Shown: positions 1 through 42,199 of the stretch, piece after piece
Layout: each line of letters begins with the position of its first letter
How positions within the stretch are numbered: position 1 is the stretch's first letter
Source of the DNA: Bacteroidales bacterium
GTDB lineage: Bacteria; Bacteroidota; Bacteroidia; Bacteroidales; JAADJA01
Direction of reading: 5' to 3'
Assembly (NCBI GenBank): GCA_030596605.1
Contig: JAUVJI010000019.1
Location: 1-42,199 of the forward strand
Length of the DNA: 42,199 bases
Translations under genes and position numbers: made by a program
Notes under the pieces: generated by a model
Databases searched by the model: none
What the model was told of the DNA's origin: nothing
What the model saw: only the letters and a program-made list of their open reading frames with translations

Positions 1-181
1 CGAACATTCCTTGTTTTCCTTGTTTTTTGTACTTTTGAACCATGTTGAATATATTAGGTAGCTAAGGTAGCAAAAACATCATTATTTAATTGGTTTGTAG
101 TTGTTTAATTTTTAGAGGTTACCATAATTAATAAAATTTACTACAAATATACCAAATCTTTCAAAGCCCATTCGTCACTAT
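1..181. other. Intergenic region downstream of ppk
   Basis: I see no gene here. Two tandem copies of the 9-mer CCTTGTTTT lie at 9-17 and 18-26, and a TAnnTTTG-like box (TACTTTTG) lies at 30-37 on the plus strand. Only an 8-codon open frame follows it. No terminator hairpin for ppk is visible. Confidence 0.4.
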
Positions 182-2260
182 TTATAATTCTGCTTTTTTC
201 TTGAAATAGTTATAAATCTCAAACTGTGCCCGTACATTCTTTTTTGATTTGGTATTTCTATATCTATTAATATACTTTTCGCCGCTTACACGTGCTTTGC
301 AATTATCAGCCAGTTGAATTTGTAACATATCCCATAATTCCTTTTGTATATCCTTATCAAGCACAGGAGTTATCACTTCTATTCTATTGTCAAGATTACG
401 CGGCATCCAGTCAGCTGATCCGATATAATATTGATTATTTTTATTGTTGCAAAAAACAAATACCCTTGAGTGTTCAAGAAATCGGTCAATAATACTTATT
501 ACTTCAATATTTTCGCTTATTCCATTAATGCCAGGGATCAGAACACAAATACCCCGCACAATCAATTTTAATCTAACACCCGCCTCGCTTGCCTGGTAAA
601 GTTTTTTTACCATTTTTTTATCCACCAGGCTGTTGATTTTAATTATTGCCCAGGCTTCTTTCCCATTTTTTGCATTGTTTATTTCATTTTCCAAAGCATC
701 AATAAAGAAATTACGGGTATAAAACGGAGACACGATCAGGTATTTAAATTCAGGATGCATGTACCGGGTTTCAAATAGCTGGAAAACCTTATCAACCTCA
801 GATGCAATATCCTGGTTGGCTGTCATTAAACTATCATCGGCATATACCTTTGCGGTTGATTCGTTAAAATTTCCGGTACTAATATTTGCATAAAATACAT
901 CTTTCTCATCTTCAATGCGCTTTATACCTATTAGTTTGGAATGCACTTTATATCCGGGAATAGTAGGAACAATTTTCACCCCTTCTTCATGAAGTTTACC
1001 GGCTAACAATATATTGGCCTCCTCATCAAATCGTGCCTGAATTTCAAGGAATACCGTTACCTTCTTACCATTACGCGCAGCATTAACAAGGGCATTGATC
1101 ACATTGGAATATTTTGCTGCCCTGTAAAAAGTCATTTTTATTTCAGTCACCAATGGATCGATAGATGCCTCCCTCAAGAAATCTATAACATATTGAAAGG
1201 ATTGATACGGAAAATGAAGAATTATATCTTTCTTCTTTAAAAGTTTAATAATACTTGTATTGGGTGGGATGCCTTTATGTTTTAGAGGAGGAAATGCAGG
1301 GTAGCTAAGCTTGCCAAGACCAACATTCGGGAATGACATGAAGTCTTTAAAGTTATGATAACGGCCCCCACTCCTTAAATTATCATCACCTGAAATCTTC
1401 AACCTCTTAGTAATTCTGTTCAAAAATACCTCAGGGATTTCATCATCATAAACAAACCGGACAGGAATACCTTTTTTGCGCTGTTTAATGCTGTCACTCA
1501 TCTTTTCTAAAAAACTCTTCGCAATATCATTGTCAATATCCAATTCTGCATCCCGTGTTATCTTGATGGTATAGGCATTAAATGTATTAAAACCAAATAA
1601 CGCAAAAATATCGGGCAGGCAATGCCTTATCACATCATCGAGAAGTATAATATAATTGTTACTTCCTTTTTTAGGTAAAATTAAAAAACGTGACAGCGAT
1701 TTTTGTGGAACTTTAACAAGCGCAAAATTATCGTCTAATTTTCTGCTTGAACTTTTCAGTTCAACGGCCAAATATATTGAGCCATCTTTAATGGAGGTGA
1801 GTTTTTGGAAATTTCGCAACATCATTGGAAATAAGAACTGTCGCATTTCATCCTGGTAAAACTGTTTTACAAATTTGCCTTGTTCTTCGTCCAGGTCTTT
1901 TTCATTGATTAAATAAACATCGTGCTTGGCTAATTCTTTAACAATTTTGAAAAAAGTCTTTGTAAAGATTTTTTCCTGTTCAGAAACAATATTATTTATT
2001 TCATTCAGAACGGATTTAGGGTCATTTTTTTCGTTATAGTATTTTTTTCCGATTTTAACCAATCTATTGAGAGAGGCTACCCTTACCCTGAAAAATTCGT
2101 CCCTGTTATTGGAAAAAATTCCTAAAAATTTTATCCTTTCAACCAAAGGTGTGGCAGGATCAATGGCTTCCTGAAGAACGCGGGCATTAAAATGCAACCA
2201 GCTGATCTCCCTGTTAATAATGTACTCGGAATAATTGAGATTACTTGCAGTTTCTTCCAT
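182..2260 (-). CDS. ppk1: Polyphosphate kinase 1
   Basis: This is a polyphosphate kinase of the PPK1 family, which reversibly moves the gamma-phosphate of ATP onto polyphosphate through a phosphohistidine. The length (692 aa from the ATG at 2260) is normal for the family. The catalytic half has two HKD-like (phospholipase D fold) motifs. The first is KVHSKLIGIKR with the probable phosphorylated His at about 440, followed by STGNFNESTAKVYAD. The second is FLEHSR with His at about 597, followed by IGSADWMPRNLDNR. A TTG one codon upstream could also be read as a start, but the ATG is preferred. The gene begins 22 bp after the sixA-like gene on the same strand, so the two are probably cotranscribed. 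Assignment to the family is secure; the physiological direction of the reaction cannot be read from sequence. Confidence 0.96.
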   Translation of the reverse strand: MEETASNLNYSEYIINREISWLHFNARVLQEAIDPATPLVERIKFLGIFSNNRDEFFRVRVASLNRLVKIGKKYYNEKNDPKSVLNEINNIVSEQEKIFTKTFFKIVKELAKHDVYLINEKDLDEEQGKFVKQFYQDEMRQFLFPMMLRNFQKLTSIKDGSIYLAVELKSSSRKLDDNFALVKVPQKSLSRFLILPKKGSNNYIILLDDVIRHCLPDIFALFGFNTFNAYTIKITRDAELDIDNDIAKSFLEKMSDSIKQRKKGIPVRFVYDDEIPEVFLNRITKRLKISGDDNLRSGGRYHNFKDFMSFPNVGLGKLSYPAFPPLKHKGIPPNTSIIKLLKKKDIILHFPYQSFQYVIDFLREASIDPLVTEIKMTFYRAAKYSNVINALVNAARNGKKVTVFLEIQARFDEEANILLAGKLHEEGVKIVPTIPGYKVHSKLIGIKRIEDEKDVFYANISTGNFNESTAKVYADDSLMTANQDIASEVDKVFQLFETRYMHPEFKYLIVSPFYTRNFFIDALENEINNAKNGKEAWAIIKINSLVDKKMVKKLYQASEAGVRLKLIVRGICVLIPGINGISENIEVISIIDRFLEHSRVFVFCNNKNNQYYIGSADWMPRNLDNRIEVITPVLDKDIQKELWDMLQIQLADNCKARVSGEKYINRYRNTKSKKNVRAQFEIYNYFKKKAEL

Positions 2261-2282
2261 CAAAATAAATTTGTAACAAGCC

Positions 2283-2801
2283 CTATTTCTTGCTTCTGAT
2301 TTTCTGGTCTTTGACCATTTTAGGACTGATTACAAATTTAGCTCTTTTTTTCGCATCTAATACATGCTCCCAATTATCAGTGTTAAATTCAATGCAAACA
2401 ATACCGGAAGTGGGCAGCCAGTCAATCTTGTTTTCTAAAAAATAGTTGGCAAAGGAGGTAAAGGTAGGATTGTGCCCCACCATCATCAGTGAATTTACAT
2501 CATTACTTAAATCGAAAAAGTGATTCAGTAAAGTATCAACATCACCATGATAAATAGCAGTTGAAATTTGAATATTATCTTCAGGATAGTGTAAAGCGTT
2601 ACCAATAAACTTAGCCGTTTCTCTTGCCCTTACTGCATGACTTGAAATAATTAAGTCAACATGAACATTATTATCAAGGAGATAATCGATTACCCACTTT
2701 GTTCTTTTTTTACCTTTTTCAAGCAGTGGCCGTTCATGATCAGCCAGTCCCGCATGATCCCATGAGGATTTGGCATGACGCACAATGTATAGATATTTCA
2801 T
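2283..2801 (-). CDS. sixA: SixA-type histidine phosphatase
   Basis: This 172-aa protein belongs to the histidine phosphatase (phosphoglycerate mutase-like) superfamily, in the short SixA branch. The catalytic RH motif is at the N-terminus (YIVRHAKSSWD, R8-H9), the SSHAVRARETA segment at 53-63 supplies the second conserved Arg, and the second catalytic His is H110 in MVGHNPTF. SixA proteins remove phosphate from phosphohistidine. The gene sits immediately upstream of ppk1, whose product works through a phosphohistidine, so a role in phosphate or polyphosphate homeostasis is plausible but inferred. A TAnnTTTG-like box (TAATTTTG on the minus strand, 2829-2822) precedes it. Confidence 0.85.
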   Translation of the reverse strand: MKYLYIVRHAKSSWDHAGLADHERPLLEKGKKRTKWVIDYLLDNNVHVDLIISSHAVRARETAKFIGNALHYPEDNIQISTAIYHGDVDTLLNHFFDLSNDVNSLMMVGHNPTFTSFANYFLENKIDWLPTSGIVCIEFNTDNWEHVLDAKKRAKFVISPKMVKDQKIRSKK

Positions 2802-2957
2802 AGCAGGAAGTTAATAGTTTCCAAAATTAATGATAATCCTTTGCTAAAATGTGTTTTAGAAAAACATTACAAAAAATTAACATTGGGTATTCGCTTGCTT
2901 GAAAGAAACTGTATAATATGTTTAGAAATTATTTATCCGGAAATTTGAAAAAATACT

Positions 2958-3365
2958 TTAATTCAATTTGGGATAATTGATATTATCTTTTATTACAAAA
3001 GCATTTGGGTATTCTCTTTCGATTTCTTTGAGGAATTTTTCAGCTTCCATTTTTGTGCGATAATCCCCAATTCTGACTTTATAATAAGGTTCTTGAAAAA
3101 TCAAATAACAGGAAACATCGGAGTGTCTGTTGACAAATTGTGATTTAGCTTCAACAGCCAAGCGTTTGGAATAATTACCGGCTTCAAAAAATATATTGAT
3201 CCGCCAACCATCAATTTGGGCATATTCTTCATTTAGTTCAATGTGCTTACTAAGAAGTGTGTCTATCCTTGAATCCTGGATGATTTTTATATTTCCTTCA
3301 TTATTTTGAGAATATGAACAATAAACCGATCCTATCAGAAAAACGAAAAAAAGGAATTTTACCAT
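2958..3365 (-). CDS. Secreted SPOR-domain protein
   Basis: This is a small exported protein (135 aa from the ATG at 3365). An upstream frame start at 3413 would put 16 extra polar residues before the signal peptide and overlap the preceding gene by 35 bp. The start at 3365 puts a typical signal peptide (MVKFLFFVFLIGSVYCSYSQ) at the true N-terminus and leaves 13 bp to the upstream stop. Residues from about 55 to the end fit a SPOR domain (WRINIFFEAGNYSKRLA ... YYKVRIGDYRTKMEAE ... YPNAFVI). This is a peptidoglycan-binding fold that recognises strands lacking stem peptides. It is probably translated from the same mRNA as the universal stress protein; no functional link is obvious. Confidence 0.8.
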   Translation of the reverse strand: MVKFLFFVFLIGSVYCSYSQNNEGNIKIIQDSRIDTLLSKHIELNEEYAQIDGWRINIFFEAGNYSKRLAVEAKSQFVNRHSDVSCYLIFQEPYYKVRIGDYRTKMEAEKFLKEIEREYPNAFVIKDNINYPKLN

Positions 3366-3378
3366 ATTTAAACTATTT

Positions 3379-4227
3379 CTACCTCGATTGTATCCTGATA
3401 TATTCTTTTGCATGAATATTTAATACAGGAATAGGTGAATGATTGACCATCTGCTGTGCATAAGCACCCAGGAACAAATTAGCTGTTGTTAATTCCTGTT
3501 CTGTCATAATTGCAATAATGTCTGCATCAATCTCCTTTGCATAATTGATAATTGAATTTGTTACGTTTTCAGCATCAATAGCCTCAACTATGAAATTAAC
3601 GTTTTCTTCCTGCAAGTATTTTTTAACCTGCAAAGTATAATTGTCAACTTTTTGCCGTACAGCTTTTATGGTAGTTGAATATAATGATACGATGTGGATC
3701 TCGGAATTAAAATAGGCGGCTATTTTAGTGGAGAATGGTAATTTTTGCCTGGTCTCTAAAGAACTATCAATTGGCACCACAATTTTTTTAATGTCCTTTT
3801 GGAAATCATAATCAGTCCTGACAGTAACAACCGGACAGGGAGCATATGTTACAATACGATACGCATTGCTGCCAATCCAGAATTCTTCAAATCCGGAAAC
3901 ACCATGTGTGCCGGCTATGACCAACATGGCATCGCTGTATTTTGCCTGATTGGCCACTTCAATGTGAACTTTACCTTTCCTTATTTTGTAGGTTATCTCA
4001 CCCGGCTTCAACTGATCACGGTATTTGGCAATAATCTCCTCAAAGCTATCCGTAATTTCTTTCCTGCTTCCCGTCATTACATCCGGATAAACTGATTCAT
4101 CACTTCGGGTATTATCTACCCACACCAAAAGGATATTAGACTTGATCCTGTTAGCAAGGACGATGGCATATTTAAGAGCGTGTAGTGAGCATCTTGAGAA
4201 ATCGATGGCAACAATTATTTGCTTCAT
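3379..4227 (-). CDS. Universal stress protein, tandem Usp domains
   Basis: This 282-aa cytoplasmic protein has two consecutive Usp folds. Domain 1 (about 1-140) opens with IIVAIDFSRCSLHALKYA and carries the full nucleotide-binding signature G-x2-G-x9-G-S at 106-120, so it probably binds ATP. Domain 2 (about 148-275) opens with KIVVPIDSSLETRQK. Where the loop is expected it reads MTEQELTTANLFLGAYAQQMV, without the glycine signature, so it has probably lost nucleotide binding. Tandem proteins of this size are common in Bacteroidota. The gene is divergent from ruvB, with 81 bp between the start codons. Confidence 0.9.
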   Translation of the reverse strand: MKQIIVAIDFSRCSLHALKYAIVLANRIKSNILLVWVDNTRSDESVYPDVMTGSRKEITDSFEEIIAKYRDQLKPGEITYKIRKGKVHIEVANQAKYSDAMLVIAGTHGVSGFEEFWIGSNAYRIVTYAPCPVVTVRTDYDFQKDIKKIVVPIDSSLETRQKLPFSTKIAAYFNSEIHIVSLYSTTIKAVRQKVDNYTLQVKKYLQEENVNFIVEAIDAENVTNSIINYAKEIDADIIAIMTEQELTTANLFLGAYAQQMVNHSPIPVLNIHAKEYIRIQSR

Positions 4228-4277
4228 GGTTTTGATTGTTTAAATCCAACAGCTAAAATACAAAAAATTTTATTGCT

Positions 4278-4285
4278 TACTTTTG
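4278..4285 (+). promoter_or_regulatory. Probable -7 box upstream of ruvB
   Basis: TACTTTTG matches the Bacteroidota -7 consensus TAnnTTTG and lies 24 bp before the ruvB start. No TTTG -33 box is present at the usual distance, so confidence is limited. Confidence 0.4.
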
Positions 4286-4308
4286 TTTTTTCATATTAAA
4301 TCGTATTA

Positions 4309-5331
4309 ATGAACGAAAATCTGGATGCAAGCGGGAAAACACTCACCAAAACCGAACTTGAGATTGAAAAGGTTTTAAGACCTATAAATTTTGAGGATTT
4401 TGCAGGTCAAAAAAGTGTAGTGAATAACCTGAAAGTATTTGTTGAGGCAGCCAAACAAAGGGGTGAATCGCTTGACCATGTCCTTCTGCATGGCCCGCCG
4501 GGACTGGGTAAAACCACACTTTCTTATATTATAGCTAATGAGTTGGGTGTTGGAATTAAAGTTTCATCAGGGCCTGTATTGGACAAACCGGGCGACCTTG
4601 CCGGCTTATTGACCAACCTAGAAGAAAATGATGTTTTATTTATCGATGAAATTCACCGTTTAAGTCCTGTGGTGGAGGAATATCTTTATAGTGCGATGGA
4701 AGACTATAAAATTGATATTATGATCGAAACCGGTCCCAACGCACGCAGTGTTCAGATTACGTTAAGTCCTTTTACATTGATTGGGGCGACAACACGTTCT
4801 GGCCTTTTAACAGCGCCTTTACGATCGCGTTTTGGAATAAACTCACGTTTATCATACTACGATTCAAAAACACTTAAACATATCGTTAACCGATCTGCCG
4901 GCATACTTAAAGTACAAATCAGTAATGATGCCGCCGGTGAAATAGCGAGAAGGAGCCGGGGCACACCACGAATTGCCAACCTGCTTTTACGTAGGATAAG
5001 AGATTTTGCCCAGATAAAAGGGGACGGTAAAATAGATTTGGATATTTCAATGTACAGCCTTTCGGAGCTTAATGTTGATAAAAACGGACTGGATGAAATG
5101 GACAACAAGATCCTCCAGACCATTATTGAAAAATTCAAAGGTGGTCCGGTGGGCATAACTACGATTTCTACAGCCGTTGGGGAAGATGCCGGAACCATTG
5201 AAGAAGTGTATGAACCGTTTCTGATTCAGGAGGGTTACCTGATGCGCACACCCCGTGGCAGAGAGGCTACCGAACTTGCTTACAAATATCAGGGTAAATT
5301 TAAAACCAAAGAACAGGAGAAACTGTTTTGA
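4309..5331 (+). CDS. ruvB: Holliday junction branch migration helicase RuvB
   Basis: This is the 340-aa AAA+ motor of the RuvAB complex, which drives branch migration of Holliday junctions in recombination and repair. The set of family motifs is complete: Walker [10 protein letters not shown] at 62-70, Walker B with DEIHR at 113-117, sensor 1 LIGATTRSG near 157-165, the arginine finger in LRSRFG (171-176), sensor 2 [12 protein letters not shown] near 218-229, and the C-terminal winged helix ending in [15 protein letters not shown]. Length is normal. queG starts 13 bp after the stop, so the two are probably one transcript. Confidence 0.98.
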
Positions 5332-5344
5332 TTTTAAATTGAAA

Positions 5345-6292
5345 ATGCCAGATTTAGCAAAAAAGTACTTTACTTCATTAATAAAAAATAAAATCTCAGA
5401 TTTAGGATTTTATGCTTGTGGGATTTCAGAAGCGAAACACCTTGCTGAAGATGCTGAACAATTAAAGAATTGGCTTGGGCTAGGTTACCATGCAGAAATG
5501 AAATACATGGAAAACCATTTCGAAAAACGAAGTGATCCCCGGAAACTTCTCGAAAACGCAAAATCAGTAATCTCTGTCCTGTACAATTATTATCCAAAAA
5601 AAAATATTCCTAAAAAAGACAATTATAAAATTTCCAAATATGCTTATGGTACCGATTACCATTTTATATTGAAGAAAAAATTAAAAGAGTTAATTGCTTT
5701 AATAAAAACTGAAGCGCCAGACATGAATGCACGTGCTTTTGTAGATTCTGCCCCGGTACTTGACCGGGCATGGGCAGCACGAGGCGGGTTGGGCTGGATT
5801 GGTAAAAACACCTGCCTCATTAACAAAGAACAGGGTTCATACTTTTTTATCGGGGAAATTATTACAGATCTGGAACTTGAGTATGATAAAAAAATAATTC
5901 CCAACCATTGTGGAGATTGTACCCTCTGTATTGAAGCCTGCCCGACCGGCGCCCTCAAACCTTATGAACTGGATTCAAATAAATGCATTTCCTATTGGAC
6001 TATCGAATATAAAGGTGAAAAGATTCCTGATAAATTTAAAGGAAAATTCCAGGAATGGATTTTCGGTTGCGATATCTGCCAGGATGTGTGTCCCTGGAAC
6101 CGTTTTTCTGAACCTCATGAAAAAATGGAATTTAATCCTTCCGATGAATTATTTGAAATGAGAAAAACTGATTGGGAAAATTTATCTGAAGAGCGGTTTC
6201 AAAAATTGTTTAAAGGATCAGCAGTAAAAAGGGTGAGGTATAAAGGATTGAAAAGGAATATCAGATTCATCTCTGGTTCCAATCTTACTTAA
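5345..6292 (+). CDS. queG: Epoxyqueuosine reductase QueG
   Basis: This cobalamin-dependent iron-sulfur enzyme carries out the last step of queuosine synthesis in tRNA, reducing epoxyqueuosine to queuosine. The open frame extends to 5255 inside ruvB, but the homologous protein starts at the ATG at 5345 (315 aa, MPDLAKKYF...). Two 4Fe-4S sites are visible: C189-x2-C192-x2-C195-x3-C199-P and C242-x2-C245-x3-C249-P, with C214 a possible extra ligand. The conserved FVDSAPVLDR segment (132-141, D134) and GGLGWIGKNT (147-156) of the cobalamin/active site are present. It lies directly behind ruvB. Confidence 0.95.
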   Translation: MPDLAKKYFTSLIKNKISDLGFYACGISEAKHLAEDAEQLKNWLGLGYHAEMKYMENHFEKRSDPRKLLENAKSVISVLYNYYPKKNIPKKDNYKISKYAYGTDYHFILKKKLKELIALIKTEAPDMNARAFVDSAPVLDRAWAARGGLGWIGKNTCLINKEQGSYFFIGEIITDLELEYDKKIIPNHCGDCTLCIEACPTGALKPYELDSNKCISYWTIEYKGEKIPDKFKGKFQEWIFGCDICQDVCPWNRFSEPHEKMEFNPSDELFEMRKTDWENLSEERFQKLFKGSAVKRVRYKGLKRNIRFISGSNLT

Positions 6293-6342
6293 GATCAATT
6301 TTTACTATCTTTACAATATTTCAAATATCACAATATTTAAGT

Positions 6343-7800
6343 ATGAAGTTGAATTTGATCATAGTTCTGTTGTTTTTTTATGTGAATTCCTTTAGCCAAA
6401 CAACCTTCACCAAATGGATAAACAATGTTAGCTATGATGAAGGAGTGAGGAGGATTTCAGAAATCAGTACTGGTAAATATTTATGTAATCTTTACAAACA
6501 AAATCTTAATTTTAATTTACCATTAACGGCATTTGACAAAATAAGTATTCTATATGTTTTAAATGAGTACGGCAACATTACCGACAGCTTATTCATTGAA
6601 AAACTTGACCAATACTACATATTGGTTAACAATGTAATCAGAGCAGAAAATAATGAAATATTATTTCTGTGTAATGCCTTAAATGAAAACAACCTTGATA
6701 TACAACTTTGTTTGTTACGCACTGATTTTAATCTGAATATTCAATCCTATGATTTTTACGGATCACCGGATACTGAAGAGTTAATAATTGATTTTTGCAT
6801 CAATAATAATAACAATATTGTACTTATTGGTTTGGATTCCTATGAAGCAGGTGAAGGTGGTCACCTGTTATGGGAAATTGACTTTGAAGGTAATTCGTTA
6901 ACTTACATGATCGATGATACTTTATCACTTCTTATCCCCTCCATTTTACAAATTCCCGGAACCGGAAGATATCATATTAATGATGCAGGTGGTGTTTTAA
7001 TTTATTCTGCGGATTTTGAATACGATACTATTATTATTCTTGAAAATGCTGATGTTTTTCAGGACAAACCTCAACGACACAAACTAATCGATAATTTTCA
7101 TTATATAAAAACGGGGATGCACTTTGTTTTAAGTGGAACCCTCCCACCTGAAGATCCATGGGACATGGCATTTTTAATATTAAACGATGAATACCAAATT
7201 GAAAATACATTTCTATTTGGAGCAACAGACACCTTGGATTATCCTGGGAAAATAGATTTTATAGATACCAATAGAATTTTTTTCAGTGGGGTAAAAAATT
7301 ACATCACCTTACCTCCTGAAGATTCCTGGTTATGCCTTTATATCACAAATTTAAATGGTGATACCCTTCAAAGCCGGTTTTATGGAGGCTACGGATTGTA
7401 TAGTCCGAGTACCGGCCTTGCAACAAGCGATGGTGGATATCTTATTGCTGCCCGGTGGTTTGATTTCCACAACTATGTTCCCCCGGGACCTGTAGATACA
7501 GACATTTTTATTATGAAAGTAGATGAGAATGGACTACTAACAAATATTCATTCTGATGTCCCATTCGAACAAACCGATGTGATTGTTTATCCTAATCCAG
7601 GTAAAGATTATATTAATATCGAATCATCTCTAAAAAACCTACGATTTCAATTGTTTAATATAGCAGGTGAATTAGTTTTGGAACGGAATTTCAATTCATC
7701 AATACAATTAAATGCAGGCTATCTATCCTCTGGAAACTATATTTACAGGATTACTCTAAATGAAAAATTGATCAAAACCGGCAAATGGATTAAAAAGTAA
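6343..7800 (+). CDS. T9SS-exported protein of unknown function
   Basis: This 485-aa protein has a signal peptide (about 1-19, MKLNLIIVLLFFYVNSFSQ) and a C-terminal type A sorting domain from about residue 413 (VIVYPNPGKDYINIESS ... GNYIYRITLNEKLIKTGKW). It is therefore predicted to be carried across the outer membrane by the type IX system and trimmed or anchored there. The middle (about 25-400) has repeated segments rich in Asp, Asn and aromatic residues, and its GYGLYSPSTGLATSDGGYLI stretch resembles the blades of secreted beta-propeller proteins. I do not recognise a catalytic domain. A TATCTTTA box at 6306-6313 is a weak promoter candidate. Confidence 0.8.
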   Translation: MKLNLIIVLLFFYVNSFSQTTFTKWINNVSYDEGVRRISEISTGKYLCNLYKQNLNFNLPLTAFDKISILYVLNEYGNITDSLFIEKLDQYYILVNNVIRAENNEILFLCNALNENNLDIQLCLLRTDFNLNIQSYDFYGSPDTEELIIDFCINNNNNIVLIGLDSYEAGEGGHLLWEIDFEGNSLTYMIDDTLSLLIPSILQIPGTGRYHINDAGGVLIYSADFEYDTIIILENADVFQDKPQRHKLIDNFHYIKTGMHFVLSGTLPPEDPWDMAFLILNDEYQIENTFLFGATDTLDYPGKIDFIDTNRIFFSGVKNYITLPPEDSWLCLYITNLNGDTLQSRFYGGYGLYSPSTGLATSDGGYLIAARWFDFHNYVPPGPVDTDIFIMKVDENGLLTNIHSDVPFEQTDVIVYPNPGKDYINIESSLKNLRFQLFNIAGELVLERNFNSSIQLNAGYLSSGNYIYRITLNEKLIKTGKWIKK

Positions 7801-7812
7801 AACCTTTTTATC

Positions 7813-7911
7813 CTCTGCGTTACTCTGCGACAGACTTTGCGGTTCACTTTAAAATAACTGCTATAATTTTAACCGCTACGGACGCGATGTTCTACGCAAT
7901 ATTTCGCAAAG
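7813..7911. repeat. Gene-less inverted array of CTTTGCG-type words
   Basis: CTCTGCG (7813-7819), CTCTGCG (7823-7829) and CTTTGCG (7835-7841) run on the plus strand. They are answered by reverse-oriented words: ACGCAAT near 7894 and CGCAAAG at 7905-7911, with a degenerate ACGCGAT near 7882. Word spacing is about 10-12 nt. The centre (about 7842-7880) is AT-rich and contains no open frame. The array starts 12 bp after the stop of the preceding gene. The words match those flanking the GxxExxY gene at 25.4-25.9 kb. Confidence 0.6.
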
Positions 7912-7999
7912 TATTTTTTAATCAAATTTGTTATTTTTCTTTTTCAACCTTGTTAAAAAACGCTCTGTTTCATATTAAAACACTGAACTTCAAACAACC

Positions 8000-8830
8000 T
8001 CACTCCTCCATCAACTCAAACCGGTCATCTGTAGTAGGATCAAGGGTATTGTTAAGCCGGTTGTAATGCATATAATATTTTCTCTTACTACCCGATGGAT
8101 AATTATTAGCAATGTAGTTGTTCATGATATAATCGAAAGTATAACCGGCATATTTCTGTCCTAAGCGCTCGGCATACCTGTAAATGATGTCGACATCTAT
8201 ATTAACGGTCTGGTATTTATACTTAATTTCTCCTGTGGCAAGACTCTCAGTAAAATAACCATGTATAATATCAGCAATTGTTTCACTCGCAAAAAAAAGT
8301 TTCCTTCCACCCTTCTCCGTATTAAGTGTTGAAATTTCGAACCAGCTGTTAAAATTAACAGCATCCACATCAAAAGACTTATGATAAACATACCCGTTTA
8401 CTTCCCCCTTATCCTCAAATTTCTTTTTATATTCCTCTATTTCCAATTGGGCAATATTTAATATGTAGGCCGGCTTCTGAAAAAACAAAAAAGTATCGAG
8501 GTAATTCTCGGTATAAACAGTGAAGCCAAGTTTTTCAAATTCGATGAACATACTGTTGATGAATGTTTCAAGAAAAATCGAATCAGAAATATCTTTAAGA
8601 AATAAACTATTGGTCATCCTGGCCGAATCTATCTCCCAGCTTGTCATTCCGATTGTATCTCCAATATTTTCTTTTTTTAGATTTTTTTTAAAAACATAAT
8701 CACCTGGCAGTATCAAAATAGAAACATCTGGTTTGGACTCAATGAATGATTTGGCCAACTTATATTCAGGGTAGCAGGATGAAAGTAATAAAATGGATGC
8801 AAATATGAATATATAAAACCTGAATGTCAT
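8000..8830 (-). CDS. Predicted lipoprotein, unknown function
   Basis: This 276-aa protein starts with a lipoprotein signal peptide; the lipobox LLSSC places the lipidated cysteine at residue 19. I do not recognise the mature domain. It is a mixed alpha/beta sequence with a segment VSILILPGDYVFKKNLKK after the lipobox and a Tyr-rich C-terminal half (YQTVNIDVDIIYRYAERLGQ; YAGYTFDYIMNNYI) ending in an acidic tail. Such proteins usually sit on the inner face of the outer membrane in this phylum. The gap of 83 bp to the flavoprotein gene upstream on the same strand does not clearly show cotranscription. Confidence 0.75.
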   Translation of the reverse strand: MTFRFYIFIFASILLLSSCYPEYKLAKSFIESKPDVSILILPGDYVFKKNLKKENIGDTIGMTSWEIDSARMTNSLFLKDISDSIFLETFINSMFIEFEKLGFTVYTENYLDTFLFFQKPAYILNIAQLEIEEYKKKFEDKGEVNGYVYHKSFDVDAVNFNSWFEISTLNTEKGGRKLFFASETIADIIHGYFTESLATGEIKYKYQTVNIDVDIIYRYAERLGQKYAGYTFDYIMNNYIANNYPSGSKRKYYMHYNRLNNTLDPTTDDRFELMEE

Positions 8831-8913
8831 ACAGTAATTATTTAGTAAATAGTGATTGATAATTGGGAAAAGATTTGATACTTAAAATAAAAAGATCATT
8901 AATCATCAATCTG

Positions 8914-10119
8914 CTATTCCTGGCTCAACAGTTCTTTTCCAAATTTTTCACCGTATGCCAGGCATTGTTTAATTTCATCACCGGTGGGTGTAAATTTTAC
9001 AAAAATCCCTTCCCCAAAATAATTCAACTTAAGATTGTTTAGGTTGGATTCGATCATTTTTTTGTTCTCCCCACTCCAACCATACGACCCAAATGCACCG
9101 GCCAGTTTTCTTTTATCTCTTAACGGATTTATAACAGCAAAAAGTTTATAAATGGGAAGTAAAATATTCTGGTTGATGGTTGGGCACCCTATAATAAGGG
9201 CGGAACTCCTTGCTATTTTTTCATCCACCTCACCTATGGGCATTTTTTCAATATCCTGCACATCCACCTCAATATCGCCAGCCTTTTTTATACCCTCAGC
9301 AATTTTTTCTGCAATTATACCGGTTTTATGGTAAGCTGACACATAAGGGATGAAGACTCTATACTTCTCCCTAATCTGCATGGCTTCTTCCGCATATTTC
9401 TCTGATGCATCAACATATTTCTTCCAAAAAGTTCTGAGGATTGGGCCATGCCCCGGACAAATCATATTTATTTCCAATGGCCTTATCTTTTCAATGGCTT
9501 TCAACATAAACTTACTAAATGGCCGGAGTATGACGTCGAAATAATATTTAAAGGCCTCATCAAAATCACCCACTTCATCATCAAACATCTCCTCATGGCA
9601 AAAATGGCTGCCAAACGAATCACAGGTAAATAACAGCTTGTCTTCCTGCAAATAGCTATAGATCGTATCAGGCCAATGCAAATTTGGAGCACCAATAAAT
9701 TGTAATGATTTATCTCCCAAATCCAGTATCTGTCCATCTTTAATGATCATATAAGGGAAATCGGGACCTATCATATCTTTTAAATAACGAATGGCATTTC
9801 CACTTCCCACCACTGTTGCATTTGGGGCTAGATTGAGTAAATTTCTCAGATTCCCTGTGTGGTCGGGTTCGGTATGGCTTACAATGATATACTCAATATC
9901 GATTGGATCGGTAAGGCTTTTGATTTTTTCAAGATAATTATCCCAAAACCGCTCTTTCACAGTATCAATGATCGTTTTTTTCTCTGCATTAATAAAAAAG
10001 GAATTGTAAGTGGTTCCGTATTCTGTTTCCATGACCACGTCAAAAGTTACTATGTCGTAATCGAGGACTCCTATCCATTTGGTACTTTCAGTAATATCTA
10101 TCACATTAATGTCTTGCAT
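8914..10119 (-). CDS. FprA-family diiron flavoprotein
   Basis: This 401-aa A-type flavoprotein has an N-terminal metallo-beta-lactamase-like diiron domain (about 1-250) and a C-terminal flavodoxin-like FMN domain (about 255-400). All expected iron ligands are present: H82, E84, D86 and H87 in SHTEPDHTGN, H148 in NLHWPDT, D167 in FTCDSFGSH and H224 in CPGHGP. The family reduces O2 to water or NO to N2O with electrons from rubredoxin or a reductase. No rubredoxin or reductase domain is fused here and none is adjacent. The gene starts 18 bp after the topoisomerase gene, so the two are probably cotranscribed. Which substrate dominates cannot be told from sequence. Confidence 0.93.
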   Translation of the reverse strand: MQDINVIDITESTKWIGVLDYDIVTFDVVMETEYGTTYNSFFINAEKKTIIDTVKERFWDNYLEKIKSLTDPIDIEYIIVSHTEPDHTGNLRNLLNLAPNATVVGSGNAIRYLKDMIGPDFPYMIIKDGQILDLGDKSLQFIGAPNLHWPDTIYSYLQEDKLLFTCDSFGSHFCHEEMFDDEVGDFDEAFKYYFDVILRPFSKFMLKAIEKIRPLEINMICPGHGPILRTFWKKYVDASEKYAEEAMQIREKYRVFIPYVSAYHKTGIIAEKIAEGIKKAGDIEVDVQDIEKMPIGEVDEKIARSSALIIGCPTINQNILLPIYKLFAVINPLRDKRKLAGAFGSYGWSGENKKMIESNLNNLKLNYFGEGIFVKFTPTGDEIKQCLAYGEKFGKELLSQE

Positions 10120-10137
10120 GACTTAACATTTTTAAAT

Positions 10138-12771
10138 TTAGAATAATTCCATCTGCTGCTTAGTGTCGTCAGATTTTTCTTCATTGGATCCCTGATCGTT
10201 ATTTTTGCTTTTTGTTTTTGGAACATCAGGTTCCTCAAAAGGTATTGGCTCAATAAATTCTATACTGCGTGTGAATTTTGCAGTTATTCTTTTGCCCTTG
10301 GCTTTGGCGCTTTTAATACCGATAAACTCCTCAACATTGATGACTTCGTCAGGTATATTTTTTTTATTGGCCTTTTCATCAAATGTTACTTTTACCTGCG
10401 GCAGCCGGTCCAAACTAAATGCCAGGAGATAATTTCCGGTATTTTCTCCTATAAAGCCTATTTTTTTATTGATATTATTTTCCTGCTCTGTTAGAAACCG
10501 TTTCAGGTAAAATTTTTCATTTGAAGCTTCATAGTATAGGGCTGAGAGGATTTTTTTTGGATTGAATTTTTCAATTAACAACATATCTTCTTCAAAATGA
10601 TTAGAAAGATCGTAATTCATCAGCTTATAATATCCTGATTTCTGTAATGTAAAAATCCTGTCATCTGATTTGAATGCTCCAAGATATTTCCCTCTATCAT
10701 CTGTATTAAGCCTTTTTACGGTATCGTCATACCAAATATCCCTGGCGCCTAAAGTTGAAATGCCTTCTTCGCGTTTAACGATGCTTTTTACACCATGCCT
10801 CGTTAAAATATTTCCTTGCGATCCTTTACCTTTTATAGCCAATTCGCTGAAATCATATTCAAATGCCAATTTTTTCAGTTTGGGTTTAGGCTTGAGTATT
10901 AACTTTACAATTTCAGCCTCTCCATTTGGATTAACCGTGAAATACAAAATCCTGGAGCCATCAGTTCCTTTGGTGACATTGTATTCCTTATCGCGCATAA
11001 CACCGGTTGCTGCAAAACGCTTTACCCTTGCAGGGCCTCTTCTTCCATCGCGGTATATCAGGTTATAGATTGTACGATCATCGTTCTTTTTAAATACATC
11101 AATATGAAGGATATCCCGGCCTACAAAGGTTTTACCGGAAACTTTTGAAACTATAAAAATACCATCTGCCCTGAATACAATAATGTCATCAATATCAGAA
11201 CAGTCGCAAACATATTCATCCTTTCGAAGTGAGGTACCTGCAAAACCTTCTTCCCTGTTTACATATAATTTCTTTGATGCAGCAGCCACCCTTGTTGCCT
11301 CAATGGTATCAAAATTCCGGATCTCAGTTTTTCTTTCCCTGCCTTTACTATATTTTTTCTTTATCTGTCTGAAATAATTAATCGCATAATCAATCAGATG
11401 TTCCAGGTGATTATTCACCTCATCAATTTCAAGTTCAATGCCTTCAATAATTTCATCCGCTTTAAAAGAATTATATTTCGAAATCCTTTTGATCTTTATT
11501 TCTGTAAGTTTAACAATATCTTCTTGAGTTATTTTTCGGTGAAAATTCTTCTGGTATGGTTTTAATCCTTTATCAATGGTTTTGATAACGGCTTCCCAGG
11601 TTTCGCACTCTTCAATATCCCTGTAAATTCTTTTCTCAATAAATATTTTCTCCAGAGAAGAAAAATGCCATTGTTCCAGCAGTTCAGCCTTTCTGATTTC
11701 CAACTCTTCTTTTAAAAGTATAACCGTATTATCGGTAGAAATCCGAAGAAGTTCCTTGATCCCTAAAAAACGAGGCTTATCATTATCAATTACACAAGAA
11801 TTGGGAGAAATAGATACTTCACAATTTGTAAATGCAAAAAGCGCATCAATGGTCTGGTCGGGGGATACATTAGGAGCAAGCTGGATAAGTATCTCGACAT
11901 TTTCAGCAGTATTGTCATCAATCTTCTTTATTTTTATTTTCCCTTTATCATTCGCTGTCACCACTGAGTCGATAAGGCTGGTAGTAGTTGTTCCATATGG
12001 AATCTCAGTAATTACAAGGGTTTTCTTATCCTGCTGACTTATTTTAGCCCGTATCCTTATCCTTCCTCCGCGTAATCCATCGTTATACCTGGAAACATCA
12101 GCCAAACCACCGCTCGGGAAATCAGGGAAAATCTCAAAATCTTTTTCCTTTAATATGCTTATCGAAGCATCAATTAATTCAATAAAATTATGCGGAAGTA
12201 TTTTGGATGCAAGTCCTACGGCAATACCTTCTACACCTTGTGCGAGTAAAAGCGGAAACTTAACCGGCAATACTACAGGCTCCTTATTCCTGCCATCATA
12301 GGATGCCTTCCATTTTGTAGTTTTGGGATTAAATACGACATCACCGGCAAATTTTGACAGCCGGGCTTCGATATACCTTGGCGCTGCTGCGCTGTCGCCT
12401 GTAAGTACATTTCCCCAGTTTCCCTGCATGTCAACCAGGATATCTTTTTGTCCTAACTGAACAAGGGCATCACCGATGGAGGCATCACCATGAGGATGAT
12501 ATTGCATAGTATGGCCAATGATATTGGCTACTTTATTATACCTGCCGTCATCCAGGTTTTTCATGGCATGCAAAATCCTCCGTTGAACAGGCTTTAATCC
12601 ATCTTTTAAATTCGGAACCGCCCGCTCAAGAATTACATAAGAAGCATAGTCGAGAAACCAGTTTTCATACATACCCGATAAATGAATAGTCTTGTGAATA
12701 TCTCCATGATCCTGGTCATGGGATTCCTCCTCCTCAAAATTATCATGTATCTGATCATCCAATTCACTCAT
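10138..12771 (-). CDS. parC: DNA topoisomerase IV subunit A
   Basis: This 877-aa protein is the breakage-reunion subunit of a type IIA topoisomerase. The catalytic tyrosine is Y133 in APRYIEARLSKFA. The N-terminal winged helix is typical (YVILERAVPNLKDGLKPVQRR, about 45-65) and the C-terminal part forms the pinwheel. The quinolone pocket reads YHPHGDASIGD (91-101), so the position equivalent to GyrA Ser83 is Ala97. The sequence lacks a GyrA-box (QRRGGKG-like) motif, which favours ParC over GyrA. The C-terminal tail is highly charged (KTKSKNNDQGSNEEKSDD). parE is not adjacent. A TATTTTTG box (12814-12807, minus strand) is a plausible promoter element. Confidence 0.92.
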   Translation of the reverse strand: MSELDDQIHDNFEEEESHDQDHGDIHKTIHLSGMYENWFLDYASYVILERAVPNLKDGLKPVQRRILHAMKNLDDGRYNKVANIIGHTMQYHPHGDASIGDALVQLGQKDILVDMQGNWGNVLTGDSAAAPRYIEARLSKFAGDVVFNPKTTKWKASYDGRNKEPVVLPVKFPLLLAQGVEGIAVGLASKILPHNFIELIDASISILKEKDFEIFPDFPSGGLADVSRYNDGLRGGRIRIRAKISQQDKKTLVITEIPYGTTTTSLIDSVVTANDKGKIKIKKIDDNTAENVEILIQLAPNVSPDQTIDALFAFTNCEVSISPNSCVIDNDKPRFLGIKELLRISTDNTVILLKEELEIRKAELLEQWHFSSLEKIFIEKRIYRDIEECETWEAVIKTIDKGLKPYQKNFHRKITQEDIVKLTEIKIKRISKYNSFKADEIIEGIELEIDEVNNHLEHLIDYAINYFRQIKKKYSKGRERKTEIRNFDTIEATRVAAASKKLYVNREEGFAGTSLRKDEYVCDCSDIDDIIVFRADGIFIVSKVSGKTFVGRDILHIDVFKKNDDRTIYNLIYRDGRRGPARVKRFAATGVMRDKEYNVTKGTDGSRILYFTVNPNGEAEIVKLILKPKPKLKKLAFEYDFSELAIKGKGSQGNILTRHGVKSIVKREEGISTLGARDIWYDDTVKRLNTDDRGKYLGAFKSDDRIFTLQKSGYYKLMNYDLSNHFEEDMLLIEKFNPKKILSALYYEASNEKFYLKRFLTEQENNINKKIGFIGENTGNYLLAFSLDRLPQVKVTFDEKANKKNIPDEVINVEEFIGIKSAKAKGKRITAKFTRSIEFIEPIPFEEPDVPKTKSKNNDQGSNEEKSDDTKQQMELF

Positions 12772-12866
12772 GTAATCTTTGTCCTTTAAGGATTTTCAAA
12801 ACGCACCAAAAATATAAATAAATTAAACTCCGCTTTGATTGATTATGGAAAATTTATCCACTATTG

Positions 12867-12874
12867 TATCTTTG
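12867..12874 (+). promoter_or_regulatory. Probable -7 box of the secreted EEP-fold gene
   Basis: TATCTTTG matches TAnnTTTG, 16 bp before the ATG at 12891. It overlaps the longer reading frame that begins at 12864, which argues for the downstream start. No clear -33 box is visible. Confidence 0.45.
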
Positions 12875-12890
12875 CAAAATATTTGAGATA

Positions 12891-14162
12891 ATGATGAAAA
12901 GTTTCCTGATAGTAATTCTAAGTTTGTTTTGTTTTTTTGCACAATCACAAGATACCCTGACAGTCATGCACTACAACTTATTAATGTTTGGAAACAATAC
13001 CGGCTGGTGCACGCAATCAAACAACAATTATATTACCAAAACTGATAATCTTAAGACTATCATTGAATATGTAAAACCTGATATTTTTACTGTAAATGAG
13101 ATAAGTAACTCTTTTCTGTATCACGATTATATCAATAATAATGCTTTAAATGTAAATGGGATCAATTATTATCAAAAAGGTTCCCCCCCTAACCATTCAG
13201 GTTCATACATCATTAACCAGATTTATTACAATTCTGAAAAACTATCATTGTTATCTAATCTTGCCATTGAAACCAGTATCAGGGATATTGATATTTTTAA
13301 ACTGAACTATACTTCAGTTACTCAACCCGAACCTGTAGAATTAAACTGTATTGTGGCGCACTTAAAGGCAGGAAGTGATTACGAAGATGAGGTTGAAAGG
13401 GCCAATGAAACAAATAAATTGATGAATTACCTGAACAATTCCAGTGCATCCGGGAATTACCTGATGGCCGGTGATTTTAATGTGTACACTTTTTCTGAAG
13501 CTGCCTTTCAAAACCTTATCCTTCATTCAAACGAAGACATCCGTTTCTACGATCCAATTAGTAAACTCGGTTCATGGAACAATAATTCCTATTTCGCATC
13601 CTATCATACACAATCTACACATACTTCAAGCAGCTGTTTTTCGGGTGGCGGAATGGATGACCGGTTCGATTTTATTTTGGTTTCTGATGAAGTTTTATAT
13701 GGGACTGAGAAAATGAAATACTTTGTTGGATCTTATAAAGCATTGGGGCAAGACGGGAATCATTTTAACAGTTCGCTAATTTCATCTCCCAGCAATACTT
13801 CTGTTCCAGCAGATGTCCTCAATGCACTTTACGATATGTCGGACCACCTGCCAATTGTGATGAAGCTTGTTATTGGTGATAATCTGAGTGTAAATAAAAT
13901 CCAGGATCGAAGATTTAGTGTATCTTTTCAAAATCCCGTCAAGGATAAACTTGAATTGGTAATTAAATGCAAAGAACCTGTTTCTTTAACCCTGGAGTTT
14001 CAAAATTTACAAGGTCAATCACTTTATTCCAAATCAACTAATATAAAGAAGGACAATACTCCAATTTTGATTCCTGTTGAAAATTTAAAAACCGGGATTT
14101 ATTTTCTCAAACTTACCGATGAAACCGGATTTTCTGTTATCGAAAAAATTATGAAGATCTAA
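12891..14162 (+). CDS. Secreted endonuclease/exonuclease/phosphatase-fold enzyme, T9SS cargo
   Basis: The start at 12891 (423 aa) puts a signal peptide at the N-terminus (MMKSFLIVILSLFCFFAQSQ); the frame open from 12864 overlaps a promoter box. Residues about 22-325 form a metal-dependent EEP (DNase I-like) fold. The family landmarks are NLLMFGNN near the start, E70 in FTVNEISNS, G194-D195-F196-N197 in MAGDFNVYT, and S317-D318-H319 in MSDHLPIVM. About 70 C-terminal residues form a T9SS sorting domain (NPVKDKLELVIK ... LKTGIYFLKLTDETGF). Substrate could be extracellular DNA or a phosphoester; it cannot be decided. The 3' end overlaps the convergent DUF2784 gene by 14 bp. Confidence 0.88.
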   Translation: MMKSFLIVILSLFCFFAQSQDTLTVMHYNLLMFGNNTGWCTQSNNNYITKTDNLKTIIEYVKPDIFTVNEISNSFLYHDYINNNALNVNGINYYQKGSPPNHSGSYIINQIYYNSEKLSLLSNLAIETSIRDIDIFKLNYTSVTQPEPVELNCIVAHLKAGSDYEDEVERANETNKLMNYLNNSSASGNYLMAGDFNVYTFSEAAFQNLILHSNEDIRFYDPISKLGSWNNNSYFASYHTQSTHTSSSCFSGGGMDDRFDFILVSDEVLYGTEKMKYFVGSYKALGQDGNHFNSSLISSPSNTSVPADVLNALYDMSDHLPIVMKLVIGDNLSVNKIQDRRFSVSFQNPVKDKLELVIKCKEPVSLTLEFQNLQGQSLYSKSTNIKKDNTPILIPVENLKTGIYFLKLTDETGFSVIEKIMKI

Positions 14163-14520
14163 TCCTGTTTTTGAAATTAAAAATCAGAGAAATAAAAAGC
14201 GATACAAAATAAACAACCACTGTAACTAAATCTGCAAGATGTCCGGTAATATTTATACCAGTTAGCCTGTTAACAAGGTACTGAATATATGAATTGGGTA
14301 ATTGCACCTCACCCAACTCATGCAAAACCCGCCAATGCCATTCGGTTAGCGGGCAATATCCCCATCCGTAAAAAATTCCTAATATAAACCATGAAGCTCC
14401 GGTTAGTAACAAAGTTATCAGGTTGATCTTTCTGGTTTTTATCCATATCCATCCCAGCATATTAAATGAAATTAATACGGAGTGAAAAGTCACAAAAAAT
14501 ATGTCAAGGAAATTGAACAT
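14149..14520 (-). CDS. DUF2784 membrane protein
   Basis: This 123-aa inner membrane protein has about four hydrophobic segments (roughly 5-25, 31-50, and two in the C-terminal half up to about 117). The segment FYGWGYCPLTEWHWRVLHELG with its conserved Trp, Cys and His residues is the hallmark of DUF2784 proteins, whose function is unknown. It is convergent with the secreted EEP-fold gene, overlapping it by 14 bp, and has no partner on its own strand. Confidence 0.8.
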   Translation of the reverse strand: MFNFLDIFFVTFHSVLISFNMLGWIWIKTRKINLITLLLTGASWFILGIFYGWGYCPLTEWHWRVLHELGEVQLPNSYIQYLVNRLTGINITGHLADLVTVVVYFVSLFISLIFNFKNRIRSS

Positions 14521-14570
14521 TTACGATGCTTTTACATTTATAAGAACAGGAAATTATATATTAAAATCGT

Positions 14571-14710
14571 AAATATTTAGTAATTAGACTTTAGTATTTA
14601 GTCAAAAAAAGAAAACATACAGAACTATAAAAAAATTGTTTGTTTGGCAAAAGCCTCAAAAACAAGAATCTAAAATCTCATATCTTATATCTAACTACTA
14701 AATACTAACT
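14571..14710. repeat. Inverted period-7 arrays upstream of sucA
   Basis: Left arm: four consecutive heptamers ATTTAGT (14575-14581), AATTAGA, CTTTAGT and ATTTAGT (to 14602). Right arm: six consecutive heptamers AGAATCT (14665-14671), AAAATCT, CATATCT, TATATCT, AACTACT and AAATACT (to 14706). The arms use complementary words (TTTAG versus CTAAA-like), so they form an imperfect inverted repeat around a 62-bp centre without an open frame. This fills most of the gap between the DUF2784 gene and sucA. Confidence 0.7.
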
Positions 14711-14718
14711 TTAATTTG

Positions 14719-14726
14719 TATTTTTG
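14719..14726 (+). promoter_or_regulatory. Probable -7 box of sucA
   Basis: TATTTTTG matches TAnnTTTG and lies 25 bp before the ATG at 14752. It sits inside the longer reading frame that begins at 14716, which supports the downstream start. Confidence 0.45.
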
Positions 14727-14751
14727 CATCCCAATTTTTAATACGCTTTTT

Positions 14752-17601
14752 ATGGACAAGTTTTCATGGGTTAACAATGCTGATCCAACACTCATAGAAG
14801 AATATTACCAAAACTACAAAAATGATCCTGAATCCGTTGAAAAAAGTTGGAAAAAATTCTTCGAAGGATTTGAATTTGCCAGAACTGATTTTTCTCAAAA
14901 AAACGACGAACCTGAATTATACCCTTCAGAATTTAAAGTTATAAATTTAATTAACGGTTATCGACAGCGGGGCCATCTTTTTACCAAAACAAACCCGGTA
15001 CGAACACGAAGAAAATACACTCCAACCCTTTCCATTGAAAACTTTGGACTTTCTGAGAACGACCTTGATAAAGAATTTCAGGCAGGAAATGAATTAGGAC
15101 TTGGGAAAGCAAAATTGAAAGACATCCTTTCCCATTTGAAAGAGACCTATTGTCAGTCAGTCGGTGCTGAATTCATGTACATACGCAAACCGGAAATTGT
15201 GTCCTGGTTAAAGTCGAAAATGGAAAAATCAAAAAATTCTTATGATTTCTCGGTTGAAGAAAGAAAATACATATTCAAACACCTGAGCCGGGCCGTATTG
15301 TTAGAAAAATTCATCCATAAAAAATTTCCGGGACAAAAACGATTTTCCCTTGAAGGCGCTGAAACCATGATCCCGGCCCTGGATGCGATCATAGAAAAAG
15401 GAGCCATCCTCGGAACAAAAGAATTTGTTATTGGAATGCCTCACCGGGGCAGATTGAATGTACTGGCTAATATTATGAAAAAGCCTTTTCATAATATTTT
15501 CAGCGAATTTGAAGGAAAGGAATATGAAGATGAATCATTGTTAGGGGATGTTAAATACCACCTCGGATTTGTTTCGGAACGGACAACAACAACCGGGAAA
15601 AATGTTAAATTAACACTTTCTCCCAATCCTTCTCACCTGGAGGCTGTTGATCCGGTTGTTCAGGGTATTGCCAGGGCTAAAGTTGATAAAGACTATAAAG
15701 GTGACTATGATAAAGTTTGCCCTATTTTAATACATGGTGATGGTTCCGTTGCAGGGCAGGGAATTATTTATGAAGTTTTACAAATGTCAGGATTGACAGG
15801 ATATAAAACCGGTGGCACTGTTCATCTTGTTGTAAACAACCAGGTTGGATTTACAACCAATTACCTTGATGCAAGGACAAGCACCTATTGTACAGATGTT
15901 GCCAAAACCGTACTTGCCCCGGTTTTTCATGTGAACGGGGATGATGTGGAAGCGCTGGCTTATACCATTCAGCTTGCCATGGAGTACAGGGAGAAATTTA
16001 ACAATGATGTATTTATCGACATTTTGTGTTACAGAAAATACGGACATAATGAGGGTGATGAACCACGGTTTACACAACCTATCCTTTACAAAATGATTGA
16101 GAAGCACCCTGATCCCATGCAGATTTATAAGGAAAAATTAATAGAGAAGGGTATTATCCAGGAAAAAGAAGCAAAAGAAACCATTGATAAAATAAACGAG
16201 GTTTTTGAAGTAAACCTTGCAGAAGCCAAACAAACGGAAAAGGTTAATATTACATTTATACAGGAGAAATGGAAGGATATTAGAAAATCAGAACCTGAAG
16301 ACTTTGATTCATCTCCAGACACAAAGGTCTCCAAAAAGAAATTTTTGGAAATCGGTAAAAAAATAACCCAGGTGCCGGAAAACCTGAATTTATTCAGAAA
16401 AATTATACGACTGCAGGAATCAAGAAGGAACATGATCGATAAGACGGATAAACTTGATTGGGCAATGGGTGAACTTCTCGCTTACGGAACCTTATTGGAC
16501 GAAGGAATTGCTGTAAGGTTAAGCGGACAGGATTCTGCCAGGGGAACTTTCTCACACCGTCACTCAGTTTTAAAAGTTGAGGACTCGGAGGATGAATATG
16601 TACCTTTGAATAATATCAGTGATAAACAAGCAATATTTGAAGTTTACAACTCTTCTTTGTCAGAATACGGCGTTCTCGGATTTGAATATGGTTATTCATG
16701 CCTTACTCCTAACAGCCTGACAATATGGGAAGCCCAATTTGGCGATTTTAACAACTGTGCTCAAACCATATTTGATCAGTTCATTAGCAGCGCAGAGGAT
16801 AAATGGAATGTTATGAACGACCTGGTTATTTATTTGCCTCATGGGTTTGAAGGACAGGGACCTGAACATTCCTCAGCGAGGATGGAAAGATTTTTAACCC
16901 TGAGCGCGGAAAACAATATGCAGGCTGTTAATTGCACCACTCCTGCTAATTTTTTCCATGTTTTAAGAAGACAATTTTACAGGCCTTTCAGAAAACCGCT
17001 GATCATCTTTACACCTAAAAGTTTATTAAGGCATCCCAGTTGTGTTTCTTCTATTGATGATTTTATTAAAGGTGGTTTCAGGGAAGTAATTGATGATGAA
17101 TCGGCAAATCCAAGCAAAGTGAACAAAGTTGTATTTTGTTCCGGTAAAATCTACTACGACCTGATTGAAGAAAAGGAAAAACTAAAAAATGAATCCATTG
17201 CCATAGTTAGGGTAGAACAGTTGTATCCTTTACCAAAAAAACAATTACATCAAATAATTGAAAAATATAACAATGCCGAAACATGGCTTTGGGTCCAGGA
17301 AGAACCTTACAACATGGGAGCATGGCCTTTCATGCATATGGAGTTTAACGAAGTTTCGTTAAAAGTTATAGCGAGGCCTGCAAGCGGCAGTCCGGCTACA
17401 GGCTCAAGTAAGTTCCATTTTATCAGGCAGCGAAAGATCATTGAAAAGACATTCCATGAATGCATTTGCCCTAATCTCGAATTTGAATGCAAGATGATAT
17501 GTATAGGTAACCGTTGGAAATCGTTCGAGGAGGAAATCAAGAAAATGCATGTGGAGACTATTGATAGTAAATCAATATCGGGAGTGAAACAACTAAAATA
17601 A
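14752..17601 (+). CDS. sucA: 2-oxoglutarate dehydrogenase E1 component
   Basis: This thiamine diphosphate-dependent E1 decarboxylates 2-oxoglutarate in the TCA cycle and passes the succinyl group to the lipoyl arm of E2. The start at 14752 (949 aa, MDKFSWVNNADPTLIEEYY) fits the family; the extra 12 residues of the longer frame are upstream of a promoter box. Visible landmarks are the N-terminal E2-binding segment, the segment GMPHRGRLNVLAN with H231, the TPP/Mg motif beginning HGDGSVAGQG near 328 and ending NNQVGFTTN, and the C-terminal transketolase-like half (LSGQDSARGTFSHRH; GFEGQGPEHSSAR). It is followed by sucB 141 bp downstream; the gap is filled by an inverted repeat. Confidence 0.97.
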   Translation: MDKFSWVNNADPTLIEEYYQNYKNDPESVEKSWKKFFEGFEFARTDFSQKNDEPELYPSEFKVINLINGYRQRGHLFTKTNPVRTRRKYTPTLSIENFGLSENDLDKEFQAGNELGLGKAKLKDILSHLKETYCQSVGAEFMYIRKPEIVSWLKSKMEKSKNSYDFSVEERKYIFKHLSRAVLLEKFIHKKFPGQKRFSLEGAETMIPALDAIIEKGAILGTKEFVIGMPHRGRLNVLANIMKKPFHNIFSEFEGKEYEDESLLGDVKYHLGFVSERTTTTGKNVKLTLSPNPSHLEAVDPVVQGIARAKVDKDYKGDYDKVCPILIHGDGSVAGQGIIYEVLQMSGLTGYKTGGTVHLVVNNQVGFTTNYLDARTSTYCTDVAKTVLAPVFHVNGDDVEALAYTIQLAMEYREKFNNDVFIDILCYRKYGHNEGDEPRFTQPILYKMIEKHPDPMQIYKEKLIEKGIIQEKEAKETIDKINEVFEVNLAEAKQTEKVNITFIQEKWKDIRKSEPEDFDSSPDTKVSKKKFLEIGKKITQVPENLNLFRKIIRLQESRRNMIDKTDKLDWAMGELLAYGTLLDEGIAVRLSGQDSARGTFSHRHSVLKVEDSEDEYVPLNNISDKQAIFEVYNSSLSEYGVLGFEYGYSCLTPNSLTIWEAQFGDFNNCAQTIFDQFISSAEDKWNVMNDLVIYLPHGFEGQGPEHSSARMERFLTLSAENNMQAVNCTTPANFFHVLRRQFYRPFRKPLIIFTPKSLLRHPSCVSSIDDFIKGGFREVIDDESANPSKVNKVVFCSGKIYYDLIEEKEKLKNESIAIVRVEQLYPLPKKQLHQIIEKYNNAETWLWVQEEPYNMGAWPFMHMEFNEVSLKVIARPASGSPATGSSKFHFIRQRKIIEKTFHECICPNLEFECKMICIGNRWKSFEEEIKKMHVETIDSKSISGVKQLK

Positions 17602-17742
17602 AATCCTAAATTCTAAACAATAATGAATGACAAAAATTCAAATGTTCAAAACAGAGCTGCTCACGAAATGAAAACCGTTTTGGATTTAAAACATTTGATT
17701 TTTGAATTTGTTTAGTATTTAGATATTAGAAATTAAAATATT
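17602..17742. repeat. Empty inverted period-7 shell between sucA and sucB
   Basis: Left arm: heptamers AAATCCT (17601-17607), AAATTCT and AAACAAT, then CAAAAATTCAAATGTTC (17631-17647). Right arm: GTTTTGGATTTAAAACATTT from 17677, then TTTTTGAATTTG, then heptamers TGTTTAG (17709-17715), TATTTAG and ATATTAG. The reverse complement of 17677-17704 closely matches 17631-17652. No open frame of useful size lies in the centre (17653-17676). The left arm begins on the last base of the sucA stop codon. Confidence 0.7.
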
Positions 17743-19020
17743 ATGCTTGAAATAAAAGTTCCCAGCCCGGGTGAATCAATAACCGAAGTACAGATTGCAA
17801 CATGGCTTGTTAGTGATGGTGATTTTGTTGAAAAAGACCAGGAAATCGTAGAGATCGATTCAGATAAAGCTACATTAAGTATCAGTGCCCAAGAAGATGG
17901 AAAGATCAAAATATTGATCGAAGAGGGTGAAACCGTTAAAGTGGAATCAATAATTGCATCTATTGATACCAGTGTGAAAGGGGAGAAAAAGATACAAGAA
18001 TCAAGTACTAAGACAAAAGATATTAGTACAGAGACAAAAGAAAATAGTGAAAAAATAAAAGAGTCTGAAGCAGTTAAAGAAAAAATAGTTGAAAACAAAT
18101 CGGCAAGCAAACCAATTGAAACGGAATTAAACATTTCACCTTTGGCTAAAAAACTCATGCAGGCCAATAATGTTTCGGAGGCTGATTTTATTAATTTCAT
18201 GAAGGGTTACCGTGTAGGGAAAAAAGATGTTGATTTCTTTTTATCACAAAAAGATAATGTCAAATCGACAACAAAATCGTGGGGAGGAACAAGGGACTCT
18301 GAGAGGAAAAAGATGTCGACACTTCGGTTAAAACTTTCTGAACGGTTGGTATCTGTTAAAAATGAAACAGCCATGTTAACCACCTTCAATGAGGTGAACA
18401 TGACGCCTATCATGGAAATTCGTAAAAAATACAAAGAGATTTTCAAGGAGAAACATGGTATTTCTTTGGGATTTATGTCATTTTTTACCAAGGCCGTTAC
18501 CGAAGCTTTAAATATTGTACCGGGGGTGAACGCTCAAATTGACGGCAATGAAGTGGTTTATCACAATTATGCCGATATTGGAATTGCCGTTAGCTCTCCA
18601 AAAGGTTTGATGGTTCCTGTTGTGAGGAATGCCGAGCAAATGACTCTTGCAGAGATCGAACTAAATATCAAGGAGCTTGCCAATAAGGCACGCACCAATA
18701 AAATCACCATTGATGAAATGATGGGTGGGACATTTACTATCACCAATGGAGGAGTATTTGGCTCGATGCTCTCCACACCGATTATCAATCCTCCCCAAAG
18801 TGCAATATTAGGAATGCATAATATTGTAGAAAGGCCCATTGCCGTAAATGGTAAAGTAGAAATACACCCCATCATGTATGTTGCTGTTTCGTACCATCAC
18901 CGCATCATTGACGGGAGTGAATCGGTTACTTTCCTTGTGAATGTTAAAGAAATGCTGGAAAATCCGGTAAAAATGTTATTTGGGGGAAATGAACCCGTAG
19001 AAAGTTTGTTGGGAATATAA
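17743..19020 (+). CDS. sucB: 2-oxoglutarate dehydrogenase E2, dihydrolipoyl succinyltransferase
   Basis: This 425-aa E2 core protein transfers succinyl from lipoate to CoA. Its parts in order are: one lipoyl domain (1-77, lipoylated Lys42 in EIDSDKATL); a charged, low-complexity linker (about 80-125, rich in Lys, Glu, Ser, Thr); a peripheral subunit-binding domain (about 127-165, [14 protein letters not shown]); and the catalytic acyltransferase domain (about 190-425). The active-site signature reads HHRIIDG at 385-391, where most E2 proteins have DHRxxDG. The catalytic His386 and Asp390 are present. The E3 gene is not in the window. It pairs with sucA upstream, and nadB follows 10 bp after the stop. 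Confidence 0.96.
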
Positions 19021-19030
19021 AGCATACAAA

Positions 19031-20620
19031 ATGCGAAAAAAAGTTGATTTTCTTGTAATAGGATCCGGGATAGCAGGATTGAGTTTTGCCTTAAAAGTTG
19101 CAAAACATGGTAAGGTTTGTATTGTAACTAAAGATAAGGCTGAAGAAACTGCAACAAAATACGCACAGGGTGGAATTGCCGCCGTCATGTACTCGCCCGA
19201 TACCTATGAAAAACATATCAGTGATACGATGATTGCCGGAGATGACCTGAGTGATGAAAAAATAGTCAGGCTTACTATTACAGAATCAACCGAAAGGGTA
19301 AAAGAGTTGATTGAGTGGGGAACACTATTTGACAAAACTGAAAGTGGAAAATACTCACTTGGCAGGGAGGGTGGCCATTCCGAATCAAGGGTTCTGCACC
19401 ACAAAGACAGTACCGGAGCAGAGATCATTCGTGCTTTATTGCACAAGGTAAAAGAACATACGAATATAGAAATCCTTGAAAATCATTTTACTATTGACCT
19501 GCTTACCCAACACCACCTCGGTATGGGTGTCTCAAGGGGAATGTCGGATATTCAATGTTATGGAGCTTACGTACTTTCCCCAATAAAAGGAGAAGTAATC
19601 ACAATTTTATCAAAAGTTACTTTACTGGCAACCGGAGGTGCAGGTAATGTTTACAGTACCACTACAAATCCTCCGATTGCATCAGGTGATGGAACAGCAA
19701 TGGCATACCGGGCAAAGGCCACCATCGAAAATATGGAGTTTGTTCAGTTTCATCCAACTTCATTATACAACCCGAATGAAAAACCTTCATTCCTTATAAC
19801 AGAAGCCTTAAGAGGTTTTGGTGCGGTACTTAAAACGCGTAAGGAAGAAGAATTCATGGAAAAATACGATCAACGAAAATCGCTTGCTCCCCGTGATATC
19901 GTAGCCCGTGCCATTGATACGGAAATGAAACTCAGCGGCCATGATTATTTATGTTTGGATGCAACACATTTGGATAAAAATCAACTTATAGAAAATTTCC
20001 CCAGGATTTATGCTAAATGCCTGAGTGTTGGTATAGATATTACCAAGGATATGATACCGGTTGTACCGGCAGCTCATTACCAGTGCGGAGGGGTTAAGGT
20101 AGATGAATATGGAAGGAGTACGGTTAATAATTTGTATGCCAGCGGTGAATGTGCTTCAACAGGATTGCACGGGGCAAACAGGTTAGCATCCAATTCACTT
20201 TTAGAATCAGCTGTTTTTTCACACCGTGCTGCTAAGGATGCCATTGATAAAATAAAAGCCATAGAATTTTTTGACCGGATTCCGGACTGGGATGCTGAAG
20301 GCCTAATACTCAATGAAGAAATGATCCTGATTACACAAACGATGAGAGAATTACAATCTATCATGTCGAATTATGTGGGGATTGTGCGATCAGACCTTCG
20401 CCTGAAAAGAGCTTTAGACAGGCTGGAAATAATTTTCCGTGAGACTGAAGACCTTTATCAAAAATCAATTATCAGTACCCATATTTGTGAATTGAGAAAC
20501 CTTATCAATGTGGCGTACCTGATTATTAAAATGGCCCAGCTCAGGAAAGAAAGCAGGGGACTGCATTTTTCAATTGATCATCCTGAAAAAGCGCCTATAA
20601 AGATGAATTCGAGAAGATAA
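19031..20620 (+). CDS. nadB: L-aspartate oxidase
   Basis: This flavoenzyme oxidises L-aspartate to iminoaspartate, the first step of NAD synthesis from aspartate. It is 529 aa, normal for the family. The FAD dinucleotide fold is at the N-terminus (FLVIGSGIAGLSFAL, GSGIAG 11-16). The substrate and FAD-binding signatures of the fumarate reductase/succinate dehydrogenase flavoprotein superfamily follow: TKYAQGGIAAVM, GREGGHSESRVLH, and HGANRLASNSLLE at 380-392. nadA and nadC are not in the window. It starts 10 bp after sucB and is probably read from the same mRNA; that association with TCA genes has no obvious metabolic logic. Confidence 0.96.
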   Translation: MRKKVDFLVIGSGIAGLSFALKVAKHGKVCIVTKDKAEETATKYAQGGIAAVMYSPDTYEKHISDTMIAGDDLSDEKIVRLTITESTERVKELIEWGTLFDKTESGKYSLGREGGHSESRVLHHKDSTGAEIIRALLHKVKEHTNIEILENHFTIDLLTQHHLGMGVSRGMSDIQCYGAYVLSPIKGEVITILSKVTLLATGGAGNVYSTTTNPPIASGDGTAMAYRAKATIENMEFVQFHPTSLYNPNEKPSFLITEALRGFGAVLKTRKEEEFMEKYDQRKSLAPRDIVARAIDTEMKLSGHDYLCLDATHLDKNQLIENFPRIYAKCLSVGIDITKDMIPVVPAAHYQCGGVKVDEYGRSTVNNLYASGECASTGLHGANRLASNSLLESAVFSHRAAKDAIDKIKAIEFFDRIPDWDAEGLILNEEMILITQTMRELQSIMSNYVGIVRSDLRLKRALDRLEIIFRETEDLYQKSIISTHICELRNLINVAYLIIKMAQLRKESRGLHFSIDHPEKAPIKMNSRR

Positions 20621-20627
20621 ACAGATA

Positions 20628-20701
20628 AAATCCTAAATTCTAAATAAATTCAAATGTTAAATTTTCAAATGATCGAAACAAAATGAACCACAATATTCCA
20701 A
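20628..20701 (+). repeat. Left-type period-7 arm before the four-helix-bundle remnant
   Basis: Heptamers AAATCCT (20628-20634), AAATTCT and AAATAAA, then TTCAAATG and a degenerate CAAATGATCGAAACAAAATG stretch. The first 17 nt are identical to the start of the arm at 17601-17617. It begins 8 bp after the nadB stop and runs straight into the remnant gene at 20702. Confidence 0.65.
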
Positions 20702-20827
20702 ATGACTGATAAAAAAAAGAAATATGATCTTGAGGATAGAACTTTTTTGTTTGCTAAAAAAGTTAGATCATTTTGTAAGAAATTGCCAACAAAATGGTTA
20801 ACAATCAGAATACTGTTTTTTTCATAA
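20702..20827 (+). pseudogene. Truncated four-helix-bundle protein (23S IVP family) gene
   Basis: The ATG at 20702 opens a 41-codon frame. Its first 29 residues (MTDKKKKYDLEDRTFLFAKK then VRSFCKKLP) look like the N-terminus of four-helix-bundle proteins of the 23S rRNA intervening-sequence/S23 family (TIGR02436, PF05635), which usually start with a polar stretch, YDLxxRTxxFA and a basic helix ending in LP. After LP the frame continues with unrelated residues (TKWLTIRILFFS) to a stop at 20825-20827, where a full protein would have about 80 more residues. It is therefore a 3'-truncated remnant. The family call rests on a short match from memory and is moderately confident. Confidence 0.6.
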
Positions 20828-20837
20828 TAATAAGTTT

Positions 20838-22245
20838 TTAATTGGTTAATAATATTTTACTAAAAAATGCTTTGTCGTTAAATTTTACATAATAAACACC
20901 CGGCTTACATTTTGTCCCATTAGCATTTCTTCCATCCCAGGTTACTTTGTCTGCTCTTCCGGATACAATAAGTGTTTTTATTTTTTTACCCGAATTATCA
21001 TAAATTAATAGCTTTCTTTCTTTTTCATTGTCGTTTAGCTCAAACGTTATATAATTACTAAATGGATTTGGGTAACTTTTCATCACCGGTTGAGGGATAT
21101 CCTTAATTCCGGTCGTTTTGACAACATGAATATAATCCTCCTTTAAGAAGGTATTTGAACTGTCGGGGCCAATTACGTTTAACCTTACAGAGTAATAACC
21201 GGTATCCTGGTATGTCCAGGTTGGTGTTTCCTCGTAAGAATCAATTATTCCATCATTTTCAAAATCCCATTCATATTGTTGAATATCACCAATGGAAAAA
21301 TTACAAAAATCAACTGTAAAAGGCATTTCCCCTTCTGTTGTATCGGTTGAAAAGTTGGAAAGTATTGGTTCATTCCCTTTGGCAAAGGGATGAAAAACTT
21401 CAAAGGTTTTACCGTAATCAAGTGAGTGATAGATATATGTGTGGGCATTTTGCCAGCCCATATTTACGTAATCACACTTAATGTATACTTCTCCATCTGT
21501 TCTGCCCCCAACTATGCCTCCTCCATATAAATCACCGAAATTGAAATTGTTAAGGTTAATCCATGTATCTGCATAATCATAGCTCAATAGGAGAAGTTCC
21601 CTGTCATAATTAAATAAATATAATTCACCACTATTAGTTCCTCTTGTAAGCCCTATTGCTTCACTCCATATAAAATTAAATTTCTTAACAATTTGTAAAT
21701 TTTCAAATTTGTCAGAGGAAATAAACATATAAAGAGTATCTAAAACATTTGGGTTATAAGATATAACATAGCCAACATTATTAATTATTGGGTCTAAATC
21801 AATGTCCTTCCTGTTTCCAAAGTAACCATTGCAAGTATGATTTATGAATGTTTGTCCGAAGTCTTCGCTGTGTTTTGGAAAACTTGAAAATATTTCACCA
21901 TCAACTCTTCCACTATTAATTTGCTGGGCCATACCACTATTTCTAAACTCCCAGCTACCGGTAACGCCATAGTTTGTTGATATATAAGTACTCAAAATTT
22001 GCTACTAAATAAAGAACCCCTGTCGTTTTATCTGCACAGATACTTCCATAAAATAAAGATTCGTAATCCTGGCAGGTAGCCGTTTCTCCATAGTCTGTAG
22101 AGTAATAAATACCAACGCCAGTATTTGTTAAACCGATAAAATATATTTCTCCGGGATTTGGCCCCCTGGTAATGGTGTAATCGGGGCGTACATTTAATGC
22201 TAGTAATACAAAGGATAATAAGAGGGTCGCTATTATTTTCTTCAT
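20838..22245 (-). pseudogene. Frameshifted T9SS-exported Asp-box/PKD protein
   Basis: Two overlapping frames make up one gene. The first (22245 to 21955) has a signal peptide and two sorting-protein blades (GEIYFIGLTNTGVGIYYSTD). The second (read from a TTG at 21995 to 20838) continues the same fold. The break is at the ATATATA run 21980-21986: adding one AT unit would join ...VANFEYLY to ISTNYGVTGSW, itself an Asp-box. Five Asp-box-like motifs are visible (YYSTDYGETAT, YISTNYGVTGSW, KHSEDFGQTF, LSYDYADTW, YHSLDYGKTF), then a PKD domain (FSTDTTEGEMPFTVDFCNFS ... YEWDFENDGIID) and a C-terminal T9SS/FlgD-like sorting domain (SYPNPFSNYITFEL ... VTWDGRNANG). Intact length would be about 469 aa. 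It could be a genuine lesion or an assembly error. Confidence 0.8.
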
Positions 22246-22351
22246 AATAGAATGGTTTAGATCAAGAGTGTAAATTTAAAAAAAATTTTATTAAACAATA
22301 TTGTCATCGCATATTTGAAGTTTTTAAAATTCTATCTCGTTTTGAATTTTG

Positions 22352-22359
22352 TACTTTTG
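22352..22359 (+). promoter_or_regulatory. Possible -7 box upstream of the carbonic anhydrase gene
   Basis: TACTTTTG matches TAnnTTTG, 83 bp before the start at 22443. No good -33 partner is visible. The period-7 array lies between it and the gene, so it would be transcribed in the leader. Confidence 0.3.
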
Positions 22360-22378
22360 TATTTTGAAATTATTTAGG

Positions 22379-22432
22379 TTTTAGAAATTTGAATTTAGTG
22401 CTTATTTAGAGTTTAGGATTTAGAATTTAGTG
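22379..22432 (+). repeat. Right-type period-7 arm upstream of the carbonic anhydrase gene
   Basis: Four perfect consecutive heptamers, TTTAGAG (22405-22411), TTTAGGA, TTTAGAA and TTTAGTG (to 22432), are preceded by related TTTAGAA / ATTTGAA / TTTAGTG words from about 22380. The words are the reverse complement of those in the arms at 17601 and 20628. No matching left arm is adjacent; the nearest one in the opposite orientation is at 20628-20701. Confidence 0.65.
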
Positions 22433-22442
22433 CTTTGTAGAT

Positions 22443-22958
22443 ATGGTTTTGATAAAATCAGTTAAAGGAGTTTCACCCAAATTTGGCAAAAACTGTTTCC
22501 TTGCGGATAATGCAACTATAACTGGTGATGTAGTTATGGGTAATAAATGCAGTGTTTGGTTCAATGCCGTGATACGGGGCGATGTTCACTACATCCGGAT
22601 TGGCAATAATGTGAATATTCAGGATGGTGTAATAGTTCATTGTACCTATAAAAAAGCGCCCGTTGAAATTGGTAATAATGTTTCGATCGCTCACAATGCC
22701 ATTGTTCATGGATGTACTATCAAGGATAATGTTTTAGTTGGCATGGGAGCTATATTGATGGATCATGTGGTGGTTGAAAGCAACTCAATAATTGCAGCAG
22801 GTGCAGTGGTTTCAAAAGGAACTATTGTTGAATCGGGTAGTGTGTATGCAGGTGTACCGGCTAAAAAAATCAAATCAGTTGATGTTGAATTGCTCAAAGG
22901 CGAAATAAACCGTATCGCTGATAGTTATAATATGTATGCTGGTTGGTATGATGAATAG
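22443..22958 (+). CDS. Gamma-carbonic anhydrase family protein
   Basis: This 171-aa protein has a left-handed beta-helix fold made of hexapeptide repeats, of the YrdA/PaaY/gamma-carbonic anhydrase type. The three zinc ligands are in place: H66 in GVIVHCT, and H84 and H89 in SIAHNAIVHG. The conserved Arg45 and Asp47 (NAVIRGD) and Gln60 (NIQDG) are also present. Such proteins form trimers with metal sites between subunits and may hydrate CO2, though many short members are weakly active. It lacks the acidic loop of the archaeal Cam enzyme. It stands alone, flanked by repeat arrays on both sides. Confidence 0.9.
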   Translation: MVLIKSVKGVSPKFGKNCFLADNATITGDVVMGNKCSVWFNAVIRGDVHYIRIGNNVNIQDGVIVHCTYKKAPVEIGNNVSIAHNAIVHGCTIKDNVLVGMGAILMDHVVVESNSIIAAGAVVSKGTIVESGSVYAGVPAKKIKSVDVELLKGEINRIADSYNMYAGWYDE

Positions 22959-23020
22959 TTTGAAGTTCAAAGTTCGAAGTTTGAAGTTAGGGTTCTGTGT
23001 TTTTTGTGTATTCTGTGTGA
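22958..23020 (+). repeat. Period-7 GTTTGAA tandem array and CTGTGT words
   Basis: Heptamers GTTTGAA (22958-22964), GTTCAAA, GTTCGAA, GTTTGAA and a final GTT (to 22988) begin on the last base of the carbonic anhydrase stop codon. They are followed by two TTCTGTGT words near 22993-23020, similar to the words of the inverted array at 42.0 kb. No open frame is associated. Confidence 0.6.
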
Positions 23021-23067
23021 TGTAGTTTTAAGGATTTTTATAAATACAATAGGTTGATACAATTAAT

Positions 23068-24375
23068 ATGATCTTAATTTATACTGATAAAATAACCAAC
23101 CGTGTAAAGTTTATCTTTAATTTAATTTTCGGGGAAATCCTGAAAGTTGAAATATCCATAACTTCAAATGAAGAAGAGTATTTGAGTTATGATGGTGTGA
23201 AGATGAGTTATTTAAAAACACCACTTAAGGATGATTTATCTTTTGCAGCAGTTAATCTTTTAAAAGAAAGGGGAATTTCCCACATTGATCTATCATTCCT
23301 TGAATATGAAGGTCTTCCGGCATTTTTCCCAGTCTACTTTAAAGAGTCAGCCATGCCATTCGATCCTTTTGCGGCCGGTTTTTATTTGGTATCACGTTAT
23401 GAAGAATACCTGCCTTACAGGAAAGATGAGTATGGAAGGTTCAGTGCGAATGAATGCATCGCTTTTCAAAAAAACTTTTTACAAAAGCCGCTGATCAATA
23501 TTTGGTCAAAAAAAATTAGTGAAATAATAACTGAAAAGCATCCTTCTTTTACTTTTCCAAACAGGCAGTACAAATATTTACCAACCATTGATATAGATGC
23601 TGCCTGGGCTTACAGGCAAAAAGGTGTTTTTCGGTCCATTGGAGGGTATGCCAACGCTATTTCGAGATTGGACATGCCAGACATTGCAGCAAGAACAAGA
23701 GTCTTAGCGGGATTTCAAAAAGATCCGTTTGATACTTTTGATTTTCAATTTAATATTCAGAAAAAATACAATCTGAAACCCATATATTTTATCCTTTTCG
23801 CCGAATACGGGCATAATGATAAAAATATACCTGTCCAGAACAAAAAATTTCACACACTCATAAAATCACTTGCTGATTATGCAGAAGTTGGGATCCATCC
23901 GTCTTATTCATCCAATACCTACCCAAAAAAACTCAAAACAGAAATAAACAGCTTATCAAAAGTCCTTAATCGGGAAATAACCAAAAGCCGGCAACATTTC
24001 CTAAAAGTCCTTCTCCCAACAACTTATAGAAATTTGATTAATCTTGATATTACCGATGACTACTCCATGGGATTTGCTGCACAACCAGGATTCAGGGCCA
24101 GCATTTGTAATTCATTTAATTTTTATGACCTCGATCTGGATGTTGAAACCAAGCTAAGAATTCATCCATTTACATTAATGGATGGTACTTTGCGCGATTA
24201 TATGGAAGTCGAAGCTACAGATGCAATTAAGTTTATCAAATCATTAATTGATGAAGTTAAAGCCGTGAACGGAACTTTTGTTTCATTGTGGCATAATGAA
24301 TCACTTTGCGGCATAAACCGGTGGAAAGGATGGCGAAAAGTTTACGAAGAAATGGTCAGGGAGGCTCAACCATAA
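23068..24375 (+). CDS. Polysaccharide deacetylase-like protein with N-terminal DUF7033-type domain
   Basis: This 435-aa protein opens with MILIYTDKITNRVKFIFNL and PFDPFAAGFYLVSRYEEYLP, typical of the N-terminal domain (about 1-165) that precedes a NodB-like deacetylase domain in Bacteroidota. The deacetylase half has the metal-binding Asp pair (LPTIDIDAAW, about 169-178), the H-x3-S type segment (VGIHPSYSS) and a late His (FVSLWHNESLC). It has no signal peptide, so it would act in the cytoplasm or at the inner face of the membrane, perhaps on lipid-linked sugars. The next gene starts 10 bp after its stop, and the pair suggests cell-surface polysaccharide work. Confidence 0.8.
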   Translation: MILIYTDKITNRVKFIFNLIFGEILKVEISITSNEEEYLSYDGVKMSYLKTPLKDDLSFAAVNLLKERGISHIDLSFLEYEGLPAFFPVYFKESAMPFDPFAAGFYLVSRYEEYLPYRKDEYGRFSANECIAFQKNFLQKPLINIWSKKISEIITEKHPSFTFPNRQYKYLPTIDIDAAWAYRQKGVFRSIGGYANAISRLDMPDIAARTRVLAGFQKDPFDTFDFQFNIQKKYNLKPIYFILFAEYGHNDKNIPVQNKKFHTLIKSLADYAEVGIHPSYSSNTYPKKLKTEINSLSKVLNREITKSRQHFLKVLLPTTYRNLINLDITDDYSMGFAAQPGFRASICNSFNFYDLDLDVETKLRIHPFTLMDGTLRDYMEVEATDAIKFIKSLIDEVKAVNGTFVSLWHNESLCGINRWKGWRKVYEEMVREAQP

Positions 24376-24385
24376 ATCAGGATGT

Positions 24386-25333
24386 ATGATAAAATACCTT
24401 CACCATAGTGAGATTGATAAAAAAAAATGGGATGCCTGTATAAAAGAATCATTTAACGGAATGGTTTATGCCAGCTCCTGGTATCTTGATATTGTGGGAG
24501 ATGAATGGGAAGCGCTGATTGAAAATGATTATGAAAGTGTTTTTCCGTTGGTATACGGAAGTAAGTGGGGTATTCATTATTTATACCAGCCGGTTTTTAC
24601 CCAGCAATTGGGTGTTTTTTCCAAAAGCCTTTTATCACCCGAAGTAGTAAATGAATTTCTTATCAATATCCCCAATAAATTTAAGTTCGCCGAAATAAAT
24701 CTTAATACTTTTAATAAAGCACATACCGGTAAATATAAATTAAAAGAATGGCTTAACTACGAACTTGATTTAATTAATTCATACGATAAACTATTTCAAA
24801 ACTATTCCACAAATCTGAAAAGAAATCTTAAGAAAGCGGAAAAAAATCATCTCTCTATTTCAAAAAATGTTAAGCCTGAAGAAATCATTAAAATTTTCCG
24901 GGAAAACCGTGGCGGTAAAATCAAAAATTTATCAGATGATGATTATTTGAAATTACAGCGTTTAGGCTATATGGGTATTTATAAAGGGCTGATTCAAACA
25001 TATGGTGCCTATACTGACAAAAATGAGTTTTGTGCCGGTGCAATATTTGCTAAAAGCAATAAAAAGATGATATTTCTATTTTCTGGACTTACCCTGGAAG
25101 GAAAAGAGAAAAATGCCATGGCTTTTTTAATTGATTCATTTATTAATGAACATGCACAAAACCATCTGACACTTGATTTTGAAGGATCGAACGATCCGAA
25201 CCTTGCTAGATTTTATAAAAGTTTTGGTTCTGTAAAATGCACTTATCCCCACATCTTAATCAATAACCTTCCAATAGTTACAAGGCAAATAGTCTATCTG
25301 ATAAAATTGATTAGAAGATTAACCAAAAATTAA
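24386..25333 (+). CDS. FemAB/GNAT-like acyltransferase
   Basis: This 315-aa protein resembles the BioF2/FemAB-like acetyltransferases (peptidoglycan or surface-glycan acyl transfer, GNAT fold). It opens with the substrate segment NGMVYASSWYLDIVGDEWEA and continues with the basic amphipathic helix YSTNLKRNLKKAEKN (about 148-162) typical of this group. The C-terminal GNAT-like half includes GAYTDKNEFCAGAIFAKSNK and LDFEGSNDPNLARFYKSFG. It has no signal peptide. It follows the deacetylase-like gene by 10 bp and is probably cotranscribed. Acyl donor and acceptor are unknown. The GxxExxY cassette begins 8 bp after its stop codon. Confidence 0.7.
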   Translation: MIKYLHHSEIDKKKWDACIKESFNGMVYASSWYLDIVGDEWEALIENDYESVFPLVYGSKWGIHYLYQPVFTQQLGVFSKSLLSPEVVNEFLINIPNKFKFAEINLNTFNKAHTGKYKLKEWLNYELDLINSYDKLFQNYSTNLKRNLKKAEKNHLSISKNVKPEEIIKIFRENRGGKIKNLSDDDYLKLQRLGYMGIYKGLIQTYGAYTDKNEFCAGAIFAKSNKKMIFLFSGLTLEGKEKNAMAFLIDSFINEHAQNHLTLDFEGSNDPNLARFYKSFGSVKCTYPHILINNLPIVTRQIVYLIKLIRRLTKN

Positions 25334-25340
25334 GTTTATT

Positions 25341-25366
25341 GGCTGAATAATATTTTGATGTGCTGG
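25341..25366 (+). repeat. Left inverted end of the GxxExxY cassette
   Basis: This 26-bp sequence begins GGCTGAATAATATTTTGATG. It matches the reverse complement of 25885-25910 at 25 of 26 positions; the match stops at both edges. Confidence 0.9.
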
Positions 25367-25402
25367 TGGATAACATACTTACTTTTGTTTATACTTAATT
25401 TC

Positions 25403-25441
25403 ACGCAAAGCTACAAAAGGAAGTCGCAAAACAACGCAAAG
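25403..25441 (+). repeat. Left CGCAAAG array
   Basis: CGCAAAG at 25404-25410, a degenerate TACAAAAG at 25412-25419, CGCAAAA at 25425-25431 and CGCAAAG at 25435-25441. Spacing is near 10-11 nt, about one DNA turn. The last copy ends 8 bp before the GxxExxY start codon, so it covers the place where a ribosome binding site would be. Confidence 0.75.
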
Positions 25442-25449
25442 AAAACAAC

Positions 25450-25827
25450 ATGACAGAAAACGAAATCTCATATAAAATAATTGGAGCAGCTATAGAAATT
25501 CACAAGAGTATTGGTCCTGGTTTATTAGAGTCTGCCTATGAAAGTGCTTTAACTTTTGATCTTAGGGAATTAGGTTTTGAAATAAAACAACAATATCCTA
25601 TGCCTTTTGTGTATAAAGATGTTAAACAAGATATTGGATACAGGATTGACATAATAGTAAATAATATGGTAATTATTGAAGTCAAATCTATTGAATCTTT
25701 AGCACCTGTCCATTTTGCTCAAACACTCACATATTTAAGATTATCAGGACTTAAATTAGCACTATTGATAAATTTCAACAGCAAAATTCTAAAAGGGAAT
25801 ATACACAGAATTGTAAATAATCTATAA
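25450..25827 (+). CDS. GxxExxY protein (PD-(D/E)xK nuclease-like)
   Basis: This 125-aa protein has the signature GLLESAY at 24-30 that names the GxxExxY family (TIGR04256, PF13366). A PD-(D/E)xK-like core follows: D67 in GYRIDIIV, then E77-V-K79 in VIIEVKS, and a Gln in AQTLTYLRL (Q91). The catalytic pattern D-x9-E-x-K is intact, so nuclease activity is possible but has not been established for this family as far as I know. There is no signal peptide or membrane segment. The gene is the only one in a cassette with inverted ends and facing heptamer arrays; neighbours on either side are housekeeping or surface genes with no link to it. Confidence 0.9.
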   Translation: MTENEISYKIIGAAIEIHKSIGPGLLESAYESALTFDLRELGFEIKQQYPMPFVYKDVKQDIGYRIDIIVNNMVIIEVKSIESLAPVHFAQTLTYLRLSGLKLALLINFNSKILKGNIHRIVNNL

Positions 25828-25831
25828 TAGT

Positions 25832-25871
25832 CTTTGCGGCATCTTTGCGTTTAATCTTTCCGTTCTTTGCG
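25832..25871 (-). repeat. Right CTTTGCG array
   Basis: CTTTGCG at 25832-25838 and 25843-25849, a degenerate CTTTCCG at 25856-25862 and CTTTGCG at 25865-25871. Spacing is 9-13 nt. This is the reverse complement of the word in the left array, so the two arrays face each other across the gene. It begins 5 bp after the GxxExxY stop codon. Confidence 0.75.
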
Positions 25872-25884
25872 AGAAATAAAGAAT

Positions 25885-25910
25885 CCAGCACATCAAAATA
25901 TTATTTAGCC
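25885..25910 (-). repeat. Right inverted end of the GxxExxY cassette
   Basis: This is the inverted partner of 25341-25366 and reads CCAGCACATCAAAATATTAT on the plus strand before ending in TTAGCC. A TACATTTG box for upp lies 20 bp further on. Confidence 0.9.
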
Positions 25911-25930
25911 TGAGAATGAATTATTTTTCT

Positions 25931-25938
25931 TACATTTG
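25931..25938 (+). promoter_or_regulatory. Probable -7 box of upp
   Basis: TACATTTG matches TAnnTTTG, 44 bp upstream of the upp start. A TTTA at 25904-25907, inside the right cassette end, is at the distance of a -33 box but is not an exact match. Confidence 0.4.
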
Positions 25939-25982
25939 TTAAGGAAATAATTTTTGGTCATTTAACCATAAAACCGGTATCC

Positions 25983-26633
25983 ATGATAAATAATTTAGGT
26001 GAAAATAAATCCATTCTTAGTCAATACCTTGCTGAAATCAGGAATATAAATATCCATGGTGATAGTATGCGATTCAGGAGGAACCTTGAACGAATCAGTG
26101 AGATAATTGCCATTGAAATAAGCAAAACGCTTCGTTACGAAACAGAGGAAGTAATTACTCCTTTAGGAAGCGCCAAAGTACCTGTTTTGAAGGAATACCC
26201 GGTACTGATTCCGGTGTTGCGTGCCGGATTGCCAATGCACCGAGGTTTGCAAAACATCTTTGATAAGTCGGCAAGTGCATTTATTTCCGCATATCGAAAA
26301 GCTGAAAAAAACGAAAAATTCATCATAAAAATAGAATATATTTCAGCACCCGATCTGTCAGGAAAAACAATCATCCTGGCTGATCCAATGCTGGCCACAG
26401 GATCCTCAATAGTTGCTGCATATAAAGAAATTGTAACGAGAGGCAAGCCAAAACATATACATATTGTTGTTGTCATTGCAAGTATGGAGGGAATTAATTA
26501 TATTAAAAAACATCTTCCTGATAAAAATATTACGCTTTGGGTAGGCGCCATTGATGATGAACTTACAGCACAAGCATATATAGTCCCTGGATTAGGCGAT
26601 GCCGGCGATCTGGCTTTCGGCAGTAAAGATTAA
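25983..26633 (+). CDS. upp: Uracil phosphoribosyltransferase
   Basis: This 216-aa pyrimidine salvage enzyme makes UMP from uracil and PRPP. The PRPP-binding motif is ILADPMLATGSS at 131-142. The conserved PVLRAGLPMHRGL segment is at 77-89, and the uracil-binding region near the C-terminus reads YIVPGLGDAGDLAFG. Length is normal. It stands alone behind the GxxExxY cassette. Confidence 0.96.
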   Translation: MINNLGENKSILSQYLAEIRNINIHGDSMRFRRNLERISEIIAIEISKTLRYETEEVITPLGSAKVPVLKEYPVLIPVLRAGLPMHRGLQNIFDKSASAFISAYRKAEKNEKFIIKIEYISAPDLSGKTIILADPMLATGSSIVAAYKEIVTRGKPKHIHIVVVIASMEGINYIKKHLPDKNITLWVGAIDDELTAQAYIVPGLGDAGDLAFGSKD

Positions 26634-26888
26634 TTTAAAACAGCCTCTAAAAATGAAAAAATATTTTTCGCATCTTGCAACCCGATTTTAATTCTATTTG
26701 TCATAATAATAACCATATAATTTGAGTTGTTTTTATACATGTCGAAACATGGAGAAATATTTTACTGATCATAAGGTATTTTTCTCCTGGAAATAGAAAA
26801 AAATTGAAATATGATCAAACTTGTTTGTTAAAATTTCGTTGAAAGATCAAACTTATTCATTAGAGTGTAGAGAGAAAAGAAAAAATTA
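26634..26888. other. Intergenic region with paired direct repeats
   Basis: No gene is visible. A 10-bp direct repeat GATCAAACTT occurs at 26813-26822 and 26845-26854, 32 bp (about three helix turns) apart, which could be a regulator site for the membrane protein gene at 26889. A small hairpin, CATGT-CGAA-ACATG, lies at 26738-26751. Confidence 0.4.
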
Positions 26889-27392
26889 ATGGAATATTTT
26901 GTTGGCATATCGGTTTTTAAATTAATCCAGGTATTGGTTATCAGTGGTATTAAATTTCTGTTCGCCCCATTAATTTCAATTGGTTACGGATTTAATTATT
27001 TCCAGACTGTCGGTATTAGTGCTGTTGGCGGTATTATGGGTATTTTATTTTTCTACTTTCTTAGCAAATGGATTATTCGTCAATATTATAAATACTGCCC
27101 TTTGGCTTTTTCCTATTTTACCGGAGAAAAAGTTGAAAAGGCCAGAAAAATATTGAATTGCAGCGAAGTCCCGAAAAAGAAATTTACCAGGAAAAACAAG
27201 TTGATCATCAACGTCCGCAGAAAATATGGTTTTATTGGAATCATATTTTTTACACCTATTTTACTTTCAATCCCTATCGGAGCATTTCTTGCCCAGAAAT
27301 ATTATTCCAAGAAAAACAATGTGTTGGTTTATATGAGCATATCAATAGTTTTATGGTCATTTTTCATTTCATCAATATTTTTTCTTTTCTAA
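26889..27392 (+). CDS. Small four-helix membrane protein, unknown function
   Basis: This 167-aa inner membrane protein has about four hydrophobic segments (roughly 7-29, 41-59, 113-134 and 146-166) and a basic loop between 60 and 112 that contains two cysteines (C70, C91). The segment GFIGIIFFTPILLSIPIGAF resembles the Pro/Gly-rich re-entrant helices of the small multidrug export or DedA-like proteins, but I cannot assign it. It is not closely coupled to the ABC permease gene that starts 84 bp later behind its own promoter box. Confidence 0.7.
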   Translation: MEYFVGISVFKLIQVLVISGIKFLFAPLISIGYGFNYFQTVGISAVGGIMGILFFYFLSKWIIRQYYKYCPLAFSYFTGEKVEKARKILNCSEVPKKKFTRKNKLIINVRRKYGFIGIIFFTPILLSIPIGAFLAQKYYSKKNNVLVYMSISIVLWSFFISSIFFLF

Positions 27393-27439
27393 TTTTATTT
27401 AGCCCATAAAATCCAATTATACTTCCATAATTTATTTCC

Positions 27440-27447
27440 TATCTTTG
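27440..27447 (+). promoter_or_regulatory. Probable -7 box of the ABC permease gene
   Basis: TATCTTTG matches TAnnTTTG, 28 bp before the ATG at 27476. No clear -33 box. Confidence 0.45.
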
Positions 27448-27475
27448 TTTTCGTTAAAAAGTCTAAGATGCAGGT

Positions 27476-28717
27476 ATGTTTAGTCTGATAATTGAAAATA
27501 TTAAAATATCATTTGAATCCATTAAATCCCACTTGATCAGGACAGTTTTGACTGTACTTATTATTGCTTTTGGCATCATGGCGCTGGTTGGTATTCTTAC
27601 TTCTATTGATGCGATCGAATATTTCCTGACTGAAAATTTCACCATGATGGGCGCCAATACATTTACCATTAAAAACAGGTCGATGCGGATACAAATTGGT
27701 AGTGAAGTACACCGGGCCCGTTATTATGAATCCATTTCATTTGATGAAGCTTTTTCATTTAAAGAAAAATTTGATTTTCCTGCACATGCATCCATGCATA
27801 CTTTTGCAACCCATATTGCCACACTCAAATATGAATCGGAAAAGTCTGATCCGAATGTTGCAGTTATCGGAACAGACGAAAATTATTTAATTACGTCTGG
27901 CAATGAGCTTTCAGCTGGAAGAAATTTTACACCCAACGATGTTTATTATGGATCACATGTAACCATTATTGGAGATGAATTGAAAAAAACACTTTTTAAA
28001 AACAATGAAAACCCAATTGGCAAAATCATTTCAATTGGCCCTGGCAAATACCGTGTAATTGGAGTGCTGGCTTCAAAAGGTTCAAGTTTTGGCTTTTCAG
28101 GTGACAGAAACTGTTTGTTGCCAATAAATAATGTCAGGCAATACTTCCCCAGGCCTGACAGGTCTTTTACCATCAATGTTATGGCTACAAATCCTGAGAT
28201 GATGGAGGCTGCTATTGGGGAGGCAACAGGATTATTCAGGGTTATTCGGGGTACACCTTTAGGTGAGGATAATGATTTTGAGATCACAAAAAGCGACAAG
28301 CTGGTTGAAATGTTTTTGGACAATCTGAAATATATCAGGTACTCAGCAATTTTTATCGGTGCCATCACATTGCTCGGTGCTGCTATAGGATTAATGAATA
28401 TAATGCTTGTTTCGGTTACGGAGCGCACCAAAGAAATAGGGATAAGAAAAGCAACCGGTGCAACCAGGCGTACCATTAAAAATCAGTTTTTAGCCGAAGC
28501 CATTGTAATTGCTCAAATAGGTGGTTTGCTCGGAATAATTTTCGGAATTGGGATAGGTAATATACTTTCCATGGTTATTGGCAGCAGCTTTATTATTCCA
28601 TGGATATGGATACTGGTCGGTTTCTTATTGTGTTTTTTTGTTGCAATTATATCCGGTTATTTGCCTGCAACAAAAGCTGCAAAACTTGATCCCATCGAGT
28701 CGCTTAGGTACGAATAA
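27476..28717 (+). CDS. MacB/FtsX-type ABC transporter permease
   Basis: This 413-aa permease has one N-terminal membrane helix (about 18-38), a large periplasmic MacB-type core domain (about 45-270) and the FtsX domain with three C-terminal helices (about 285-400). The cytoplasmic coupling helix is seen in [20 protein letters not shown]. Proteins of this type usually pair with an ATPase (LolD/MacB-like) for lipoprotein or peptide export, but no ATPase gene is adjacent on either side. It is convergent with the MFS gene, leaving only 6 bp between the stops. Confidence 0.9.
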
Positions 28718-28723
28718 AAATTA

Positions 28724-29986
28724 TTACCCAGCTGCCTTTTTCTTTTTCAATAAATAAACCGGACCCAATATTAATAACATAGCAGATATTATCATTACAG
28801 CATAACCCAAACCAAACTTATCTGCGAAAAATCCTATTAAGGGAGCAAGTAAAGCCGCAATTAATGAATGCAATTGTGATTCAGCAGAAAGGACGGTAGC
28901 CAGAATATCTGTTTTAATATTTTCAGTTATATAGGCAACACCTATTGGTTTTCTTAAATTTTCGATGATATAAATACCTACAAATAAAATCACTGCGAGA
29001 ATAATATAACCGCTCTCATAAAAAACCCCGCTGAGTATTCCGATTATAAGTCCTATAGTAATTGTGACATTAAGAGGAATACTTAAAAAGGAAAAACGTG
29101 AAGAAAATCTGCCTGAATTTCTTGAAGAAAAAGAAGTTAACAGATAAACAACAAAATACACCAAACCAATGATCATTGCTGATCGTTGTTTGTCTTCAAG
29201 GAATGCCAATACTGGTAAGGCAAGAGCCAGGGTCAGCAGAACAGGTTGCAGGTAATCCTTCATCGCCCTGAAATATCCGGTGAAAACTGAAAGGTTAGCT
29301 ATGGGTTTCAGCACTTTCAAATTTATTATTGTAAACAGAAAATCCTTTAACACTTTTTTGATATTACGGATCAAATAATCTTTACTGAACCTCGCAGCCT
29401 GTCCGTCCAGTTCATTAGGATAAGATGCTACAATAATCAGGTCAAGGATATAGGGTATGGCCGAAAAAAGAAAGATCATTTTATAATTGCCGGAGTAAAA
29501 AACCAATACTCCAGCAATAAGCGCTGATATGGCTGATCCAAATTGCGACCATGAGCGCGTGTGGCCATAATAATAAACTTTTTGATTTTCCCAGCCTTTC
29601 ATTTTTAAGTAGTCAAATATCATGGCTTTATGCGTCCCGGTACGGAAGGCATCGCCCAACGAATAAATTATCATAGCAAAAATCAAAATCGAATAGCTTC
29701 CAGCCATGTAAAAAGTTATAAAAGAAACAATATAGAACCCAAAAGAAAAAATCATGGTTTTTTTGCGTCCAAGAGAATCGGAAATAATACCGGAAGGGAT
29801 TTCAAGGATATTCCGTGAAATTTCACGAATACTGTACAATACACCTATTTGGAGAAAGGTTAAGTTGTTTTCTAAAAAGAATAAAATCAGGAAGGGTTCA
29901 AAAAATCGCAGGTTTTTTAAAAACCCATATAAACAGAATTTATAATACTGAAGGTCCTTATTGAATTTTTGTTTTACCTGTGACAT
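28724..29986 (-). CDS. MFS transporter
   Basis: This 420-aa major facilitator protein has about 12 hydrophobic segments. The loop motif between helices 2 and 3 is present (GIISDSLGRKKTMIFS, the GxxxDxxGRKx signature). The frame is open to a TTG at 30004, but the ATG at 29986 gives MSQVKQKFNKDLQYYKF, a cytoplasmic start as expected. The protein ends in a Lys-rich tail. I cannot predict a substrate. It is monocistronic. Confidence 0.85.
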   Translation of the reverse strand: MSQVKQKFNKDLQYYKFCLYGFLKNLRFFEPFLILFFLENNLTFLQIGVLYSIREISRNILEIPSGIISDSLGRKKTMIFSFGFYIVSFITFYMAGSYSILIFAMIIYSLGDAFRTGTHKAMIFDYLKMKGWENQKVYYYGHTRSWSQFGSAISALIAGVLVFYSGNYKMIFLFSAIPYILDLIIVASYPNELDGQAARFSKDYLIRNIKKVLKDFLFTIINLKVLKPIANLSVFTGYFRAMKDYLQPVLLTLALALPVLAFLEDKQRSAMIIGLVYFVVYLLTSFSSRNSGRFSSRFSFLSIPLNVTITIGLIIGILSGVFYESGYIILAVILFVGIYIIENLRKPIGVAYITENIKTDILATVLSAESQLHSLIAALLAPLIGFFADKFGLGYAVMIISAMLLILGPVYLLKKKKAAG

Positions 29987-30004
29987 GAAAAAGAATTCAG
30001 ACAA

Positions 30005-30233
30005 TCAAAATTAAGCATAAAAAAAACCTTCAGGCATTCTTGATGCTATCAGGGCTTGATTCCTTATTTATGGATACTAATGCTGAACAGAAATACAAAA
30101 ATATTAAAGGTCTGTTCAGTACCTATCCGACTTTGTCAGGTAGGCCTATAACTACTTCTTAACAGCTATCCACGATAGTCATCGGGGTTGCATACTTGTT
30201 AAGAATTAGCAGAATTGTTTTTTATAGAATGCT
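30005..30233. other. Structured intergenic region
   Basis: No open frame is convincing. It contains three inverted repeats in a row: CTGAACAGA (30083-30091) with TCTGTTCAG (30111-30119); a CCTATCCGAC-TTT-GTCAGGTAGG hairpin at about 30122-30144; and TTCTTAACA (30156-30164) with TGTTAAGAA (30197-30205), the last enclosing a CTATC-CAC-GATAG hairpin. It could be a decayed repeat element or a structured RNA. I cannot fit it to a tRNA. Confidence 0.5.
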
Positions 30234-30524
30234 TTAATCAATCCGTTTTATTTTTCTGATTTCTATATTCCCTTTCCACTCCACTACTTTAATCTGGTAT
30301 ATTCCCTCATATATCGAACCGTGAAAAAATACTGCACCTCCGGTGATAGGGTTGCCCCTGTAATAATTACATTTAACCTCTCTAAATCTACGCTCTCTAA
30401 TATGATAAGATGCGTGGCTTTTAATATATTTAATGTCCCGGTAGGCTGTGAAATTCCACACAATGACAAATATAACAATACAAAATATTCCAATTAGTAA
30501 ATATTTTAATTTTAGTTTTTTCAT
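30234..30524 (-). CDS. Small membrane-anchored protein, unknown
   Basis: This 96-aa protein has one N-terminal membrane helix (about 8-27, YLLIGIFCIVIFVIVWNF) and a basic, Tyr-rich outer part (YRDIKYIKSHASYHIRERRF ... GAVFFHGSIYEGIYQIKVVE). I do not recognise a family. It starts 5 bp after the stop of the DUF4252 gene and is probably the last gene of the ECF sigma operon. Confidence 0.6.
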   Translation of the reverse strand: MKKLKLKYLLIGIFCIVIFVIVWNFTAYRDIKYIKSHASYHIRERRFREVKCNYYRGNPITGGAVFFHGSIYEGIYQIKVVEWKGNIEIRKIKRID

Positions 30525-30529
30525 TTTTT

Positions 30530-31075
30530 TTATTTATCACATTTCTTCATTTTACCCAAATGATGCATACCGCCCAGGTTCATCCCTTTTCCAAGCTTTG
30601 CAACACTATTCAAATCTATATTACCGGTAAGGCTTAACAATACTGCCTCATCATCTCCATCCACTATCATTATCATTTCTGATATCACTTGATTTTCATG
30701 TTTCGCATAGAAGTTTACATTGGCATCATCATCTTTTATGACCATTAATTCCTTGAATTCTCCAAAAGGTATGGATTCCATAATGTCATCATAGAATTTC
30801 TCCTTGACTTTATAACTACCTTCTTTAACTGAATAAGCAAGAATTTTAAGAGATTCTAATCCCTCAACAGCTTTTTGAAACTCATCAAAGTCTGGGTCAT
30901 CAGCCTCAATTTCAGAAAATAATTCAAACAGGCCTTTGGTTAACTCAACGGATGTGAAATCATCCTGATCGGTGTACTTATCAAAAAGTTGATCTGCTGC
31001 ACTTTTTTGCCCAAATGCAAAAACAGGGGCAAAAGCTAACAATACGATTGTAATTTTTAAAATTGTGTTTTTCAT
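30530..31075 (-). CDS. DUF4252 protein, second copy
   Basis: This 181-aa exported protein has a signal peptide (about 1-22) and then a DUF4252 domain beginning AADQLFDKYTDQDDFTSVEL. It is clearly a paralogue of the product of the neighbouring gene (31184-31723): both share ELFDKY/LFDKY, FTSV, FYDxIMxSxPxxExxELMVxKxxD and a C-terminal GDIDL/GNIDLxxxxKLxKxMNxxGM segment. The function of DUF4252 is unknown. Its place behind an ECF sigma factor and a membrane-anchored partner suggests an envelope stress output. It is separated from the first copy by 108 bp. Confidence 0.85.
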   Translation of the reverse strand: MKNTILKITIVLLAFAPVFAFGQKSAADQLFDKYTDQDDFTSVELTKGLFELFSEIEADDPDFDEFQKAVEGLESLKILAYSVKEGSYKVKEKFYDDIMESIPFGEFKELMVIKDDDANVNFYAKHENQVISEMIMIVDGDDEAVLLSLTGNIDLNSVAKLGKGMNLGGMHHLGKMKKCDK

Positions 31076-31183
31076 GATTTAAATTGTTTAAGTGGTTATT
31101 AATTTGATTTTTATAATTTTAAATAAATGTCTTAATGATATAATGTTAATTGTCATTTTAGCATTTTAACATTCTATCATTTC

Positions 31184-31723
31184 CTATTTTTCTTCATCTT
31201 CAATATTTTCCAAATTCTCCATGCCCTGAATATTCATTGTTTTCGACAGTTTGGAAATGGTTTTAAGGTCAATATCACCCTGGATGCTAATGAGTGCATT
31301 ATCCTCCACTCCTCCTACGATCATCAGTAGTTCCTTGATGTTTTTATCCTCTTTTCGGATCAGAAATTTTACATCCTGGTCCTTTTTCTTTACCACCATC
31401 AGTTCTTCATATTCGTCCTTCGGAAAACTTTTCATGATTTCATCATAGAAGTTTATACTTTTATTCAGTTCTACATTTTCTTCATCAACCGAAATAATTT
31501 TAATACAATTTAGATTTTTGACGAGTTCAATAAATCCGTCTTCATCTTCATCGGTTTCAACATTGGCAAAAAGGCTGAACATGTGTTGCGTAATGTAAAC
31601 CGACGTAAATCCCTCTTGTTCGGAATATTTATCGAATAACTCATCAGCAGGACTTTGCGCAAACATCAGAACCGGCAATATGGCCAATGCGACTAATGCA
31701 ATTTTTAATTTTAGAAGTTTCAT
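31184..31723 (-). CDS. DUF4252 protein, first copy
   Basis: This 179-aa exported protein has a signal peptide (MKLLKLKIALVALAILPVLM then FAQ) and a DUF4252 domain from ADELFDKYSEQEGFTSVYI to GDIDLKTISKLSKTMNIQGM. The C-terminus is acidic (ENIEDEEK). It starts 5 bp after the putative anti-sigma gene, which places it firmly in the sigma operon. Strong similarity to the next gene shows tandem duplication followed by divergence. Confidence 0.87.
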   Translation of the reverse strand: MKLLKLKIALVALAILPVLMFAQSPADELFDKYSEQEGFTSVYITQHMFSLFANVETDEDEDGFIELVKNLNCIKIISVDEENVELNKSINFYDEIMKSFPKDEYEELMVVKKKDQDVKFLIRKEDKNIKELLMIVGGVEDNALISIQGDIDLKTISKLSKTMNIQGMENLENIEDEEK

Positions 31724-31728
31724 AATTA

Positions 31729-32295
31729 TTATTTTTTAGAAGTTATTATTTTTTTTGATTTATCTAATATTGATATTTTTTCGAGATTCTTCATCCCTGT
31801 TTCAAAAGTTGAAATCCTGTCTAATTCACTTAATCCTTTATTAAACTCAGATACTTTTTGTAATTCGTTTGTTCCCGAATTCAATTTACCTGAAACCATC
31901 AACAAAACTTTTTTGGTTTCTGCATATGCCAGCAGAGGATCATCATAAGTATCCTCAAAGGATGGTTGGTTCAATCCAAATTGAAAATACAATCCAATAA
32001 GAATAATGATAGAAGCAGCAATTCCGGCAATAATATAAACGCTCTTTTTAATTCTGCTTGAAATTGGAATTGTTTTATCCTCGCTTATAGCTTTCAATAT
32101 TTTATCATCAAATTCCTGATCGGGTAATTCCTCATTGGCAGATGAATCAAAAAAGGTAAAGAGGTCTTTATAGCTTTTCAGGTCCAAAGGGACATTTTCC
32201 TCTGTAAAAAACTTCTTTAATTCCGTTTCCTCCCTGACTGAGGTTTCACCCCTTTCATATTTTTCGATCAGTTGTTCAATTTTTCGCAAATTCAT
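31729..32295 (-). CDS. Putative membrane-anchored anti-sigma factor
   Basis: This 188-aa protein (start ATG at 32295, MNLRKIEQLIEKYERGETSV) has a short N-terminal cytoplasmic part (about 1-85) that begins with the Ile/Leu/Lys-rich helix common in Bacteroidota anti-sigma-like proteins (LIEKYERGETSVREETELKK). One membrane helix follows (about 86-107) and then an outer part of about 80 residues. The frame overlaps the sigma gene by 20 bp, a strong sign of translational coupling. I see no zinc-binding HxxxCxxC motif. The assignment rests on position and layout. Confidence 0.75.
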   Translation of the reverse strand: MNLRKIEQLIEKYERGETSVREETELKKFFTEENVPLDLKSYKDLFTFFDSSANEELPDQEFDDKILKAISEDKTIPISSRIKKSVYIIAGIAASIIILIGLYFQFGLNQPSFEDTYDDPLLAYAETKKVLLMVSGKLNSGTNELQKVSEFNKGLSELDRISTFETGMKNLEKISILDKSKKIITSKK

Positions 32296-32791
32296 AATCA
32301 TAAGTTTTAACAAGTATTTCCCTCACTTTTTTCCTTGCCCTCGAAAGATTCACCCTGATGGTATTAATACTTAAATTCATTATGTCAGCAATTTCATTAT
32401 AGTCGTATTCTTCAATATCCCGCAAGTGAATGATCAATCTTTGTTGTTCAGGCAAGGAACCTATTATCTTCAAAACTTTTTTGTACGAATCATTTATTTC
32501 AAGGCTTTTATATGGAGTTAAATTAATTATTTGTTCATTTCTTTCAGTGAGTTCATCTGATTTGTATCCTTTTGATTTTAATTTATCCAAACTTAGATTT
32601 TTAGTGATCGTCATCGCAAAAGCTTCAATACTTTTTAGCTCGTCGAGTCTATCGCGCCTTGCCCATAACCGAAGAAATACTTCCTGAACCACATCCTCTG
32701 CTTCCTGCACATTTTCAAGCAATCTTTTCGCCAGCCTGTACAACTTATTCTTAAGCGGAAGCACTTCTATTTTAAACGATTCGATGGTCAT
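32276..32791 (-). CDS. ECF-type RNA polymerase sigma factor
   Basis: This 171-aa sigma-70 family protein consists only of regions 2 and 4, as in ECF sigma factors. Region 2 is at about 12-76 (core-binding segment DVVQEVFLRLWARRD, 33-47) and region 4 at about 112-162 (LPEQQRLIIHLRDIEEYDYN, then the helix-turn-helix SINTIRVNLSRARKK). It heads an operon with the putative anti-sigma gene, two DUF4252 genes and a small membrane protein. Such sigma factors usually activate their own operon and are held at the membrane by the second gene product until an envelope signal arrives. Confidence 0.93.
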   Translation of the reverse strand: MTIESFKIEVLPLKNKLYRLAKRLLENVQEAEDVVQEVFLRLWARRDRLDELKSIEAFAMTITKNLSLDKLKSKGYKSDELTERNEQIINLTPYKSLEINDSYKKVLKIIGSLPEQQRLIIHLRDIEEYDYNEIADIMNLSINTIRVNLSRARKKVREILVKTYDYEFAKN

Positions 32792-32889
32792 GCTTAAAGA
32801 AGACGAAGGTTAATATTATTTATTACAATAAATTTATAAAAATCAATCAAACTGCTCTCAAAATACTGAATTACCGTGAATAAACAAAA

Positions 32890-32920
32890 TTTGGACAACT
32901 TAAATATTTAACTATTTTTG
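32890..32920 (+). promoter_or_regulatory. Bacteroidota promoter of the POT gene
   Basis: TTTG (32890-32893), 19 bp, then TATTTTTG (32913-32920) fits the TTTG-N17-23-TAnnTTTG consensus. The transcript would start near 32926, about 50 nt before the ATG. Confidence 0.7.
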
Positions 32921-32976
32921 TAAACTTTATCGAAAAAATGTAAATTTAATCAAACAAAAATTAAAAACTTAAAATT

Positions 32977-34638
32977 ATGTTAAAAGGACATCCTAAAGGT
33001 TTATTGGTAGCCTTTTTCTCCAACATGGGGGAGCGATTTGGCTTTTACACCATGATGGCTATTCTTGTTTTATTCCTTCAGGCAAAGTACGACCTGTCAG
33101 CAGAATCTGCAGGCAGTATTTATAGCTGGTTTTACTTTGCAATTTATGCCCTTGCGCTGATTGGGGGTATTCTTGCTGATTGGTCTAAGCGCTATAAAAC
33201 AGTCATCCTGTTTGGAATAATTATCATGTTTGCCGGATATATATTAATGGCCTTGCCGGGCCTTTCACAGACAGCCACTATTTCCAGCTTGTTTGTCATT
33301 GCATTCGGGAATGGATTGTTTAAAGGTAATTTGCAAGCAGTTGTCGGCCAGATGTATGATGACCCCAAATATTCCAAATTCCGTGATTCTGCATTTATGA
33401 TATTTTATATGGGTATCAATATAGGTGCTTTCTTTGCGCCATTTGTGGCAACGGGTGTTAGAAACTGGATGCTAAAGACAAACGGTTTTCTCCACGATGG
33501 CAGCTTACCTTCTCTTTGCCATCAATACCAGAATGGTAATATGCAAAACCTCGACAGGTTTCAGGTATTAGCTGATAAGGTAAATTTATCCGGGACTGTA
33601 AGTGATCTTGGAGCATTTGCTACTGAATACCTCGAGGTTTTCGCAAGGGGTTATAATTATGCTTTTGGAATTGCTGCCGGCGCTATGGTGATCTCTCTGT
33701 TGGTATATATAATTTTTAACCGTCATTTACCGGCCAAACACGTAGAAGCCAAGAAAAATGATAAAGAAGTCGTTAAAATGCCATGGTCCGAAGAAAAACC
33801 TCGTCTTATTTCACTTGGGCTCGTATTCATCGTTGTTATATTTTTCTGGATGTCATTCCACCAAAACGGACTTACATTAACAATGTTCGCACGGGATTAT
33901 ACTGTTAAAGCAGTAGGAGCATTCACATATCTCTTTTTTGACCTGAACCAGATACTTGCATTTGTGGGTACCATAGTTGGAATTGTCTTGTTATTCAATA
34001 AAAAATTAAAATCAACCTGGAAAATGGTTGGCGCAGCTATGATTGTGGGCTTTGGTTATCTGACCTATTATTTTTACTCCCACAATGATCCTACAACCAA
34101 TCCTATTGAACCTGAGATTTTCCAATCATATAACCCCCTGTTTATTGTTACCCTTACATTTTTGGTTATGGGTATTTTCAGTTGGATGAATAAAAAAGGT
34201 ATTGAACCTTCAACACCAAGGAAGATAGGGATAGGTATGCTCATTGCGTCATTGGGATTTGTAATTATTTTAGTTGGTTCTCTCGACCTTACATCTCCTT
34301 TCGAACTGTTAGGGCAACCTGTTCTGGATGATGGCAGGGTTTCACCATACTGGCTGATGAGTAGTTACCTTATCCTGACTATCGCTGAACTTTTCTTAAG
34401 CCCCATGGGATTATCATTTGTTTCCAAAGTTTCACCCCCACGATTCCAGGGACTTATGCAAGGTGGATGGTTGCTAGCAACTGCCCTTGGAAACAAACTG
34501 TTGTTCGTAGGTTCCTTTATGTGGGACAGGATACCACTTTGGTCATTATGGCTCATTTTCGTGATTTGTTGCCTCGCTTCGGCAGCCTTTATTTTCTCAA
34601 TCATGAAACGGCTTGAAAAAGTTACAGGTAAAGCATAA
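32977..34638 (+). CDS. POT-family proton-coupled peptide transporter
   Basis: This 553-aa membrane protein belongs to the proton-dependent oligopeptide transporter family. The family motif lies in helix 1 (FSNMGERFGFYTMMAILVLF, with E19-R20 in place of the ExxER pair). About 12-14 membrane helices are visible. A long outer loop occurs between about 165 and 220 (LKTNGFLHDGSLPSLCHQYQ), beyond the length of the E. coli transporters but common in Bacteroidota. It is predicted to import di- and tripeptides with protons. It is monocistronic: its own promoter lies upstream and a hairpin terminator 22 bp downstream. Confidence 0.9.
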   Translation: MLKGHPKGLLVAFFSNMGERFGFYTMMAILVLFLQAKYDLSAESAGSIYSWFYFAIYALALIGGILADWSKRYKTVILFGIIIMFAGYILMALPGLSQTATISSLFVIAFGNGLFKGNLQAVVGQMYDDPKYSKFRDSAFMIFYMGINIGAFFAPFVATGVRNWMLKTNGFLHDGSLPSLCHQYQNGNMQNLDRFQVLADKVNLSGTVSDLGAFATEYLEVFARGYNYAFGIAAGAMVISLLVYIIFNRHLPAKHVEAKKNDKEVVKMPWSEEKPRLISLGLVFIVVIFFWMSFHQNGLTLTMFARDYTVKAVGAFTYLFFDLNQILAFVGTIVGIVLLFNKKLKSTWKMVGAAMIVGFGYLTYYFYSHNDPTTNPIEPEIFQSYNPLFIVTLTFLVMGIFSWMNKKGIEPSTPRKIGIGMLIASLGFVIILVGSLDLTSPFELLGQPVLDDGRVSPYWLMSSYLILTIAELFLSPMGLSFVSKVSPPRFQGLMQGGWLLATALGNKLLFVGSFMWDRIPLWSLWLIFVICCLASAAFIFSIMKRLEKVTGKA

Positions 34639-34659
34639 ATTACAAAATAGATTATTTTT

Positions 34660-34689
34660 GAAGGGTGACTATTTATTGGTCACCCTTTT
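34660..34689 (+). terminator. Intrinsic terminator of the POT gene
   Basis: Stem AAGGGTGAC (34661-34669) pairs with GTCACCCTT (34679-34687), with a short AT-rich loop and a T-run at the 3' side. It lies between the POT stop (34638) and the radical SAM start (34703). Confidence 0.8.
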
Positions 34690-34702
34690 CTGATTTTGAT
34701 AA

Positions 34703-35644
34703 ATGGAATATCCCTGGGGACATAATCGCAGATTCAATTCCTACAGTGAATATTTTAAAAAGGAATTTGGAGAACGGGTACAAAAAGTATCGGTTGATGC
34801 TGGATTTACATGTCCGAACAGGGATGGATCACTTGCTTTTGGTGGATGCACCTATTGTAACAATGACGCCTTTAATCCTTCTTATTGCAGCTCAACAAAA
34901 TCTATAACACAGCAACTTGCAGAAGGCATCGAATTTCATTTAAAGCGCTACCGTCGTGCCAATAAATACCTGGCCTATTTTCAAACGTATTCCAATACTT
35001 ATGGCAAATTAGAACATTTAAAAAAGATCTATGCTGAAGCCCTGAATCATCCAAAAGTAATCGGACTGGTTATCGGAACCCGGCCCGATTGCATTGATGA
35101 TGAAAAACTGAAATATTTTCAGGAATTAAATAAAGACAAATACATTATCCTTGAATATGGCATTGAATCATGTTACAACAAAACCCTGAAAAAAATAAAC
35201 CGGCAGCATACTTTCGAACAAAGTGTAGAAGCCATTGAAAGAACAGCATCTTTTGGAATAAAAACAGGCGCCCACATCATTTTTGGGTTGCCGGAAGAAA
35301 CAAGGGAAGAGATGCTTCAAGAGGCTACAATTCTTTCCGAATTGCCGTTGAATAATATTAAATTCCATCAACTGCAAATAATTAAAAATACGGCAATGGC
35401 TAAGAATTATGTGGGAAGTCCCAAAAATTTCAATTTGTTTTCACTGGAAGATTATATTGAGTTTATCATAAAGTTTATTGAAAAACTAAACCCTGAATTT
35501 ATCATAGAACGGTTTACCGGTGAAGTGCCTCCCCGCTTTCTTGCAGGACCAAATTGGGGGCTTATCAGAAATGACCAGATCAACTCTTTAATTGAAAAAA
35601 AGCTGGAAAAATTAAATACCTGGCAGGGACGATTATTTAAATAA
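34703..35644 (+). CDS. TIGR01212 (YhcC-like) radical SAM protein
   Basis: This 313-aa radical SAM protein belongs to the YhcC-like group. The cluster ligands are C37, C49 and C52 in CPNRDGSLAFGGCTYC, a family-specific spacing rather than the classic CxxxCxxC. Nearby segments typical of the group are YLAYFQTYSNTYG, VIGTRPDCIDDEKL and AHIIFGLPEETREEML. The substrate is not established for the family as far as I know. It has no partner on its strand, and the terminator just before it keeps it apart from the POT gene, so it must have a promoter of its own that I cannot see. Confidence 0.88.
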   Translation: MEYPWGHNRRFNSYSEYFKKEFGERVQKVSVDAGFTCPNRDGSLAFGGCTYCNNDAFNPSYCSSTKSITQQLAEGIEFHLKRYRRANKYLAYFQTYSNTYGKLEHLKKIYAEALNHPKVIGLVIGTRPDCIDDEKLKYFQELNKDKYIILEYGIESCYNKTLKKINRQHTFEQSVEAIERTASFGIKTGAHIIFGLPEETREEMLQEATILSELPLNNIKFHQLQIIKNTAMAKNYVGSPKNFNLFSLEDYIEFIIKFIEKLNPEFIIERFTGEVPPRFLAGPNWGLIRNDQINSLIEKKLEKLNTWQGRLFK

Positions 35645-35788
35645 TCAGAGAAAATAAAACATAATTTATATGTAGCTTGATTTACAAACACAATATATGA
35701 GATTAAAAGCAACCAATATTCATCTTTCAATGTCTATATTTTGCATACCCTCTTTCGCATAAAATTTCAGATAATTATTAATAAATTA

Positions 35789-35818
35789 TTTGGGGTTTTT
35801 AAAAAATATCTATATTTG
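35789..35818 (+). promoter_or_regulatory. Bacteroidota promoter of the giant surface protein
   Basis: TTTG (35789-35792), 18 bp, then TATATTTG (35811-35818) fits the TTTG / TAnnTTTG consensus. The transcript would start near 35825, about 50 nt before the ATG at 35875. Confidence 0.7.
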
Positions 35819-35874
35819 CTGTTCAGAAAAAAAATGAATCACTTAAATTATTTCATTAACTAAATTTTATTATT

Positions 35875-38800
35875 ATGAAAGTTTTTACAAAATTAGGAAT
35901 TACACTCCTTGTTGTTTTTATTACAACAGGAATGTTATGGGCGCAATCATCGTATGATATTGGCCCCAAGAAGCCAACCGCTCCGATTGCCTCGGAAGCG
36001 ATGTTTGACTTACAATTTGACTGGCCCGTAGGGGTTGGTGGTGGTGAAGCCGGAATTGAAACAGACGGCAGCTACATTTATACCACCAAATGGAACGGTT
36101 CCGATTTCTATCGTTACCAAATGGACGGAACCTACATCGAATCATTTACTTGTGGTTCGGCCGCTTCTGTCAGGGATTTGGCTTATGATGGTACTTACTT
36201 TTATGGTGGCGCTGCATCACCAACCGTCTATGAAATGGACTTCGATGCACAAAATACTGTAAGTACATTTTCCGCTCCTACCGATTGCAGGGCAATTGCT
36301 TACAACGAAGAAGATGATGCATTCTATGCCAATAATTGGGGTAGCGCTATTACCAAATTCGACAAAACAGGTGCTAACCTCGGAAGCTGGTCTGTAGGAC
36401 CAATTGGCGACAGCTATTATGGCTTTGCTTATGATAACTATAGCCCCGGTGCACCGTTTCTTTGGGGATATGCCCAGGTAGGTACAACCCTGAATGAGCT
36501 GATTCAGATGTCATTGCCCGACGGAGCTGAAACAGGAACCTATTTTGATGTAGGATCTGTTGCAGCTGTTGGAACCGGTATTGCCGGTGGTATGGCCATT
36601 GATGATAACCTGGTAAGCGGTTTTTGGACCATTATAGGTACATCTCAGAATGTAAACATTTGGGGACTTGAACTGACACCAAGCGGACCACCTCTGACCG
36701 ATGATATTGGTGTTTCTGCCATCGTTGCCCCTTCAAGTGGTGTTAACCTCGGTTCGGCTGAAGTGGTAACAATAACCGTTAAGAACCATGGCACTGAAGC
36801 ACAGTCCAACTTTGATGTTGATTTTACACTTGACGGTGGTACACCTGTAACGGAAACCATTTCTGCAACCATTAACGGTGGTGATACTTACGATCATACC
36901 TTTGGAACTACAGTAGATTTATCAGCTCTTGGAGATTATGTATTTGTAGCATGTACTTACCTTGCAGGTGATGAAAATCCTGGTAATGATTGTAAGACCA
37001 AGACGGTTAGCAACAATGTACCGGAATACTGTGATGCTTCTACTACTACTGAAGATGAGTGGATTATGGATGTAATTTGTGGTGATATTAATAATCTTGG
37101 CACCGGATGGCAAGGTGGTGTTGCAGATTATACCGACCAATGGACTACCATTGATGCAGGCGCTTCAGAAGACATTACTATTGAAAATGGAAATGCCTGG
37201 ACAAGTGATATTGTATATTGCTGGGTTGACTGGAACATGGATTACGTATTTGAACAAGGCGGCAATGAGGAATTTCAGTTAACAAATGTTGGTGGTGCCG
37301 GACAAACATTCACAGGCGCTATTTCTGTTCCTGCAGGTACAGGAAATGATTTATACAGGATGCGTGTAAGGATGACTTATAGCACAGCTCCAACTCCTTG
37401 CGGAAACTCCAGCTATGGTGAAGTAGAAGACTATTCTATCATGGTTGGCGAAGCAGTTATAGGCCACCTTGATGGAACTGTAACCGCTGTTGGCGGAGGC
37501 GCAATCGAAGGTGCTACTGTTACTTTGGATGGAACTTCTTATTCCGGTACTACAGGACCTGGTGGTACTTACCTTATCGAAAATATTAATATTGGTAATT
37601 ATACTGCTGAATGTACAGCATCCGGTTATCAAACTGCCACAGCTCCGGTTACCATTACAGAAAACGTAACCACTACACAAGACTTTGAACTGGAAGAAGC
37701 AAGTATGCTTGATCCTCCAATCAACTTTGACGCAGTAGTACAGGATGAGGATGATGTTTATTGTACCTGGGAACCTCCTGGAGGAGGCCCCGGACCAGGT
37801 GAATGGATCTATTGGGATGCAGGTGTAAACACAGGTAACGGTATTGGTTTAACCAACGGAGGTACTTTTTATGTTGCTTCTCATTGGTTACCTGCTGAAT
37901 TAACTGCATATGATGGTTACAACCTGACACAAATTTCATTCTTTGCAAACGGTGACGCCGCTGCATCTTATGAACTTATGGTATGGACAGGCGCAAATGC
38001 AGGCACATTGGTTTCTTCACAAGTAGTTTCCAGCTTTACAGTAGATGACTGGAATGAAGTTGCACTTGGCGCACCTGTTACCATTGATGCCTCACAGGAA
38101 TTATGGTTTGGATATAATGTAACTCACGCAGCCGGTACATTCCCTGCAGGTTGTGATGATGGCCCTGCCATCCAGTACAGCGGTGATATGATTGCATTAG
38201 ACGGCACAACATGGGTATCCATGTCAGCTGAATATGGACTCGACTACAACTGGAACATCTGGGGCTGGGTTGAAGAAACAGATGCTGTTTATCCTGCTAA
38301 ACAATTAGTAAAAGAGTACACAGCTTCTACAGGATCAATTGCTGCAAGCGGTACTGCAAACACTTATAACAAATTTGTACCGACAGATAATAAAGACCTG
38401 TTAGGTTATAATGTTTATAATAGTGATGAATTATTTATCGACTATACTACTGCTCTTGAATACCTGCATACAAATGTTCCGGCAGGAACGTATGATTACT
38501 GGGCAACTGCAGTTTATGATGAAGGTGAATCAGGACCATCCAACACGGATGAAGTTACAATAGAAGGTGGCAGTTCCTTTATCTTCTGCGATGACTTTGA
38601 ATCATACAATGTGGGTGAGCAACTTGTAGTACAAAATCCTGATGACTGGACAACCTGGAGTGGCGCTGCCGGAAATGCTGAAGATCCATACATTATTGAT
38701 CAGGATGGAAATGCAGTTAATATTACAGGTACAAACGACCTCGTTTATTTAATGCCAAACTATACATCAGGATATTACGAAATGACTTTCGATATTTATA

Positions 38801-41800
38801 TACCTGATGGCGGTGATGGATACTTTAATACCTTGCAGGAATTTGATCCCACTCCAACATGGGGTATGCAAGTGTATTTCGGACATACCAATTATGGTGA
38901 AGGTAATATTGACGGTGGTGGAGCCCTTGCACAGATATTTACATTTGATTATGATACGTGGATGGCTGTTAAAGTAACAGTTGACCTCGATGCAGACTGG
39001 GGAGAATTCTTCCTTGATGATGTTCTGATCCATGGTTGGATTTGGAGTTCCGGCACTTTTGGAACAGGTACACTTAACCAACTCGGCGCTAACAACTTTT
39101 ACGCATGGGACGGTGGTGTTAATGCCAACCCGAATTACTATTTCGATAATTATTGCTTAGGAGAAGGAGGCGTACCTCCTCCACCACTATGTACCTTTTT
39201 CGACGACTTCGAAGCATATAATGTTGACGAACAGCTTGTAGTGCAAAACCCTGTTGACTGGACAACATGGAGTGGCGCTGCCGGAAATGCTGAAGACCCA
39301 TATGTAATTGACTTTGGTGGAAATGTTGTCAATATTACTGGTACAAATGACCTGGTTTATGTAATTCCAAACTATATTACAGGATACTACGAAATATCTT
39401 TCGACATGTATGTACCTGATGGAGGTGATGGGTATTTTAATACCTTGCAGGAATTTGCTCCTGTTACATCATGGGGTATGCAGGTTTACTTCGGGCATAC
39501 CAATTATAATGAAGGTAATATTGATGCAGGTGGTGCGCTTGCACAGATATTTACATTTGATTATGATACATGGATGGCTGTAAAAGTAACAGTTGACCTC
39601 GATGCAGACTGGGGAGAATTCTTTCTCGATGATGTCTTGATCCATGGTTGGGTTTGGAGTACCGGTGCTTTTGGAACCAATACCCTGAACCAGTTAGGCG
39701 GTAGTAATTTCTTTGCATGGGACGGTGGCGTTTATGCCAATCCAAATTATTACTTCGATAATTACTGCTACCTTATGGAAGGCGAACCACTTGATCCGCC
39801 ACAAAATCCATTTGCTGAAGTTGTTGGTCCTGACTTAAATGATGTTCATTTTACATGGGATCCTCCATCAGGTGGCTCAGGTGAATTGATTGAGCTTGTA
39901 CAGCATGATGGCACATACTCAAATGCATATTACCAGGCATATGACAACGGCTATGGTGTGGTTTATGACATTTCTGCTTATCCTGACTGTACCCTTGAGT
40001 TTGTTGACTATCGTCATTCTCCATGGGGCATTACAGGTACCTGGGATTATAAACTTCACGTTGTTGACTGGGATACATACACAGAGGTATATGTTACTGA
40101 TGTTTTACAATCAACCGGTAATGATATCTGGGAAGAAGGTATTCCTCTCGGATCATTGGCAGGTCAATCGGGACTTGTTGGTGTATTCCTTGAGCCTATG
40201 AGTAACGATCCGGCTGACGCTTATCCATGTCTTGACGGTGATAATGCACTTGATGGCATGTCATATTATGGGCCATTAAGCGATTACAGTGGAATGTCTT
40301 TATCAACAGATGTTGGTGACTTCCTGGTGGATCTATGGATCATGACTGCTGAAGACAAAATTGTTGTTAAGCCGCCTAAGGTTCAGATCACTGCTCCTGG
40401 TAACGGTATTGGCAGAAATGGTACTACATCACTTACCGGAACTGAATATACGCTGAAGCAAACTGAAAATACAAAATCAGTTAAGGCAGAACTGGAAGGA
40501 TACAATGTTTTCCGCAATGGAACTTTTCAAGATTATGTTCCAGCTCCAACCACAGAGTATGACGATCTGGATCTCAGTACCGGCACATATGAGTATTGCG
40601 TATCTGCAGTATATGATGACGGTGAATCTATTCAGGTATGTGCTGATCCTCCTATTGTAATTGCACCTCAATATCCTCCGGGACCAACCAACTTGCAAGG
40701 ACCTGATTGGGCATATATTTACGACGAGGTTGAATTAACATGGGATGCACCCGGTGAAGGCGAGTGGATCTATTGGGATTCAGGGGAGAACACAGGAAAC
40801 GGAATCGGCCTGACCAATGGCGGAACATTCAGTTGTGCATCACGTTGGTATCCCGACCAGCTTGGACCTTACAACGGATTTCAACTGTTGAAAGTACTCT
40901 TCTATGCCAACGGCGATCCGGCAGCTACCTATGTCATTAAAGCATGGACAGGCGCTAACGGAACAAATGAAGTGTTTAGCCAGGATGTAGGCAGCTTTAA
41001 TGTTGATGACTGGAATGAAGTTACTTTGACTAACCCTGTAACCATTAGCGCTGCAGATGACTTCTGGTTTGGTTATGAAGTAACCCATGGAGCTGGTACT
41101 TTCCCGGGTGGTTGCGATGATGGCCCTGCTGTTGCTTACAACGGTGATATGATCTCAACCGGTGGTGGCTGGGTATCCATGTCAATTGATTACGGCCTGG
41201 ATTACAACTGGAACATCCACGGTTATGTAGGGCTTGCCGATGGCAAAGTTGCAGATCCGATGGTGAAAATTGTACAACCAACTTCTACAGGTACTGACTT
41301 TATTGCATCCGGTTCAAATGGAACTAATAATAAGTTTGTTCCAAATGATAACAAAGATCTCGATTATTACAATGTATATCGTAAAGATTACGGCGCATCA
41401 TTCTTTGCTGTAATTGGTACAACTACAGAAACAGAATATACTGATAGTGGTAATTTTGATGAAACAGGTATTTATTATTATTATGTTACAGCAGTTTGGG
41501 ATCCGGAAGGTGAATCGCTGCCATCTGATACTATTGAAGTTGACATATTAACAGGTATTGAAGAAATTATTTTCAACAGTACTTCAATTTTCCCGAACCC
41601 GGCTTCAGATGTTGTTAACATTGAGTCAGACTTCGAAATTGTTTCACTGAAGGTTTACAGCCATACAGGACAAATTGTTGCTGATGAATTGATCAACAAC
41701 AATATCTATCGTTTCGATGCTTCGCAATTCAATGCAGGAATTTATATGTTCCAGATTGTTACTGCAGAAGGTACGATTACAAAACGAATTATTATTCAAT

Positions 41801-41802
41801 AG
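35875..41802 (+). CDS. Giant modular T9SS-exported surface protein
   Basis: This 1975-aa protein has a signal peptide (1-23, cut after LWA). Domains in order: beta-propeller-like blades (about 45-270); a CARDB-type Ig domain (about 275-382, VSAIVAPSSGVNLGSAEVVT); a GEVED domain (about 396-527, ending SSYGEVEDYSIMV); a carboxypeptidase-regulatory-like domain (about 529-607); unit A (about 643-802); two adjacent lectin-like units (904-1107 and 1108-1305) that are mostly identical; a divergent middle (about 1305-1600); a second unit A (about 1630-1785); an Fn3-like domain; and a T9SS type A sorting domain (about 1904-1975, SIFPNPASDVVNIES). It is probably a surface adhesin or glycan-binding protein; I see no catalytic motif. 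A strong terminator follows. Confidence 0.88.
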   Translation: MKVFTKLGITLLVVFITTGMLWAQSSYDIGPKKPTAPIASEAMFDLQFDWPVGVGGGEAGIETDGSYIYTTKWNGSDFYRYQMDGTYIESFTCGSAASVRDLAYDGTYFYGGAASPTVYEMDFDAQNTVSTFSAPTDCRAIAYNEEDDAFYANNWGSAITKFDKTGANLGSWSVGPIGDSYYGFAYDNYSPGAPFLWGYAQVGTTLNELIQMSLPDGAETGTYFDVGSVAAVGTGIAGGMAIDDNLVSGFWTIIGTSQNVNIWGLELTPSGPPLTDDIGVSAIVAPSSGVNLGSAEVVTITVKNHGTEAQSNFDVDFTLDGGTPVTETISATINGGDTYDHTFGTTVDLSALGDYVFVACTYLAGDENPGNDCKTKTVSNNVPEYCDASTTTEDEWIMDVICGDINNLGTGWQGGVADYTDQWTTIDAGASEDITIENGNAWTSDIVYCWVDWNMDYVFEQGGNEEFQLTNVGGAGQTFTGAISVPAGTGNDLYRMRVRMTYSTAPTPCGNSSYGEVEDYSIMVGEAVIGHLDGTVTAVGGGAIEGATVTLDGTSYSGTTGPGGTYLIENINIGNYTAECTASGYQTATAPVTITENVTTTQDFELEEASMLDPPINFDAVVQDEDDVYCTWEPPGGGPGPGEWIYWDAGVNTGNGIGLTNGGTFYVASHWLPAELTAYDGYNLTQISFFANGDAAASYELMVWTGANAGTLVSSQVVSSFTVDDWNEVALGAPVTIDASQELWFGYNVTHAAGTFPAGCDDGPAIQYSGDMIALDGTTWVSMSAEYGLDYNWNIWGWVEETDAVYPAKQLVKEYTASTGSIAASGTANTYNKFVPTDNKDLLGYNVYNSDELFIDYTTALEYLHTNVPAGTYDYWATAVYDEGESGPSNTDEVTIEGGSSFIFCDDFESYNVGEQLVVQNPDDWTTWSGAAGNAEDPYIIDQDGNAVNITGTNDLVYLMPNYTSGYYEMTFDIYIPDGGDGYFNTLQEFDPTPTWGMQVYFGHTNYGEGNIDGGGALAQIFTFDYDTWMAVKVTVDLDADWGEFFLDDVLIHGWIWSSGTFGTGTLNQLGANNFYAWDGGVNANPNYYFDNYCLGEGGVPPPPLCTFFDDFEAYNVDEQLVVQNPVDWTTWSGAAGNAEDPYVIDFGGNVVNITGTNDLVYVIPNYITGYYEISFDMYVPDGGDGYFNTLQEFAPVTSWGMQVYFGHTNYNEGNIDAGGALAQIFTFDYDTWMAVKVTVDLDADWGEFFLDDVLIHGWVWSTGAFGTNTLNQLGGSNFFAWDGGVYANPNYYFDNYCYLMEGEPLDPPQNPFAEVVGPDLNDVHFTWDPPSGGSGELIELVQHDGTYSNAYYQAYDNGYGVVYDISAYPDCTLEFVDYRHSPWGITGTWDYKLHVVDWDTYTEVYVTDVLQSTGNDIWEEGIPLGSLAGQSGLVGVFLEPMSNDPADAYPCLDGDNALDGMSYYGPLSDYSGMSLSTDVGDFLVDLWIMTAEDKIVVKPPKVQITAPGNGIGRNGTTSLTGTEYTLKQTENTKSVKAELEGYNVFRNGTFQDYVPAPTTEYDDLDLSTGTYEYCVSAVYDDGESIQVCADPPIVIAPQYPPGPTNLQGPDWAYIYDEVELTWDAPGEGEWIYWDSGENTGNGIGLTNGGTFSCASRWYPDQLGPYNGFQLLKVLFYANGDPAATYVIKAWTGANGTNEVFSQDVGSFNVDDWNEVTLTNPVTISAADDFWFGYEVTHGAGTFPGGCDDGPAVAYNGDMISTGGGWVSMSIDYGLDYNWNIHGYVGLADGKVADPMVKIVQPTSTGTDFIASGSNGTNNKFVPNDNKDLDYYNVYRKDYGASFFAVIGTTTETEYTDSGNFDETGIYYYYVTAVWDPEGESLPSDTIEVDILTGIEEIIFNSTSIFPNPASDVVNIESDFEIVSLKVYSHTGQIVADELINNNIYRFDASQFNAGIYMFQIVTAEGTITKRIIIQ
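38584..39780 (+). repeat. Tandem duplication inside the surface protein gene
   Basis: Two units of about 612 bp lie side by side (38584-39195 and 39196-about 39780). The encoded units share long identical runs such as DWTTWSGAAGNAEDPY and FDYDTWMAVKVTVDLDADWG, so the DNA is highly similar too. A second, more diverged pair (unit A) lies at about 37801-38280 and 40762-41230. Confidence 0.85.
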
Positions 41803-41821
41803 TAATTCTTAAAATAATTCA

Positions 41822-41856
41822 AAAAGAGGCTGTCCGATTTTTGGACAGCCTCTTTT
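41822..41856 (+). terminator. Strong intrinsic terminator after the surface protein gene
   Basis: The 14-bp stem AAAAGAGGCTGTCC (41822-41835) pairs perfectly with GGACAGCCTCTTTT (41843-41856) across a 7-nt T-rich loop, 20 bp after the stop codon. The A-run on the 5' side would let it work in both directions. Confidence 0.9.
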
Positions 41857-41980
41857 GTTATTATATGGATTTGAAATAAGGTATTGATATAGGGCAATCG
41901 GGTCTTAAATAATTACTGAAGTTTCGCACTTAATTAGAAACATGTAAATAACTGAAATTTATTGTTTTATATATGTAAAA

Positions 41981-42093
41981 TTTCTCCGTGTCTCTTTGTG
42001 TCTCCTTTGCGGCACTTTGTGAAATAGCCCTGCCTGCCGCAGGCAAGTGTTACACAGAGTTGCACAAAGAAGACACAGAGTTGCTCAAAGAAA
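41981..42093. repeat. Gene-less inverted array of CTTTGTG/CTTTGCG words
   Basis: Left arm 41981-42021 contains CTCCGTGT, CTCTTTGTGT, CTCCTTTGCGG and CACTTTGTG in steps of about 10 nt. Right arm 42048-42090 contains ACACAGAG, TTGCACAAAG, ACACAGAG and TTGCTCAAAG, i.e. the same words reversed. The centre holds a perfect 6-bp hairpin TGCCTG-CCG-CAGGCA (42031-42045). There is no open frame. The rest of the gene-free tail (41857-41980 and 42094-42199) shows nothing I can interpret. Confidence 0.65.
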
Positions 42094-42199
42094 AAATTAA
42101 AAGGAAATGGATAATTCAAAATGTTGATATTTAATAACATATTAGTTTTTTACTCTATTTAATACACACAATAACTGTAAATTAAGCGTTAATGCGAAA

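Follow-up and report, generated by a model that had tools for sequence, protein, structure and literature searches.

The 570-bp segment at positions 25341-25910 of the window, by which we mean the whole analysed stretch of 42,199 nucleotides from a Bacteroidales bacterium, is very probably a mobile insertion cassette (MIC). It has the 26-bp ends of an ISL3-family insertion sequence (IS) of the ISAon1-like group, a GxxExxY gene replaces the transposase gene, and the unit would be moved in trans. We favour this reading because the ends recur in other units and in an autonomous IS, many sister copies are flanked by 8-bp duplications, relatives have the site unoccupied, and a cassette has multiplied although its gene is disabled. 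Two points count against it: the window copy lacks a duplication, and the search of its own MAG for an ISL3 transposase was negative. The features are as follows.

25341..25910, no strand: the whole proposed mobile insertion cassette, 570 bp, missing at the same site in 12 relatives
25341..25366, + strand: left terminal inverted repeat GGCTGAATAATATTTTGATGTGCTGG, matching the right end at 25/26 positions, 2 mismatches to the consensus
25885..25910, - strand: right terminal inverted repeat, reading GGCTAAATAATATTTTGATGTGCTGG on the - strand, 1 mismatch to the consensus
25450..25827, + strand: passenger gene for a 125-aa GxxExxY protein (TIGR04256; PF13366, PD-(D/E)XK superfamily), from profiles and motifs
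25400..25441, + strand: upstream array of CGCAAAG-type words, from reading the sequence and from gene-specific flank words in the genus
25830..25873, - strand: downstream array of inverted words (CTTTGCG), from reading the sequence and from gene-specific flank words in the genus
24386-25333: conserved ORF upstream of the cassette
25983-26633: upp, on the other side of the cassette

A repeat search gave two arms of 26 nt, complementary at 25/26 positions and with 518 nt between them; when the surrounding 1.7 kb was shuffled 30 times, inverted matches of 26 nt did not go beyond 22/26. The family consensus of the end is GGCTAAATWTTATTTTGATGTGCTGG. Compared across 158 distinct ends, positions 1-25 mostly show a base agreement of 0.9-1.0, with lower values at positions 6, 9 and 10 (0.5-0.8), and the bases outside the 26 bp one of about 0.3-0.55; the ends were chosen by similarity to the 26-mer, and the agreement inside it is partly by construction. 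Apart from the GxxExxY gene, no sizeable ORF lies between the ends; the cassette contains no transposase, and the Y1 (HUH) transposases carried by some sister cassettes have no counterpart in the window cassette. The near-perfect inverted ends, their sharp edges and the single-gene content, all noticed in a preliminary description of this DNA, are thus borne out.

The insert is missing in 12/12 relatives in which the locus was found: the spacing between the upstream ORF and upp is 84-129 bp there vs 653 bp here. Since these relatives have an unoccupied site, the cassette was gained in the window's lineage. In the close relative G008, whose flanks share about 92-94% DNA identity with ours, the alignment runs to window position 25337 and resumes at 25912, and 11 unrelated bases lie between the aligned flanks. 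The window copy itself has no target-site duplication, its flanks AGTTTATT and TGAGAATG mismatching at 5/8 positions. The few bases adjoining the left end are not the same in the window genome and G008, which fits a small change at the left junction, and such a change may be the reason for the missing duplication.

The ends belong to a multi-copy family. When up to three mismatches are allowed, the window's own genome contains 10 copies of the left end, vs 0 in the reversed control, and the consensus end is present in 9/17 genomes of the genus, again with 0 control matches. An exact search with a slightly degenerate pattern, in a collection with one genome per species, returned at least 116 stretches, nearly all from MAGs of Bacteroidales or other Bacteroidota. 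The distance to a contig end is about 70-300 bp for many copies, a pattern that multi-copy repeats, which break assemblies, should produce. The units with these ends contain other GxxExxY genes, RAYT (Y1) genes, a transposase, or no gene at all, the last being MITEs. The check put forward in the preliminary description, a search for the ends around other GxxExxY genes, therefore succeeded and extended to other cargo; together with the 12 relatives without the insert, this supports its suggestion of a non-autonomous mobile cassette. Plasmid and phage records held no similar DNA and the 26-bp ends are absent from viral contigs, and the search for a plasmid or phage vehicle was thus negative. A separate observation concerns contig C186 of the same genome, where the opening codons (MAKFYFDVL...) of a 348-aa ORF are made up of a solitary consensus-perfect end (L044:5452-5477), which may therefore have been co-opted as coding sequence.

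Among 47 scorable pairs of ends, 14 have a perfect 8-bp target duplication and 7 more match at 7/8 positions, compared with chance rates, from flanks exchanged between units, of about 0.1% and 0.2%, respectively. In the window's own genome, the cassette on contig C81, carrying another GxxExxY gene (protein 54% identical), has AAATATTA on both flanks, and the one on C152, carrying a Y1 transposase gene, has ATTAATTT. Pairing ends split over contigs yielded 5 further perfect 8-bp duplications in G002, G003 and G004.

A candidate for the driver was found in genome G298, where a 1510-bp unit (L137, on the same contig as L271) has GGCTAAATCTTATTTTGATGTGCTGG at both ends. It encodes a DDE_Tnp_ISL3 protein related to ISAon1_downstr, together with an ISAon1_upstream protein. 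The transposase scores 209.8 against the NCBIfam ISAon1 model, below the cut-off of 250, and thus represents a divergent group; the unit's own target duplication is absent. The complete single-contig genome G355 contains six related IS copies of 1658 bp with ends GGCTAATTCCTATTTTGAGGTGCTGG, whose transposase is 35% identical to that of L137, and perfect 8-bp duplications flank 6/6 of them. The same genome has at least 11 MITEs of 279-343 bp (L366-L376) with ends matching its IS, 3 of them with perfect duplications, and this coexistence of autonomous ISL3-type copies and MITEs makes it a good natural system for testing movement in trans, to which it also lends indirect support. Within the window's genus, G013 has the decayed C-terminus of an ISL3-type transposase next to a 26-bp end of the window type. 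No ISL3 transposase turned up in the MAG of the window itself, whose completeness is 87.7% and from which multi-copy IS contigs could be missing. In L137/L271, the right terminal repeat itself encodes STSK, the C-terminus of the transposase, as well as the stop codon of this gene.

High-scoring ISAon1 copies were rejected as the source of the ends, as the readable ones have GGGATCAGTT-type ends; window-type ends are limited to the divergent ISAon1 subgroup. A weak ISAon1 match, G002:C136, was also discarded, as inspection of its sequence revealed neither a matching end nor a transposase remnant that could be recognised. Previous work reported an 8-bp duplication for the ISL3-family transposon Tn7546 (PMC9782665), and we found no account of ISAon1 in the open-licence literature.

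We propose that an autonomous relative would supply an ISL3/ISAon1-like transposase in trans, which would bind both 26-bp ends of the cassette and move it by DDE chemistry, leaving 8-bp target duplications, with the GxxExxY gene as cargo. The window copy itself was presumably moved by this transposase family.

There is a substantial chance, if one well short of even, that the window copy is an old locked relic, which arrived by transposition and is now immobile, with decaying ends and a gene kept for a host function. This possibility differs from our preferred explanation in present activity, not in the nature of the element. The missing target duplication, ends 1 and 2 mismatches off the consensus, the intact gene and the failure to find an ISL3 transposase in the MAG would all agree with it. 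However, the ends are still matched at 25/26 positions and close to the consensus, and perfect duplications flank other copies in this genome.

In profile searches, the passenger product scored 137.6 bits against TIGR04256 GxxExxY (cut-off 35) and 128 bits against PF13366 PDDEXK_3 (cut-off 22). Its motifs G24-x-x-E27-x-x-Y30 and D67-x9-E77-x-K79 are intact, the second confirming the D-x9-E-x-K pattern read earlier from the translation. The 25 homologues compared within the genus all keep E27, D67 and K79, and Y30 and E77 are almost always retained as well. The predicted fold is a confident model (mean pLDDT 95). Among the solved structures closest to it, PD-(D/E)XK nucleases predominate, with Cas4-like and lambda-exonuclease-like enzymes first; the matches, led by the Cas4 protein SSO0001, LHK-Exo, lambda exonuclease and Cas4, are all weak (best E 1.3e-3). 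The model thus suggests that the passenger is likely a DNA-processing nuclease, and GxxExxY proteins would be expected to cut nucleic acid. No PADLOC defence family matched the passenger, a PHROGs search gave a marginal Cas4-like match and nothing more, and a PDB sequence search found no relative.

Intact passengers are under purifying selection, with dN/dS of 0.08 for C81 vs G008:C509, 0.04 for a pair in G356 and 0.14 for G356 vs G357; they are therefore functional, in or out of cassettes. GxxExxY genes are present in 15/17 genomes of the genus, at up to about 12 loci per genome. The family is common in environmental Bacteroidales, yet almost without literature: the open-licence papers that we found to contain the name GxxExxY do so in passing, and one further paper cites PF13366.

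Most GxxExxY genes in the genus do not have the 26-bp ends. Those that do fall at three places in the tree, namely the window gene, the C81 clade and L175/L178. The tree needs three changes across the bootstrap range, and its strongest branches alone also allow one origin; three GxxExxY lineages were probably captured independently. Other units with the same ends contain RAYT-like genes or lack a recognised gene. One unit in G002 exists as two copies from which the GxxExxY motif and the catalytic Asp have been lost; each has its own perfect 8-bp duplication (TTCTTTCG and AAGATCAG, respectively) in unrelated surroundings.

These distributions make it very improbable that the GxxExxY protein mobilises its own cassette by recognising the 26-bp ends, or the hairpin that they could form, and cutting DNA or RNA. 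Such a role would be in keeping with the intact PD-(D/E)XK motifs, the nuclease-like predicted fold, the purifying selection on passenger genes and the presence of a single gene in the unit. However, the same ends surround RAYT genes, a transposase and gene-free MITEs, they are missing from most GxxExxY genes of the genus, and they belong to a DDE IS group. The cassette without the catalytic Asp reached two sites with perfect duplications, although an intact copy may have helped in trans there. For these reasons, the idea raised in the preliminary description, of a long hairpin recognised by the protein itself, finds no support. Hardly credible is a third reading, in which the gene is enclosed by an RNA stem made of the two inverted ends, like that of an rRNA intervening sequence, with a role at the RNA level and not in mobility: the ends would pair as a 26-bp stem, but Rfam has no rRNA or other family in the window, and 8-bp duplications and unoccupied sites are marks of DNA transposition that refute this origin.

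Two further GxxExxY copies in the window's genome, on contigs C206 and C150 (L121:4282-4706 and L122:1-445), have a common in-frame TAG just past the motif. The two are separated by 7 synonymous and 0 nonsynonymous changes, and six of these fall within codons 41-53, a cluster that may be a recombination tract. Reassignment of TAG was rejected, as TAG ends 9/51 long ORFs in this genome.

The mobile insertion cassette that we propose has known counterparts. MIC231 of Bacillus cereus has IS231 ends and is reported to have been moved in trans experimentally, and mic-qnrD, with 24-bp ends and a 2-bp duplication, and mic-qnrS2 are further examples (PMC3913671). Our cassette resembles them in its IS-like inverted ends, the lack of an internal transposase, its passenger gene and the duplications at sister copies; movement in trans is experimental for MIC231 and deduced here from ends and footprints. 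It differs in its ISL3/ISAon1-like ends and in its cargo, a nuclease-like gene that is uncharacterised and has repeat arrays of its own, from cargo families that were captured repeatedly. As for the end structure, which the preliminary description did not know as a described system, the kind is described, as a mobile insertion cassette, and we found no report of this combination: an ISL3/ISAon1-type driver with GxxExxY cargo is new.

With the ISAon1 group of the ISL3 family (NF049916/NF049917, PF01610), the cassette shares its 26-bp ends, which differ very little from those of autonomous copies, and the 8-bp duplications seen family-wide, as in Tn7546 (PMC9782665), though not at the window copy; unlike these IS, it has no transposase gene, and the readable high-scoring ISAon1 copies have other ends. 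MITEs are likewise short and have IS-derived ends, and multi-copy gene-free sister elements share the ends of our cassette, but the latter has coding capacity in the form of an intact 125-aa gene. Our analysis adds an ISL3/ISAon1-type case to the mobile insertion cassettes and offers one concrete route of spread for the widespread GxxExxY family, with a likely driver named from ends and footprints.

RAYT/REP systems (TnpAREP; PMC2817692, PMC6006769) are similar in two respects: Y1 genes occur in sister cassettes with the same ends, and GxxExxY genes also have short repeats on both sides. On the other hand, GxxExxY is a PD-(D/E)XK protein and not an HUH enzyme, and there is no sign here of its repeats being mobilised. 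The RAYT-like Y1 genes (IS200/IS605 family) within the same 26-bp ends are at L048:5592-6446, L092:2244-3139, L099:2793-3612 and L097:2878-3694, with perfect 8-bp duplications around the L048 and L092 cassettes.

Nearly every GxxExxY gene that we read has short repeated words on both sides, often inverted between the flanks. The word varies from gene to gene and is common to both flanks of one gene; CGCAAAG, CACAGATT, CATATAAG, CATTAAGG and others occur around GxxExxY genes of the genus (L009-L020, L286-L334). For 47 genes, the 8-mers common to two flanks numbered 7.7 for flanks of the same gene vs 2.4 for those of different genes when inverted, and 17.0 vs 3.4 when direct, and 0/10,000 permutations reached the inverted total; this set includes three cassette genes, and some of their inverted matches are the outer ends. 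Besides the ISL3-type ends, the arrays form a second layer, an inner one that is independent of them. Now that the outer, IS-derived ends are separated from them, they can be studied as a feature of GxxExxY genes. One conceivable, if rather doubtful, interpretation is that GxxExxY and its inverted gene-specific arrays would constitute a self-recognising selfish module, the nuclease counterpart of RAYT/REP, which, like RAYT, would have been repeatedly captured by ISL3-type cassettes, as a mobile unit nested within a mobile unit. Other short tandem arrays in the window lie at 22370-22435, 17988-18062 and 42052-42092, the last of which (ACACAGAGTTGCACAAAGAAG) resembles the words around GxxExxY genes elsewhere.
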